Shown piece by piece: positions 1-64,000 of a stretch of DNA of 64,000 nt. Position 1 is the first letter of the stretch. Each line of letters opens with the position of its first letter. The translations under genes and the position numbers were made by a program. Source of the DNA: Sodiomyces alkalinus F11 (Eukaryota > Ascomycota > Sordariomycetes > Glomerellales > Plectosphaerellaceae); contig NW_021167084.1 of NCBI RefSeq assembly GCF_003711515.1, forward strand, positions 1,529,932-1,593,931, written 5' to 3'. Under the pieces are notes generated by a model. It saw only the letters and a program-made list of their open reading frames with translations. It was not told the origin of the DNA and ran no database searches.

Positions 1-1553
1 CTTCGGCTGTGCGTCTTCCCCCTTCTCTGCACGCTCTCTTCTCTTATGCTGCAAGTCGAATATGCATTTGGATATATCAATAGCTAACCCTCTGCTCAGA
101 CGGCCTGGTCTACTACGACAAGGCCATCCTCGGCTCCGCCGTCCTCTTCGGCATGACGGGCGACCTGGGCCTCGCCGTCGTCACCGACCCCACCACCACC
201 CCGCCCACCATCGACACCACCCGCCTCTCCTGGGCCACCTCCATCTTCTACTTCGGCATGCTGGCCGGCCTCTACCCCATGACCTACGCTCTGCAGCGCT
301 ACCGCATCGGCCTGACCCTGGGCGCCATCGTCGTCGTCTGGGCCGCCGTCTGCGCCTCCACCGCCGCCGTCACCGACTACCGCGGCCTCTACGCCCAGCG
401 CTTCTTCCTCGGTTTCGTCGAGTCCGTCGTCCCCACCGGCTTCATGTGCATCGTCTCCGGCTACTACACCCAGCGCGAGCAGAGCATGCGCCAGAGCTGG
501 TGGTTCTCCGCCACCGGCCTTTTTACTATTATCGGCGGCGCCCTCAACTACGCCTTCGCCCAGATCGCCGCCGGCGCCCTCAAGCCGTGGCAGTACATCT
601 ACCTCCTCGCCGGCTGTCTTACTTTCTTGTTCGGCGCTTTCTGTTTCGTCATGCCCGATTCCCCTGTCAGCGCCTGGTTCCTCACCCCGGACGAACGCTT
701 CGCTGCCGTCGAGCGCCTTCGCTTGGGTCAGACCGGTGTGCGCTGTACCACGTTCAAGTCGTCGCAGCTCAAGGAAGCCATTCTTGATGTCAAAGTCTGG
801 CTCGTGGCTCTTATGATGGCCTCGGCGTATGTTCAACCTCTCCCTCTCCCTCTCCCCCTCTCCCTCTCCCCCTCTCCCTCTCCCTCCCATAGCTCTCTTC
901 CATAGCTAACAAGACGTACCAAAAGCTACACAATGAACGGCGCCGTATCCGGCTTCGGCCCCCTCATCGTCTCCACCTTCGGCTGGTCCCCCCTCCACGC
1001 CATCCTCTTCCAGTTCCCCCTCGGCGGCCTCTGCCTCATCGCCATCCTCGTCACCGGCTACCTGGGCACGACCCTCCACAACGCCCGCCTCATCATGCTG
1101 GCCCTCTGCTGCCTCCCCGTCATCGCCGGCTGCGCCCTCATCTGGAAGTCCGAGTGGTACCCGCGCGCCCCCGCCCCCGTGGTCGGCTACAGCATCACCG
1201 GCTTCTTCGGCGCCGTCGTCTCCCTCGTCATCTCCATCGGCATGTCCAACGTCGCCGGCCACACCAAGAAGAGCTTCATGGCCGCCACCATCTTCGTCGC
1301 CTACTGCGTCGGCAACATCGTCGGCCCCTTGCTCGTCAACAGCGAGTCCCGCGACCGCCACTACCCGGAGCTCTGGACCAGCCTGATTATTTGCTACGTT
1401 ATTTGCATTGCCGCCGCCGCCGCCCTGTACTGGGTCCTCTGGCGCGAGAACAAGAGGCGCGACCAGACGCCCGTTGACGAGGAGGAGCGCGCTAAGCTTG
1501 CGTTCATGGACTTGACTGATAAGGAGAATCCTTATTTCCGCTACGTGTTGTGA
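1..1553 (+). CDS. MFS transporter, allantoate permease (Dal5/ACS) type, 5' partial
   Basis: Plasma-membrane major facilitator of the anion:cation symporter (Dal5/Seo1-like) group, which takes up allantoate, vitamins or small organic acids; the substrate here is unknown. The start lies outside the window. Proposed exons are <1-8, 100-826 and 926-1553; both introns have good donors (GTGCGT at 9, GTATGT at 827), GCTAAC branch sites and AG acceptors, and frame is kept across both. The first full exon reads GLVYYDKAILGSAVLFGM, the usual first-helix block of this group. At least ten hydrophobic helices follow, with a cytoplasmic basic segment (ENKRRDQ) before the C-terminus. The second intron carries a (CTCTCC)n polypyrimidine tract at about 838-892. 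Family call is firm, substrate is not. Confidence 0.88.
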
Positions 1554-2307
1554 TATGTCTTTGTCCTTGCAGACCGCTACCTACTTGCTGGGCAAATCAT
1601 TCACCATGAGGGTAATATATAAAACTACCGGCGCCGTGATCTTAAGCGTCACTATACCCAATACCTGGCCTCGCCAATCCCCCATATCCGAATTGGGACT
1701 GTGATGTGCTCCTCGGGTGTTTGGTTTTCTTCCTCTGTGAAGCAAGAGAACAATCTGTAATTCCACTGTTATTGGCTTCGTTGGGACGAGATACTTGTGG
1801 CGGAGAAGTCCAATCTAAGGTCCAAGAACATAATGGTTGCTGGTTTGGCGTCAATAGATGGACGTACATCGCCAGCCATATATCACAACAGCCGCCTACC
1901 TAAGGTAGGTAGCTTACCAGTAAGGCACCTTAATTAGATCCTCCTTGGCAATAGCAAAATTGGCGGACCTTGCGTCGCTATTGACAGAGAAGAACTTGCC
2001 CACTCCCAGTTTAACGCCCCCCGACCATGCATAGAAGACAGGATAAGCCAGAATAGACCCAAGACAGTCTTGTTCGTTTTCCCCCCTCGTGTACGCCATG
2101 TCCGTTCCTTATGCCGTGTCCTCTGAACGGTCCCCGTTGCCGAAAAGTACCGTCTCCATAACGCATGCCGTGTTTCCCGTGTTCCGTAAACGCCGCTTAG
2201 GACCGTTAGAATCGCCCTTATAATTGCCACCAACGCCATTTCCGAAAGCCTTTTCACTCCCCCCTCACTCTTGGCCCGTGAACCGCCCACCGGCACCCGT
2301 TATGCTA
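1554..2307. other. convergent intergenic region
   Basis: This is the 3' side of both the MFS gene and the MARVEL-like gene, so it should hold two terminators. The only structure seen is a palindromic CCTACCTAAGGTAGGTAG at about 1892-1909, one of a family of similar motifs in this window (see findings). No convincing coding sequence. Confidence 0.6.
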
Positions 2308-4099
2308 CTACGGGTCTGGTGCTGCCGGACGGCGTGGCAGTGGATCGTGAGGGAGCTCGGCAGGCATGTTCCTACCCCCCACGTCCTCGTTATGAAGCTC
2401 TGCTGGTTGGCCAGAATAGGTTCTTGCAACCGAGCTCGCCGTCCGGTTTGGGGGTGGTGGGGGCGTCTCACGCACGCCGCGAAGATCCGACTTTGTACCG
2501 CCGACAGGTACCACCATGGGATATGGGGGAGGAGACCCTGGGCCACGTTGAGATGGGCCTGTATGCTGGGGTGCAATATGCACCTGTTGCTCGTACATGG
2601 CGTAGCTGTGTTGAGGCCAGACAGAGCCCGGCGCCCCAAAAGAGGACGGACCTGATGGGACATAGCTTCCAGAGTCGGCATGGGCTGCTCCTGGTTGCGA
2701 AGGGGTCGATGGCAAACGATTCTGAGGCTGGTGATGCGGGTATGGCATAGGATGAGAGGACATCCATGACGCTGGTTGCGAGCCAACATTCGTGTCGTAC
2801 GACGGTCCAGGAGGAGGCTGTCCGCTATACGGTTGGTCTGACTGATTTGGCGGGAAATAAGCCATCCGTGACGGATGCGGAACTTCGGCTCCAAATGTGC
2901 AGGGAGAGGCGACAATCTGATCGGGGTCGGAGAGTCCCTGCAGGCGCCTTGGTCTCGTCGTCGCCATTCCTGACATGCGATGGGCATGGAGAGCCCGGCC
3001 TAGCGCTGCAGAGTTAGCATGCGGAGACTCCGGTATACAGTTTCGGCCAAGCCAAGCCCATCCTGTCGCCGTTTCGTTACAGGCACATACCGAAAAAGAC
3101 GAGGGTGATAACAAAGAGCACTAGGTTGAACACAGCAACAGCCGTGGCGGCATAAGTGGCTACGACGAAGCCCCGAGCGTAAACCTCAATGAAATCCTTG
3201 TAGTATGCCTCGAATGCGGGTCCGAGTCCGCCCACAAAGGCGTCGATCGAATCGAGTTCGTCACTGTGACTCGCGAGGAGGGCCATGGCAATGAGCCAAA
3301 GGAGGAGAGTCAGGATCTCGATACCCCTGCCATGACAAATTACCAGTCAGAAGGAATTTCGTTCGGGACAACGGGCGGGGCGTCGTCAAAGGCATGGACT
3401 CACAAATGAACCCAGCAGTTGTACATGATAGGGAGCAGGGTAACAGCAAGACCTAACCACGCCAGGTAGACGCAGGTCCAAGAAAAGAGAAACCAGGAAT
3501 ATGCTGCGCCAAGTCAATACATGTCCCTAGAACAGCGCAGTCGGGTGAAGTCCGAGAAAGAGGGGGAATTGTTTGAGACATACGGTATCCCTCAGTCCCG
3601 CTCCAGTTCTTTCTAGCTGTCAGCAACCGTTCGATGTTCGTACTCGCATATCCCTGTGTCCGAAAGAGCGGTGGTCATACCGTGATTCTTCGATATCCCG
3701 AGGCTTGTTGGATTGTCGCAATACCGTACGCAGTCAGGGCCAGAGTAGCGGTCGCAAGGACCTGTGTCAAGCCAGTAAGGGTCAGCAATTTGAGAACGTC
3801 GACGGATTGTAGGGAAAGGGGGGGTAGGGGGAACAACGGCGAACAAGGCATTGCCAAAAGGTGCGAAATCAAAGACGGGACTGGTGCATGGCTCGTACAA
3901 GTTGGGCGACACGCAGGCCTCCAGCCCAGACAGGCATGGGCGGGATGTGGTCGCGATTCCGCCCATCCTTCTCAGACCAGATGTTCCGTGTCAAGAAGTG
4001 GTGGACACTCTCCTTCAGAGATCGTGTAGGTCTTTTTTCCTGCTCCGCGACCGGGGTTGCATTGCGAGCCGTCTCTTCAGGAAGACCTGGATTTTCCAT
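2308..4099 (-). CDS. MARVEL-like four-span membrane protein with Pro-rich tail
   Basis: Six exons on the minus strand: 4099-3899, 3761-3681, 3608-3584, 3503-3404, 3326-3091 and 3005-2308. They sum to 1341 nt, 446 residues, with all phases consistent. Four membrane spans are visible: about 61-85 (GLRVAQLVLATATLALTAYG), 104-130, 136-157 (GIEILTLLLWLIAMALLA) and 188-214. This spacing, with a short loop before span 3 and a longer amphipathic loop before span 4, resembles fungal MARVEL-domain proteins, which act in membrane apposition and trafficking. Residues 215-446 form a disordered Pro/Ser/Gln-rich cytoplasmic tail. The 25-nt third exon, with an AAG acceptor, is the weakest part of the model. 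A specific function cannot be assigned. Confidence 0.72.
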
Positions 4100-5017
4100 T
4101 GGCGAGCGTAGAGTTAATCGAGTACGCGGCAGGCAGTCGAAGGGGGGACCCGTGCCACGAGGGCAAAAAGCACGAGGTTTTCGGTGTCGTTGTTGAGTGA
4201 TCTGGACCTGATGGCTTCAATGGCTTCGATGCGATGTCGATGACGTCGTTTTGGTGGTTGCTTCAGCTTGAATTCGGAATATTCTCGAGTCGGGCAGAAT
4301 TCTGAACCGGTAATTCCTGGCTATCGGATTGGAGGGATTCGCCGAAAATGCGAGATTCAGGTTAACGAGGTAGTAGATGGGGTTGGTTAGGCATTTGTAG
4401 AGATAGAAGACAGGGCAGTATGACCCATGGGCATTGGGCCAAGGAGGCGAAGCAATAACCACTCGTAGACGTGTGTGAAGCTGCAAACCCGTGGGAGAGA
4501 TTAGGTAAGAACGATGAGCAGAAGCGGCAAGAACTTGGGAGCTTATAAGCTTCGAAATACCTAACGCGAACGACAGGGGTAAGGGTGGATGAGGACATGA
4601 TATGGAGACATTTCGTCGGGACAGACGCGATGGCGGCGAGTTGGACTGGGATCGGAGCGGCTCAGTTGTAGCGGAACATCTATATCCCGAACCCCGGAGT
4701 CAGGTACAATGTACAGAGCTAACTTAGCTAAGCAGTACGGCATTGACATTGTACGTCACTCAACTTCGAATAACCAAAACCTCGCCAAACGTCGACTCCC
4801 GAGTCCCATCCCGTCGGCATCACCACGAGATGTCCATAAACACCATAAAGATACCCAACGCAGTTCAACGATGATACGTTCTTCTTGCAGTCATTCTAGT
4901 CGACCCGCCATGCCAGAAGCGTTGGTAATTAGCGACATCGCTCACCTAACAACACCCCACGCGGCCCACGCGTCAGTGGCTTCAGCCTTCACTCCTTGGG
5001 GATCAACAGTGAACAGT
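4100..5017. other. upstream region of the MARVEL-like gene
   Basis: Holds the promoter and 5' leader of the minus-strand gene ending at 4099. Short open frames are present on both strands but show no family resemblance or splice-consistent extension. No tRNA or repeat seen. Confidence 0.5.
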
Positions 5018-5757
5018 CTATGTCTCCCAGCACTCAACAGCAAAAAGCGGCTTCTTAACCTCAAAGTCGACAAAGGCGAGAACTCTTTCCCTCCATGTCC
5101 CAAAAACAGGTGAGCAAGCAAGGGCATTATTTACCCTCTCCGCAGGCCTGTTGCGCACCATGCGGTCAAATATCAGGCGAAATGCCCAGGTCTTGTCGGC
5201 ATTGGGATGCCGTTGAACTGCCACGTAAGTGGGCGGAAGCATTCGTGCGGAGAGCATCATGCTCTACGAATACGGACACCTATGTTACGCTCATCCAATA
5301 CCAGCCATCGACCTCTTCCGTAAGGAGCAGTCGGCAGACAATTTCACGACGATCTTCGTTCGGCTCTACACGTGTACTGAGCCGAGTAATACTGGATCTG
5401 CCTCCATGGAACTCAGCATCCTCGTGTATGGTTGTATTGCACAGCTTCTCCTCTCAACATTGACCCTAGCCTCACTGCTGGGGAATTCCACTGGCTCTTG
5501 AAGAAGTTCTTAGCCACGCCATACACATCATTCCATGCCACATCTTGCAAGGACAATGCGGAAGGAATGTCAGCTATTTCTTGCCAAAACACGACAAAGT
5601 GATCCCGAATCCAAATGCCGTGTCCGTACATCTCACTCCGTGTGGGAACCGGTCTTTGGTACGGAAACCCGGGGGACGGAGGCCAATGGGTGTGTCTTGG
5701 CACTTTATGTTTTCCACATTCGGGGCTGATGTGCAGAGCCTCGTCCAGTGCCGGCAT
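5018..5757 (-). pseudogene. decayed gene of unknown family (possible cytochrome P450 relic)
   Basis: Three protein-like blocks lie head to tail on the minus strand in different frames. Block 1 (about 5757-5420) contains ALSLQDVAWNDVYG, faintly like the LSFxDxxAWxDIYG segment near the N-terminus of fungal P450s. Block 2 (about 5418-5275) reads RVEPNEDRREIVCRLLLTEE and is offset by one frame from block 1 with no usable intron between them. Block 3 (about 5245-5018) begins PPTYVAVQRHPNADKTW and ends in a stop at 5018. An in-frame stop lies just upstream of the first Met. The I-helix and the haem-binding Cys motif were not found, so the P450 reading is a guess. It could also be an unknown gene with unusual introns. 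Confidence 0.33.
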
Positions 5758-6288
5758 TCCCGCAATTTAGCCTTTCAAGTTCCCCGGAAAAATTAAGATG
5801 GAATCAGGATCATGGGACTCTATCGTCCAACTCTGCCTGTCGATCTATACTATAACCCAGCCGGAAGGAACAGGACACCAACTCTCCGCATCGTGGTTTT
5901 CGGCATGCTGCACCCCCGCATTAATCGGAGTGATCGTTATTGTGTCGCCAGAGTTAGTTGGGATCGCCGCCGCCTTATTGTGTGTGAAACAGGCACCATG
6001 CTTCATTTCATCGGCAGTTCGAAATTGCGACTTGCAAGCTGAGAAAGTCTTCGAGGCGGACCCCTCAAGCCTCTCCGCCCAGTATCGAGGAGAAATCATG
6101 GTCATTGTCATTTTGAGATAAATAGCCAGTCCCTTTCCCGTGCTCGACGAAATATCCGAACTCACTCTGACACTCTCTCGTCAACAAGCCCTTCTTCTTC
6201 CCGCTTGGCTGTTCTCTGCTCTCTGTGTCGCCCCTGAAGTGCCGTGGAACTGAACCTGACAAGAAGTTCCCAACTGTCACTGTCCATC
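5758..6288. other. upstream region of the feruloyl esterase gene
   Basis: Probable promoter and leader for the gene starting at 6289. The last 120 bases are rich in CT runs, as is common before fungal start codons. No other gene supported. Confidence 0.5.
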
Positions 6289-7104
6289 ATGGCCATCATC
6301 TCGTTCCCATCTGCCGCCCTGGTCCTGGGCGCCGCCCTTCTCCCTGCGGTGCTCGCCCAGTCGCCAGGGTGCGGCTCCAACCCGACCCTGAACAGCGGCG
6401 TCCACAACATCAACGGGCGTGACTACACCCTCCACATCCCCCAGAACTACGACAACAACAACCCGCACCGCCTCATCTTCGGCTTCCACTGGCTGGGCGG
6501 CAGCATGGACGACGTCGTCTACGGCAACAGCATCCAGCCGTGGTACGGCCTCGAGCCGCGCTCGCAAGGCTCCGCCATCTTCGTGGCGCCGCAGGGCCGG
6601 AACGCCGGCTGGGCGAACGAGGGAGGCCAGGACATCGACTTTGTCGAAGCCATCATCGAGGCCGTCGAGAACGACCTCTGCATCGACCAGGACGCCCGCT
6701 TCGCCACCGGTTTCAGCTTCGGCGGCGCCATGTCGTACTCCCTGGCCTGCTCCCGCGCCTCGTCGTTCCGCGCCATCGCCGCCATCGGTGCCGGCCCCGT
6801 CAGCGGCTGCGACGGTGGTAACGACCCCATGGCCTTTCTCGGCATCCACGGCGTCTCGGACGACGTCTTCCCCATCGACATCGGCATCGGCCTGGCGCAG
6901 ACTTTCATCCAGAACAACGGCTGCCAGTGGGCTGACATCCCTCAGCCTCCCCCCGGCAGCGGACAGTCTATTCGCACCGATTTCCAGGGCTGCTCTCGCC
7001 CCGTGTCGTTCATTGCCTATGATGGTGGCCACAACGGTGCTCCTTTCGGCCCGGAGAGCTCTCTTGCCCCTGATGCCACTTGGGATTTCTTTGTTTCGGC
7101 TTAA
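6289..7104 (+). CDS. secreted feruloyl esterase, CE1 family (FaeC/FaeD type)
   Basis: Single-exon gene of 271 residues. ATG 6289 was chosen because it opens directly into a signal peptide (residues 1-23, cleavage around A23-Q24); the longer upstream frame starts at a GTG. The mature part follows the fungal feruloyl esterase C/D pattern throughout: CGSNPTL near the N-terminus, the [19 protein letters not shown] segment, [11 protein letters not shown] with nucleophile Ser143, HGVSDDV with Asp191, and GGHNG with His248, giving a Ser-Asp-His triad. Length is normal for a catalytic domain without a carbohydrate-binding module. The enzyme releases ferulic and related acids from arabinoxylan and pectin side chains outside the cell. 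Cys residues at 28 and further on probably form disulfides. Confidence 0.92.
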
Positions 7105-7719
7105 AGAGGAATGACTCGTTGGCTGTTATTATGAGGTGGGGGATGGAGACCGGAGACGGAGACCGGAGGGCATCTAACCATCTCAAGCGACCAGTTTACT
7201 TCTGTGTTCGTTGCCCTATGCTTGGGACTTTTTGTACATACCGGGTGGTTAAGGCAGGTTGCAATGACCAGAAGATCTGTGCCCGTTGATGGGTGTTTGA
7301 ACGTATCATTGACATGATGTTATATATGCGATGCATACTGAGAATAGGTAGAGAATTCGACGATGCCGACATACAAGTTGCGTCCCATGTCTCTTTGTGT
7401 CGGTGGCGTAGTAGCAGCTCCTTGGAGGGATGGCTTCAGGCTAATATTCCCCCCAAAAAAATTCAGGGGACAAATACGTGGAGTCAGTGAGTCAAATATC
7501 ATCATGCAGAGCCTTCAACGGACATGGACTCGGGTATCTCTTCGAGGTCCCGAGGACGCTCATTCGAGAGGACGCTGTTGAGAATGCCAAGATATACCGG
7601 TGCAACGGATTCTGATGCGCAAGGCATACAAGGCATACAAGGCATGACGACAGTAACTTTTCACCGGTAAGAGAAAATAAAAAAGGAAGAACAAGGTCTC
7701 GCCCTGAAAGCTTTGCTTG
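7105..7719. other. 3' flank of the esterase gene
   Basis: Contains the esterase terminator region. A CAAGGCATA unit is tandemly repeated at about 7620-7645. Sequence composition is normal up to the transposon border at 7720. Confidence 0.5.
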
Positions 7720-7724
7720 GCTTT
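7720..7724. repeat. target site duplication of the Copia element, left copy (GCTTT)
   Basis: GCTTT here is repeated exactly at 21112-21116 on the far side of the element. Confidence 0.9.
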
Positions 7725-7917
7725 TGTCAGATGCCTACAGCCACCTTATCGGGGTGTGACTTACGCCATTTCTGTAGACGGATGAGGTACTTCCGACCGA
7801 TGTATCCACATCAATTTCCCCTCCTTTTACTTCATAGTTTGACATTTCCGCAGAGTATCTTTTACTCTTCTTCACTACACACACACATCTTCTACGTACC
7901 TTATTTATATGCTAACA
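7725..7917 (+). repeat. Copia 5' LTR
   Basis: 193 bp, same length as the copy at 20919-21111. By eye about ten differences separate them, mostly transitions plus two transversions. Confidence 0.95.
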
Positions 7918-7930
7918 GTTATAAGCCCGG
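7918..7930 (+). other. Copia primer binding site (half-tRNA type)
   Basis: GTTATAAGCCCGG abuts the 5' LTR. The RIP-corrected form GTTATGAGCCC is complementary to the anticodon stem-loop of fungal initiator tRNA-Met (GGGCUCAUAAC), the half-molecule priming known for copia-like elements. The same site, unmutated, follows the LTR of the TRIM at 23467. Confidence 0.75.
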
Positions 7931-8199
7931 CGTTCTAACAAACTAAGCTATTCCGATAGATCCTGCAGCTTTAAGGCAGTCAAAATAGCCTTAAGTCTAT
8001 AGCGGTTAGCTTAGTATTATTAGCTACGTCCGCCTGCTTTATTTATAACCGTTATTCCGTTATTCCGTTAATAAAATCGCTTAATCCTATCTCGTTCAAA
8101 CGCTCCTTATTCGATTAGTCCGTTATAGTCGGTTTCGATAGATTATTTCCCTGCAGTCCTAGTTAGTCAGACGATAGCCTTAACTACGGCGTTACCCAT

Positions 8200-10817
8200 A
8201 ATAGGCTATACAATCCTCACCTCACCAAAAGAATAGCGTTATTAGATCAAGGCTATTATACAGATAGCCTATACTAACCAGGTCTCTGACCTCGTTAATC
8301 CAGACCTTAAGGAATCCAAACGTCCTTAATAGCTCGAATCCTCGGAACCTCCAGAAGAAGGTGACGACGACGACGCCTGGAATCGCAAGTTCAAGCTATA
8401 GAACGTAAAAGAGAACAAATATCAGCAACAGCAACGTGGTCTAGCTACTCTTCACGACTATATCGCGAAGACAGTTAATCCTAACCTCAAAGATTAGTAC
8501 GCGGGGAAGAAGGAGGTTAAAGATATCCTAATCGCCTTAAAGGACCATCTCAAACCTACCAACACTGCCCAGAAGCCCCTAGTCAAGAAGAGATAGGAAG
8601 AACACATACAAAATATACGGAGGATACCCCATAAGCGTTAGCTTCAGGACTTTATATCGCTATACCGAGATTCGAGGACCTATAGCGTTGGATCTTCTAA
8701 TACCGCAGAGGATCAACTCGACGCGTTTTTCAGGGCTATCGGTACTATAGCTCTAGAGTAGTCAGAGGCGCGTTTTGCAGAGATTTTAAGGGAAGATAAG
8801 GAAGATAAACCTACTATCGAAGAGGTTATAAACGAATATACGGTTTAGTTATGCCACAGGCATCCCCATAGGCTTAACAAGAAGCCCATAGCATTATCGT
8901 TCTATACAGCGACGTTCCTAGGAAAGGATAAAGATAGCAGACAGCAGCCTATTAATCAGAGAGGTCAGCAGTAATAAGGAAAGGAGGGTTCTTTAGCACC
9001 TCGGGAATACATCTACGATTACGTTAAGATAGGAAGAGCTAAACGCCACTACTATCCGTGGAGTAGCTGCCCGAACGTTAATCCGACGCGCCGCTAAAAG
9101 GGCTTTACGCCCTCGAAGGAGGTAGTAGAACGCTACGACCGCGTTATTAAGAGCTAGAGTGCTTCCAAGTAAAAGAAGTTCAGAGAGTACATCAAAAAGG
9201 ATATCGATAAGGCCAAAAACAAGGCAAAAGAGTCTAAAGCTAAGTCACCAGAGAAAGATCAGTCTAAGGAAATATCCAATTTCGTTAATAATAGGGAAGA
9301 GGATTCTGACGATAGCTCTTACGATATATATTTTACCTCTAATTTCGTAGGAAAAAAAGTGGTATCGTCGACCTCGCCATTAGTTTTCTCGCTCCTACAG
9401 ACTAAATAGGTAGTTAGTAACGACCTATTTAATTAGTTATTAATCGATTCGGGGTCCCTAAGGTATATAACCAATCAACGCCACCTACTCGAGGACTTCC
9501 AGCCTACTACCACTATTATCAGATTTTAGACAGATAGCGGCACCTCTAATCCAGTAAAGGAGTACAGCACCCTACGTCTTCAGGTTAAAGATATAAAAGG
9601 ACGTCCTTATACCCTTATACTAAAGAGCGTGGCGTTTATAGATAGATATCCTATAATGCTACTAGCGACGCGTAGGTTATAGAAGGATCAGAACGCTATT
9701 TTTATAACCGGTAGAGATATCTTAGTAATAGACCGATATACCTGCCTCCCGTTAATTAACGTTAACGGCTAATATACCCTTAAATCGACTAATAGCACAC
9801 TATAACGCTTATAGCAGTAATAGCAGAGCTATTTTAATAGCTCGAGGGAACTAAAGCCTATAAGCGTGGCTAACGCCCGTTTATAGTATAAGAGCCTAGG
9901 GCACGCTAACCCTTAAGCACTAGCATAGCTATTAAAAGGGTGCGTTAGAGGCACCGTGGCTTTAGAAGGAAGAGCGGCACCTTTAGTAGTGCACTACGAG
10001 GCTTACGCTATTAGTAAGGCAAAAAGGATAGTATCGCGACGTCCACCTACCTATAGGCTAATAAGGCCTTTTTAGAGGATTAACGTGGATCTGTTTTCGA
10101 TGGATCCTACCGCTAACGGTAATAATACTATTACCCTATTCCACGATCCCTGCACGTATAAAAACGTGACCAGAACGATACCTAGGCATAAACACATACT
10201 ATCCTTAATAGCTAACTTCGAACTCTTCTTATAGAGGCAGTATAAGCTACTTATTAGTATAATCAGGCTCGACGGAGAGAGGGCATTATAGAAGAAGCTG
10301 GATAACTAGTCTTTAGATCGTGGTATCCTACTAGAAAGATCGGCTCCTTATATAGCCGTATAGAACGCTAACGCCGAATAGTATAGGGGTATTATCTTCG
10401 CTATCGCGAGGGTATTAGTAGATGCCTTAGGCTTTTAATAGGATTTATAGCCAGAGATTATTATAGCAGCCATATACCTGTATAACCGGATTCCACGTAG
10501 GGATCTAGGTTAGTAAACCCCTAAGAGAGCGTTAAACGTGTGGCTGCAAAAGGAGGGTATCGTTAACTTTATAACCACTAATCCCTTAATTACGCACCTA
10601 AAGAGGTATAGTTATAAGGCGTACGCATTAACTGCTAACTATCTACGAGGAAGGCATAAGAACGAAAAGCTCGTACCGAGGGCATATATCGGTTATTTAA
10701 TCGGTTACGAAGGCACTAATATTTTTCGGATTTAGGTACTAAAATTAGAGAGAATCCTGTATATAAGAGACGTCGTGTTCGACGAGTTAGTCCTTTATAA
10801 AAACAGGGGAGAGGAAC
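8200..10817 (+). pseudogene. Copia gag, protease and integrase, broken by stops
   Basis: Frame-consistent fragments read as gag (about 8200-9130), a protease active-site block LLIDSGS near 9437-9457, a degraded GAG-pre-integrase block (SLGHANP, about 9890-9910) and an integrase core (VDLFSMDPTANG near 10090, then about 10300-10560 with YNRIPRRDLG). Zinc-ligand codons are often read as Tyr, which fits TGY to TAY change. A stop codon occurs on average every few tens of codons. Boundaries are approximate. Confidence 0.8.
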
Positions 10818-10822
10818 CTAAT
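10818..10822. repeat. target site duplication of the Gypsy element, left copy (CTAAT)
   Basis: CTAAT is repeated exactly at 18065-18069. The Copia frame is continuous across this site if the Gypsy element and one copy are ignored, which confirms the nesting. Confidence 0.9.
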
Positions 10823-11331
10823 TATTACGGCTAACAAGACAAGGCCCGGGCCGAGGCCACTACGGGACCCTGGGTCTTAAGTATGGATATCACTATAGCA
10901 CGAAGGGCAAGCTGAGTCAGGAGGAACGCGGGTCACGTGTGCGGACACGTGACCATCAGATCGAAGGACTCGACAGATAATCCCTATGATCCGAAGGGAT
11001 TATCCAGGACAGCCTATAATCCTGGGAGGATCATAGTGGAAGGATATCGATCCAGACACCGGAAATATATATATATACCAGAGTATCCTAGGTCTTACTT
11101 CTATTAGAGAACAAGACATCGATTAATCTAAGTCTTCACCTAGACCATTAGTCTACGTCTGACTCTACCTTATAAAGAAGACGCCTAGTCTTTACGACGT
11201 AACTACGACCAAACACTACGAACGACAGTTACTGCTCTTTAGTTAACATCCTCTTCTTATTTTAAACTAAAACCTCGACGCCAGTCCCCTATCGTCCGCT
11301 ATACTATAGAGGACCGGAAGCTATCGTAATA
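10823..11331 (+). repeat. Gypsy 5' LTR
   Basis: 509 bp. By eye 18 differences from the 3' copy, all transitions, 17 with A or T in this copy: this LTR took more RIP damage than its partner. Confidence 0.95.
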
Positions 11332-11371
11332 TTTTGATCGATCCTGTTCGGTAAGCTAACCTTGATAGCTA

Positions 11372-12510
11372 ATGAGCAGTACGCCCGAAGCAGAAGCTAC
11401 TTCGCCTAAGGAAGAAGAAGTCACTTCATCTAAAGAAGAATCATCGTCTGAAGAATCCAGTTCCTCCGACGAAGAGGAAGGACCAGAACAAACTCAACAA
11501 GACGACGAAGTAGCCAACAATCACTCTTCCAACATGTCGAACAACAACAACCGTACCACGAACGCTATGAGCACCGCGACGCCTACCACTGCCACTGGAG
11601 GAGGTAACGACCTTCAGCAGATTCGCGACATGATCACTCAGCTTCAGGGGGAGAATACGACCCTGAGAGCTTAGCTGAACCATCCTGGAGTCGGGGCTAA
11701 GTACAGATACCCTACACCCCCTAAGTACGACAGGACTCGAGGACAGCTTCAGAGCTTTATTACCTAGCTCCGAGGCTACCTCCTATTTTACCAGGACAGC
11801 ATCCGTACGGAAGAAACTAAGGTACTCTATGCCGCGGCACTCCTTACGGGAGACGCGCACGAATAGTTCGAATCTATCCACAGGGACTACCTGGAAAATA
11901 TAGGAATAGAGGTCCTAAGGAAGCCCGGGACCACGGCAATCTTTAAGAACTTCGACGTGTTCGTCGAAAGACTTAACGCTATCTTCGGCCAGCCCGATAA
12001 GGAACGAGTCGCGGCCAAACGACTAAGCTAGCTACGTTAGACTAAGTCAGCTATAGACTATACTACGAGATTCTAGTAAATCTTATTAAAGCTTAGCTAC
12101 CCGGATAAGCCCCTTATAGATCGGTACTACTAAGGACTTAAGGAAGAAGTGAAGGACGAACTATACTAATTAGACCGACCTAAGACGTTTAGCGAATACA
12201 CCGCGATAGTAATTCGTATCGATAACCGGAACTATAAATAACGCCGTTAGAAAAAGCATTAAATAAGCGTTCCGTTCTACACGGCTAATTCGAAAAAGAA
12301 ATAATCACACCTATACTAGTTCGGAAATACCTTATATAGATACTATAATAGACTTATAGAGCTCGATAATATTAACCGATAGAGCGATAAGCAGGGTAAA
12401 AAGGATATAACGAAAGTTAAGTATTATAACTACGATAGACTAGGTTATTACGCACGCGACTATTATAAACCTAAGAAAGAACGACCGTAACGATAAGCAA
12501 ATACGATCGA
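11372..12510 (+). pseudogene. Gypsy gag, broken
   Basis: ATG 11372 opens a 100-codon intact frame rich in Glu, Ser and Asn, then continues past a TAG at 11672 in the same frame with recognisable retrotransposon gag sequence (LNAIFGQPDKERVAAKRLS near 11970-12030). A zinc knuckle lies at about 12420-12476, where the expected Cys and His ligands all read Tyr (YYNYDRLGYYARDYY), consistent with G-to-A change at each ligand codon. Non-functional. Confidence 0.82.
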
Positions 12511-15500
12511 GAAAGAAAGACCCTAGAAGGAAATCAACGCTATTAGACACCTGGAAATTTATAGGGACGAAATACCACACGTCAACCTCTATTAGGCAAC
12601 CTGCTACGATAACTATTATCTAGTATACTAATCAGGGAAAGACGGGGCTAGGTACTACCCTAAGAGACCCTAGAAGATACTCGCTATAGTATCTAGTAAC
12701 GAGTACGATAACGATTATAGCCTTGAGATCCCCGACTAGGATAAGGATAAACTAGCTTTATAAACTATCGCAGAAATCCTTTAAAAATACGGATAGATAA
12801 AAGAAGAAGCTAAGAGGTAGAAGCAGATCTTAGAAATCCAGGAGGGAGAAGATCATGCCCGAGAGAGAATCGCTAAGCTCGAAGAGTAAGATTAGGAAAC
12901 GGAGTCCGACAGAATCCCGGGTAACCACGCAAACTTCTAGTATCAACCCCTGGAAGCAGCCGACCTAGTCGAGGAAAAAGCTATCCAGCTACGGATACTC
13001 GACTAGCTCGCGGAGGAACTACTAGGATAAACCCACTAAGTCCGTTTTACTAAACCGGACCTTAGCGAAGCCTACCGTATAGTACCGGTGAATACTAGTA
13101 AGGGATAGTAACGAGCTGCGCGTTAGCGACCTTACCACGCTTAGGAGGATCGAGATACTTTTACCGACCGGGTAGCGAGCCTATAAGGATCGGACGATTA
13201 ATTACCTAGGCATAATTACTATAAGCACCGGTTAGACGAATACGATACTACTAGCCACGTAATACACGCTTCTAAGAAAATCCGATAACTAGGATAAGAC
13301 CGAGAAGCTTAGGAATCACGCTTCTAGGCCCTCGACGAACGCCTACGATGGATAAAACGACTTTTAATCTAGTACGGGTTCTTAGATAAGGAAATATCCC
13401 TTAAATACCGAGCTAAACGGGCAAAAAACTAGGAGTATACTATCGCTAGGAGTATACGAGAGGCACTCGATAGATATACTCTATAATACGTAGTAGTATA
13501 GGGCACTGTTATGTTAGAATACGACTTAACGAACACGAGATAAACGCACTATTAGATATAGGCGTAGCAGGAAACTTTATCTTACCGGTAGCCGTGAGAA
13601 AGTTCTTTATTCCCCGGGTTAGGAAACACCTAGAAGAGGAGTACGAGATTACTCCGTATACGGGAAAGAACTAGTCCCACGAAGAAGTTATTATTAACTA
13701 GGAGACTATACACCTTCAGGTTAAAATCCAGAATAAGACTAGAATAATAAAGTTCGATGTATACGATATAGGTTATAAGGACGTTATCCTTAGTGAACTA
13801 TAGTTTAACGAATAGAATCCCGATATAGACTAGAAGCTTAGCTAGCTCCGGTGGAGATTAGAGAGTGAGCAGGAGACCACGAAGGAAACCTTACCCGATC
13901 CCGAAATCCGTCGAAAACAGCAGAAAGACTTACCGACGAAGGAGCCTCAGGGAGACTTAGACAACCGCTAGAAGTTAGGGACTAAGGCGAAGGAAGTACG
14001 AAAGACTTCGAGATAGCAGTAACGGCATAACCACCGACGCGTAACTAACATTATTAAAGGAATCTACTAGATCGTCTAAGCAGAAAAAGGACTAGTAATA
14101 GGCGATTACGATAGACTCGCTAAGGTATTACTAGAATACCGTAAATACAGGAAGCTATTTACCGAAAATCTAGAGACCGGATTACCGAAACACCGACACT
14201 ATAATCACGAGATACCCCTAAAGGAAGGGACACACCTAAAAATCTTTCCAATTTACGGGCTGAACTAGAAGGAATTAGATACCTTAGAAGAATATCTTGA
14301 AGAAATACTAGTAAAAGGCTATATCAGAGTATTATAACCACCGGCAGGATACCCGATCCTGTTTATACCAAAGAAAAACGGTAAACTACGACTCTATATC
14401 GATTATCGCTAACTTAACGATATAACTATTAAGAACCGCTACCCACTACCTCTTATCTTAGAAATATAAGATTAGCTAGTTAGAGCGTAATAGTTTACGG
14501 TACTCGACTTAAAAGGAGCCTATAACTTAATTAGGATTAAGGAAGGAGAAGAGTGGAAGATAGCGTTTCGAATAAAGCGAGGATATTTCGAGTACCTTAT
14601 TATACCTTTTAGACTAATAAATACGCCGGTATCGTTCTAAACACTTATTAACGACGTCCTAAGGAAGTATCTGGACTACTTCGTTATAGTATACCTGGAT
14701 AATATCCTGATCTTCTCTAAGATACTCGAAGAATACCGATAACACGTTCACACGATCCTATAACTCCTATAAGACGCCGACCTATTAGTCGAACCAGAAA
14801 AAGTTTAATTCTATACGTAAGAAGTTAACTTTCTGGGTTATACGATACGACTTAACGAGATCTGTATAGATAAGGCGAAAGTCTAATACGTCTCTAAGTA
14901 GCCATAACCCCAGAACGTTCGTGATATTCAGTCCTTCCTCGGACTCGTGAACTACTATCGGCGATTTATCAAGGACTATAGTAAGATTATAATCCCCTTA
15001 ACTAAAGTAACTAAAAAGGGACTTAACTTCGAATAGAATAAGGGAATAGAAGAAGTATTCTAAGCTCTTAAAGGAAGGGTCACCAGCGAACCTATCTTAG
15101 TAATGCCAGACCCCGATAAAGAATACGAACTCGAAACAGACGTATCCGACTAGGCTCTAGGAGCATAACTCGGACAGCGCGACGTAGAAGGAAGACTATA
15201 CCCTATAGCCTTTATATCCAAGAAACTCAGTGGACCAGAACTTAACTATTAAATCCACGATAAAGAGCTAATAGCTATTATTAAAGCCTTTAAAGAATAG
15301 AGACCGTATCTGTTAGGGACAAGACACCCGGTATAAGTCTACACGGATTATAAGAACCTCGCGTAATTCACCACTACCAAGGTTCTTAATAAACGATAAA
15401 TCCGATAGGCAGAATTCCTAGCCGAGTTTAACTTCTATATTCAGTATATAAAAGGGAGCGAAAACAGTCGTGTAGACGCACTTAGCCGACTAGGGACGCC

Positions 15501-16846
15501 TAACGAATCACCTAAACCGCAAGCTATACTTTAATAGGAAGGAGAAGCTCTTACTCTAAAGGACAGAGAGGTAAATAGCATCGATCGGATAACCGATACT
15601 ATATTTAAAGAAGCACACGCCTCGCCGATATATAGATATCAAGGAATTTATAAAATATACCACCGATTACGATAATAATACGGCTACACAGGAACTAAAG
15701 AACGAGTCCGGGACTTCGTTCGTAACTACGATATTTGCCAGAAAGCAAAGAGCAGCCGGTATAAACCTTACGGACTACTGAAGCCACTGCTAGTAGCAGA
15801 CGGACTATGGAAATCGATTATAATAGACTTCGTGACAGGATTTCCGGTATCTAAAGATCCAGTAACAGGAACCGCCTACGATAGTATATTCGTGATCGTC
15901 GACCGATTCACGAAATACACTCTTTATATTCTATATATCAAAAACACCATAGCAGAAGAACTAGTAAGTATCTTTATCGACCGCCTAATCAGGGATCACG
16001 GCGCACCGAACGAAATTATCACGGACAGAGATAAGCTCTTTACCAGTAACTTCTGGAAAGCAGTCATAAGCTAGCTAGGAACGAAACATAAGTATTCGAC
16101 AGCGTTTCACCCTATAACGGACGGATAAACCGAAATTATAAACTAAGTCCTAGAATAGTACCTACGATACTACGTAGGGCACGAATAAGATAATTAGGTG
16201 TAATACCTGCTACTTATATAGTTTGCATATAACAGCTCGTTGAATGAGTTAATAAAGAAAACACCGTTCGAAGCAAATTACGGATACACCCCGATAGTAT
16301 TTAGAAAACCTTTGGAAGGACCAGACGCACTAAGAGCGATAAGAACAGTTAAAAGCATGAAAAAATTACACGAAGAACTACGAACCGACCTGGAGATAGT
16401 CAGGACACGAATAAGCAGATATACGAATTAATCGAGGATTAAGGGACTAACCCTTTTAAGGGGGGATCGCGTCTACCTTATTCGTAAAAACATTAAAATA
16501 CAGCGACTAAACGATAAATTAGATTTTAAAAAATTAGGACCGTTTAAAATCCTAGAGAAAAAATCAGATACGAACTATATTCTATCACTACCTCCGATAA
16601 TAAGGATACATAATAATTTCTATATCTTACTACTTAAACCAGCACTAAAAAACGCAAAAACAATATAAGATATAATCGTGGTCGATACTAGCGACGTGTA
16701 TAAAGCAGAATAAATCCTCGATTATCGAGAGACGCTAGACGGCACCGAATATTTCATAAAATAGAAAAATTACGACCACGGCGATAATACCTAGGAACCT
16801 AAAGAAAACCTGATCAATTACAAGCAACTTATAAAGTAATACCGAT
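12511..16846 (+). pseudogene. Gypsy pol with chromodomain, broken
   Basis: Protease-like LLDIGVAGNFIL near 13549-13585; reverse transcriptase about 14230-14840 with [19 protein letters not shown] and the catalytic motif read as YLDN (near 14690); RNase H about 15100-15480; zinc-binding and core integrase about 15600-16300 (DRFTKYTLY, SIFIDRLIRDHGAP, ITDRDKLFTSNFW); and a chromodomain about 16700-16846 (ILDYRETLDGTEYFIK, then NYDHGDNT and EPKENLINYKQL). Dozens of in-frame stops. The chromodomain usually steers integration to methylated-histone chromatin. Confidence 0.85.
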
Positions 16847-16886
16847 AGAGCACTATCAGGACCTAAGGCTAGATACTCCTGCACCT

Positions 16887-17390
16887 TACACCACGCCAAA
16901 CTCCGTAAGCACCGAAGGAGACAAAACCATATCCGGGTATACGGTATCCTAGTTATCTATGAAACCGTTAGGAAGGTGCTCGAAGGACGAAGAAGAGGGA
17001 CGACCGCTAGAGGACCGCTCACGCTCCCGATCAGCCTCTTCCTTCTCCACACGCTCCAGTTCCTCCACACTATCGATACCTCGGGAAACCGCCCGCATCA
17101 TCTTTTCAAACCATAACTTTTTCTGTCTTCTTAAACGTTAGACCTTCGCCATCGACTACGCGAGCTCATCCTCGGCGGCTTCGAGTTCCGCCTCCACCTT
17201 CGAATAATTATCCCCGATTTTGCGAAGTTATTAAGGGGTTAGCCCCTTAGCGTCGTAACGGGGCTGATTACTTTTGACGCAGCTAAGGTAGCGGGAGGAG
17301 TCGGACGAAGTCGCGCACGATAATTTCTTTTCGGAGCAGAAAGAATAAGGACGATCCATGGCGGAAGGGTTCTGGAGGAGAAGTTACAAA
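16887..17390 (-). pseudogene. antisense Cys-rich reading frame in the Gypsy 3' region
   Basis: On the minus strand, between the end of pol and the 3' LTR, one frame reads as a protein with a few RIP-type stops. It opens around PYSFCSEKKLSCATSSDSSR and YLSCVKSNQPRYD (a CX2C-like Cys cluster with several ligands now Tyr), then a charged coiled-coil stretch (VEAELEAAEDELA), then RLRRQKKLWFEKMMRAVSRG and a Glu/Arg/Ser-rich tail. I recall comparable hypothetical proteins annotated in many sordariomycete genomes, but could not check that. The Cys cluster suggests a Zn-binding or Zn2Cys6-like nucleic-acid binding domain. Start and end are approximate. Confidence 0.55.
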
Positions 17391-17540
17391 AGAACGTCAC
17401 GCCTTTCGGTTTTTGGGTAACGCGAGGAAGATTTATTAACACGGCCTAACATAGTGGAAGGATAGTTAGCAGAAAAGAAAAACGAGGAATAGGCCGAAGA
17501 GCGGGGAACACGTACTTATAGATGCTAGGATAGCAACCTA

Positions 17541-17555
17541 GAAGGAGGGAGGTAA
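17541..17555 (+). other. Gypsy polypurine tract
   Basis: GAAGGAGGGAGGTAA directly before the 3' LTR; the expected plus-strand primer site. Confidence 0.7.
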
Positions 17556-18064
17556 TGTTACGGCCAATAAGACAAGGCCCGGGCCGAGGCCACTACGGGA
17601 CCCTGGGTCTTAAGTATGGATATCACTATAGCACGAAGGGCAAGCTGAGTCAGGAGGAACGCGGGTCACGTGTGCGGACACGTGACCATCAGATCGAAGG
17701 ACTCGACAGATGATCCCTATGATCCGAAGGGATCATCCAGGACAGCCTATGATCCTGGGAGGATCATAGTGGAAGGACATCGATCCAGACACCGGAAACA
17801 CATATATATACCAGAGTATCCTAGGTCTTGCTTCTATTAGAGAACAAGACATCGATCAATCTAAGTCTTCACCTGGACCATTAGTCTACGTCTGACTCTA
17901 CCTTATGAAGAAGACGCCTAGTCTTTACGACGCAACTACGACCAAACACTACGAACGACAGTTACTGCTCTTTAGTTAACATCCTCTTCTTATTTTGAAC
18001 TAAAACCTCGACGCCAGTCCCCTATCGTCCGCTATACTATAGAGGACCGGAAGCCGTCGTAACA
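17556..18064 (+). repeat. Gypsy 3' LTR
   Basis: 509 bp, the better preserved LTR copy. Contains a perfect 10-bp inverted repeat at 17664-17687 with two CACGTG boxes. Confidence 0.95.
17664..17687. promoter_or_regulatory. LTR palindrome with paired CACGTG boxes
   Basis: GGTCACGTGT, a 4-base loop GCGG, then ACACGTGACC. The same structure is intact in the 5' LTR at 10931-10954 although that LTR is RIP-damaged. CACGTG is the binding core of fungal bHLH factors; a regulatory role is inferred. Confidence 0.4.
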
Positions 18065-18069
18065 CTAAT

Positions 18070-20640
18070 ATACCTTTAGAACTGTATAAAGAGCTTAATC
18101 TGCTATTAGATTAAGGGATTCACGATCCTTTTAGCGTTATAACGGATATCGTCGACTTCGGTATACCTATAATAACGTAGCAGAACTCCACGATAAAGGC
18201 TTTATAAAAGGGAAGGAGGCGTTAATAATAGCCTTAATTATTAAGATCTAGGGGGGTGGCCGGCGGTGGTAGTAAAGGATCGAAAACCACCACTAACGTA
18301 AAAACCACCGAAAACGCCTCTAAAAACCAATAGGTTACTAACTAAGAGGCATCACGTAGAACGGCTACCACGGCCGCGGCAGGCACGGTGCCTACCGTTA
18401 TGCCTGCCGTTATTCCTGCCGTTGGTTCTTCCTCTTTAACTACTATTTTACCCTCCTCTTTAATAACAGCACTAAAAGCACTAATTTTGCCCTCTTTAAT
18501 AACCTCTTCTTCTTCAAGGCTTACTTATACGCCCTTTTCGCTACCTCCTAACGATCCTTAGACGTTTATAGCTACGGCGGTTAAATACAGCGATTAAGAG
18601 AAATCTAACGATACTAGCGGATCTTCCTCTACCTTAAAGAAGGCTATAGGCGAGGCTACTAACAATACCGTCGGAATAGGATTATTATCGCCTAACTAAT
18701 CCGTTCTTAAAGAGGCCACTGCTACTACCACTACCGCTACTCCTTAAATAACTAATACACAAGCAGTAACCCTATCTTTAGCAGCTAAGTCTAATTCCAC
18801 TACTACTACTACTATTACGGCCTAATAACTAACCTCTTATTCGCCTACTTTAGCTTTAACGCCTACCCCCGTAGGGCGGCCTGCTCGTAAGCCGACCTCC
18901 TTCTAGGTACGACGATTACGTTTCCCACTACACCTTTAAAAAGCCGAAAAAGCCGCTATTACGCCAAGAGATACCTAAGGAACCGTTAAATTAGTCTTAG
19001 ATACTAAAGAGCCCCTATAAGCTGCAGTGGCTTAGGGCAGCTGTATAAGAGGTAGATACACTTAGGTTAATAGGCACCTTTAAAGCAGCAGAGGTGCCCT
19101 AGGGTAGGTAACGTGCCTTAGACCTTAAATAGGTCTTTAAGTATAAGGTTAACCCGTCGGGGTACGTTAGTAAGTTTAAGGCGAGGTTATACGTATAAGG
19201 CGATTAATAGTCTAAAACCCACCTTAACGCCTACGTCTCCACCCTCGCAGAAAGGACCTTTAGGTCGTTAATAGCTATTACTACCTATTTTAACCTCGAA
19301 ACACGTTAGCTTAATACCGTTAACGCCTTTACTAACGCTACCCTTAACGAAGAGATTTATGTTAAGGATCCACCTAGCTAGCCGCTGCTTTAAGCAGTAA
19401 AAGGCACGAAGAGCGACGAGGACCTCGAGGCTCTTTTAAAGCTATTACGACCACCCTCGCGCGGTATATAACGCCTACACAGGGCGTTATATAGCCTACG
19501 TCGCTCCCCTAAGCTATAGCACGAATAGCTCTCTTCAGTTTTAGGCAAGTATAACCTAAAGTAACTAACTAAAGACGATTACGTCTTTAAAAGTAAGGAA
19601 CTAATCGTCTTCTTCTACGTAGATAATATTATTCTAATCTATAGGAAGGAATATTAATCTACTGCTAATTCTCTTACATAACGGATATAGTAGCACTTTT
19701 AAGTAAGGGACCTAGGCCTACTTAAGTGGTTTCTAGGGATCAGAGTAGTTCGAGATCGCTAATAACGTCGGCTATAACTTTCCCTTAAGAACTATATCAC
19801 CGAAAAGATTAAGACTTTAGGGATAGATTTCTCCTTTAGTGGACGTAGGGTTAAAAGCCCTCTTCCTTTTCCTAATGTTTTAAAACTATCTACTACCGAC
19901 TAATAAGCCTCTATAGAGTTAATCCACCTATATCTACGGAAGGTCGGTTCTATTAATTACGCGGCCTATTAGACCCGGCCTAACATATCCAAAGCTGCTT
20001 CGAGGCTTACCGAATTCAATACCAACCCGTTAAAACAGCATCATAATACCGTAAACAGGTATTTAAAGTACCTCGCCTCCACTAAGTCCCTATGCCTTTA
20101 CTTTAGACTACGTAATAACCACCTATAGCACGCACTTTACTATACTTCTAACGTAGCCTTTAAAGACGACCGTAAAACGCGGTATAGCTCCTAGGGCTAT
20201 ACTATACTATTATTCCGGGGTCCTATAGACTAGAAGGCAAACAAGCAAACAAGCATCGTGATCTCTAGTACTAAAGCCGAGCTTATAGCACTTTCTATAG
20301 CCACTAGGTAGTATATCGCGATAAGGCGTTTAATTAAGGACCTAACCTTAACCTTTAAGGAGGAACCATAAACGATATACTATAATAACGACTAAATAAG
20401 GATCCTATTAAAGGCTCCACGCCCTTAGGTTATATCTAGATTAAAATATCTAGATATCCACGCCATTTAGATCCGACAGGTCGTTTAATAGAAGAAGGTC
20501 CTGATCGCCTAGATCTCGACCTAAAAGATAGTCAGCGATAGGCTGACTAAAGTACTTCCCCCGCAGAAACATAAGGCGTTTATATATCTATTAGGGATAG
20601 AGGTCCTAAGCCAGGGGGCTTAAGGCAATTCATAAGAGGC
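18070..20640 (+). pseudogene. Copia reverse transcriptase and RNase H, broken
   Basis: Right part of the Copia polyprotein. Reverse transcriptase spans about 19060-19800, with LNTVNAFTNATLNEEIYV and the catalytic motif read as YVDN (near 19616). The RNase H and terminal part runs to about 20640 (LRKVGSINYAAY near 19936, ISSTKAELIALSIATR near 20260, and SDRLTKVLPPQKHKAF near 20532). Stops throughout. The left 900 bp (18070-18960) is a Ser/Thr/Pro-rich linker typical of the region between integrase and reverse transcriptase. Confidence 0.85.
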
Positions 20641-20918
20641 GTGGTGCTAAGTTTATAATCTGCAGCCCAGATTAACCGTTATTTTAGTGCCCTTCAGATT
20701 ATTATTTAGGCACCCGTTTTTTAACGTTTTAACGTTATTATAGGGTTAATTTAACCACCTGTTTTTACACGTTTTTAACGTTTTTAGGCATAAAAAGAGC
20801 GCGCTTTTCAATAAGCCGTTCATCCGTTGGATTAATATCTAGGTCTCTATTTTACCCTAGATTTACGGCTTCAATTAAGCAGAACAGTCAGGATTAATCC
20901 TGCAGTTCTGGGGGGGTG

Positions 20919-21111
20919 TGTCAGATACCTACAGCCACCTTATCGGGGTGTGACTTACGCCATTTCTGTAGACGGATAAGGTACTTCCGACCGATATATC
21001 CACATCAATTTCCCCTCCTTTTACTTCATAGTTAGACATTTCCGCAGAGTATCTTTTACTCTTCTTCAATGCACACACACATCTTTTGCGTACCTTATTT
21101 ATGTGCTGACA
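20919..21111 (+). repeat. Copia 3' LTR
   Basis: 193 bp, preceded by a short G-run (CTGGGGGGGTG) that fits a polypurine tract. Starts TGTCAG and ends CTGACA, a perfect 6-bp terminal inverted repeat. Confidence 0.95.
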
Positions 21112-21116
21112 GCTTT
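21112..21116. repeat. target site duplication of the Copia element, right copy (GCTTT)
   Basis: Matches 7720-7724 exactly. Confidence 0.9.
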
Positions 21117-22039
21117 CCAGCAAGTGCCAGTACATATGTAGGTTCGGTATGCGGGCAGACAAGGATATATTGGCGACGGAGATCACCGACCGGAGGAATC
21201 CAGCCACGCTTATGAGGAAGACGTGGGAGATTTTGTCTGCTATTGCGGTGGGTGATATTGTGGCGGGTCGGTAAAGTGGAAGTCGGGTCAAGTTACTAGT
21301 TAGAGTGGTGCATGAAGGTTGAGATGCTTCCGACAGACACGACCGACCCCCACGGCGAGGGGAAGCGCAAGGTCGTGCCCCCCAATAATATGCGCGCATT
21401 TTTCAGACGTATATCGAGAATGCAGGGATTGGTGGCGATATCAAAGAAGAAAATATGTGAATAAAGGGCGTTGGTCGATCAATGACGCCTCAATGGTAGC
21501 TTACCGAGCTGAGTGACCAGGTACGAACCGTTTTATGGAGACGAGAAACGGAGGGCTGGGAAGAGGCGCGGCTTGAACGTATATTTGAGAACCCTGATGG
21601 CTCGGTCCAATCTTTCCGTCACTAGGTAGGACATAACAGTACCTTAAATTTCACCAAACGGTATCTTTGAATACTTAGTTTGACATGCAGCTAGGCAGTT
21701 ATAATAAGTATTTCTTTCTTAATGCACTGCTACAGGGCAAGTACCTACCCGAAGCTGCTACCTGCTAGCAACTTGCATCGATTTCTGGCGGGAAGGCACG
21801 CGGCATACCGCCACCAGCCCTTGTATAAATCCTCCCAATCTCACATGGCACCCCTCGTAACTCGCACTTCTTCCCTCCCTCCACCCCTCGCCTTCGTTTT
21901 ACCACTCCCCTCCAGGCTTATTCGAGGAGATCAAGACAAGCCAGCTGCTGGCGTTCCGTTCTGTCAATCCACCACAATATCCAACTCGCCAACTCCCCAT
22001 TTTTGTGTAGCCACACTCCAGCAGCCATCTCTCTCCAAA
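21117..22039. other. upstream region of the CX8C surface-protein gene
   Basis: Non-repetitive sequence returning to normal composition after the transposon. Contains one copy of the shared 15-bp element (21587-21601), a CAAGGT at about 21368-21373 and a pyrimidine-rich leader from about 21860. A TATAAAT lies at about 21823. Confidence 0.55.
21587..21601 (-). promoter_or_regulatory. shared upstream element, copy 1 (minus orientation)
   Basis: On the minus strand this reads GCCATCAGGGTTCTC. It is identical over 17 bases (with two more 5' bases, GA) to the copy at 24101-24115 upstream of the ZIP gene. It lies about 440 bp upstream of the CX8C surface-protein start. Confidence 0.55.
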
Positions 22040-22699
22040 ATGAAGGTCACCCAGCTCCTCGCCCTCATGGGCGCCGTCACCGTCTCGCTCGCTCAGTCCC
22101 TTCCTCCTGCTCCCACCGCCTCGGTCGGCTGCGAACCTCACGGTGACCATTGGCACTGCGAAGGTCCCGCCGAGTCTGGCGCCGCCGCGGAACCCTCCCA
22201 TACCCACTCTCACTCCGACGACGACGATCACGAGCACGAGCACGAGGACGACGACGACCACGACCACGAGTCCACCCACCCGGACCTGCCTCCCTCGCCG
22301 ACCGCATCTGTCGGCTGTGAACCCCACGGCGACCATTGGGACTGCGAAGGCCCTGTCGAGACCGATTCTCTCGCTTCTGCCTCGGCCAGCGCTACTGGCA
22401 TTGCCGACGACCACGAACATGACCACGACGACGGGCATGAAGACGACGACCACGAGTCCACCCCCCACCCGGACCTGCCTCCTTCGCCTACCGCCTCGGT
22501 TGGCTGCGAGCCCCACGGCGACCACTGGCACTGCGAGGGCCCCGTTGCTTCTGCCACTGACGAGGGCCCCGTTGCTTCTGCCACTGACGATGAGGCCGCC
22601 GCCGCTAGCAGTTCCGTGGTGGATGACGACTTTTCTGGCGCCTCCCAGGTTGTTGCCGGTGCTGGTGTCGCTGTCCTGGCTGCCCTTCTTGCCCTCTAA
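22040..22699 (+). CDS. small GPI-anchored surface protein with three CX8C His-rich modules
   Basis: Single exon, 219 residues. ATG 22040 was chosen because it opens into a clear signal peptide (MKVTQLLALMGAVTVSLAQS) and has a good context (CCAAAATG); the frame is open further upstream without protein character. Three near-identical repeats TASVGCEPHGDHWHCEGP place Cys pairs at 31-40, 93-102 and 156-165 (CX8C with three or four His between, one His replaced by Asp in repeat 2). Linkers are acidic and His-rich (HEHEHEDDDDHDHE), a metal-binding composition. The C-terminus (SGASQVVAGAGVAVLAALLA) is a GPI-anchor signal. It probably sits on the plasma membrane or wall and binds Zn or another divalent metal. 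The same CX8C module occurs in the ZIP transporter 3 kb downstream. Function is inferred. Confidence 0.82.
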   Translation: MKVTQLLALMGAVTVSLAQSLPPAPTASVGCEPHGDHWHCEGPAESGAAAEPSHTHSHSDDDDHEHEHEDDDDHDHESTHPDLPPSPTASVGCEPHGDHWDCEGPVETDSLASASASATGIADDHEHDHDDGHEDDDHESTPHPDLPPSPTASVGCEPHGDHWHCEGPVASATDEGPVASATDDEAAAASSSVVDDDFSGASQVVAGAGVAVLAALLAL

Positions 22700-23381
22700 G
22701 TTAGGACCTATGTAGTTCATATCCCGCCCTTTCCAGAAAAAAAGAAAGAAAAAAAAAAAGGAACGAGAATTGACGCAATGGGAGTCGTGTTCAATGAGAG
22801 GAATTGACAGGACATGGTAAATGGGCGGCGGAGGGGATTTTGGGGTTTCTTTTCACAACTACGAAATACTTGAGGATGCATCTTGGTTTACTCCTTAAGG
22901 ATTCGTACCTGTATTCTAGCTCTTTTATAGAAGTGATTCGTCTAATTATTTCATGACATCTTCGTGGTCCCAGATTAAAGAGATCCTCGTCCCAACTTGC
23001 GATGCCTTGAGAGACGTTCGTGGATAAGCTATTATGCGGCCCGCGCTGCAGTGGCCCGCGCAATGGATGGTCAAGTGATTGGGAAATGAAATAAATCTCG
23101 TTGCTGTGTTTCCGTATACTGACTTTGAACTCGAGATTTGTGTAGCTGTCCTGTTCCTGTGACAGGATCAAGGGACGGTGGAACCTAAATTGCAGCCGCC
23201 ATCAAGGAGGGAGCAAGTGTCGCAGCAGAAGTCCTGGTGCACGCGGTATTCTTTCAAAAGGGATCGCCGTCGAACTCGAGTTTTTCCTTTACTTTAGACC
23301 ATTGGATTCATCCAAACCTCCCCCATGTGGTTGGTTGCAGGCATATGAGACCGCGTCCAGCATGTGCGACGAGGCCCATAT
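22700..23381. other. 3' flank of the surface-protein gene
   Basis: Contains the terminator region (A-rich run at 22738-22760) and an isolated partial element GCCATCAAGGAG at 23198-23209. A 126-codon minus-strand open frame (22791-23171) has no recognisable features and was not called. Confidence 0.5.
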
Positions 23382-23466
23382 TGTTGTGTTGAACTATATA
23401 CCTCAAGAAGTACCTACACATTAGAGGATTCTCTTTTAGTGTAGCAGTACGTTTTTGAGTGCAACA
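23382..23466 (+). repeat. TRIM left LTR
   Basis: 85 bp; five differences from the right copy, all transitions. Confidence 0.85.
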
Positions 23467-23479
23467 GTTATGAGCCCGG
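23467..23479 (+). other. TRIM primer binding site
   Basis: GTTATGAGCCCGG, intact form of the site seen at 7918-7930 in the large Copia element. Confidence 0.7.
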
Positions 23480-23669
23480 GAGGAATACGCTAGTGTATTC
23501 CTGGAACTTCCCCTGCTAAGACCACCCGTTCGAAACCTAGCCGAGGAGATGCCTTAAATGAGCTTTAGTGCCCTAGAAGACCGCTTATATAAAATAAGCC
23601 GTGTCGATGTAAGTGTGTTTCCAGTTAGCCTTTAAGCACGAAGATCGTCCTTATCCAGGCAGGGGTGTG

Positions 23670-23754
23670 TGTTATGTTGAACTATATACCTCAAGAAGTA
23701 CCTACATATTAGAGGATTCTCTTTTGGTGTAGTAGTACGTTTTTGAGTGCAATA
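23670..23754 (+). repeat. TRIM right LTR
   Basis: 85 bp copy of 23382-23466. Confidence 0.85.
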
Positions 23755-24040
23755 AATATTATTTGGCCGCCTATAGCTATTGCTTACCTACTTCGAAGTA
23801 TTAGGTTGAAGCTGTGCTGGGTCGATAGAATAAGGTACCTTAGGTAAGGTAAGGTAGCAAGACAAAGCACGGTAACGACGGCCCGAAAATTCAAACAACT
23901 TAAGGTAGGTAGGTATAAGAGGATATATACGGAGTTCGCCGAAACGGTATCCAAGAAGGGGAAGGAAACGGTGCGCCACAAAGGCGTGGGTTCCAAACTC
24001 GCAGAATTACCTAGGTACTGAGTACTAAGGTACAAAGGAG

Positions 24041-24055
24041 GCCATCAAGGTTCTC
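24041..24055 (+). promoter_or_regulatory. shared upstream element, copy 2
   Basis: GCCATCAAGGTTCTC. Contains CAAGGT, the core half-site of Zap1/ZafA-type zinc-response motifs. Confidence 0.55.
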
Positions 24056-24100
24056 GGCCGGGAGGCGAAGGGGACGGCGGTTAGCGTATATGGCGGGGGA

Positions 24101-24115
24101 GCCATCAGGGTTCTC
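24101..24115 (+). promoter_or_regulatory. shared upstream element, copy 3
   Basis: GCCATCAGGGTTCTC, 60 bp after copy 2; one base (A to G) away from it and identical to copy 1. Confidence 0.5.
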
Positions 24116-24447
24116 CAACGGGCATAACGGACCAGGAAATCAGGTCCAGAGTACGCGTACTTTATCCATAATTACTACAACGTACACCCCCCGATATATC
24201 CTATACAAGGCATTGTTTGACCTCTTAGCCATAGGCCAGGTAACGTGGTCGAAATTCTTTCGATTTATTCCGTTTACAAGACTAGATACAAAGAGACGCT
24301 GTACACGACTCTTACTCGGTAATTAGACGCTAACTCGACGATAAATACGGCAAATCCAGGTATAAACGATATCTGACCGGTTATGGTCATTCAGAGTTGA
24401 GTCTAGCGCATTCGCAGGATCAGTCTTCGCTCAATATTTCTTGGCGG

Positions 24448-24462
24448 GCCATCAAGGTGTGC
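24448..24462 (+). promoter_or_regulatory. shared upstream element, copy 4
   Basis: GCCATCAAGGTGTGC; the first 11 bases match the consensus. Confidence 0.45.
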
Positions 24463-24589
24463 ACAGTACGCTACCCCCACCCCACCCCACCCGTACAGTG
24501 ACAAGAAGCCCATCAGCCACCCGAGCCACTCACAGCGGGTTTCGACGTCTTGACATGCAATAACCAACACTTCGTAGTGGAGTTGGCTG

Positions 24590-24604
24590 GCCATCAAGGT
24601 TCTC
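24590..24604 (+). promoter_or_regulatory. shared upstream element, copy 5
   Basis: GCCATCAAGGTTCTC, identical to copy 2. About 1.15 kb upstream of the ZIP start codon. Confidence 0.55.
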
Positions 24605-25753
24605 ATTTTCCCATCCCACCTTCCTTTTCCTTTCCCACGACAAAGACCAATACACCAAGACACGAGAGATGGAGCACGGGGGCGGGGGGTCGGGTTGGAA
24701 AATAACAAAAATCTCTTTCGAACTGCGATTTACGGAAACGGATTTTACGGATAGGAAAGAGATCGTTTGTATTCGTACTTGCCTAGAGCTTGGCTCCGTG
24801 TCATGCTTCTCCACCTGTCCGTTTCACGGTAATACGGTAAGAAAAGAAAGAGCAGAAAGTGAAGATACCTAGGAAAACGTCGTAGAAACAGGAGGACACG
24901 AGGGAAGAAAGGGAACTACCCGTCCAGCTGTTAATCGTCTCTACCTTAGTTTTCTCCCTTTTCCATCATCATAGCCCACCTCCTTACCTAGGTACTCTTA
25001 GGGTTACTCTTGCCTCTTCCCGTTACGTTACGCCATCCAGTCAATTGGCCGAATTGCGCATGGCCGATCCCAATCACCGTCGCAATTGAGCCCTAAACCA
25101 CCTTCTATTCGTACCGTTGAGCGCGTCTCCCCTCTTTTGCGCACCCTTTCCAAGTCCTCGAGTCCTTGGCGCTTGGCCCTTCCGAAGCATCGGTCTTCTA
25201 CTCCGTACTCTCCATCACTCGCGCACTCACCCTAATCCGAAAGAAGGTTCGCATTCGAACCTCGCCTCTCTGTCAATCGGTCGTCGGGGCATTACGTCGT
25301 CAGCCTTTGAGATTCAATTTCCTCTCCTTCCCCCACGAACGACGGCTTCCTTGGCACTCTTCTCAACGAGACCGAACGCCCATCCATCGCTCGTGTCATC
25401 ACCTTCACCACCTTCATTTCAAACAAGGGTCCCCTGTAGACTTACGTATCCCATGTGGTCGTGATCCTCTCCTTCCCATCTTCTCATCTCTCCTGGCCTT
25501 CAAGGTTGTTTGCCACATCGTTCATCTCCCTCACCTCTCACATTCCCTCCACCCTCGACGGGAAAGTCTCTCAGAGTCCTTTCCATACGATACATTACGC
25601 GCCAGCGCACCTTGATGCAACTTCCTTCTTCTTAAACGAGACGACTTCCATTCCGCTGGCGATCCTTCGACCATTCCATACCCTTAGAGAACCACAGGTC
25701 GATAGGATCGAAACATCTCTCCGCCATCGTCATCTCAACAAAACCCCCCTGCT

Positions 25754-27917
25754 ATGGCTCGCTCGGCTTTTATCCTCGCCGTCGCGGCCACTAGCGGCCT
25801 CCTGAACACCGCGTCCGCCCACGTCGTCGCACGGCAGACGTCTGTCCCCGAAGTCGACGCCATTTCAGACTGTTCTGTCAGCCAGAGCACACAGTGAGCT
25901 TATATTTACCCGTTCATCCGCGTCTCCAGCCGGCTATGATGCGGGAAGCCGTCCATTATATTAACTTGGTGTTTCAGGTACTGCCAGGCTGATGGCACCG
26001 AGTTCCGCATTGTCGCTACCCCGACCGAGGGTGCGCTACCAAGCTCCTATACCGGCTGCCACCCTCACGGGTCTGATCTGTAAGCATGCAAAACCTGGCT
26101 ATTTCTCTTATCGGTCTTGCTTCTTCTGACACCTATACCCCCATTGACACTAGATACTGCTTCCACGATGATGGCGAAGTCGAGGTCGCCTTGGCCGGGG
26201 CCGCCGTCACCCCGGCACCCACTGCCACGAATGACGCTCATGACCACGACGACGAACACGACTCCGGCGAAGTAACCGCCGTATCCGACTGCCGTCTGGA
26301 CGGCCAGGATGTGTAAGTTACCCGTTGGACTCCACGTCGCCGGGTAGTTTGTGCCTATGCTTACCATCGCCACACAGCTACTGCATGTGGGGTTCCACTG
26401 AGTATTCGATGGACGTGACGGCCACGGCCACCCAGGACATCGCCCCCGAGTATACCAACTGCCATCCTCACGATGCCGACCTGTATTGCGTTGGCCCCGA
26501 CGGCGATGACATCCTGGCGGTCTCCGCGGAGGCCGAAGAAGCGCCCGATGAGCAACACTGCCATTTCCACGCCGGCGTTGAGTATGTATCCCTGCCATCC
26601 TCTCTCAGAATCCTAACATCTCATCACAACATGTACTAATTAGACCCTAGACACTGCGTCGGCCCTGGCGAGGGTGAAAACCAGGGCACGCGTTCCTGCG
26701 AGCGCGTCGACCGGCAGTACAACATCCCTCTTCGAGTTGGCCTTCTCTTTGTGGTCCTGGTCACCAGCGGCCTTGGTATGGGTTTTTCCTTTTTCCCTCT
26801 CCTTTCCTTCCTTTCCCTTTTTTCTTTCGGGGTTTTTTTCTTCTTCTTTTTCTTCCTGTCATCATCCACTAATAAGTGCTCTCTCAGGTGTTTTCGGTCC
26901 CATCTTCCTCATGAAGCTCCTCCCACCCAAGGCCCACGTCGTCTTGATCATCATCAAACAGTTCGGAACCGGTGTCATCATCTCCACCGCCTTCATCCAT
27001 CTGTACACCCATGCTCAGCTCATGTTCAGCAATCCGTGCCTGGAAGGCGTCGAGTTTGAAGGTACTACGGCTGCCATTGTCATGGGCGGTCTGTTTCTGT
27101 CGTTCTTGGTCGAGTTTATTGGCCAGAGAATTGTGCGTCATAAGATGTCTCACCGTCCCTTCCAGAGCGCTTGGTTCCGACCTGAGACGGTCAGCATCTT
27201 GGTCATGGAGGCCGGCATCATTTTCCATTCCGTCCGTACGTGTTCCTCCTCTTCCCCCCTACTTTTTGGATATTGCCCAGGTATTCTCCCCGAAATGGTG
27301 TCCCGAGCTAATCAAAACTTGTAGTCATCGGCATTACGCTTGTCGTGGCTGGCGACAGCTTCTTTCTCACACTCTTCATCGTTATCGTATTTCACCAGTT
27401 CTTTGAAGGTCTCGCCTTGGGCAGCCGCATCGCTGCTCTCGGTACCCAGCCCGCCGTCCAGCAAGTCGCTCAGCGTATCGGCGGCCACGGCCACATGCAC
27501 GTTTCTGGCCCCATGTCGTCGAAGACCGCGTCCGGGGCCGAGCCCACCGCCGAAGCGTCGCCTGAAGGTTCTGTCGACTCTAGCGACGTGAATGGGAAGG
27601 TCCAGCAGTTTACTCTCGTCAAAAAGTGCGTGCTTGCCGGCGCTTTTGCCCTCATCACGCCTGTGGGTATGGCGATCGGTATTGGCGTTCTAGACCACTT
27701 CAACGGCAACGACCCCAGCACAGTCCTCGCAATCGGTATTCTCGATGCCGTTTCTGCCGGTATTTTGGTCTGGGTTGGCGTGGTGGAGATGTGGGCCGAA
27801 GACTGGATGTTCGGATCGTCGGAGCTGATGAACGCTAACTGGGTTGTCACCACGCTCGCCATGTTTGGCATGATGGCGGGTATGGCGCTTATGGGTCTGC
27901 TCGGAAGGTGGGCATGA
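25754..27917 (+). CDS. ZIP-family metal (zinc) transporter with extracellular CX8C modules
   Basis: Seven exons: 25754-25893, 25978-26079, 26154-26312, 26378-26581, 26651-26775, 26888-27235 and 27325-27917; 1671 nt, 556 residues, all junctions in frame. Residues 1-22 are a signal peptide. An extracellular region to about 225 carries five CX8C modules (Cys 40-49, 74-83, 127-136, 162-171, 195-204), several of the form CHPHxxDLYC, with His/Asp-rich linkers. The ZIP core follows: first span about 228-250, HS at 357-358 in span 4 and HQFFEGLALG in span 5 (His383, Glu387), the metal-binding signature. Most Zrt1-type fungal ZIPs are near 350-400 residues, so the N-terminal extension is the unusual part. 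It should import Zn(II) across the plasma membrane. The family is certain, the metal is inferred. Confidence 0.9.
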
Positions 27918-28238
27918 AAAGCCCAAAGACTTACGGTTCTCTCTCATTGTTCCTTTTTACGGCAAACCAGGGAGGTCATGACGGTCATCTCGGGATATGA
28001 CAATTTGGGAAAAAGGTCTTACGGAACTCGGCTTGGGTCTGCATATTTGCTTTCTTTGCACCGATGATACCAGCTTGGGGGGTGAATTATCGTTGATTAT
28101 GTCTGTGTATTTTACTGCTTTCTTTGCTATGAGGCACAGCATCGACGTCGCATATAGATAGACACGCAGGGATCCTTAGATGGGATCTTATGAATGATAC
28201 CAGATGAACATGCCCCGGGGGTTGCAAGTGGTGATCTT
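27918..28238. other. convergent 3' region of the ZIP and amidase genes
   Basis: About 320 bp between two convergent genes; no other feature seen. Confidence 0.5.
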
Positions 28239-29960
28239 TTAGTCCTGCGGCTTCCAACCTCCTTCGGCCTGAAATACCTCGCCGACTTTTTTACCAACTG
28301 CCAGCAGTCGCAGGTCGTTGTATCGCGGGGCGACAAGCGACACGCCCACCGGCATGCCGTTCTGCCCCTGGAAGCCGGGGACATTGACGACGGGGGTATG
28401 CATGGCCTACGCCTCACGACACGCGTCAGCCCTACTCCGAAGAAAAGAGGGGAAAAAAAAGAAAGAAAGAAAGGGTCCATGAAGGAAACAGGAAGACAAC
28501 GAAGGAAGAACGAGAGAACACTGACCGTCCACAGAGAGTTGAAGATGTGGTCACCCGTATACCCCAGTCCCAGCGGGGCCTCGTCGGGGACACTGGGCAC
28601 AACAACAGCATCATAGCGGGCCAAGATGGCATCAACGACAGGGCGTGCGGCAGCAATGGAATCGAAGGCGCGCACCTGATCCCGCTTGGACGAACCCCTC
28701 CGATTCTCAACATGCCCCACCAGGTGGTCGGCGAGACGGGTCTTATCGAGGCGGTGCGCGGGGAGGAAGGCGACACGGCCTTCCGCGTCGAGAAGGGTAT
28801 CATACCAAGCGGGGAAATCGGCCGTGTGCTCCGGGAGGTCGAATTCCTCGACGGTCGCCCCGTGCTCGCGCAGGAGCGAGGCGGCTTTCTCCATGGCGGA
28901 TACGGTGCCGGGGCCGGCGTGGGACCAGACCATTGTTTTGCAGAGGCCGAATTTGGCGCCCTGGATTGAAAATCCGTCCTCCTTCCCGGAGCGCGGGTTG
29001 TCGCCACCGTCGCCGTCGTCGTCGTCGTCGTCTTGCAGGTTGAAGACGTCGGCAAGCAGACGCAGGTCGTCGATGGACCGGGCGTACCATCCCAGGGTGT
29101 CGAAGATGAGGGCGTAGACTTTCTGGCCTTCCCGGGATACGGCGTTCCAGGTCGGCTTGAGGGCGTAGACGCCGTTGAAGGAGGCGGGGCGGATCAGACT
29201 CCCGCCGGTTTGCGTCCCTAGGGCCAGCGGGGCTTGGAAGTCGGCTACTGCGGCGCCGGAGCCGGAGGAGGAACCGCCCGGGGTGCGGGAGGGGTCATGC
29301 GGGTTTGTGGTTGGGGGGCCTTGTGAGGTTGCTGCGAATTCGGTTGTTGTGGTTTTGCCTGTGGTTTTGGTCAGCGGGGAAGAAAAAAAGAAAGGGGGCG
29401 GGGGAAAAGGGGGTTGTCGCCAAACATGGAATGAGGGGGAACGAAACGAAAGTGACTGCTCACCCAAAATGAGAGCGCCGGCAAGGCGAAGCATGGTGAT
29501 AGAAGCTGCGTCGACTTTTGGGGCGTCGTTCTCGTAAAGAGGCGAATTGAACTGCGTGGGCATATCTGGTGCATTGTCGTCGTTCAGCATTCCCCCCCCT
29601 TTTTCCTTTTTTTCTCAATTTTTTTTCCCTTCTTTTTCTTTGTCCACGACTCATCGACAAGATTCACAATCGGATGAAAGCGCTTCACTTACCCCTGGTG
29701 TAGATGATATCCTTAACGGCTACAGCTACCCCGTGAAGCGGACCTCGCTGGTCCACGGGTATACTATCGAGACGCTTTGCTTCGGCCAGAACGAGATTAG
29801 GGCTGAGATAGGCCCAGGCTTTAACCACGGGATCCCGGGCAGCGATGCGGGATAGGAGAGACCGAGCATATTGTTCGACGGTCAGGGCGCCGGACCGGAA
29901 GTTGGCGAGGGCCTCGGTGGCTGTGAGCCGGTAGGGCTCTGGTTCGGTTGTTAAGGTCAT
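28239..29960 (-). CDS. amidase signature family hydrolase
   Basis: Four exons: 29960-29693, 29565-29464, 29358-28526 and 28406-28239; 1371 nt, 456 residues. Start 29960 (MTLTTEPEPYRLTATEAL) fits the usual N-terminus; an in-frame ATG 20 codons upstream gives an Arg/His-rich extension and was rejected. The Ser-cisSer-Lys triad is complete: Lys83 (VAVAVKDIIY), Ser153 (RTPGGSSSGSGAA) and Ser177 (LGTQTGGSLIRP). The spacing of 24 between the two serines matches the family. C-terminal GMPVGVSLVAPRYND is the usual last block. A GAC-repeat insert gives an acidic run around residues 235-245. It hydrolyses amide bonds of small molecules, probably in the cytosol; the substrate cannot be read from sequence. 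Confidence 0.88.
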
Positions 29961-31085
29961 GTTTAGGGGCTGCTGATGGTGTGGTGAGTGCAGTGGTGTA
30001 AGTCGTCCCGAACGCCTCAATTATATAGAGAGAGTTGAATCGTGTCGAGAAGAAATGTCTTCGTCTCAAATCCACGCCCAAAGGCCCTTACTCTCGGTCT
30101 TTCAATAGAAGCTGGAATATGCTGGAATATGCTGGATAAGGCCGAGTCGTTGATAAGTGACGGCTTTGTTTGCTCCCAGCCTCCCACCGCTGGCCTGATA
30201 GTGCTGTGGACAGCGGGCGTCGATTAGCGGTGGACGTTGAGCCTCGGTGATCTCTTTCAGAGACGGACTCGACCATAGAAGTAAGAACTCACAAAAAGCC
30301 GCAGACTTGGGGAAATCCGTCAGTTAGCAGTTACTCAACGGCGACCTCATTTTGTCGGAGGATTCTATCGATTGTGATCACCAAGACTGCTCTCGCCGTC
30401 CTCGTACCCCCTCATTTTCACCAATATCGAAGCCCGGGTCCGTCATTCCCATCACTAATTATAAGACACACAGCGTCGTATTACCCAAACGGCCAGCTGT
30501 CATTTGCGTCCTTTTCCCATTTGGTAATCTTATCGTGATTATCATCTGCATCCCAAGCCACAGGCCGGCGTCGGCAGGCCGCAGATTCCTGGCCCCCCCT
30601 GGGCCCTCCGACGTTCCGTCCTTTCTCATTTTCCCTCCCTCACAGGTATCAATAAAGGACTCGCGCCCCTATCGCGACGATCAAGGGTTAGCCCTAAGTA
30701 CATATCTTTCTTCTAGCGAATACCACCTTTCATTTACAGCAATTCAATGCACATGATATGCTACTACTGCCGTCAATAAGCCCACTTATGCTGCATGCCA
30801 TTGAGAAACACAATCGAGAGAGAGACCGCTTCTCGGAAGCGAACGTGGGGCTCCTGATGGGAATTCCCGAGGGCCAAGACCAAGACCAATCTTTACCCGT
30901 CTCGTCAGGGGTTACACCAAAAGCGTCCATGTTATGGCTTTGATATAATTTATAAATGTCCCGCCCCAATATAATCATGCCGCACCGTCTATTTTCTTTT
31001 CTGTACAACTTCCCCTCGTCTCTTCTTCTTCGAAATGCATCTTGATACTGTAGTCTGTGTTGATACAGTCGGCTCGTCAGTCATC
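29961..31085. other. intergenic region between amidase and OYE pseudogene
   Basis: Divergent promoter space. A 10-bp unit GCTGGAATAT is repeated in tandem at about 30111-30130. No coding sequence supported. Confidence 0.45.
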
Positions 31086-31925
31086 ATGTCGAAACTATTC
31101 GAGCCAGTGTCGGTGGGGTCGAGTAAGCTTGGCCACCGGATAGCCATGGCCCATGGCGCCGCTAACCCGGTAGCGATGCGATGACGACTGGACTGTGATG
31201 AAGATTGCAAAAGGTAGGCAGTAGGCAGGAGAGCAGACCCAAAAAGATTTGATTACAAAAAATTGACAAGAACCAAGGGTGAATAAGTCTGATATCACGA
31301 GTCGATGGCTTACTTTCCCCCTGTGCTCCCTCTTGAGCACAGAGTGCTACGAACAGCGCGCTTGCGTCCCCGGCACCCTCATCATCTCGGAAGCAACCCT
31401 CATCTCGGCCCGCTCCGCCCGCCGCTACAACGCCCGGTCGTCGCCGCCATTGGGGCTGAGAAGACGGCCATACGGCTGAGCCCGTATAGTGACTTCAACG
31501 GCATGTTGATGGGTGACCCGGATCCGACCTTCCGGTACCTGACGGAGCAGCTGAAGCCTCTGGGATTGGCGTTCCTGCATCTGATAGAGGCGAGAATCAA
31601 GGGGAACGACGATGCCGAGTGTGGTGGGGATAGGACGGTCGCGTGGTTGGCCGAGCTCTGGGAGAATGTGAGCCCCGTGCTTCTTGCTGGGGGGTTCAAG
31701 CCCGGTTCGGCGAAGAAGGCAGTCGACGAGACGTTCAAGGAGTATGATATGGTTGTGGTGTTTGGGCGGTATTTCGTCCCGATCCCGGACCTCGTGTACC
31801 GGATCAAGGCCGGGATCCCGTTGGAACCGTACGACCGGTCGAAGTTTTACACCCCGAAGGAGCCCAAGGGGTACATTGATTACCCCTTTGGCGAGCAATA
31901 TCTAGCCAGCGTCAATGTTCAGTAG
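31086..31925 (+). pseudogene. Old Yellow Enzyme (NADH:flavin oxidoreductase) pseudogene
   Basis: Three pieces of one OYE gene in different frames. Piece 1 starts at ATG 31086 with MSKLFEPVSVGSSKLGHRIAMA; a 7-base duplication (CCATGGC repeated near 31143-31156) then shifts frame just before the expected APLTR. Piece 2 (about 31340-31430) reads YEQRACVPGTLIISEATLIS. Roughly 200 codons are then missing, including the active-site HGANGYL region. Piece 3 (31440-31925) resumes one frame over with VVAAIGAEKTAIRLSPYSDF and runs intact to the C-terminus (LAGGFKP, VVFGRYF, PKGYIDYPFGEQY). The gene cannot make a working flavoenzyme. The clean C-terminus suggests recent loss. Confidence 0.85.
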
Positions 31926-32231
31926 AAGGCGAAGGGACAAAGGGGGGATGGTCGGTGGTCCGATGGAACATGAAGGTCTGACTGAAGCAGTGTTAAATCC
32001 ATTTGATTCCTAGAATTAGATAAGTAATATTGCCGGCCATGCCGACCGATCAATTGACTGTGAGAGTGTTTATCCGAGAGCCTCGATATACTAGAGACTG
32101 GCGTCTGAGATGGAGGCTGGGCTTTGGAGAATATAGGGGACGAGGTATTGTCTCCTTTTATTGACTTTAGGGGTTGTTCGGTGTGGGTGCATTAGAAAAA
32201 AAAAGGGAAGAAAAAAAGAAAAAAAGTAATC
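31926..32231. other. intergenic between OYE pseudogene and tRNA
   Basis: No gene seen; A-rich runs at 32193-32225 include the tRNA terminator. Confidence 0.5.
32219..32225 (-). terminator. RNA polymerase III terminator of tRNA-Ser
   Basis: Run of seven T on the minus strand, seven bases after the tRNA 3' end; more T runs follow. Confidence 0.7.
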
Positions 32232-32312
32232 CGACAGAGACAGGATTCGAACCTGCGAGGCCGAAGCCATATGATTTCTAGTCATACCCATTAACCACTC
32301 TGGCACTCTGCC
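32232..32312 (-). tRNA. tRNA-Ser(AGA)
   Basis: 81 nt. A seven-pair acceptor stem (GGCAGAG with CTCTGTC, one G-U), discriminator G as usual for serine, A-box-like GCCAGAGTGGTTA, a five-pair anticodon stem around loop CTAGAAA (anticodon AGA at 32277-32279, decoding TCT), a long variable arm with GGC-TTCG-GCC, and the T arm GCAGG-TTCGAAT-CCTGT. No intron. A Pol III T-run follows. Confidence 0.88.
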
Positions 32313-33851
32313 TCTTGTTACATTAACTTCCCCGCAAACCACAGCTTTGGACACTCCCTCGAGGTAAAAGCTCCAGCCCCCCTTCATCTCCAGGGGTCCG
32401 TCAGGGCTTTCTCCATGTTTCTTCGGGAATATTCCAAGGAGGATGTGATCTGACGGCTTCACAATATTGCATGTGAAGATAACGTGATTGCATGTTATAA
32501 CTTATGCCAGCATGTTTATCTTGCATGTATGTTGCTTCATCATTTATGTTTCCGATGTTAGCGGCCTCGAGGAGAAGATTGCCGTCGAGTTGATAGATCT
32601 GTGCGACCCATCAGCCCTGATGCAAGGGATGTCCAGAGTCCAGAGTCCACACTCCAGGGTCTTCGTTAAGCCATCAACGGCGTATTATAGCAAACATTGA
32701 ACTTGCAGTAGCGCATTGCATTTTACCAGTTGAGAACTTGAGCCCCCAAAGTCGCGCCGTGCTCCAGGAGTCCAGCCTCCACCCACGGGCCACGGCCTCG
32801 ACTGTCAGGACCCGACCCCATCTGATCGAGTTTTGTTTCAATGTTCGTTCTAACTTCTCACATGGTTCAGTCGGCACCACCGGCTACTTACCTCACAAGG
32901 GTGGGGCTACGGGTGTCGGAGCCGCACGCAGGCCGCATTCCGGGATCCGGGATCCGGGACCAAGCATGACCTCCGGAGTCCGGAGTCCGAAGTCCGAACG
33001 CCCCACCAGTACCGATTCCTTGGAATACATGTATCTGTTGATTCTGCTCTGCAACTCAGCCGAGTGAAGAGATGGCAAGCCACTGTAGACGAACTTCTTA
33101 TGAGATTTTGCCTTGGTCTCTACCAGCACACAGAAGCGGTGCAGCGTGCTTACTCTTTCTCGCAGTTAAGTGCATCACTCATGATCACTGCATATGCATC
33201 TCTCACCTGAGCGGGTCGCGAAACTCGCCATAATTCCGATCAACTGTTATTTGCACCCCTATATCAAAGTCAGAACTTAGGGTTATCCCATGGTGCCACG
33301 TTTGTTTTTATTCGGAAACTTGCAGCCCCCTGCACTCGGCACTCCACGCTCAAGTGAGTCCCAGACCTCCGGTGAACCCGTATTATCGGAACGTAGCGTC
33401 TAAGCGCTGATTTCTCCCTCCACCCGCCATTTTCTTTTCACGACACACGGCAGCCTTTGTGGGAGCTCGCACAGAAACAAAGTAGTAAGCCTAACAGTAA
33501 ACAGACCTATACGAGGCCTTATGGGGCTATCGTCTGGTGGAACTGCTGTGAACCTCCATCTGCGTTTTTCCGTCGTACACCGCTGACGGTGAACACCCTC
33601 TCGCAGAAGACCAGAATAAGAGGACGAAAATTTTCATCTTTCCCCTTCGAACCAAGCACGGAGATAACATGAACTTTATGTGGGATGGCCGGATTCGTCT
33701 CCAGTTTCCCATTCTTTAAGTTGCTGAGATATTAAAGCCCCTGTCGCCCACCGTTATTACACTCCTGAATAGAGCAACACAAGTTATAACTTATTCACAA
33801 CCAGGCCAACACCAAACCAGTCCAAGCCAACCCCTCAGCCCAGCCGCCACC
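32313..33851. other. intergenic region upstream of the SnoaL-like gene
   Basis: 1.5 kb without supported coding sequence. Short self-similar runs at about 32938-32998 (GGGATCCGGGATCCGGGA and CTCCGGAGTCCGGAGTCCG). The promoter of the gene at 33852 should lie in the last few hundred bases. Confidence 0.45.
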
Positions 33852-34689
33852 ATGACGACCCCCAAGGAAGCCCACTCCCGACAATACTCCCACATCAACG
33901 GCACACCCGAAGACCTCCTTCACCGTCTAGCCATCTCCGAACTCTGCAAAGGCTGGCCCGTGTACCGCGATGCCTCGGAGTGGATGAACTTTCGCTCCCT
34001 CTTCGCCCAAGACGCTACCGTCTGGACCAGTAAGCTTGCCCAAGTTGCCCCCCCCCTCCCTTCTTCCCCTTCCTTCTTGACGCTGCACGGCAAGTCGGAG
34101 TTGACATGTTCGCATAGCCTGGAGCGGAGCCCGTTCCGTCGACGACTTCATCGCCATCTCCAAAGCCGGCAAAGCCTCAGGCGCCTTCATCCAGCACCGC
34201 GAGTGCGGCACCCTCGTGGAGCTGAACCGCGAGATGAACCGCGCCGTGGGGAAGATGAAGGCGACCATCACGCAGCGCTTCGTCTCGCCCGAGGGAATCG
34301 AGTACGACGTCGACTGCGACTGCCGCTTCCTCTTCTTCTGTACCTACGTCAATGAGTCGCCGATGATGATGATGGAGGGCGACAGCGCCAGCGGCACGGG
34401 CGCCGGCGTGGAGGATGTCAGTGGTGGCGAGTGGAAGGCGCAGTACGTGAAGCTGATTTATGAAAAAGACCGCCTCGTCCCCGTGGATGGCGTCAACGTG
34501 CCCAAGTTTGAGCTGGAGGAGCTGGAGAAGTATCCCGTGGGATATCGCTACCTGAGTGTGGCGCAGGCTTCGCTGGGACATGAGATCGATACGAAACTGG
34601 CGACGGTGAAGGATATTGGTACCTTCGAGAGAATGTATGCTTGTATGGAGAAGTGGCTGGATGGGGAAGATCCAGAGCTGTTCTGGTAG
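33852..34689 (+). CDS. SnoaL-like (NTF2 fold) domain protein
   Basis: Two exons, 33852-34029 and 34118-34689, joined in frame ([18 protein letters not shown]); 249 residues. Start context CCGCCACCATGACG is strong. The order of motifs ([19 protein letters not shown], then [13 protein letters not shown], then [10 protein letters not shown], then a basic helix and a beta-rich part ending GYRYLSVAQ) fits fungal SnoaL-like proteins of the NTF2 fold, a group that includes polyketide cyclases, dehydratases and many uncharacterised members. A Met-run and acidic Gly/Ser-rich insert ([16 protein letters not shown]) interrupts the fold around residues 145-165. Likely cytosolic. No biosynthetic genes neighbour it, so a role cannot be assigned. 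Confidence 0.75.
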
Positions 34690-34853
34690 GGACCAGACTG
34701 GAGCTTAGATGCACGAGGTTGGACTTGAGATCACTCCGGCGCCCCCATAGCACGGGCAAGGGTCGTGTTATGTTATCAACCAAAAGGCCGTTCACTCCGT
34801 AGCCCAGGCAGGACTATAACAAAGCATGATCATGAAGATTGTTTGTTGACTTG

Positions 34854-36520
34854 CTACACGAGAATCCAGGAGATGGCGATGCCGAGCATCACCCACCTAG
34901 CCCTAGGACGATGAGCTTCACTTCCTGATTCAGGATCCCTATCTGGATCATCTCCACCCTCTCCTGAATCCGCAGCAACGTCATCCGCAAATACAGGCGT
35001 CGGGGCAACACCATTCCCAACCACCGCCGTCGAAGTGGCGACTGCAACAACACCCCCATCATCATCCTCATCCTCATCCCCATCCCCATCCTCGCCCTCG
35101 CCCTCACCCTCACCCCCAGAAGAGCAGAGCCCAACAAGACCACCAATAAACTCGGAGCCCCGAATGCCCATAGTCCGGCTGCCACAGTCTACATAAGGCG
35201 CCATATGCACGACATCCGCCTCAAGGTCAAACACCACGTAAGCCGACCTGAGAAACGTATCCCCCAGCAACGTAAACTCCTCGCTCGGCATAATCCCCAG
35301 CACACACCGCGCCGGAGCCGCCCCATGACCGGGGAACACACGGATCATCTCCCTGTAGGACACAGGCACCGCGACGCCCTCAAAGACAAAGCCGATAGTC
35401 CCGGGTAAGTCGACCAGCCCGCAATCGACGGAGTAAAACCCGTTCGCGTCGGGTTCGGGCGCCCCAAAGTCCGCGGCGATGGCGCCCGCCAGCTCCGGCG
35501 GGAGGAGCGTCATGGTGGCGCCGCTGTCGAGGAATACGGGAATCGCACTACCGTTGTATGGCGGCCGCGAGATGCCGCTGGGCGGGGTCAGGTGGATGGA
35601 ACGCAACGAAACCCAGTACCGCGCCACGCGGTCCGGGGCGTCCGGGGCCGGGATGACGGGCAGCGGGGCGAGGGATCCGGTGAACTTGGCCGGGTCGATG
35701 CCGCCTAGGATGAGCTGGCCTTGGCCCGCGTCCTTGGAGCCCAGGGCGAGGGAGAAGGCCTTGGTGCGGATGGCGCCTTGCAGGGCCAGCTCGTCGAGGA
35801 GGGTCGGGTAGGAGGTGGTGTGGTTTTGGCCGTGTCCTAGGCCGAGAATGCCGGCGAATTTGTCGGTCGTTGATGTCGCGGTGCCGAATTGCACCTGGCG
35901 GACGGTGGGGGAGGAGCCGAGGGTTATGTCGTCTCGGAGGTAGGTGATGTTGGCGGATCCGATGCCGTAGCGGAGGGTGGCGGAGGTGCCGAGGGGGTTG
36001 GATGTGGACGAGTTGGAGGGTTCGTACGTTCCGACGGCTTCGCAGAAGCGCTCATCTGCCGGACGTAGATTGGCGCAGGTTGGGTTTACCCATAGTTCAA
36101 AGGATCCTGTGTCGAGCTGGGCGTACACAGGCTGTGGAGGTGTGCCAATGTTGACTAGGAAAACGTGAGTTTACATGATGTTCATGATGCGATAAAGGCA
36201 GAAGATGTGGACGGGATGCTCAGCTTACGCTGGGCGTAGTAGGCTATATCCGAACGGTTGGCCAGCTCCAACTCTATGGGACGGTTGATGATGCTCCGTT
36301 TTGGGGAGTGAATGACGGGAAGCGCCAGGAATAAGCCTGAGTCGTCATGGTCCGAAGGTTCTCGGCGATCCGAGACAGGAGCTCGGCTGACATCATAAGC
36401 TGCTGGCGAGATAAGAGGGAGTGTGATGAGATTCTCGTCAATAATGTCGTCGACGGGAAGTTGAGGCCATGCTTGGGCGCAGACGACAAGCAGTGGGACG
36501 AGGAGTAAAGGAGGTGCCAT
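34854..36520 (-). CDS. GPI-anchored aspartic protease (yapsin/candidapepsin-like)
   Basis: Two exons, 36520-36229 and 36154-34854; 530 residues. Signal peptide at 1-17 (MAPPLLLVPLLVVCAQA), then a propeptide to about residue 95. The catalytic pair is present: Asp112 in LDTGSFELWV and Asp307 in VFLDSGATMTLLPP. The first motif has Phe where Ser is usual (DTGSF instead of DTGSS), a tolerated variation. FTLLGDTFLRSAYVVFDLE is the normal last core motif. Beyond the core lies an acidic low-complexity spacer (GEGEGEGEDGDGDEDEDDD) and a C-terminal hydrophobic run (RWVMLGIAISWILV) suited to GPI attachment. It probably processes proteins at the wall or plasma membrane. Confidence 0.9.
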
Positions 36521-37098
36521 TGCTGGCAGAAAGAGGGTAAAGGGCTATCTCGTCAAGGTCGACATGAGAGGCTCTTGAGAAATCAAGTCTCGAGGGCTGA
36601 AAGATTGGCTCAACTGCTATTGAACGAGGACGTCGAGGAGTTCCGAGTGAACGAGAATGGATAGGCCGAAGGATAACAAAATCATAGTATTAGACAAGAG
36701 CGGTTTGCGAACAGCGGCCATTCAGTCGTCTTGTCGCAATCACAAAAAGAAAAGACACCCGGTCAGGACCTCGACACGACCAGCGGTTGAGGTGGCTCGG
36801 GTGGGAGCGTGAGGGTGAGGTCGGCCGAAGAAGACAGACGCACGACAACGAGTCTAGGAGTATGCTAAGTTGCTGGGTGGGAAGGGATAAAAAAGAAAAG
36901 ATGAAGCATGTCCGAGCACACCATGGCTGAAACTGCCTAGAACTTGAAGACGGGGCCGTGTCGTGAACTACGCCCCTGTTGACGATCAAACAGCCCCAAA
37001 ATGTGATGAGGTTCCATTCAGGGGTCAGGGGTAAAACGTTCGGTGAGAGGTCGGTGAACTGTCGGGACTCGGTGACTACCGGTGAGCCCATCCCCCCC
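36521..37098. other. upstream region of the aspartic protease gene
   Basis: Promoter space of the minus-strand protease gene. Open frames here lack features. Confidence 0.45.
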
Positions 37099-37339
37099 TT
37101 ACCCAAACTGCCAAAACATATCCGCCATCTCCTCGGCCCTCGAAATAGCTTGCCACCGGCTAATCACTTCAAGACGGGACTCCGGTAAGTAGTAGGCATT
37201 GTTGCCGGCAAAGATAAAGTCCTGGCCATCAACCTGGAATTTTCCATCTTGAACCGTAGCAAAAAAACCCCTGCGCAGCGACTTGACGACCCGAGAGGGC
37301 GAGGGAAAGGGCGAGGGATATCAGGGAAGCCGAGTACAT
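37099..37339 (-). pseudogene. N-terminal relic of a secreted GH5-like glycoside hydrolase
   Basis: ATG 37339 opens a signal peptide (MYSASLISLALSLALSGRQVAAQG). At a T7 run (37261-37267) the frame breaks; one base fewer would continue into FATVQDGKFQVDGQDFIFAG and NNAYYLP, which resembles the start of fungal GH5 mannanase-type catalytic domains (xFxxxGxxFxFAGxNAYYL). The frame then runs to a TAA at 37099 that overlaps a possible splice donor (GTAAGG), but no further GH5 sequence was found downstream. It is either a truncated relic or a first exon whose gene has been deleted. The T7 break could also be a sequence error. Confidence 0.45.
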
Positions 37340-37674
37340 GATGGTTGATTATGGACCAGACGTCAAAGTCAAGGCCGCTTTGTCTGTCTCGTGGATGTCA
37401 AGTCTTCGGTAGACCTCGTTGTTGACCCTGATAGAAACGGATCGCTTTTATACGTTTGCCACATCAGACATCAGTCATGATCCTCTGGTTTTGAGGGCGG
37501 AGGGAAATGTGCCCGAGGGTCAGTCGGCCAGAGGGCCTCCTCCCACCAAGGTCTTACAACTTCATCCAACAAGAAACAGTAACTTATTCACATGGTAGAC
37601 AACGGAAAGATACCATCCAAACGCCCCTAGGTCATCCTGTACAATCAACCGCCAGCCCATACGGAACATTCAAC
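37340..37674. other. intergenic
   Basis: No gene or repeat seen. Confidence 0.4.
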
Positions 37675-38325
37675 TCAGCCTCCCCAACTCTTCTCATTCC
37701 AATGCGGCCCAAACAAGAAGAACACAACCAACCCAATCCAAAACGTCCAAACTCCACACCGAATCCACAACGGCCTCTCTCCCTCCCTCCTCATCCACTC
37801 AACACCATCCTCCGACTCGACATCCAAGCCATGCTCATCCGACTCCTCCGACGCAAGATCGGACATGGACCCGTTCCGAAGACTGAGCGGGACGTCGGTG
37901 TTGCGCAACATCATCATCATCGTCCCGTAGTGGTCCTCCTCGCCGTCATATCTCTCCACCGACGAAGACGAGGACTTGTCGTCGCTGCTGTCCTCTTTCA
38001 TGTCTGCGTATTTCTGCATCAGACGACGGAACGACGGGTCGAAAAGGGCGGGACGGGGCTTTTTGTCCTTGGCGGCGGTGGTACTGGTGACGGCTTCGAC
38101 TTTCTTTTGGGTGAGAGGAGCTGCGGGTTCGTGGGGGTTATAATGGTTCTTGAGGAGAGCGGCGGGTAGACGCGTCGTCGTCGTCGTCGTCGTCGTCGCT
38201 TTTTCGGGTCGCCTGGGCATCCAGTGGTACCAGTCCGGTGTGGAATCGTCTGGGATCTCTGGATGGGGCAGACGTGCTGGTATATGACGGGAGTTAGGAG
38301 GGCGTCCTTTGATTATGGCGGTCAT
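37675..38325 (-). CDS. hypothetical tail-anchored single-span membrane protein
   Basis: 216 residues in one exon. Start 38325 (MTAIIKGRPPNSRHIPARLP) was preferred over an ATG 27 codons upstream, because the extra segment is a Lys/Arg/Glu run encoded by an AAAGAA repeat typical of a leader. The N-terminal part has PDWYHWMPRRP and a Thr run from a CGT-repeat, then a Ser/Asp/Glu-rich middle. One hydrophobic span lies close to the C-terminus (IRCGVWTFWIGLVVFFLFGP, about 190-209), so tail-anchoring in an internal membrane is likely. Family unknown. Confidence 0.6.
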   Translation of the reverse strand: MTAIIKGRPPNSRHIPARLPHPEIPDDSTPDWYHWMPRRPEKATTTTTTTTRLPAALLKNHYNPHEPAAPLTQKKVEAVTSTTAAKDKKPRPALFDPSFRRLMQKYADMKEDSSDDKSSSSSVERYDGEEDHYGTMMMMLRNTDVPLSLRNGSMSDLASEESDEHGLDVESEDGVEWMRREGERPLWIRCGVWTFWIGLVVFFLFGPHWNEKSWGG

Positions 38326-38934
38326 TTTTCTTTTCTTTTCTTTTCTTTTTTTCTGCTCCTCCTTTCTGCCGCGGGTGAAAGATTCTTGGTGAGATAAAAG
38401 ACTCAAGAGGGCCGGTCAAGCTTTGCGTTCGGTTCTTTCTTCTTTTAAATGACGGATTGATGCCGTACAGTGATGTGAAGTTCAAGAGGGAAAAGAAACG
38501 CAGATGGAAGAGCAAGACGGAACAATGTGGACAGCACAGTGGACTGGAGGCAAGGCTCATAAATCCAACCCCTTTTTCTACCAAGTTGGGCCTTTGACTT
38601 TTTTTTTCCTTCTATTTCTTTTGACGAAACCGCATTCAGGCATCCTAGCATTCCAGCGAAACAAAGGGGCCTTGGTTCCTCGAGTCGAGAAGTCGGCCTC
38701 CCATCAGTGGACAAGGGATGAAAGGAGTAAGGAGGACGAACAGCCACGCCAAGCCAGGACGCAGCCCGATTCTTTGTTCCTATTTCCCACGACTGGACTT
38801 TACGAATAGCAAGGGGCACATCCAACACATGCACTCACTGACAAGCTCACATTCATGTGATGCAAAAAAAAGCCAAATAATTTCTAAAAAAAAAGTTACA
38901 TATACTACAAAGCAACAGGTTGATGAATGCCGGC
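38326..38934. other. intergenic between the tail-anchored and RING-like genes
   Basis: 5' leader of one minus-strand gene and 3' end of the next. T- and A-rich runs only (38326-38350, 38880-38896). Confidence 0.45.
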
Positions 38935-40518
38935 TCAGCCATAGTTCAACCACTGCCTCGGGGCCCTGGACTGCCAGGACAAAGGACGATTATACTCCCC
39001 CATCATGACCTCGTCCAGGGTCAGGTCGTAAGCGAGAAACCTGGCAGGGGTACGATGGAGCGGCTGGCGACCACACAAGTCACACAGAACACGGTCCGCC
39101 CCCTCGACCAGCCGGCGGGTGCGCCAATACTCCATGAAGCACTTCTTCCCCACGACGTGGCCCACCCGGCACGTAATCCGCGTGGCGTCGTGACCCAACG
39201 CAAAGGCCTCGTCGTCATTGGCAGGCGGGCCCGTGGTGGCCCCCTTGACGCTCATGGGCATGTAGCAGATGAAGCAGCGCCGATCCGTCTCGTCGAGGGC
39301 ATCGTACTCCTCCTGCGTCACGTAGGCGCCCAGACTCTGCTCGACGGCCTCCTCGCGGCTATGCTCGTCGCTGATGCGCATCTCGGCGCTGCGCCAGAGA
39401 TGATACTCCAACTCGAGGAAGATGCCGTCTCTGAGAAAGACAAGCGAGTAGGGCTGTACGAGACTCGCTTGCGCCAGTTCGAAGACGGTCAGCTGCGGGT
39501 CCCACTCGTCCGGGTCGGATAGGCGGGTGATGTCGGCGACGACCTCCTCGTGGATGTCGCCGGCGACCCAGTCGTCGCCGATGCGGGAGAGGTTGAAGAA
39601 CAGGTCGAAAACTTCGTGCGCACGGCTCTCTGTCAGACCGTTGTCGTTGGCGATGAAATGAGCCACGCAGAACAGCAAGGTACGCCGGATTTCCAGGACG
39701 TTCAGCGCCCACTGTTGAGCTTCCTCGCCCTCGGGAGACCCATGGGTGGCGAGATATTGGTCACTCCAGCCCCGGTCGTCCGTGTAATATTCGAAGGCTT
39801 CGTGGACCCTGTCGATAAGCGCCCTAAACAGGGGCGCGGTCCGCCCCGCTCGATTGTAGTAAAACGGCAGCACGGGGGTGCCGTCGAGGAGGGGGTTCAA
39901 TTCCCCCGGACTAGGCTGCGCCCTGAAACTGGCGAAATACTCGGCACACTCCTCGGCCAGGGGAACTTCGGGCCAATCCACGGTCATCTCCTGACCACGC
40001 AGATGGGGCTGGTCCTCGCGGGGATAGAGTAGACCGCGGGCGGGCAGGCGGCGCTGGGCGGCCGAGATGTTCCTGTACTCGGGCCACTCGTTGGCCTCCT
40101 GGCACGGGCAGTAGGCGCCGTGGTCGAAGTGGTCCTTGTTGAAGCGGCAGGCGACTTCGATCTTGAAGGCCTTGTAGATTTCCACGAGGCTCTCGGGCGG
40201 GGTGGAATGACGGTAGCTGAGGATGGAGTGGAGGAAGAAACACAGGGCCTTGGCGTAGGCCACGACGGCTGCGTCGTTGGCTTCCCGGTTTGTCTGCATC
40301 GAGCGGGTGACTCGGACGGGGTCTTGGCTGGGGGCGACGAAGCGGCCGGAGCACTCGGGACAGGAGATGTCGTAGTATTCGCGCATCCAGGGGAGCGCGC
40401 GCGAGTCGTAGCAGGTCCTGGGGTCTGGGTTGGCGCAGCGGCGGATATAGCTCGGACGGTGGCCCGCGGTCTCGTCGCTGCCCCAGCATTTGTACTGCCT
40501 GAACAGATGAATACACAT
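38935..40518 (-). CDS. RING-like zinc finger protein
   Basis: Single exon, 527 residues. The N-terminus has paired Cys blocks (MCIHLFRQYKCWGSDE, CANPDPRTC, ISCPECSGRF) that look like a small zinc-binding unit. The centre is alpha-helical without a known domain and has an extra CxC pair (HGAYCPCQEANEWPEY). Near residue 414 begins a RING-like arrangement: CFIC, then ITCRVGHVVGKKC, then VLCDLC, i.e. CX2C...CX3H...C...CX2C, which lacks one canonical ligand. Such proteins are usually ubiquitin ligases, but activity cannot be claimed with a non-canonical ring. Similar long fungal proteins with a terminal RING are common and uncharacterised. No introns and no signal peptide; probably cytosolic or nuclear. 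Confidence 0.65.
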   Translation of the reverse strand: MCIHLFRQYKCWGSDETAGHRPSYIRRCANPDPRTCYDSRALPWMREYYDISCPECSGRFVAPSQDPVRVTRSMQTNREANDAAVVAYAKALCFFLHSILSYRHSTPPESLVEIYKAFKIEVACRFNKDHFDHGAYCPCQEANEWPEYRNISAAQRRLPARGLLYPREDQPHLRGQEMTVDWPEVPLAEECAEYFASFRAQPSPGELNPLLDGTPVLPFYYNRAGRTAPLFRALIDRVHEAFEYYTDDRGWSDQYLATHGSPEGEEAQQWALNVLEIRRTLLFCVAHFIANDNGLTESRAHEVFDLFFNLSRIGDDWVAGDIHEEVVADITRLSDPDEWDPQLTVFELAQASLVQPYSLVFLRDGIFLELEYHLWRSAEMRISDEHSREEAVEQSLGAYVTQEEYDALDETDRRCFICYMPMSVKGATTGPPANDDEAFALGHDATRITCRVGHVVGKKCFMEYWRTRRLVEGADRVLCDLCGRQPLHRTPARFLAYDLTLDEVMMGEYNRPLSWQSRAPRQWLNYG

Positions 40519-43120
40519 GATGGTTTTCTAATTCGATGCGGTGGTGTAGGTAAGATGATATTGGTAGCCGAGTTTTGATCCCGGGACTGACATTGCGAGG
40601 AAAGAACATGACCATGATATATATCATTAGGGTCGTGGATTGGCTTTGGAGAGAGAAACAAGACAATACCATTGACACCCGAACGGTGAGCTTGAACAAC
40701 AATAAAGCCAGGAACAAGAGCGAAACAGACAAAGTAAACGAAGACAAAGTCACGACAGGAAACAAGGCAAGCCGAGATGCAAGAAATCGGACAGCGAGAG
40801 CAAAGACGATGCCATTGTGAGGAAATGGGAAAAAGAACAGAAGAAGGATCCAAAGAATGTCAAAAATCAAACAACCAAAGAATCAAACAAACTCAACCTC
40901 GGGTTTTGATCAGTTCTTTGTCGTCTCCATCGTTCGGTTCGTGATCCGACATGTTGAGAAGTTGAGCCCTCGACGCCCTGGCTCCTGGGATTGAATCGAA
41001 GTTGTAGTTGTCGTCCTCGTCCTCGTACTCGTAGATGCAGGTTATTCCGAAGCCGACAGGTGCATATTTGATGCGTCATTCATTGATACCAGCTCCTCGT
41101 CATCATAACAAAGACGCAACGCATGTTGTGCAGTGGTTCGCAGGACCTGTGCATTCGGCAGAAGAAGAGATGTAGGAAGGTCGAGGGTTTGTTGGGGGTG
41201 AGTGTGAGGTCGGACATGACAGGGGCCAGCATCACGTGATATGTCTGTATGATGAATAATCAAGAGAATGGGAATTGCTGAGTCATCGTTCCAAGATGAT
41301 TCTCCCTTTCGTTAATAGCGTCTTGACTCTTCACCTTCACCTTCACCTTCACCTTCACCTTCACCGTGTCCCCCCACATCACGTCCTGTCCCTACATTTA
41401 TTTTCCCGTCTTATCATCACATAATGACCGGCCAAGACAAGTTTCCCTTCTTTTTTTACGACTACCAACGAAGCGCTTGAACGCAAACTGCACCTCATAA
41501 CCCACAATGTGCCGTCCCACGTTGTTGCCTACCGGGTTCAACCACTGGCTGGGTCCACGGTCCACTACACTACAGTCTACGACCTCTTGCTTCGGCTTCT
41601 CTGCCGGTTGGTGGCAGACTCTACGTGTATATATCCGTGGTTGGTCATCCATCCATATCTGGGTTGATCATGGAGTGTTGCTGCCCAACCTTCACTAGCG
41701 TTTTGTTTCCCTTCGACTTCTTTGTTCATCATTTACCTGAAGTCCACCACGGCGACCACGCGACCACGCGACCACGCTTCTCTTCCCTCGACCAGCTCAG
41801 CAAGACAGCAACCATCTGCAGCTCGAATGCCCGAAAGAGTTAAAGTCATGAACCTCCAGGGAGTCGAGGAACCAGCACAGCAAACTATAACCATCTCAGA
41901 ACCCACAACTTGCCTTCCACGGACACCTCGACTATCACGATAACGAACAGCTCACTGTCTCTGGGCCTTCGCTTCGGCGTAGGCGAGTTTTGTCGTGGTG
42001 GTCTGCCAGCCTCACCCGTATCGATTGGAAGACGGCTAAAGACCTTCGGTCTCTCGCAGCCAACGGCCACACACCCAATCGGCCTTCAACGGGCCAGTAG
42101 CACAGTGACGCGATAGGTGGCTAATGGTCGTCGCAGGCAGATGGGACACGGCAAAAAGACTGCACCCTATCTTCCCTACCCTATCCACCTCGACGAACTT
42201 GCCATACTTGGGACCCTGGGTTCCAAAAGCTCAATGGCCGCCCATGTGGCCGTGCTGATGAGCAAATGTGCAAAAGACCATATGGTGGTTAGCACGACAT
42301 ATTTTCTGCGATCGCATGCCCCGAGAAGCTGGCGCAAAGAACGAGTAGGGCTGGCTGGGAAAGTAGTTCGAAAAAGCAGCGCCTAGGGACAGAGACGATG
42401 GCGATGCATCTTCCTCAACTCCCAGAACACCATCCTTTTGGGTAGTTACAGCAAACGTATGATGGACCTCGCTTCGGCAACTCACCGCGACAACTCCAGT
42501 CGTACTCGCAACATGAACTCACAACTCGCGCCATGCCTTCATCCACTCCCCACGGTCACGGTCGGTCCTTCTCCTCATGCAGCAGACCTGCATACTCATG
42601 CATCTGTGTCTACCCATTGAGAGACGACCATACAATATCTCCTGTCCATCACCGGTTAGACTTGTCCTACGATCCCACTGAAATCCCCCCTCCTCTTCTC
42701 CTTTTATGGCTAAATGCCAACCCCGTAGCTTTGATGAACATGCTGCAGTGCTGCAGTGCTGCACGGCTGCCGTTGCATGTGCTCCTGCGAGCTGTCTGCA
42801 ATGAGCGTAACTGTTCAACTTAAATATCTCGCATCGTCACCTGTATTCCGTTGCTTCGTGTCTGCTATAATTTCTGTGTTTTGCTGTTCAGTCTGTTCTT
42901 TTTGCTTCAGTTTTTTCTTTTATTATTATTATTTCTCTTCCCTAGTCCCTCTCCTTCCCCGAGCTCAACACCGTTCTTCTCCCCCCCCTTTCGTACGCTC
43001 CCTTTCTTCCCCCTTTCTGTTCTCCTTTCGATGCTTTCTTCGTTCTCCCCTCGCCGTCTCCCCGCCCCCGCCTCGGCCACCGCATTGCTGCCCAATACCA
43101 CCCGACTCTAGCCGCATTGA
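40519..43120. other. long intergenic region, possible small exon inside
   Basis: 2.6 kb without a firm gene. On the minus strand 41075-40893 there is a protein-like segment (APVGFGITCIYEYEDEDD, then NMSDHEPNDGDDKELIKTRG and a stop) that may be the last exon of an unmodelled gene; no upstream exons could be joined. A TTCACC repeat lies at 41329-41365 and a CGACCACG repeat at 41750-41775. 42860-43120 is a pyrimidine-rich leader of the next gene. Confidence 0.4.
41329..41365. repeat. (CTTCAC)n minisatellite
   Basis: About six tandem units of a hexamer. Confidence 0.85.
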
Positions 43121-43606
43121 ATGTATATTCCGCCCCAGGTTCCCCCACAACCCGGAGCCTGGGCCGCCCGGGGCCCAGTGGGGCCGACTGAGACTCCGAG
43201 GGTTCCATCTCATTCGCCCGTCCACGCCGCTGCCGCTGCCGCCGACATCCTCACCCGCGCCGCCGTCGGGGCCGTCAGTCTCATCCATGCTTCTTTTGCC
43301 GGCCAGCAGCACGATCCTCCCACGACACTCACCCGCCGACAATCGAACCCAAATCAGACAAACGTCACAGTCGGCATCGTCATCGGCATCGTCCTCGCCA
43401 TCTTCATAATCGGCGCCTGTACTTTCCTATACATCTATCGAGGCGCCCTGAGGAAGCTCCATAAACGCCGCCAACGTCGTCGCCGACGCCGCCACAAGTC
43501 CACGAGCTCACGGAACTCCAAGAGCTCTTCCGACACGGTTCCTCCTCCTGACGATTCTCCGCCGGCCGCCGAGGAAGGGGGAGATGCCCCTCCAGCCGAT
43601 GCCTGA
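43121..43606 (+). CDS. hypothetical single-span membrane protein
   Basis: 161 residues, one exon. An N-terminal Pro/Ala-rich part is followed by RRQSNPNQTNVTVG, one membrane span (about 82-104, GIVIGIVLAIFIIGACTFLY) and a strongly basic cytoplasmic segment (HKRRQRRRRRRHKS) with a Ser/Pro/Asp tail. Extracellular N-terminus and cytoplasmic basic C-terminus are predicted from the positive-inside rule. No signal peptide was found, so the real start may differ. No family recognised. The gene at 44827 has the same overall plan. Confidence 0.5.
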   Translation: MYIPPQVPPQPGAWAARGPVGPTETPRVPSHSPVHAAAAAADILTRAAVGAVSLIHASFAGQQHDPPTTLTRRQSNPNQTNVTVGIVIGIVLAIFIIGACTFLYIYRGALRKLHKRRQRRRRRRHKSTSSRNSKSSSDTVPPPDDSPPAAEEGGDAPPADA

Positions 43607-44826
43607 AACCAGCTGTGCTTTGAGGCGCAACTCAAACCTGTTGGCCAATCTTTCTCCGACTCCGGCCAAACGAACCTTTGGGTTTCTCTTGGTTTCTGAA
43701 CATTCCTCCAGGTGTGGCTTCATGTTTCTTTCAGTGACGATCCAGATAAACAACCGATTCTAACCTCGATGTTACTACCTTAGTTGGGGCCAACTATTTC
43801 ATGTACCTCTAAAATCTGTGCAAATTTCAATGCTGCGATGAGCGTTCCAGGGGCGTCGGCGTTTCTCTTATTTCAGGGCCACGGCCCACGGTACACATCT
43901 CCTTTGCTACAACTCCTCGGCCTTTCGCTTTGACCACTTCTGACTTGGTCCGGCATCAACAATGTTATAACTAAGGCTTGCTTGACTATCACTTTACCTT
44001 CACTTAGGAAACGGTTCTCGAAAATGTCATATATAATCTGCGTTTTTTTGTTTAAAACACTCTGCGAACGAAGTTAGTTCCATGTCCGAGTCCTGATATT
44101 GCGGTATGTTTATGCCATGTGAAGCCTCAATGTTTCTCGTGTGAGAGAGAACCCGGGCTGAAATCGCCGGCCCCCCTTTTCGCCCGACCAGGAGTTGATA
44201 GACACATGCATCCTGTTCAAGCCTCTCAGGGCTGCAAGCAAACACTTCTTGATCTGCGTGTATCCCTTCTTCCTGTTGCGGCCAGTTCAACCTCCTCGTA
44301 AAGCGTGGTAGTAAAGAACCCCGGGTGACTATTGACATGAGGCATACGTCGCTGTAGCTTGTAGACTCTCACTACTGATTCCATCCTCACTTGTTTCCAT
44401 TTCTCAAGACAAGCACGGTGAACAAGTTGAGCAAGCATCATTACCTCCATGACAATCCTGTTTGCTTTTCAAAGGCCAGTGCTTACATTTGATGTTTCGG
44501 CCTTGCTCCCCCCCGGTCAAACATCTTTTGAGTAGTACGTTCATCTGACAACAAGTAAGAGCATGGAGTCATATTCTCGCTTGCCCTCACCTTTACGGAT
44601 AAAGAAGATAATATTTCCAACTCCTACTGACCGTCTCGTGACAGAACCCCGCTTGTCCTTAAAGCATTCTTCATCAGAGACTTACCATCACCGTTGAGAA
44701 TGTTCATAAGAAGGACGATCCAATCTGTCACATCCTGTCCCCCTGTAAATCCAACCATCTATTCTGTAAAGCCGGAGCCACAGGGAGGTTTGAATTTCGA
44801 GCCCACACGCTCATAGATGAGGGTGC
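43607..44826. other. intergenic
   Basis: 1.2 kb with no supported gene; a 103-codon minus-strand open frame (44027-44338) has no features. Confidence 0.4.
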
Positions 44827-45663
44827 ATGGCACCGCTTCCTTTACCATATATTGGGCCGGAATGGGGCCTAAGACCTAGCATAACCCTTCGCGCCCCTCT
44901 GGGCATCCAAGCAAACGTTGCTCACCCCCTCTCTCGCCGCAACGTCGACCGCGGGGCCGTAGGGGGGATAGTGGTCGGCTGCCTCATCCTCGGCGTCCTC
45001 CTCCTAGCCGTCGCAGGCTCTTGCTTCCAGCACGACTGCGACTGCAGTTCCCGACCGCCCTCCTCGTCGGGAGCAGCAGGGCACAAAATAAAGAATCACC
45101 GTCTCGGGGGGGAGAACCATTACCACGGCCGATACCAACTTCCCTCGAAGCCAAGACACGTCCGCACACGTAAGCACCGCCGCAGAACAGGCACCAGACA
45201 AGAAAGAACAACAGTCCGAGTTCCCTTCCTCGACGTTCTGCCAGTGGACCATCCCACACCCAGCACCATCCCTTCCCGTCACCCAGAGATCATCGTCGTT
45301 AACGAACCGGAACCGTCCCTCGCCCACCCGCACCCGCTGGAAGAGACGATTCACGTGCGGGATTTCGCCGCAGAACCAACTATCGGAGAAGAGACATTAC
45401 ACGTGGACGACGTCGCTCCCACGGCATCGGGCGGATATGTGCTCGTCGACGCGGTACAGCCGCCGGAGTTGATGATCCCCTGGCCTGCGCCAAAAGAGCA
45501 CAGACCGAAGGTTAGACAGAAGAAAAAAGATAGGGGTGGGGGTTGTTGCTTTGAGCTTTGCGATCTTCTTTGCGGACCTAGCAAGAAGAAGAAGACCAAG
45601 AAAAAGAAGCGACGGAGTGTCAAAGAGAAGCTGGTTGAGGAGGACAGTATGAGTGGTGTGTAG
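44827..45663 (+). CDS. hypothetical single-span membrane protein with Cys/Lys-rich tail
   Basis: 278 residues, one exon. After a short N-terminus (ending PLSRRNVDRG) comes one span (about 45-67, AVGGIVVGCLILGVLLLAVA), then a Cys cluster (CFQHDCDCSS) right at the membrane face, suited to palmitoylation. The cytoplasmic part is basic with a repeated acidic motif (EETIHVRDFA, EETLHVDDVA) and ends in CCFELCDLLCGPSKKKKTKK, a Cys/Lys stretch that could also bind membrane. No family recognised. Confidence 0.55.
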   Translation: MAPLPLPYIGPEWGLRPSITLRAPLGIQANVAHPLSRRNVDRGAVGGIVVGCLILGVLLLAVAGSCFQHDCDCSSRPPSSSGAAGHKIKNHRLGGENHYHGRYQLPSKPRHVRTRKHRRRTGTRQERTTVRVPFLDVLPVDHPTPSTIPSRHPEIIVVNEPEPSLAHPHPLEETIHVRDFAAEPTIGEETLHVDDVAPTASGGYVLVDAVQPPELMIPWPAPKEHRPKVRQKKKDRGGGCCFELCDLLCGPSKKKKTKKKKRRSVKEKLVEEDSMSGV

Positions 45664-46119
45664 GTCACGCCACGCGTCTAGTGAAACAAGTTGAATGCAA
45701 GGTGATCACTGATCACTGGCCCTGGATGAGGGAGTCGGGAATACTTTTCGTCAGTCTGTCTAGATGAATCTCTTACCCTTACGTGGTGACGTCCGAGAGA
45801 CGGAGCCAATGATAGAATGAAAAGATAGCCATGCTGGATCACCATCAGATGGACCACGACAAGACATAGAAGGCCTGTACACACAGTAAAGCCGCCCCGA
45901 CGTTCATATCCAGGGAGGCAGAATGTCTAGGTCTACTTTTCTACCCGTATTAGTTATCTTTAGTCATCTTGTCCTTCCAACACTTCCCCATGTACGCACT
46001 CTTCAGCCTCATGATATATACATAGATGCTTATTATATATGTGTTGGACTTGGCAACGACTCCTGTCCGGTGTCGGGTATCCAAATTATGTTCGACGGGG
46101 TATTCGTAAGGCGGCTGCT
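45664..46119. other. convergent 3' region before the rad5 gene
   Basis: 3' ends of two convergent genes; no other features. Confidence 0.5.
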
Positions 46120-49100
46120 CTACCGTGGCGTAGCTTCATAACCAAGGAGTTCCTTGATATCCTCAATCCTCTGCAGTTTCTTCTCCTCATCATTCATCAT
46201 GCCGAGAGACGTTGCCCTGTAGAAAAACGGAGTCAGTCAGTGCAAAAAGTAAAGCAAAAGAAAAGGACAGAGGGATAATTAGTAGAAAACGCACAGAAAC
46301 TTCTTCCGCTCCTGCACCCGGAGCATCCTCTCTTCCACGCTCGCCTTCACAATAAACCGATACACCTTCACCTCCTCATCCTGCCCCATGCGGTGGACGC
46401 GGTCAATCGCCTGCGCCTCCACAGCGAAGCTCCACCACGGATCCATCATGAACACGCGCTTGGCCGACGTCAGGTTGAGCCCCACGCCCCCCGCGCGGAG
46501 GGAGATGAGCAGCACCGTGAAGCCCCTGGCCTCCTGAAACTCAGCCAGCACCGCCGCGCGCGCCTTCTGCGCCATCGTCCCGTCCAGCCGCAGGAACCCG
46601 ACCCCCGCCTTCTCCAGCGCCGGCTCGATGAGCGACAGGAACGACGTGAACTGGCTGAAGACGACCGACTTCATGTGCGGGTGCTCCCGCCGCAGGTCGC
46701 GGAGCCCCTGGATCAGCGCCACCACCTTGGCCGACGACTGCTGCGTCCCGCCCCCCGCCACCCGCTGCAGGCTGATCTTGGGCTTCTGGAACATGTCCAG
46801 CACGTCGTCGTACCGGACCACCTCGAACAGGTCGCGGTAGTTGACCACCGCCCGGCAGTTGGGGCACGTCGGCACCTTCCCCCTGTCCGTCTGGTGTTTC
46901 ATAAAGTCCAGCAGGCACTTCTTGCAGGCCGAGTGCCAGCACCCCCCCGTGACCGTCTGTTCGACCATTGGCTCCTCGGTGCAGATCGGGCACTCGCTCG
47001 CGGCCTCGTCCCGGATCTGGCTCAGCACGTGGGCGCCAAACGTGTTGGGATTCGTCTCGGAATCCGACGTGGTGGCGGAGAATTGCTCGATGAGGACGTT
47101 GAGGTCCATGTCGTCCGCCAAACCGGCTGCCCGGTCCGCCGCTGCACTTGCCTCTTCTTCCTCTGCGACGATGTCACGATTGCGGACGAGAATCGGGTGA
47201 CAGCAGGTCTGTCTCAGCCGCAAGATCTGCGCGAAAATGCTCGTGAAAGCCTTCATGACTGTACCGGCCTCCATGTTCTTGGAGAATGTCTGCTTCGCTC
47301 GGAGGAAGATGTAGTCATAGATCTCGCGTTCGGTCTCTCCGAGCTCCACCTCCACGATCTCCACCGATTTTGGGGGGAGGGGAACCAGTCTTGTGAAAGG
47401 GGGGTAGTGTCAGCAACGTTTCCATGGCATAATACCTCACACACACACAGAGAGAATGACTCACGGCTCTCCATCCGGCGTCTTCATCTCCTTGGTCCGT
47501 CTCAGCACCAGGGGCTCCAATACGGTCTGGACCACATCGAGGGCTCGCACAAAGTTCTTCGACTCGAACGGGACGGTGATGAAGGTCTTCCAGAAAGAAA
47601 AGTTGTTCCAAGGCTCCACGCGGAGGAAACGGACAAGACTGAACAGGTCCTCCAGCCTGTTCACGATGGGCGTGCCGGTCAACACCCAGCGATGCTCGGC
47701 ACTAATCTCGTAGCACGCCTTTGCGGTCTTGGACAGCCTGTTCTTGATGTGGTGACCCTCGTCGAGGATGACGCGGAAGAACTCGAGGCTGAAGATGCCC
47801 GTGTGGGACGACCGGTCGCCTTTCCTTGCGACGACCTGCGTGAATTCGGACAGGACGACCCCATAGCTGGTGATGACGACGTCGGGAGCTGAAGCAGCGT
47901 TCGCTTCGCAGCACAGGGCTTGCAGGTTCGAGTTGGCCTTTTCCAAGCCGTAGTATACCATGACCTTGAGCGTGCCCTCCTTGGACGCCTTCTCGGCCTC
48001 GCTCTGCCACTGCGAGAGCAGCGACATGGGGGCAATGACAAGGGTCGTGCAGGGGGCACGCAGGACGTGCGATGCGTGGTGGGATAGACGAGGGAGATCG
48101 TTCACCGAGATGGCGTTGCCGTTCAGTCTCTTGGCGCCCAGGGCGACGTCGGATCGGTGGGAATGGATCAAACTCAGCATCTGGATCGTCTTCCCGAGAC
48201 CCATCTCATCAGCAAGGATACCACCGAGACAATGCTGCTCCTGGACGGGGAATTCGAGCGAGAGATCGCCCGAGTAGGGGTTGATGTAGAAGTGAGTTTG
48301 ATCTTGAACAACAGGCAAGGGGTTATCGTCGACGTCCTTCGTAGGCCAAGCGTACTCCTCCCAAAGGGGATGCATGCTGGGTTCCCGGCTGCTCTTGAGG
48401 TCTTTTTCTTTGGTCATCATCCAGTGGAGAGCCTGCCTCTGGTAAGGCCGGAGCGTCATGGCAAAAGTGTCGGCGGGCTCTGCCTCTGGCGTGCTAAAGT
48501 CGAAGGATTGGGCTTTTTGGTACAGCGCGTCGAGTTGGTCCTGCTCCAGCTCTTCCCCATCCTCATCAACGTCCTCCGAAGGCGGAGACGAGGTGGGATC
48601 TTTGGAGGCAGGCAGCGGCTCCTTTTCCTTTTCCTTTTCCCTTTCCCTTTCCCTTTCCGCCTTGGTCTTGTCGTCGCGCTCGGCCGCTTTCACCAGCCCT
48701 TGACGTTGCTCTTTCGATGACGCGCTATTCGATCGGGTCGGGTCAAGGTTGACTTCCTGCAGCAGCCTCACCAAGGCCACTTGCCTCAGCCGAAGGTTTT
48801 TCTCTTCGGAAGATTCCTCCTTTTCGAAGAGTGCCAGGGTCCGATTCGAATCCGACACGTGGAACGCTTGTGTCTCGAAGGCCGATGCGAGCAGGTAGCA
48901 TCGCAGCTGGATGAAGATGGTGTCGTTGGTCCGTAGACGTTCAGGGGCGTAGACGCAGGTTCCTTCGAACCTGCAGAGCTTCTGGTCTATGAGCGTCGAA
49001 ACCCAGTTGGCCGTGTCCTTGGCCAGCCTCCCAATCTCCGTCCCGTCCTTGTTGGTGAATCGGACGAGGACATCGACGCGCCGGGAAGCAGCAGGGCTCG

Positions 49101-49815
49101 GTCGCTGAGGGGCCACCGCCACGCCAAGCTTGGCCGTGACCCGGGGAGGCTTCGGCGGTTGGATCTTTTGTCTTTCGATCTTGACCACGTCTCCGTGTTT
49201 CAGTAGGTTGCTACCACTGCGCGTGGCCCATCCTTCGACTCCAAAGGCGCCAACGTAGCGTGTTTCGGGCATTGAACGACGAATAGCGGGTTTCGGTGTA
49301 TCTTGGTCCGACGACTCTCCCATCGAGATAGTATTTGGAGGGGTCGCACAAGCCGCGGGCCGAGCATAAGAGTTCAACGATGGGGCCTTCTTCTTGAGCT
49401 TTTTCCAAGTGCCGTCGAAGTACATGTTGACAGCTCTCTCCAGGTTATTCCCGCAGTTATTTTTGACGATGTCCAACATTTCGGGGTCCACCTTGCATCC
49501 CACGAAGCTCTCGAACAAATGATTATCAAAGCCCATGGGTGTCTCGTCGTCGCGTTTGATGTTGGGTTCCCGGGGCGGTGCTCGGCTGGATGGGTGGTGG
49601 ACCGACCTTTTCGCTAATGATCCGCGAGCCGGTGCAGGAGACGACGGATAGCCCCGCTCATCTTCGGTCTTGAGCTGAGAGGAATTCTGGTGTGTAGATG
49701 GCGTGGGCAACGCAGGACTGGAGGGGTGGCTAGTCGCTTGGTCTGCGTCTGCGTCTGCGTTGGAAAAGAATCGTCTCCTTTTGGCTGGCGGTTCAGAGAA
49801 GTCTGGGCCTTCCAT
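46120..49815 (-). CDS. rad5: DNA repair helicase / ubiquitin ligase Rad5 (HLTF family)
   Basis: Three exons: 49815-47465, 47389-46295 and 46216-46120; 3543 nt, 1180 residues. Domains in order: a HIRAN domain from about 186 (RYVGAFGVEGWATRSG), SNF2 ATPase with Walker A LADEMGLGKT (Lys542) and DEGH box (Asp685), a C3HC4 RING inside the helicase (Cys917, 920, 934, His936, Cys939, 942, 959, 962), and helicase C with RAGGVGLNLTSA and DRVHRMGQ. It ends KLQRIEDIKELLG as in other Rad5 proteins. Nuclear. With Mms2-Ubc13 it extends K63-linked ubiquitin chains on PCNA and remodels stalled forks. The SNF2-RING order and the HIRAN domain distinguish it from Rad16. An expandable Glu/Arg/Lys run lies near 390. 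The intron acceptor before exon 2 is AAG, less usual. Confidence 0.95.
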
Positions 49816-50258
49816 GGTGCTTCCTTAGTTTTCGAATTCCGTACTGAAAAGAGAAAAAAAAAAGAAAAGAGAAAAAAGACCCGTCGTTTGACCCAGACTT
49901 GGTTGTCAAAAGATTGAGCCGGGAGTTGAAAGTTCCAGGTTCTCTTTTTCGGGAGACGCGAATCAATTCATTGAAGGCGCGACTGACCACTCGATTCGCG
50001 TCGGGTGATCATGTGACCACGCATCGACCACAATTTATGGATCCTTACGTCATAACTCAATAATGAAATAATACGGTATGGTTAATGAATTAATACGGTA
50101 GATACATCGGTCCTCGGTACATCGACATTTTCTCTCGCGTCGCGATTCTCCAAGGGACCAAAGTCAAGACTCCCGTCAGACGGCACCTCTCAACCGCTCA
50201 TTAAAGTCCCGGTTGATATATTCTAGACATGGGGGCGTATTTGAAACCTGCTTCCTGA
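49816..50258. other. divergent promoter between rad5 and the NDUFAF6-like gene
   Basis: 440 bp shared by two divergent housekeeping genes. A GGTGATCATGTGACC near-palindrome lies at about 50004-50018. Confidence 0.5.
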
Positions 50259-51452
50259 ATGTATCGCCCACGACTTGTGAGCCATGGCCTGCGAAGGCTC
50301 CCACAGGCCCCCCGGCTGGGGATAAGAGCAAGAGGCATCGTCACCGACGCAGACGCCGACAAGGCGAGGAACTACTGCCTGTCGCACGTGAAGTAAGCCA
50401 ACCCACGCTTCTAATTCCCTGCCATGGTGGTCCTCTTCCCTCTTCCCCTCCTCCCTCTTCATAACTAACGAGAAAACCCCAGACAAGGCGACTATGACGG
50501 CTACCTCATCCAACGCTTCGTCCCCTCCCGCGTCCGAGACACCTACCTCGCCCTCCGCGCCCTCAACCTCGAACTCGTCCGTCTCCCCGACATCGTCTCC
50601 AACCCGACCATAGGCCACATGCGCATGCAGTTCTGGCGCGAATCCATCGACAAGACCTTCGCCGGCGCCCCGCCCTCCGAACCCATCTGCATCCTCCTCC
50701 ACCAAGCCCTCGAAGGGCTCCGCGCCCGCAGCCCCTCCGGCGCCACCGCCTCCTCCGTCAAGTTCTGGATCCAGCGCTTCATCAAGACCAGGCAGCGCCA
50801 CATGGACAACCGCCCCTTCGCCTCCCTCGCCAGCCTGGAGGACTACGGCGAGCAGACCTACGCGACCCTCATGTACGCCACCCTGGCCGCCCTGCCCATC
50901 AACTCCATGCACATGGACCACCTGGCCAGCCACGTCGGCAAGGCCCACGGCATCGTCGCCGTCCTGCGCGGCATCCCCGTCCTCGCCGCCCCGCAACAGG
51001 CCGTCCGATCCCCCGACGGTGCCACCCAGGTCGGCCGCGGCAGGGACCCCGTCCTCCTCCTCCCGCTGGACGTCATGGCCGACGCGAACGTCCGGGAGGA
51101 GGACGTGTTCCGACAGGGTCCCGGCGCGGAAGGGTTCCAGGACGCCGTCTTCACCGTCGCCACGCGGGCCAACGATCACCTCATCACCGCCCGGGACATG
51201 TTGAAGAAGCTGAAAGCCGGGGAGGGCCCGGGACACGACTTCGAGCACCAGGCCGAGGCGGGTCACGTCTACGACCACGAAACCGACGTTGCGCGGGATA
51301 TACGGCGCGGGTTTGGGCTACTGTTGGAAGCTGTCCCTGCCCAGGAGTATCTCGCTAATCTGGAGGGCTGTAATTTCAACCCTTTTGCCGTCAGGCCGGG
51401 TTGGAAGCTCCCGTGGCGGATATGGCAGGCATTGAGGAAGGAGCAGATATAA
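50259..51452 (+). CDS. mitochondrial complex I assembly factor, NDUFAF6-like (squalene/phytoene synthase fold)
   Basis: Two exons, 50259-50392 and 50483-51452; 367 residues. Start 50259 gives MYRPRLVSHGLRRLPQAPRL, an Arg-rich presequence without acidic residues, as expected for mitochondrial import. The domain begins ARNYCLSHVKQGDYDGYLIQ and continues with PIGHMRMQFWRESIDK-like blocks of the squalene/phytoene synthase superfamily; the Asp-rich DxxxD catalytic motifs of true synthases are not evident, as in NDUFAF6. HVGKAHGIVAVLRGIP is the conserved second helix block. NDUFAF6 proteins assist early assembly of the membrane arm of NADH dehydrogenase in the matrix. It diverges from rad5 across a 440-bp shared promoter. 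Confidence 0.82.
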
Positions 51453-51713
51453 AGGCGACGACCACTTGATCGCCCGGTACACTCGTTTACGGCCGGAGGC
51501 TTGAAGATCCGGGCAAAGTCTTTCGGTTGAAGATTAGGTTGCATTGGCGCCATCTCTTTGGACCCCCAAGGGACCGATATCCCTTGAGATGTAAAATATC
51601 GACCACAAGCTCACGAATAACCTCACATACCTGGTTCAATAAACTTCGGGGTTTACGCTCCAAATTTCCAATGCATGTTGTGTATGCTTCGAGCAAAGTA
51701 TAAACTCTTCACA

Positions 51714-54700
51714 CTATATATCCCAAGTCATGCCGGTTTCCGATGATGCACCCGTGCTCACCCCCGATTCCCCGACATCATCCCCCCCACCGCGCATCTC
51801 TTCAGCCACAGCCTCCTGCCACCCCTCACCGCCCGTCCTCATGACATGATGAGGATTCAGACGAGCCCGAAAATGGCTTTCGCGCCTCAAGGCCGACAGC
51901 CCCTCTCCGGCAGACAAGGCCACCCTCGTGCGTCTCGTCTTCTTTCCAGGCCGCCCCCCTTCGCTGAGGAGGCCACTCTGTCGCCTGCGTTCCTCCGCCA
52001 AGCACCGCTCGTGCGCGAGGATCCCACGCACGTACGGCGCGACGTCGAGGGAGATGAGCTCCAAAGTGCGGTCGAACACGGACGGGTCGAGGTAGGACGA
52101 GGGTAGGAGCGCTTGTCGATCCGACGCCGCGATGGGGCCGAACGCGAGGCTCATGTCGCGGCGCGTCACCGAGTCGTTTTCCGTGGCCGAGGCCAGGCGG
52201 GCACGTATCTTGCTGACGGCAATGGGCTCCTCGAGCGGCTGCATCGAGACCGGCACGGGCCAGCCCCGTGATTCGTGTACGCTCGGAACAAGGCGCCGGG
52301 CCTGTGACTTGAGACACAAAGCCGTCGAGGTGCTGGTATGATCGTAGTCGGCGAGGACGGGCGTCTCGAGGAGTTTGCACCCGACCACGTAGTCGTCTCG
52401 CGTCTTTGCAGGAATCGCCGGCTGCGTAGGGTCGAGGCTCTCCTCCCAACCGACTCCGAAGCGGCCGTTCGAATACAGATCGGCTGTACTTAGCGCGTCG
52501 GAGAATTCGTCGTACAGGTCTAGGGCCGCGATCCTACCGTAGGCAGAGCCAGTTTCCTTCTCCAAGCCACCAACCCATGCTGCCATGTCGGTCGTATTGT
52601 GCCAGTCGCCGAGATCGATGTAGAAGCCGCTCCAGCACTGTGACATGAGTTCTACCTCAGTTCCCGGAGACGACAACGGCCGTGTGGTGGAATCGCGACC
52701 AAGCCACCCCATGCCTTCCAGATAGGTGTCTTCGCTAATGACCCGCACGACATGACCGTTTTCGTCACGGTCACACCCCCTAGGCCAACGCGGATAGAAC
52801 CAGTCAATGCCACCGCGCCTGTCGCCAATGCCTAGCTGGCACCAGTAATTGAGCTCCATCAAGGATGCTCGGAAGTCCCCCGATCTGGATTGGAGGAGCG
52901 CCTTCACGGGCGACCTGTGTAAGGCGTGACCCTCGTTTGCGGCGATGAGCAATAACAGATCAACGGCAAGATGCTCGGGCGGCGGACTGAAGCGAAAGAT
53001 GCCGTACAGATTGAGGCTCTGGACGGGGATGAGACTCTCGTCATTACAGGTCAGGATGAAGGGACGCTTGGACTGGACGATGAGCGTCATGATGGTTGTC
53101 CAGAACTGCTTGTCCTCTTCATAGAGGACGTCGGCTTCTTCGAGAAGGATCAGAGATTGTTTCTGGGCCTTGGGTTGTGTAGGTTTCGACGCGTCCGTCT
53201 CCCTCTGCTTCGGTGGTGGTGAGGGCGGCAGCGGCGTGCGCACAGGTTCAGACCCGACAGCGCTTGGAGCCGTCTTGGCGGTAGCCTTTGGCTTGAAGAA
53301 GGACATGACGGAGCCCTGCTTGCCAGATTTGACTTCTTTTGCCGTCTCGTCCTCCGTGCCAGTGCCCGCGTCTGTCTCGGTCCCGTCGCCAGATTTGCCA
53401 TCTTCCCGGTGACGGTGACGGTGACGCTGCACAAGATGGTTGCGCGTCATGTCTCCGACCTTCTCCAAGACGTCTTTCCCGCTGCGACGGCTGCTGGCGT
53501 TGATTTCGAAGATCTCGAACCCGAGCTCCTTGGCCACGGCATAGACGGTCGCAGTCTTCCCAGAGCCGTGGGGTCCACTGACCAGGGCAACGTTGGATAG
53601 TCGAATGGATTCCTTGGAGTTCTTGGGGATGATTCCACCATTCTGAACAACGGTCTGCTTGGGGCCTACGCTGTCCTCGGGGTCCGTGATCTCATCCAGG
53701 TCGTTACTCTCCTCGTCGCTCGAGACGACAAACCCGTCCAGTTTGGCTCGCTTTCGCTTCTTTTTCGACGCCGAAACGCGCTTCGCCTTCCCGGGCTTCT
53801 GATCAGCTGGACTGTTGCCTGTATCAACGGATTGCACCTTGAGTGCTTCGAGCCAGTTTCGGAGAAGATGCGCTTCTCGGCCGCTTTGAAGAACCTCGTC
53901 TGCTGTTTCCGGCGCGTATTTATGAGCCCAAAGGAGGTCCTCGCACTCGGACTTGTCGAAGGCCGAGAGATGGGTGGCAAGGGACTTGTACAAACGAGCG
54001 ACTGCGGCGTGGGGTTTAGGGGCAGTGGCTGTGGCTGTGGCTGTGACGATGTCATCATCGCTGTCGCTGTCGACTTCTTGGTCATCTTGCAAGAGGGGAG
54101 TCCGTAACTCCGGTCGGACACGTTTCTGCAACTTGGGACCGCTTTCGAAGTGTTTTCGGGGTAGGCGTAGCTCGGGGGGAGGAGGGTCGAAGCCATCGCT
54201 GGTGGTGTTGATAGAGTTGAGGATACGACGAACGTCCAATGCGTGGCGCAAGTGAGACATGATGGACTCTTCTTGTGCTATGTTCGTGGCCCGACCTTTT
54301 GATTTCTTCAAAGACCCGTCCGAGAACCGGGGCGTGACGGTAGAAGCCCGTGGCGTTTCTGGATGCCCCGTGATATGCACTGCTCCCTTCCACGGCCAGG
54401 CAGGGTGTGTGGCGCCTGGTACCTTGAGACCCATTAATTTCATGCCGAAATGTGGGAAGTTGGGTCTCTTCAAAACCGGGCGACTTTTCTTGGGAGAGCA
54501 TGGTGTGGATGAGAAGATGATTTGGCGTGGAGGCTTCGCCTTCTTCCGGGAGTTAGACGCAACTCCTTCGGTAGGAGCAACCGTTTTTGCTTCGTCGCCC
54601 TCCGGTATGGGCTGTTGCTTACCCTTCGCGTCTTTGTCTTTCTCGTCAGCGACCTTCTTCGCCCGGGACCGCTTCTTAGGTAAGGTCGGGTTCGGGGTTG

Positions 54701-55427
54701 ACGCGAGGATGTTATTGATTTGTTCGGCAATTCTCTCTCGTGATTCGCGGTCGTGACCGAACCGATAGGTTACGATGAATGTGGCTTGTTTATTCTTCGA
54801 AGTTGGTTTCCTTTTCGGTCTCGGTGTGTGGATGGCTGGGGGTCTAGACTTGGGAGGAGATCCAAACGTGCCCGTCTTGGGATTCAGCTTAAGAATCTTC
54901 TTCGGTTGAGACTCGTTCGGTTGTGCCGAAGACGCAACTCCCTCGATATTGGACGTCTGCGACTGAGGAGGGCCAACCACGGCCAGAGGAGAGACGGGAG
55001 GTTTCGCTGGCGGAGTGACCGTCACTTCGGAGTCCGGGGGACCTTGAGTGGCTGGAGGGATTGAGTCAGATTCGGGCCCAATGGGTTTGACGAGATGATC
55101 GAGTATGGAAGGCCCGAGAGAAGACGCGGCTTTCCTCTTGGTATTTTGGCGTTTCTTGGACCCCGGCGTGTCTGTACCATGAGCAGTACTCGGATCCAGG
55201 TCGGTTTTCTGGCGCTTTCTCCTAGGGCCTTCCCGCTCGCCGCCATTGCCGGGCTGGCTGACGTGATTGTTGTCAACCTCGCCTTGTTGCCTTCCATGAC
55301 TTATAGGGTCAACTTCCTGAGCTGGTTTCGAGTCGGATGATCCGTTTTGTGCAGCCGAAAAGAAAGGATGAAGCTTCTTCGAGTCGGCCAGGCCGTCTTG
55401 AGGCATACTGGCCACAAGTGTTCCCAT
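51714..55427 (-). CDS. elg1: PCNA-unloading RFC-like ATPase Elg1 (ATAD5 family)
   Basis: Single exon, 1237 residues. A PIP-like motif sits at the N-terminus (KKLHPFF, 17-23). A long disordered basic region follows, then the AAA+ domain: VALVSGPHGSGKTATVYAVA with Walker A Lys624, then EINASSRRSGKDVLE, then LILLEEADVLYEED as a non-standard Walker B (Glu-Glu-Ala-Asp in place of Asp-Glu), and a sensor-1 type FILTCNDES. This combination is typical of Elg1/ATAD5, the large subunit of the RFC-like complex that removes PCNA from DNA after replication. The C-terminal third is helical. Nuclear. The start could instead be Met8. It lies 5.6 kb from rad5, whose product modifies the same clamp. Confidence 0.93.
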   Translation of the reverse strand: MGTLVASMPQDGLADSKKLHPFFSAAQNGSSDSKPAQEVDPISHGRQQGEVDNNHVSQPGNGGEREGPRRKRQKTDLDPSTAHGTDTPGSKKRQNTKRKAASSLGPSILDHLVKPIGPESDSIPPATQGPPDSEVTVTPPAKPPVSPLAVVGPPQSQTSNIEGVASSAQPNESQPKKILKLNPKTGTFGSPPKSRPPAIHTPRPKRKPTSKNKQATFIVTYRFGHDRESRERIAEQINNILASTPNPTLPKKRSRAKKVADEKDKDAKGKQQPIPEGDEAKTVAPTEGVASNSRKKAKPPRQIIFSSTPCSPKKSRPVLKRPNFPHFGMKLMGLKVPGATHPAWPWKGAVHITGHPETPRASTVTPRFSDGSLKKSKGRATNIAQEESIMSHLRHALDVRRILNSINTTSDGFDPPPPELRLPRKHFESGPKLQKRVRPELRTPLLQDDQEVDSDSDDDIVTATATATAPKPHAAVARLYKSLATHLSAFDKSECEDLLWAHKYAPETADEVLQSGREAHLLRNWLEALKVQSVDTGNSPADQKPGKAKRVSASKKKRKRAKLDGFVVSSDEESNDLDEITDPEDSVGPKQTVVQNGGIIPKNSKESIRLSNVALVSGPHGSGKTATVYAVAKELGFEIFEINASSRRSGKDVLEKVGDMTRNHLVQRHRHRHREDGKSGDGTETDAGTGTEDETAKEVKSGKQGSVMSFFKPKATAKTAPSAVGSEPVRTPLPPSPPPKQRETDASKPTQPKAQKQSLILLEEADVLYEEDKQFWTTIMTLIVQSKRPFILTCNDESLIPVQSLNLYGIFRFSPPPEHLAVDLLLLIAANEGHALHRSPVKALLQSRSGDFRASLMELNYWCQLGIGDRRGGIDWFYPRWPRGCDRDENGHVVRVISEDTYLEGMGWLGRDSTTRPLSSPGTEVELMSQCWSGFYIDLGDWHNTTDMAAWVGGLEKETGSAYGRIAALDLYDEFSDALSTADLYSNGRFGVGWEESLDPTQPAIPAKTRDDYVVGCKLLETPVLADYDHTSTSTALCLKSQARRLVPSVHESRGWPVPVSMQPLEEPIAVSKIRARLASATENDSVTRRDMSLAFGPIAASDRQALLPSSYLDPSVFDRTLELISLDVAPYVRGILAHERCLAEERRRQSGLLSEGGRPGKKTRRTRVALSAGEGLSALRRESHFRARLNPHHVMRTGGEGWQEAVAEEMRGGGDDVGESGVSTGASSETGMTWDI

Positions 55428-56162
55428 GGGTTCGAGTGGGAGCTGACGGCTGCCACTATGGTATTAAGAGTCCACGCTAACTCTTCCGGGCATGTTAGCA
55501 GGCCAGCGAGCCAGAGGTTTTCCAATGCGTCGATTGTAAAGGTATAAAGGAATACAGAAATAACCAAGGGGCTTAGCAGAATGCCAAAGAATATCCCTGG
55601 TGCCGGAGTTGAGCGAACTTGGCTCTCGTAGCGGGAGGGAGGTTGGAGATGTCAAGTCGCGTAAAGGGAAGAAGTAATTAAGTACGTACCTTATTAAAGC
55701 GCGTACAACTGTACGTCAGTGAGGATATCGAGGCGTGTACCGCGACTGCCAAGATCAGGTACTTAACGCCCCACTTCCTAGGTACCTTACATATCAAATT
55801 TGCATTATCTTATCGCTGCCATCGGAGCCGAGAAAATGTTATTCCGACTAAAGCCATCCAATACAGGCATAGAAAGATCCTGCACTGTATTGTTACCTAT
55901 TTTCCGTGCCTGTCTCACAGTGTAGACTCGCATGTCTGATACTTTGGTGCCCCACTGTCCATTGGTTTCGCACCTTTTTTTTTTATCTTCCTTTTTCGAA
56001 TTGAAGCTATCACCATCACCTCAAGTCTTGTTGCAGGAATATTCGCTGCCAACAAATAAATTCTACCTCGATAGGATCCCTTAAAGCGACAGGGAATCCT
56101 TTCAGGATCTCCTCTTTGTTGAATGCCTTTTGTGACTCGGCTCCGAGTCCCTAGTTCGCATC
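55428..56162. other. divergent promoter between elg1 and utp8
   Basis: 735 bp between two divergent nuclear housekeeping genes. Contains TTCCTAGGTACCTTAC at 55776-55791, a member of the recurring palindromic motif family, and a T-rich run at 55976-55984. Confidence 0.5.
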
Positions 56163-59103
56163 ATGGCTCCGACTTTTCGCATCCACAAGCCTGATGTCCT
56201 GGCAACGCTCCCCCGGCCCTTGGGCCAGTCAAAGGGCCGATATCATGCCGGAGAGGTCTACGTTCAACAACCGGGCTCAAAGAAGCGCAAGAGGTTGGAA
56301 GTTGCCGTGGGCGTCGACGGAGAAGCGGCCAACATCTATCATGTCCGTCAACGACTTTCTCCCCGACCTTGACCGTGACGTTTTCTTATGCTAATGGGCT
56401 CGTTATTCTTAGATTCCTTCTTCTGACTTGAGGACATCCTATCCTATCCCCCCGCAAGAGTCGTTTACTTGTGCGCCCTACTCAATTCGATACCAACAGC
56501 CAGCCAACAGCGAACGTCAACAGTACACGTATCTTTCGACGAGCGATTCTTCCGGCTTCAAGATGACCCTTTGCAAAGACGTCGTCAACTCGGCCGGCAA
56601 AACCACATCTACCACAAAGTCTCGCCGGTTAAGTCACAAGGCGCCCGTGGCGCGTCTGTTCACATCGAGTTGTGCTGTTGCCTCCGCTGCCGCGGGGTCG
56701 GTCACCCAGAGTTCCGACTGTAGCGACGTCCTCGCCGTGTGCCAAGATGGCCAGGTCCTGTGCCTAGATGGTGCCGGGTTGGACGAGCAATGGAGCGTCT
56801 CGTCGTACAGCCTGTGCAAGGATCTCCTGCCGCCCTCCACGTCCGGATTTACAGTCGACTCCGTCTTCCATGCGTCGGCTGTAGAAGTCCTCAAGGGCAT
56901 CTTCGAGGGAAGGCAAGATGCGTTTGGTTCTTTCGGCCAGCCCGTCGACGCGGAGACTTTCAACCCCGACGTACTCGTGCTCGTCGTCGGCAGTCAATCT
57001 CACGTTCAAGGTCCGTCTGACAGATACCTGGTGCTACTGGGCGCTGTTCCGCAGAGTGCCACGGCCCGGTCTTCCCAGCAAGCTCTCGTCCAGCTTCACG
57101 TTGCGCCTCTCCCCCGACACGACGGCCTTTCCGGCAAACAAGCGCCGACCTACCACCTTCAAGTTCGATCCGGGAAGCTGTTCGAGCTCTCCGACGGTAC
57201 GATCCGGACATACCGCCTAACAGGTGCGTTGCCGAGGATACAGGACGTCGTCCTCGTATCGGAAGCCTCGTCCTTCGTACCTTTGTCCGAACACTGTGTT
57301 TTGTCCCTCTCGCCGAGCATGCTCACCGTCGCCAACGTCACATACCACTCCATCCAAGCACGGGCCCCTGTCACCCTGGACGGCGGCCGAGGCGGTGCAG
57401 AATTCATGCTTCTTACTTATCTGACGAAACTCGACCTCGCCATTGCCATCGTGAACAATACGCTGCTCTCCATTCAAGTCGAGCGACACGGGTCGTCGCA
57501 CAAGGAAGGTCTTCTCATCGATGCGATAGGAAAGGGACTTTCGAAGGCCGACGACCTTCCTGAAAGCTTGCCTCCGCTTCGTGGGAAAGGACCTTTCAAG
57601 AGCTTCATCCCCGGCACCTTGACCGATTCGTACGTCAAGCAGTCTCTTGTGGAAGTGGAGAAGCTGGATGAGTACCTGGCGCAAAATGATCTTAAGGAGT
57701 TTGAGCGCCTTCTTGCTTCCAAACTTGGTGTGGCCATTGAGGAGAGCTCGGCCGAGGCAGTGGCCGTGAATGGAGTCGCCGGCAGAAACGACGAGGACTT
57801 GGCCACACCAGACTGGAAATGGCTGGAGCGCGCGAATTCCTACCCGGCCGTCGATCGTCGGTGGGTTCTCTACGCGATCAGCAGGGTCTTTTCCATCCAT
57901 GTGGGCGACTCTAGCAGCACGGGCGCGGCCGCCACCGCCGCCGCCGCCGACGGGCCATCGCTGGAATGCTCCCTGCCGGAAAGCAACGTCCTCCTCTACC
58001 TCATCGTTGCCGGCCATCTTACCCTGTCCAACATCACGGCGGCTTTCAAGCATGAGCTTAGCGAGACCCATGTCCCGAAGGAGGCCCTGGCCGACGAGTT
58101 GGTCCGGCAGCTCATCGAAATCGACCCAGCCCTGGAGCTCCTCCTGAGCTACGTCTCGGCGACCAAGCTGGGCGAGGCGGGGCTCCTGCTCATCGTCCGC
58201 ACGATCATGCAGAGCCTCGACCACCAACCCCGGCTCGCGCCGGCGGTGCCGAACGGGACGAACGGGACGAACGGGACGAGCGGGACGAAGGAGGAGGAAG
58301 ACTACGTGGCCATGGAGATCGACCAGCTGGAGCACGAGCTCGAGCTCGCCGAGTACAACCTGGGCGACAACTCCGACGTGCGGGCGCGGCTGCTCACCAT
58401 GGCGTTCGAGAGGCTCGTGGGCTATTCCCCGGCCGCCACCGTCCGCGCCCTCCGCGCGTCCTTCGGCACGGCCGAGATCCTCTCGCTCATCCACCTCCTG
58501 CGCATCCAGCTGGTCGGCAGCGCCTGGACAACGCGGTACTCGGAGCTCACGAGCCTCGACCAAGACGACGGGGCCAAGGCGCCCCCCGACGGGGCCATCG
58601 CGCTGATCGCCGAGCTGCTGGCGCGGTGCGTCGACGCCGTCGGACCGAATGGATGGCTTTCGAGCGGTTCCGGCTCCGGGTCCGGGTCGTCGTCCTCGGC
58701 GGCGGGGGCGGGGGCGGGGGATCACTGGGACGGGGGCCACTTCCTCGCGGCGCTCAAGCTCGAGGTCAGCGCTGCGCTCGAAGGGCTCAACGATGCCGTG
58801 CACCTCAACGGGATCCTGGGGGAGGCGGTCAGGTTCGGCACGTTGTCGTTGGCGAGCGGCGGCGGCGCGGCGGGTCGCGGCGTGGCGGTGGCGGCGGCGG
58901 CGGCGAGGGGGGGCCAGGACCGGCCGAAGACGCTCGAAGTCGGGACGTCGGCGCAGCTGCCGCTTGGGCTCACGCCGAAACAGGCGGTGACGCAGTTCAA
59001 GGTGGTCTCGGGCGGCGAAGTTGTGGAGAGGTCAGCAAGAGAAAAGGGGCATCTGTTGAGTCAGAGGGTCAAGGAGTATTCGTTGGAAAAGGTGGCGGTT
59101 TGA
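56163..59103 (+). CDS. utp8: U3 snoRNP / t-UTP component Utp8
   Basis: Two exons, 56163-56342 and 56413-59103, joined in frame (EAANIYH / IPSSDLRTSYPIPPQESF); 956 residues. The donor GTCCGT is not a typical one, but the branch site GCTAATG and the acceptor are good and the joined N-terminus fits the fungal Utp8 family (TSYPIPPQESFTC, then a beta-propeller of about 400 residues with repeated VLVVGS and LDLAIAIVNN strands). The C-terminal half is helical with low-complexity inserts (Ala-rich near 525, NGTNGTNGT near 690, a GSGSGSGSSSS run near 830). Utp8 works in the nucleolus in early pre-18S rRNA processing and in yeast also in tRNA export. Confidence 0.82.
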
Positions 59104-61005
59104 GGCGTTTGAGCCTCCGAGGGTTCAAGTGGATGCATGCATGTGTGGTGTGGAGAGTCAATAGCGGCGCTTAGGATATGTTCATGTTTGAATTGTCAGC
59201 CGGGCTTGGTTCGGAATCACGGCTGCGGCGATTTCATCACCGGAGAGCCGTAGCCTGGTAAGGGTTCACGTCAATACGAACATGAAGGCACAGTACAATG
59301 CCAGTCAGCCATCATACCACATCACATCAAATCATCTCAGCGTATTCAGTCTGTGTTCTATCCTCTCTCGTAAGCCAGCACTTGGGCTTTGATGCCATCA
59401 GCCTTTGAAGCAAAAGAATGGGGTCCCCCGGCATTCCTCATCCGGCGCCCGAGGACAACCCTTTCGTAGCAAGGCATTCAACAAGCGGGTAGCCACATAG
59501 ACGAGAACGGAATAGTGCTACAAAACGCCTTGCAGACCCGGTGGAAACAATGTCAGACAAGGCTTGGTCATTAAAAGAAACATGAAGCGACTGATGCAGG
59601 CTGGATTCGAACAGCCAAGCAGAACACTTTGTCGCCCACCCACCCGTTCAGTCCAGATGCGGCCTGCCGTCTTTGCGAACCAGTGGAACCACTATTCGGA
59701 TAAAATACAAGGCGGACCATGCAATACCAAGAGCTTTGTGTCTGGGTCAAGTATTTTGATCGGCGTATTGTCGGGGTACGGAGCACAAGCCGGACAGACG
59801 GGGCCGGACCGGAGTGGCCGGATACGAATTATCTTCCACCCCGCAACGAGTCTCTTCTAGGAATCATGAAGAACGGATAAAAGTAAAGAAAAAAGGACCA
59901 CAAAGGTCAGCCAGGGTCAGAGGCCGAGGAACCAGTTTGCCGTTGCGGCGGAACAGCCTCGGAGCCAGCCGAAAGGCCACATGGGGCGCCTCTTGGCTTG
60001 AAGGAAACGAGAGGCGCAAAGCTTATTACTTGCAATGGAGCGGACATGTCGGTTTCGTCGTCCATATGAACTGGGCAACTGGCGGACTTTGGAGACTCGA
60101 AAGGCGCACCGGGGCAGGGGGCAGGGTGCAGGGCCAGGGGTCAGGGGACAGGGGTGGACGGGCACAAAGGGAACCAAAGGCCGCACGCACAGCCTGCGTC
60201 CAGGGCCACCAGGGCGGCTCTCTACGGTGATCTCACCCAGCTAATAGTGTATTAATAATGGAATGGTCAACCCCCCTGACACCCTCTTTATCCAGAAGCG
60301 TGCTAGCCCATCTCATCTTAGTTGCTGCCGACGTCACAGTCCCCGCCGTCACAGTCCCCGTTCCTTGGAGCCCCTCAAGGCCCTCAAGGCTCGAGCTCCT
60401 CGAGTCCCTTCAACTTGGGACCAGGTTCCGTCTCTCTATGGGCCTATAGGGATCACCCATAGGGTAACATCACAAGACTTTGTGTACGCGTGACGAAGGA
60501 TGAAAGGGGGGCAAAGGGGGCAAAAGGGGCAAAAGGGGCAAAAGGGCAAAACGAAGGGCCTCGTTCTCACCTGGTCCGCCTGCGCCTCTTTTACCTTTGC
60601 TTCTACTCTGTAACTTTTCCTAGCAAAAGACCTGCCATGTCAACCTTGCCCCAGTTGATGACTGTCGACCGACGCCACGCACCTTCCTCTCACGCCTCAT
60701 CCTTTCCCGGACCCCATCTTTCGTCCAGCCAGCCGCTTGAATCCTCCTTTGCGCCTCTATTCGTCGCCTCGGATGCGAACCATTTTTTTATTTTTATTTT
60801 TTTTGGCCCCTTGAGCCTCATCTGTGTAGTGCTTACCTCTTGACCCTACTGGGGACACCCTACTACTTCGCAGCAGAGACTCTCTCTCGGGGTTTCGTCT
60901 CGCTCTCGCCATTCACTATACTTCAGCATCCAGAAGATCGGAGAAGAAATCCACTCGACGTATTCAGCACCACTGAACAAAATCACACGGTGCACCACTA
61001 CAGGG
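59104..61005. other. long intergenic region between utp8 and the DUF8035-like gene
   Basis: 1.9 kb without a supported gene. Holds a B-box-like TGTTCGAATCC on the minus strand near 59610 that does not fold into a full tRNA, a 15-bp tandem repeat (CGTCACAGTCCCC) at 60332-60360, and the GGGGCAAAA repeat at 60503-60551. The last 200 bases are the leader of the next gene. Confidence 0.45.
60503..60551. repeat. (GGGGCAAAA)n minisatellite
   Basis: About five imperfect tandem units of 8-9 bp. Confidence 0.8.
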
Positions 61006-62623
61006 ATGAGTGACAGCACGTCCGTTGCCCACATGCAGCTCAAGGAGGTCGACGACTTCGCGCGAGCCCTATACCGCCGCGCGAAATCAGCCGGCCCCGA
61101 CCTAGATGACGTCGCCTCCGCCGTCCGGACCCTCCACGGCGCCCTCAAGCATCTCAAAGCCGAAGCCGAGGACGTCGACTCGCTCCTCAACTCCGACCAG
61201 TCCGCCGTCTACCAGCGAGAGCTAACCCTCATCGTCGAAGACTCCGACTTTACCCTCCGCCAGCTCGACGCCGTTCTCCAGCGCCACGATGCCGACGCCG
61301 ACGCCAACGCCGACGCCGACGCCAACCGGGAACGTAGCATGGTCGCTCTGATCCAAACCAAGCTGAACGACCAGAGGACCCGCATCGACATGTTCTTGGA
61401 CACAGTGCAGCTCCCGAACCCCAGCAAGACCCAGATGGTCGCCGACGTTGCGAACGGGGCCAACGGCCACAGGAGGAACAGGAATATGGAAGAAGACGGC
61501 GCCGTTCTCGACGCCATCAAGGACAAGGTGGATGCCGTCGCCACCCGCGTCTTCAAACGGCGTCACGGCGACAGCAGCCTCGAGAGCGACGAGGAGAGAT
61601 GGCGAGAGTTCCGCCAAGAGCTCGAGAAGGAGGGTTTCGCGAGAGAAATCCTGGGTCAACACAAGGACGTACTCCGTGCCTACATCCGCGAGCTCGAGTC
61701 CAGTGCCGACGGCTCCGGTCCTCCGCCTTCCGTCCGCGGTCTTCTCGAACAAGAACGAGAAAGAGGGCAAGCAAGACTGCAGCCGCGCAACCTCACCCTG
61801 GCCCCTCCCATCCCCTACCGGCACCAAGACGATCACAGCAAAAAGGAGGTGGTGAACCCGCACTTCGAGAACGACAAGTACGGCCCCGACATGAAGACCA
61901 TGCGCCGCATGCCGGAACAGCGACCTCCCAGTATTCCCAGCTCCCCCAGCCTACATCTCAACCCACCCGCCTTGCCCGCCCAGAGCAGCGTCTTGTCGTA
62001 TGACAGGCGCTCGTCCGAGGGCGAAGACGACGATGGCCAAACGAAGACCCCGGATGCTCTCGCCCTCACCCTCATCTCCACTCGCGACCTCATGATCAGC
62101 GATAACCTCGTCCTCGCCCCGCACATGGGCGCCCTACAACTTCAGCCCGGCCCGTCTCATGCCAACTACGGCGTCTCCCCGTCCTCCATGACCCGTTACC
62201 TACCTCCGGAGCTGGCCGGTAGTCCCGACTTTTCTTCCTCGCCAAATAACATGTACCTGTCTGCATCCCCTCGCTTCGTGCCCCCTCTACCCCCTTACTC
62301 GGACGCCCAGACCTCCCCTCCCGGTTATTATAATCACAACGCCTCACCGCGCCAGCCCACTCGCCTGGCCCCCGACCGCTACGGCATGGACATCCCCCTC
62401 GACGCGCAGTGGACCAGGGTCCGCCGCTCCCTCATCTCCCCCGAGGTCCTCGAACAAGCCGGAGTTCGCTACGAGGCCCGACCAACCTTCGTCGCCGTCC
62501 TCGGCATCCTAACCCGGGAGGAGATAGAGCACTACGCACACCTCTCCGCCCGTGCTCGTGCGCGTCGCCGCAACCCCGCTTCGCATGGTGGCGCCCCGGG
62601 CCAGTCCTATCCCCACCATCACT

Positions 62624-62660
<37 letters not shown>

Positions 62661-63480
62661 TCAACAGCAACAGCAACAGCAACAACCTCTTCCCCACTAC
62701 TACCACTCCCACAACCCTCACCACCCCCCTCCCCCCCAACGCGACTCCCCAGACGAAAAACCACGCCGCCACCCCCACCCCACCCACCGCAAACCCGCAC
62801 ACTACCCCTCCGACACAGACTCCGACGCCATCCTCTGGGACGACGACACCGACTCCGACTCCGACGACGACACCGACTCCTCAGACTCCGAGTACAGGGA
62901 CACCAAGAACCAGAGAGAAAAGACAAAGACCCCCTATTTCATCGTCCCGCCCCCTTCCTCCGGGCCCAGCCCCTCGGCCACCACCCTCCCCAAACCGATC
63001 CTCAAGAACCAAAACACGAACCACGTCCGCTTCGACCCGGAACCCCACGAAATCTCTCCTGACGAAATGAACAAGTCGCCGTCGCACCACGCGTCGTCGT
63101 CCCGTCCGTCTCGCGATTCCGAGTACGACCGCCACGGGGATAGAGACAGGGATAGGAGAAGGCGGCGCCGCCGTAGCCGAGATGGGGACAGAGACAGAGA
63201 CAGGAGCAGGGACAGAGACAGGGAGAGGGACAGAGACAGGGAGAGGGACAGAGACAGGGAGAGGGATGACCGCGATTACGATCGGGATAGGGATCGGGAT
63301 CACTACCCTTCCTCTTCGTCGCGGCGACGACACAGGGATCGCGACCGCGAGACGGACAGAGACAGGGACAGGGATTCGGAGAAACGCGACAGCAAGAAGA
63401 AACTGCTCGGCGCTATGGGTATCGGCGGTGCAGCGGGGAGTCTGCTCACCGTCCTCACCGAAGCCGCGACGGGGTTCTAG
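61006..63480 (+). CDS. DUF8035-like low-complexity protein
   Basis: Single exon, 824 residues. Residues 1-100 form a helical domain (VDDFARALYRRAKSAGPDLD, then LKHLKAEAEDVDSLL) seen at the start of many uncharacterised fungal proteins. The middle is disordered Pro/Ser-rich. A conserved block around residues 460-515 (RYGMDIPLDAQWTRVRRSLI, then YEARPTFVAVLGILTREEIE) resembles the fungal DUF8035 region. It is followed by a poly-Gln/His run (62626-62690), an Asp/Ser-rich acidic stretch, and an Arg/Asp/Glu repeat tail (about 720-800) like the RD/RE tails of RNA-processing proteins. A short hydrophobic end (LLGAMGIGGAAGSLLTVLTE) closes it. Function unknown; the RD tail suggests a nuclear or RNA-associated role. 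Confidence 0.65.
62626..62690 (+). repeat. CAG/CAA repeat encoding poly-Gln
   Basis: About twenty Gln codons broken by one His; in frame within the DUF8035-like gene, so length changes would not shift frame. Confidence 0.85.
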
Positions 63481-64000
63481 GGATGCGATGCCTCATGTTC
63501 TTTTCGAGAAGCTATTCACCATGGCAAAGAATGTCACGACGACTACGGCCCAACTATGTCAACACTACAAAAAAATGCTTCATTTTTTTCTTCTTTTCTT
63601 TTTCTTCTCTTTCTGTCTTCATGGAACGAACTGCTGCTAACGGAACGTACCCTCTGTATTTATTTATCTTGATTGTTTTTTTCCTGGAGCGTCTTAATTC
63701 ATGATCCCTTAAATTCAGTCCCAAATCGCCTCGGAGGAGGGGAAAAAAAGAAGAGAAAAAAAAGAAAAAAATAGTATCCGTCAAGGCTGCCAAATCCCCA
63801 AGTGCCCGTCGTCAAAATGCTCATTTCATGTTGTCTCTCATGCAGTTTATATAACGCCTCGCTATGAAACCCATCAACAGTCATGGTCCATTATCCCGCC
63901 ATGAAGTGCAGTCCACGAGTTTCGCTCGGAAACACACACACACACACACACACACACCACTCACAACGGTCTTCTTCGCACCTTGGTCTTCACCACAGGC
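63481..64000. other. 3' region at the window end
   Basis: 3' flank of the DUF8035-like gene with T-rich and A-rich runs. No gene seen. Confidence 0.5.
63932..63957. repeat. (AC)13 microsatellite
   Basis: Uninterrupted dinucleotide repeat. Confidence 0.9.

Follow-up and report, generated by a model that had tools for sequence, protein, structure and literature searches.

The DNA analyzed here (the window) is a stretch of 64,000 nucleotides from Sodiomyces alkalinus F11, an alkaliphilic fungus of soda lakes. In this host, the gene of a GPI-type surface protein rich in histidine (the GPI gene) adjoins that of a Zrt1/ZrfC-type ZIP importer (the ZIP gene), and zinc-response-like motifs lie before both (Table 1). 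An initial annotation had proposed the two as a metal-capture pair built on a common module of two cysteines with eight residues between them (CX8C). Both genes proved to be real: their open reading frame and exon structures were resolved, and the spliced ZIP protein (556 aa) is 100% identical, over its full length, to the annotated "zinc/iron transporter protein [Sodiomyces alkalinus F11]". The spacing is exactly eight in all eight modules, of which the surface protein has three copies of C-EPHGDHW[HD]-C (CEPHGDHWHC twice and CEPHGDHWDC once) and the extracellular part of the ZIP protein has five, all N-terminal to the first transmembrane helix. The further description of several ZIP modules as C-HPH[GD]xDLY-C holds for modules 2 and 4 and fails for the other three; modules 1 and 3 contain no histidine.

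Table 1. Features of the GPI/ZIP locus (positions within the window)
Feature	Position	Strand	Remarks
Zinc-response-like motif GCCATCAGGGTTCTC	21587..21601	-	about 440 bp upstream of GPI start codon
GPI-type His-rich surface protein gene	22040..22699	+	single exon/open frame, 219 aa; precomputed Pfam PF28209.1 from homologues
GPI module 1 CEPHGDHWHC	22130..22159	+	aa 31-40
GPI module 2 CEPHGDHWDC	22316..22345	+	aa 93-102
GPI module 3 CEPHGDHWHC	22505..22534	+	aa 156-165
Zinc-response-like motif GCCATCAAGGTTCTC	24041..24055	+	upstream of ZIP gene
Zinc-response-like motif GCCATCAGGGTTCTC	24101..24115	+	upstream of ZIP gene
Zinc-response-like motif GCCATCAAGGTGTGC	24448..24462	+	one substitution vs published consensus; outside the 15 genome-wide copies
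Zinc-response-like motif GCCATCAAGGTTCTC	24590..24604	+	1164 bp upstream of ZIP start codon
Zrt1/ZrfC-type ZIP importer gene	25754..27917	+	seven exons: 25754-25893, 25978-26079, 26154-26312, 26378-26581, 26651-26775, 26888-27235, 27325-27917; Pfam Zip, Foldseek BbZIP
ZIP module 1 CSVSQSTQYC	25871..25984	+	interrupted by intron 1
ZIP module 2 CHPHGSDLYC	26057..26160	+	interrupted by intron 2
ZIP module 3 CRLDGQDVYC	26290..26384	+	interrupted by intron 3
ZIP module 4 CHPHDADLYC	26460..26489	+	no intron
ZIP module 5 CHFHAGVEHC	26559..26657	+	interrupted by intron 4; aa 195-204; ten residues as in published Zrt1 zinc site

The surface protein and its family

The GPI protein begins with a hydrophobic signal and ends in a hydrophobic tail, its six cysteines are those of the three modules, and a GPI anchor is predicted. 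With its PSPT[EA]SVGCEPHGDHWHC repeats, signal peptide and hydrophobic C-tail it fits the family that carries the precomputed label PF28209, whose features we took from member sequences and not from the Pfam model; judged from its sequence, it is a member of this large fungal family. Protein searches, which detect only whole proteins of similar length, gave 309 matches in one case and 397 when an A. clavatus member was the query, and the matches are "hypothetical" proteins. At least 13 of the last 18 residues are hydrophobic or small in 141 of the 147 family members listed. One Paracoccidioides member is named in PMC5040785, and in openly licensed literature we found no description of the PF28209 GPI family, nor metal, expression or interaction data on it.

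A search of the S. alkalinus genome for a further copy of the GPI gene (E up to 10, four candidates scored) returned the gene alone. The HRXXH domain (PF13933) is absent from the protein, for which Pfam (E up to 1) gave only a sub-threshold PBP1_TM match. Neither the GPI-protein alignment nor the ZIP alignment had a sequence match among solved structures (E up to 0.001; E up to 0.1).

The importer and its published zinc site

Homology marks the ZIP gene as an ordinary Zrt1/ZrfC-type importer with a putative role in zinc uptake. Its protein scores 116.9 bits against Pfam Zip (cut-off 35.1), and the best PDB matches to the pore fold are BbZIP (Foldseek, E 7.1e-5). Beta-propeller Foldseek matches of the ZIP model were weak (E 0.3 and worse) and were not accepted as real. 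Among the 120 ZIP homologues listed, the ectodomain carries five modules in 85, four in 11 and three in 24, and CHFHAGVEHC is present in 118.

This ten-residue sequence, module 5 here, forms the core of the zinc site reported for Candida albicans Zrt1; a Zrt1 peptide that contains it binds zinc (PMC8773511, PMC9780748). For ZrfC, four putative zinc-binding motifs are reported in the long extracellular N-terminus, on which the importance of the transporter for virulence depends (PMC4343018). The C-terminal tail of Pra1/Aspf2 bears a similar Cys-His unit, CHTHxxGxxHC, with nine residues between the cysteines (PMC12663325, PMC9780748). The transporter half of the locus is thus not new, since its module 5 is the Zrt1 zinc site and the ZrfC motifs are published. 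The initial annotation had regarded the module as unrelated to known zincophores and had been aware of no earlier account of CX8C-based capture. In view of the Zrt1 site, the ZrfC motifs and the Pra1/Aspf2 tail, neither view is supported, and the former was rejected.

Modules in the two families and their predicted structure

The 147 listed GPI family members, the S. alkalinus protein included, contain 405 CX8C modules, in which histidine is near invariant at X3 and X6. Because the spacing of eight recurs across listed GPI members and ZIP homologues, it is not due to chance. Histidines are almost confined to one face of the module in both: 75% vs 0% on the other face in the 405 GPI modules, and 51% vs 0.3% in 541 modules of the listed ZIP homologues.

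Modeling with AlphaFold2 (AF2) predicts that each module of both proteins forms a small beta-hairpin with a two-residue turn at X4-X5. The pLDDT is 74-86 for the ten-residue blocks with the GPI modules, 86-91 for ZIP modules 1 to 4 and 59 for module 5. The model of the whole GPI protein is of low confidence (pTM 0.26) and was therefore left out of the fold search. From the AF2 strand positions alone we infer that the two cysteines of each module would face each other. Disulfides are the usual fate of cysteines in the secretory pathway, and both this and the strand register count against a different site chemistry, in which each CX8C would be a 2Cys-2His thiolate site lacking a disulfide. That chemistry would have a precedent in the free Aspf2 tail peptide, in which two thiolates and two imidazoles coordinate Zn(II), and the Zrt1 peptide too uses a thiolate, beside three imidazoles (PMC9780748). 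We consider thiolate sites possible and the less probable arrangement; they would be compatible with the zinc-acquisition reading that we prefer below.

Recurrence of the gene pair

The co-occurrence that the initial annotation had asked about is supported: GPI proteins of the stand-alone kind and ZIP genes of the Zrt1 type are found together, as neighbors, in part of the Sordariomycetes. Among the 27 species found in the listed matches for both proteins, locus numbers are adjacent in 9, both genes are on contigs of equal size in another 9 (Sodiomyces included), and in the remaining 9, which include both Pyricularia species, the listed pair is split between contigs. An Aspf2/Pra1 homologue with the tail CHTHDDGFVHC is encoded on another contig of the same genome, which leaves room for the GPI protein to be neither the sole zincophore nor a replacement for one.

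Likeness of the modules across the two families was scored by comparing their profiles, with 300 permutations for each control. The observed score was reached by 4 controls with all columns permuted, 13 with loop and flanks permuted apart, 44 with the loop only and 4 with the flanks only; this larger set takes precedence over an earlier, smaller control, in which 0 of 60 permutations exceeded the observed score. The score of the GPI profile on ZIP module 5, the last one, was 9.4, within the range of the controls (maximum 16.1). The comparison is suggestive of a single origin for the modules of both proteins.

Since fully and region-wise permuted controls can match the observed score, and since a third of the 27 species have the listed pair on separate contigs, one may suppose that the adjacency is historical, that the GPI protein has a structural or surface role apart from metal uptake, and that the CX8C likeness reflects convergence on disulfide hairpins. 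The retention of histidine on one face in both families, the near invariance of X3 and X6 and the upstream zinc-response-like sites argue otherwise, and we regard this explanation as improbable.

Zinc-response-like sites

A consensus for the zinc regulator ZafA has been published, with sites effective within 1.2 kb (PMC6070888). When up to one mismatch to this consensus was tolerated, and none within the core, the window gave seven sites, of which five are at the GPI/ZIP locus; the background was 8 in 143,264 bases. Within 1.2 kb of a start codon, DYYVYCARGGTVYYY has one-substitution sites at -439 (GPI) and -1164 (ZIP), and the locus has no zero-substitution site. Three of the four sites before the ZIP gene are 1306-1713 bp from its start codon, beyond the 1.2 kb of the ZafA paper, and the number of sites before the GPI gene, one, does not by itself reach significance (12 of 200 random copies). 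The near-identical 15-mer GCCATCARGGTNNYC has 15 copies in 43.4 Mb, of which four are at the locus and one precedes a second ZIP gene (C1:1120683); the reversed-pattern control gave two. Matches to Zap1_zf1 mark two candidate ZafA genes in the genome. The first has no zinc-response site (at most one substitution) across its 9.9 kb, and the second match is within a many-fingered protein adjoining a ZIP gene.

The site upstream of the GPI gene and the importer next door fit a response to starvation better than one to excess. They thereby weigh against the view that the GPI protein is a cell-wall buffer or tolerance protein for excess Cu, Ni, Cd or Zn, which would share neighborhood and regulator with the importer and hand nothing over to it. 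That view gains from the several metals that His-rich repeats and His/Asp linkers can bind, from the published Aspf2 tail, which takes up Ni(II) as well, with lower affinity than for Zn(II) (PMC9780748), and from the putative status of a GPI-ZIP protein contact. We consider it rather unlikely.

Discussion

The pairing of the two genes recurs in part of the Sordariomycetes, and we somewhat favor the reading of the locus as one for zinc acquisition, in which a wall-tethered zinc binder is paired with a Zrt1-type importer and so varies the theme of zincophore and transporter; the binding of metal, induction by zinc and handover are putative. Zinc starvation would lead a ZafA-like factor to activate both genes. 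The GPI protein, placed in the cell wall, would bind Zn2+ along a single face of small beta-hairpins that the CX8C cysteines close, with Glu/His at X1 and His at X3, X6 and X8 as ligands, while the His/Asp-rich linkers could act as a low-affinity sponge. A similar hairpin of the ZIP ectodomain (in module 5, His at X1, X3 and X8) would accept the ion and pass it to the pore. The recurrence of the pair in several related fungi suggests, short of proof, that the GPI protein is an anchored zinc collector feeding the importer, and its metal could be other than zinc. The scheme follows Pra1-Zrt1 or Aspf2-ZrfC, but with a collector that would be tethered to the wall and not released. The analogy with these pairs drawn in the initial annotation is partly supported, by the neighboring genes and the motifs before both of them; its claim of an unrelated module is not supported.

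More tentatively, the GPI proteins may form a second class of fungal zincophore: wall-tethered arrays of one-face histidine hairpins, co-induced with the Zrt1-type importers beside them in part of the Sordariomycetes, with the hairpin architecture of the importer ectodomain, from which they were perhaps copied as an intronless gene. An anchored second zinc binder beside Zrt1, if real, would indicate by what means fungi in which PRA1 is lost or no longer adjoins ZRT1 may gather zinc at neutral and alkaline pH; the host itself is an alkaliphile, and high pH leaves little zinc in solution. Such a binder would also give hundreds of "hypothetical" GPI family proteins a first testable role, and provide a simple repeat hairpin for studying metal transfer from surface protein to transporter.

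The vertebrate prion protein is likewise a GPI-anchored protein with metal-binding repeats, for which descent from a ZIP ectodomain has been proposed; we draw this only as a parallel to the S. alkalinus GPI protein. In Aspergillus fumigatus, gzbA (AFUA_8G02450) is induced by ZafA under zinc starvation (84.8 in the table of PMC6070888), and its name, at a guess, means GPI zinc-binding protein. This induction makes gzbA a lead only, as a possible member of the GPI family, and no A. fumigatus locus tag is among the best 120 of the 397 matches to the A. clavatus member.

Like Zrt1 and ZrfC, the S. alkalinus ZIP protein has a ZIP pore, a long extracellular N-terminus with zinc-binding motifs and CHFHAGVEHC shortly before the first helix; unlike ZrfC, with its four reported putative motifs, it has five modules, two of them histidine-free. 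In Pra1/Aspf2 systems, the gene for the secreted zinc binder adjoins that for a Zrt1-type importer (PMC9780748, PMC12663325, PMC3386192). Losses of PRA1 have been many, and in several fungi its adjacency to ZRT1 is broken (PMC3386192). The GPI gene likewise adjoins a Zrt1-type importer gene and its protein carries Cys-His units, but where Pra1/Aspf2 is a released protein with a folded HRXXH domain and a CX9C unit, the GPI protein has no HRXXH domain, a predicted GPI anchor and CX8C modules.

A predicted GPI-anchored protein and a ZIP importer carry CX8C modules

The initial annotation had assigned three Cys-X8-Cys (CX8C) modules to a His-rich surface protein with a predicted GPI anchor (the GPI protein) and five to the neighboring ZIP protein, and both counts are borne out by the gene models. 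The window spans C6:1529932-1593931 in a 43.4 Mb assembly.

Coordinates of the features discussed (window positions unless a locus or aa is given)
Feature	Position	Strand	Description
GPI gene	22040-22699	+	single exon, 219 aa, three CX8C modules
GPI module strands	32-34/37-39, 94-96/99-101, 157-159/162-164 (aa)		AF2 model, pTM 0.26 overall
Dispersed element	23382-23759		in the spacer; a pair of 90-nt direct repeats, 92% alike and spaced by 288 bp; 26 genome-wide matches, several likewise paired at 286-288 bp
ZIP gene	25754-27917	+	seven exons, 556 aa, five CX8C modules in ectodomain
Rad5-like helicase (HIRAN, SNF2, RING) near large AAA protein	46279-49824 and 51714-55463		AAA protein with sub-threshold Rad17 P-loop match
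Another ZIP-type protein	L046:4690-5940		~20 His-Asp repeats within loop

The importer half of the pair is already known. The ZIP protein is the deposited protein of Sodiomyces alkalinus F11 (Plectosphaerellaceae, Glomerellales), contains the Pfam Zip domain and has BbZIP as its best matching solved structures in a fold search. The motif CHFHAGVEHC occurs in 118 of the 120 best of 982 homologues; a published Zn(II) site lies in a C. albicans Zrt1 peptide holding this motif (PMC8773511, PMC9780748), and four putative zinc-binding motifs are described in the A. fumigatus ZrfC ectodomain (PMC4343018). Introns 1 to 4 of the ZIP gene, all of phase 2, interrupt modules 1, 2, 3 and 5 at one codon (residue 8 of 10), and exons 2, 3 and 4 each have a length divisible by three. 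Because these introns share phase and module offset, and four introns fell at one offset in 0 of 200,000 trials in which six were placed randomly, the ectodomain most likely expanded through exon duplication. The GPI gene is intronless, and the descent of its modules is therefore not readable from gene structure.

A protein search (8000 candidates scored) gave 309 GPI homologues at E ≤ 0.001, and an A. clavatus family member used as query gave 397 matches; among the best 120 listed from each, all organisms are, judged from their names, Pezizomycotina fungi. The family carries the precomputed label PF28209, and the repeat unit reads PSPT[EA]SVGC-E-P-H-G-D-H-W-H-C-[DE]GP. Among 147 listed members, 78 have three modules, 51 two, 17 four and 1 one; nearly all of their 405 modules have His at X3 and X6, and 96% have it at X8. 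The motif text was not found in openly licensed literature.

Module architecture and descent

AF2 models each GPI module as a pair of short strands joined by a turn of two residues, X4-X5, and every ZIP module as a hairpin of matching register (one example being 71-77/80-85 around C74-C83), with ZIP module 5 at a pLDDT of only 59. In a hairpin of this geometry X1, X3, X6 and X8 lie on one face and X2 and X7 on the opposite face. His occupies 75% of the former positions versus 0% of the latter in the GPI family, and 51% versus 0.3% in the ZIP family, figures that describe a pattern rather than a test since modules inside one family are non-independent. Each module would likely form a hairpin shut by a putative Cys-Cys bond, presenting a His-rich face to metal. 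The closure is only putative because free peptides ligate metal via thiolates (PMC9780748).

Between the GPI profile and the upstream ZIP modules the alignment is gap-free, scores 15.96 and includes P-T-[AE] ahead of the first cysteine. Of 300 controls each, this score was reached by 4 when all columns were permuted, 13 when loop and flanks were permuted separately, 44 when only the loop was permuted and 4 when only the flanks were. With the last ZIP module, the GPI profile scores inside the range of its controls. The profile comparison suggests that one ancestral module may stand behind the GPI and ZIP copies.

The gene pair across species

Whether stand-alone GPI and ZIP genes co-occur as neighbors was surveyed in the 27 species common to both best-120 homologue lists, and the proposed linkage held in part. 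Adjacent locus or protein numbers, which are strong evidence, were found in 9 of 27 species (Verticillium albo-atrum, Colletotrichum jinshuiense, Fusarium decemcellulare, Phialemonium thermophilum, Humicola hyalothermophila, Thermothelomyces thermophilus, Staphylotrichum longicolle, Chaetomium olivicolor and Chaetomium sp. MPI-CAGE-AT-0009). In a further 9 the contigs recorded for the two genes are equal in length, so that both genes apparently lie on one contig, which is weaker evidence, ever more so with a longer contig (Sodiomyces alkalinus, Fusarium heterosporum, Neonectria punicea, Dactylonectria estremocensis, Cladorrhinum sp. PSN332, Chaetomium fimeti, Hypoxylon crocopeplum, Jackrogersella minutella and Daldinia grandis). 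The listed genes of the remaining 9 are neither adjacent-numbered nor on one contig (Apiosordaria backusii, Biscogniauxia mediterranea, Fusarium vanettenii, Lomentospora prolificans, Orbilia oligospora, Parascedosporium putredinis, Parathielavia hyrcaniae, Pyricularia grisea and P. pennisetigena); in at least two of these (Orbilia oligospora and Pyricularia grisea) locus prefixes show differing annotations or strains, and the neighbor could be a paralogue outside the matches listed; the other negatives are taken at face value. Orientation and distance of the pair come from the Sodiomyces window.

Zinc-response-like sites

The target of the A. fumigatus zinc-response regulator ZafA is DYYVYCARGGTVYYY, with an essential CARGGT core (PMC6070888). 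Allowing at most one substitution, and none inside the core, the window contains 7 ZafA-like sites, 5 of them at the GPI/ZIP locus: one precedes the GPI start codon by 439 bp, and four precede the ZIP start codon by 1164-1713 bp. None of these 5 matches the consensus free of substitution. The four sites in the 3051 bp spacer compare with a mean of 0.19 in 200 first-order Markov copies, none of which reached 4. The single site within 1500 bp ahead of the GPI gene was equaled by 12 of 200 copies and is not significant alone; it is notable because its 15-mer is the same as the spacer's. In the 43.4 Mb assembly CATCARGGTTCTC has 10 copies, 4 at the locus (reversed control, 1), and GCCATCARGGTNNYC has 15, 4 at the locus (reversed control, 2), both patterns having been picked post hoc with the locus already seen. 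The gene pair is real and conserved, and it is probably zinc-controlled.

Elsewhere, the longer pattern also precedes a second ZIP gene (C1:1120683) and occurs twice before an FAD-oxidoreductase-like gene whose Pfam matches are slightly under cut-off. The shorter pattern lies near a zinc-type alcohol dehydrogenase gene and a DUF2985 gene; no zinc gene is named near the remaining three copies (loci L035, L039 and L040), and the L039 copy falls outside the published consensus even with one substitution.

Near-identical sites at loci L036, L037, L038 and L040 lie near DUF2985, FAD-oxidoreductase-like (two sites), zinc-type alcohol dehydrogenase and Cys-rich genes; that of the Cys-rich protein, which is probably secreted and without a Pfam match, is downstream of its gene. 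A site fully matching the published consensus lies ~210 bp before the open frame of the L046 ZIP-type gene. A ZIP gene at locus L045, which has two zinc-response-like sites ~1 kb ahead of its open frame, is adjoined by the gene of a protein bearing many zinc fingers of the C2H2 type.

Comparison with the classic zincophore

A single Aspf2/Pra1 homologue, with the tail CHTHDDGFVHC, was found in this genome, on contig C7, and none of the genome's 13 ZIP matches is on C7. The classic zincophore is therefore unlinked here, and it is the GPI gene that adjoins an importer. As far as searched, the predicted anchored collector is undescribed in openly licensed literature. The pair is best read as a fresh version of the zincophore-importer theme, in which the importer is known and the putative collector is anchored rather than released.
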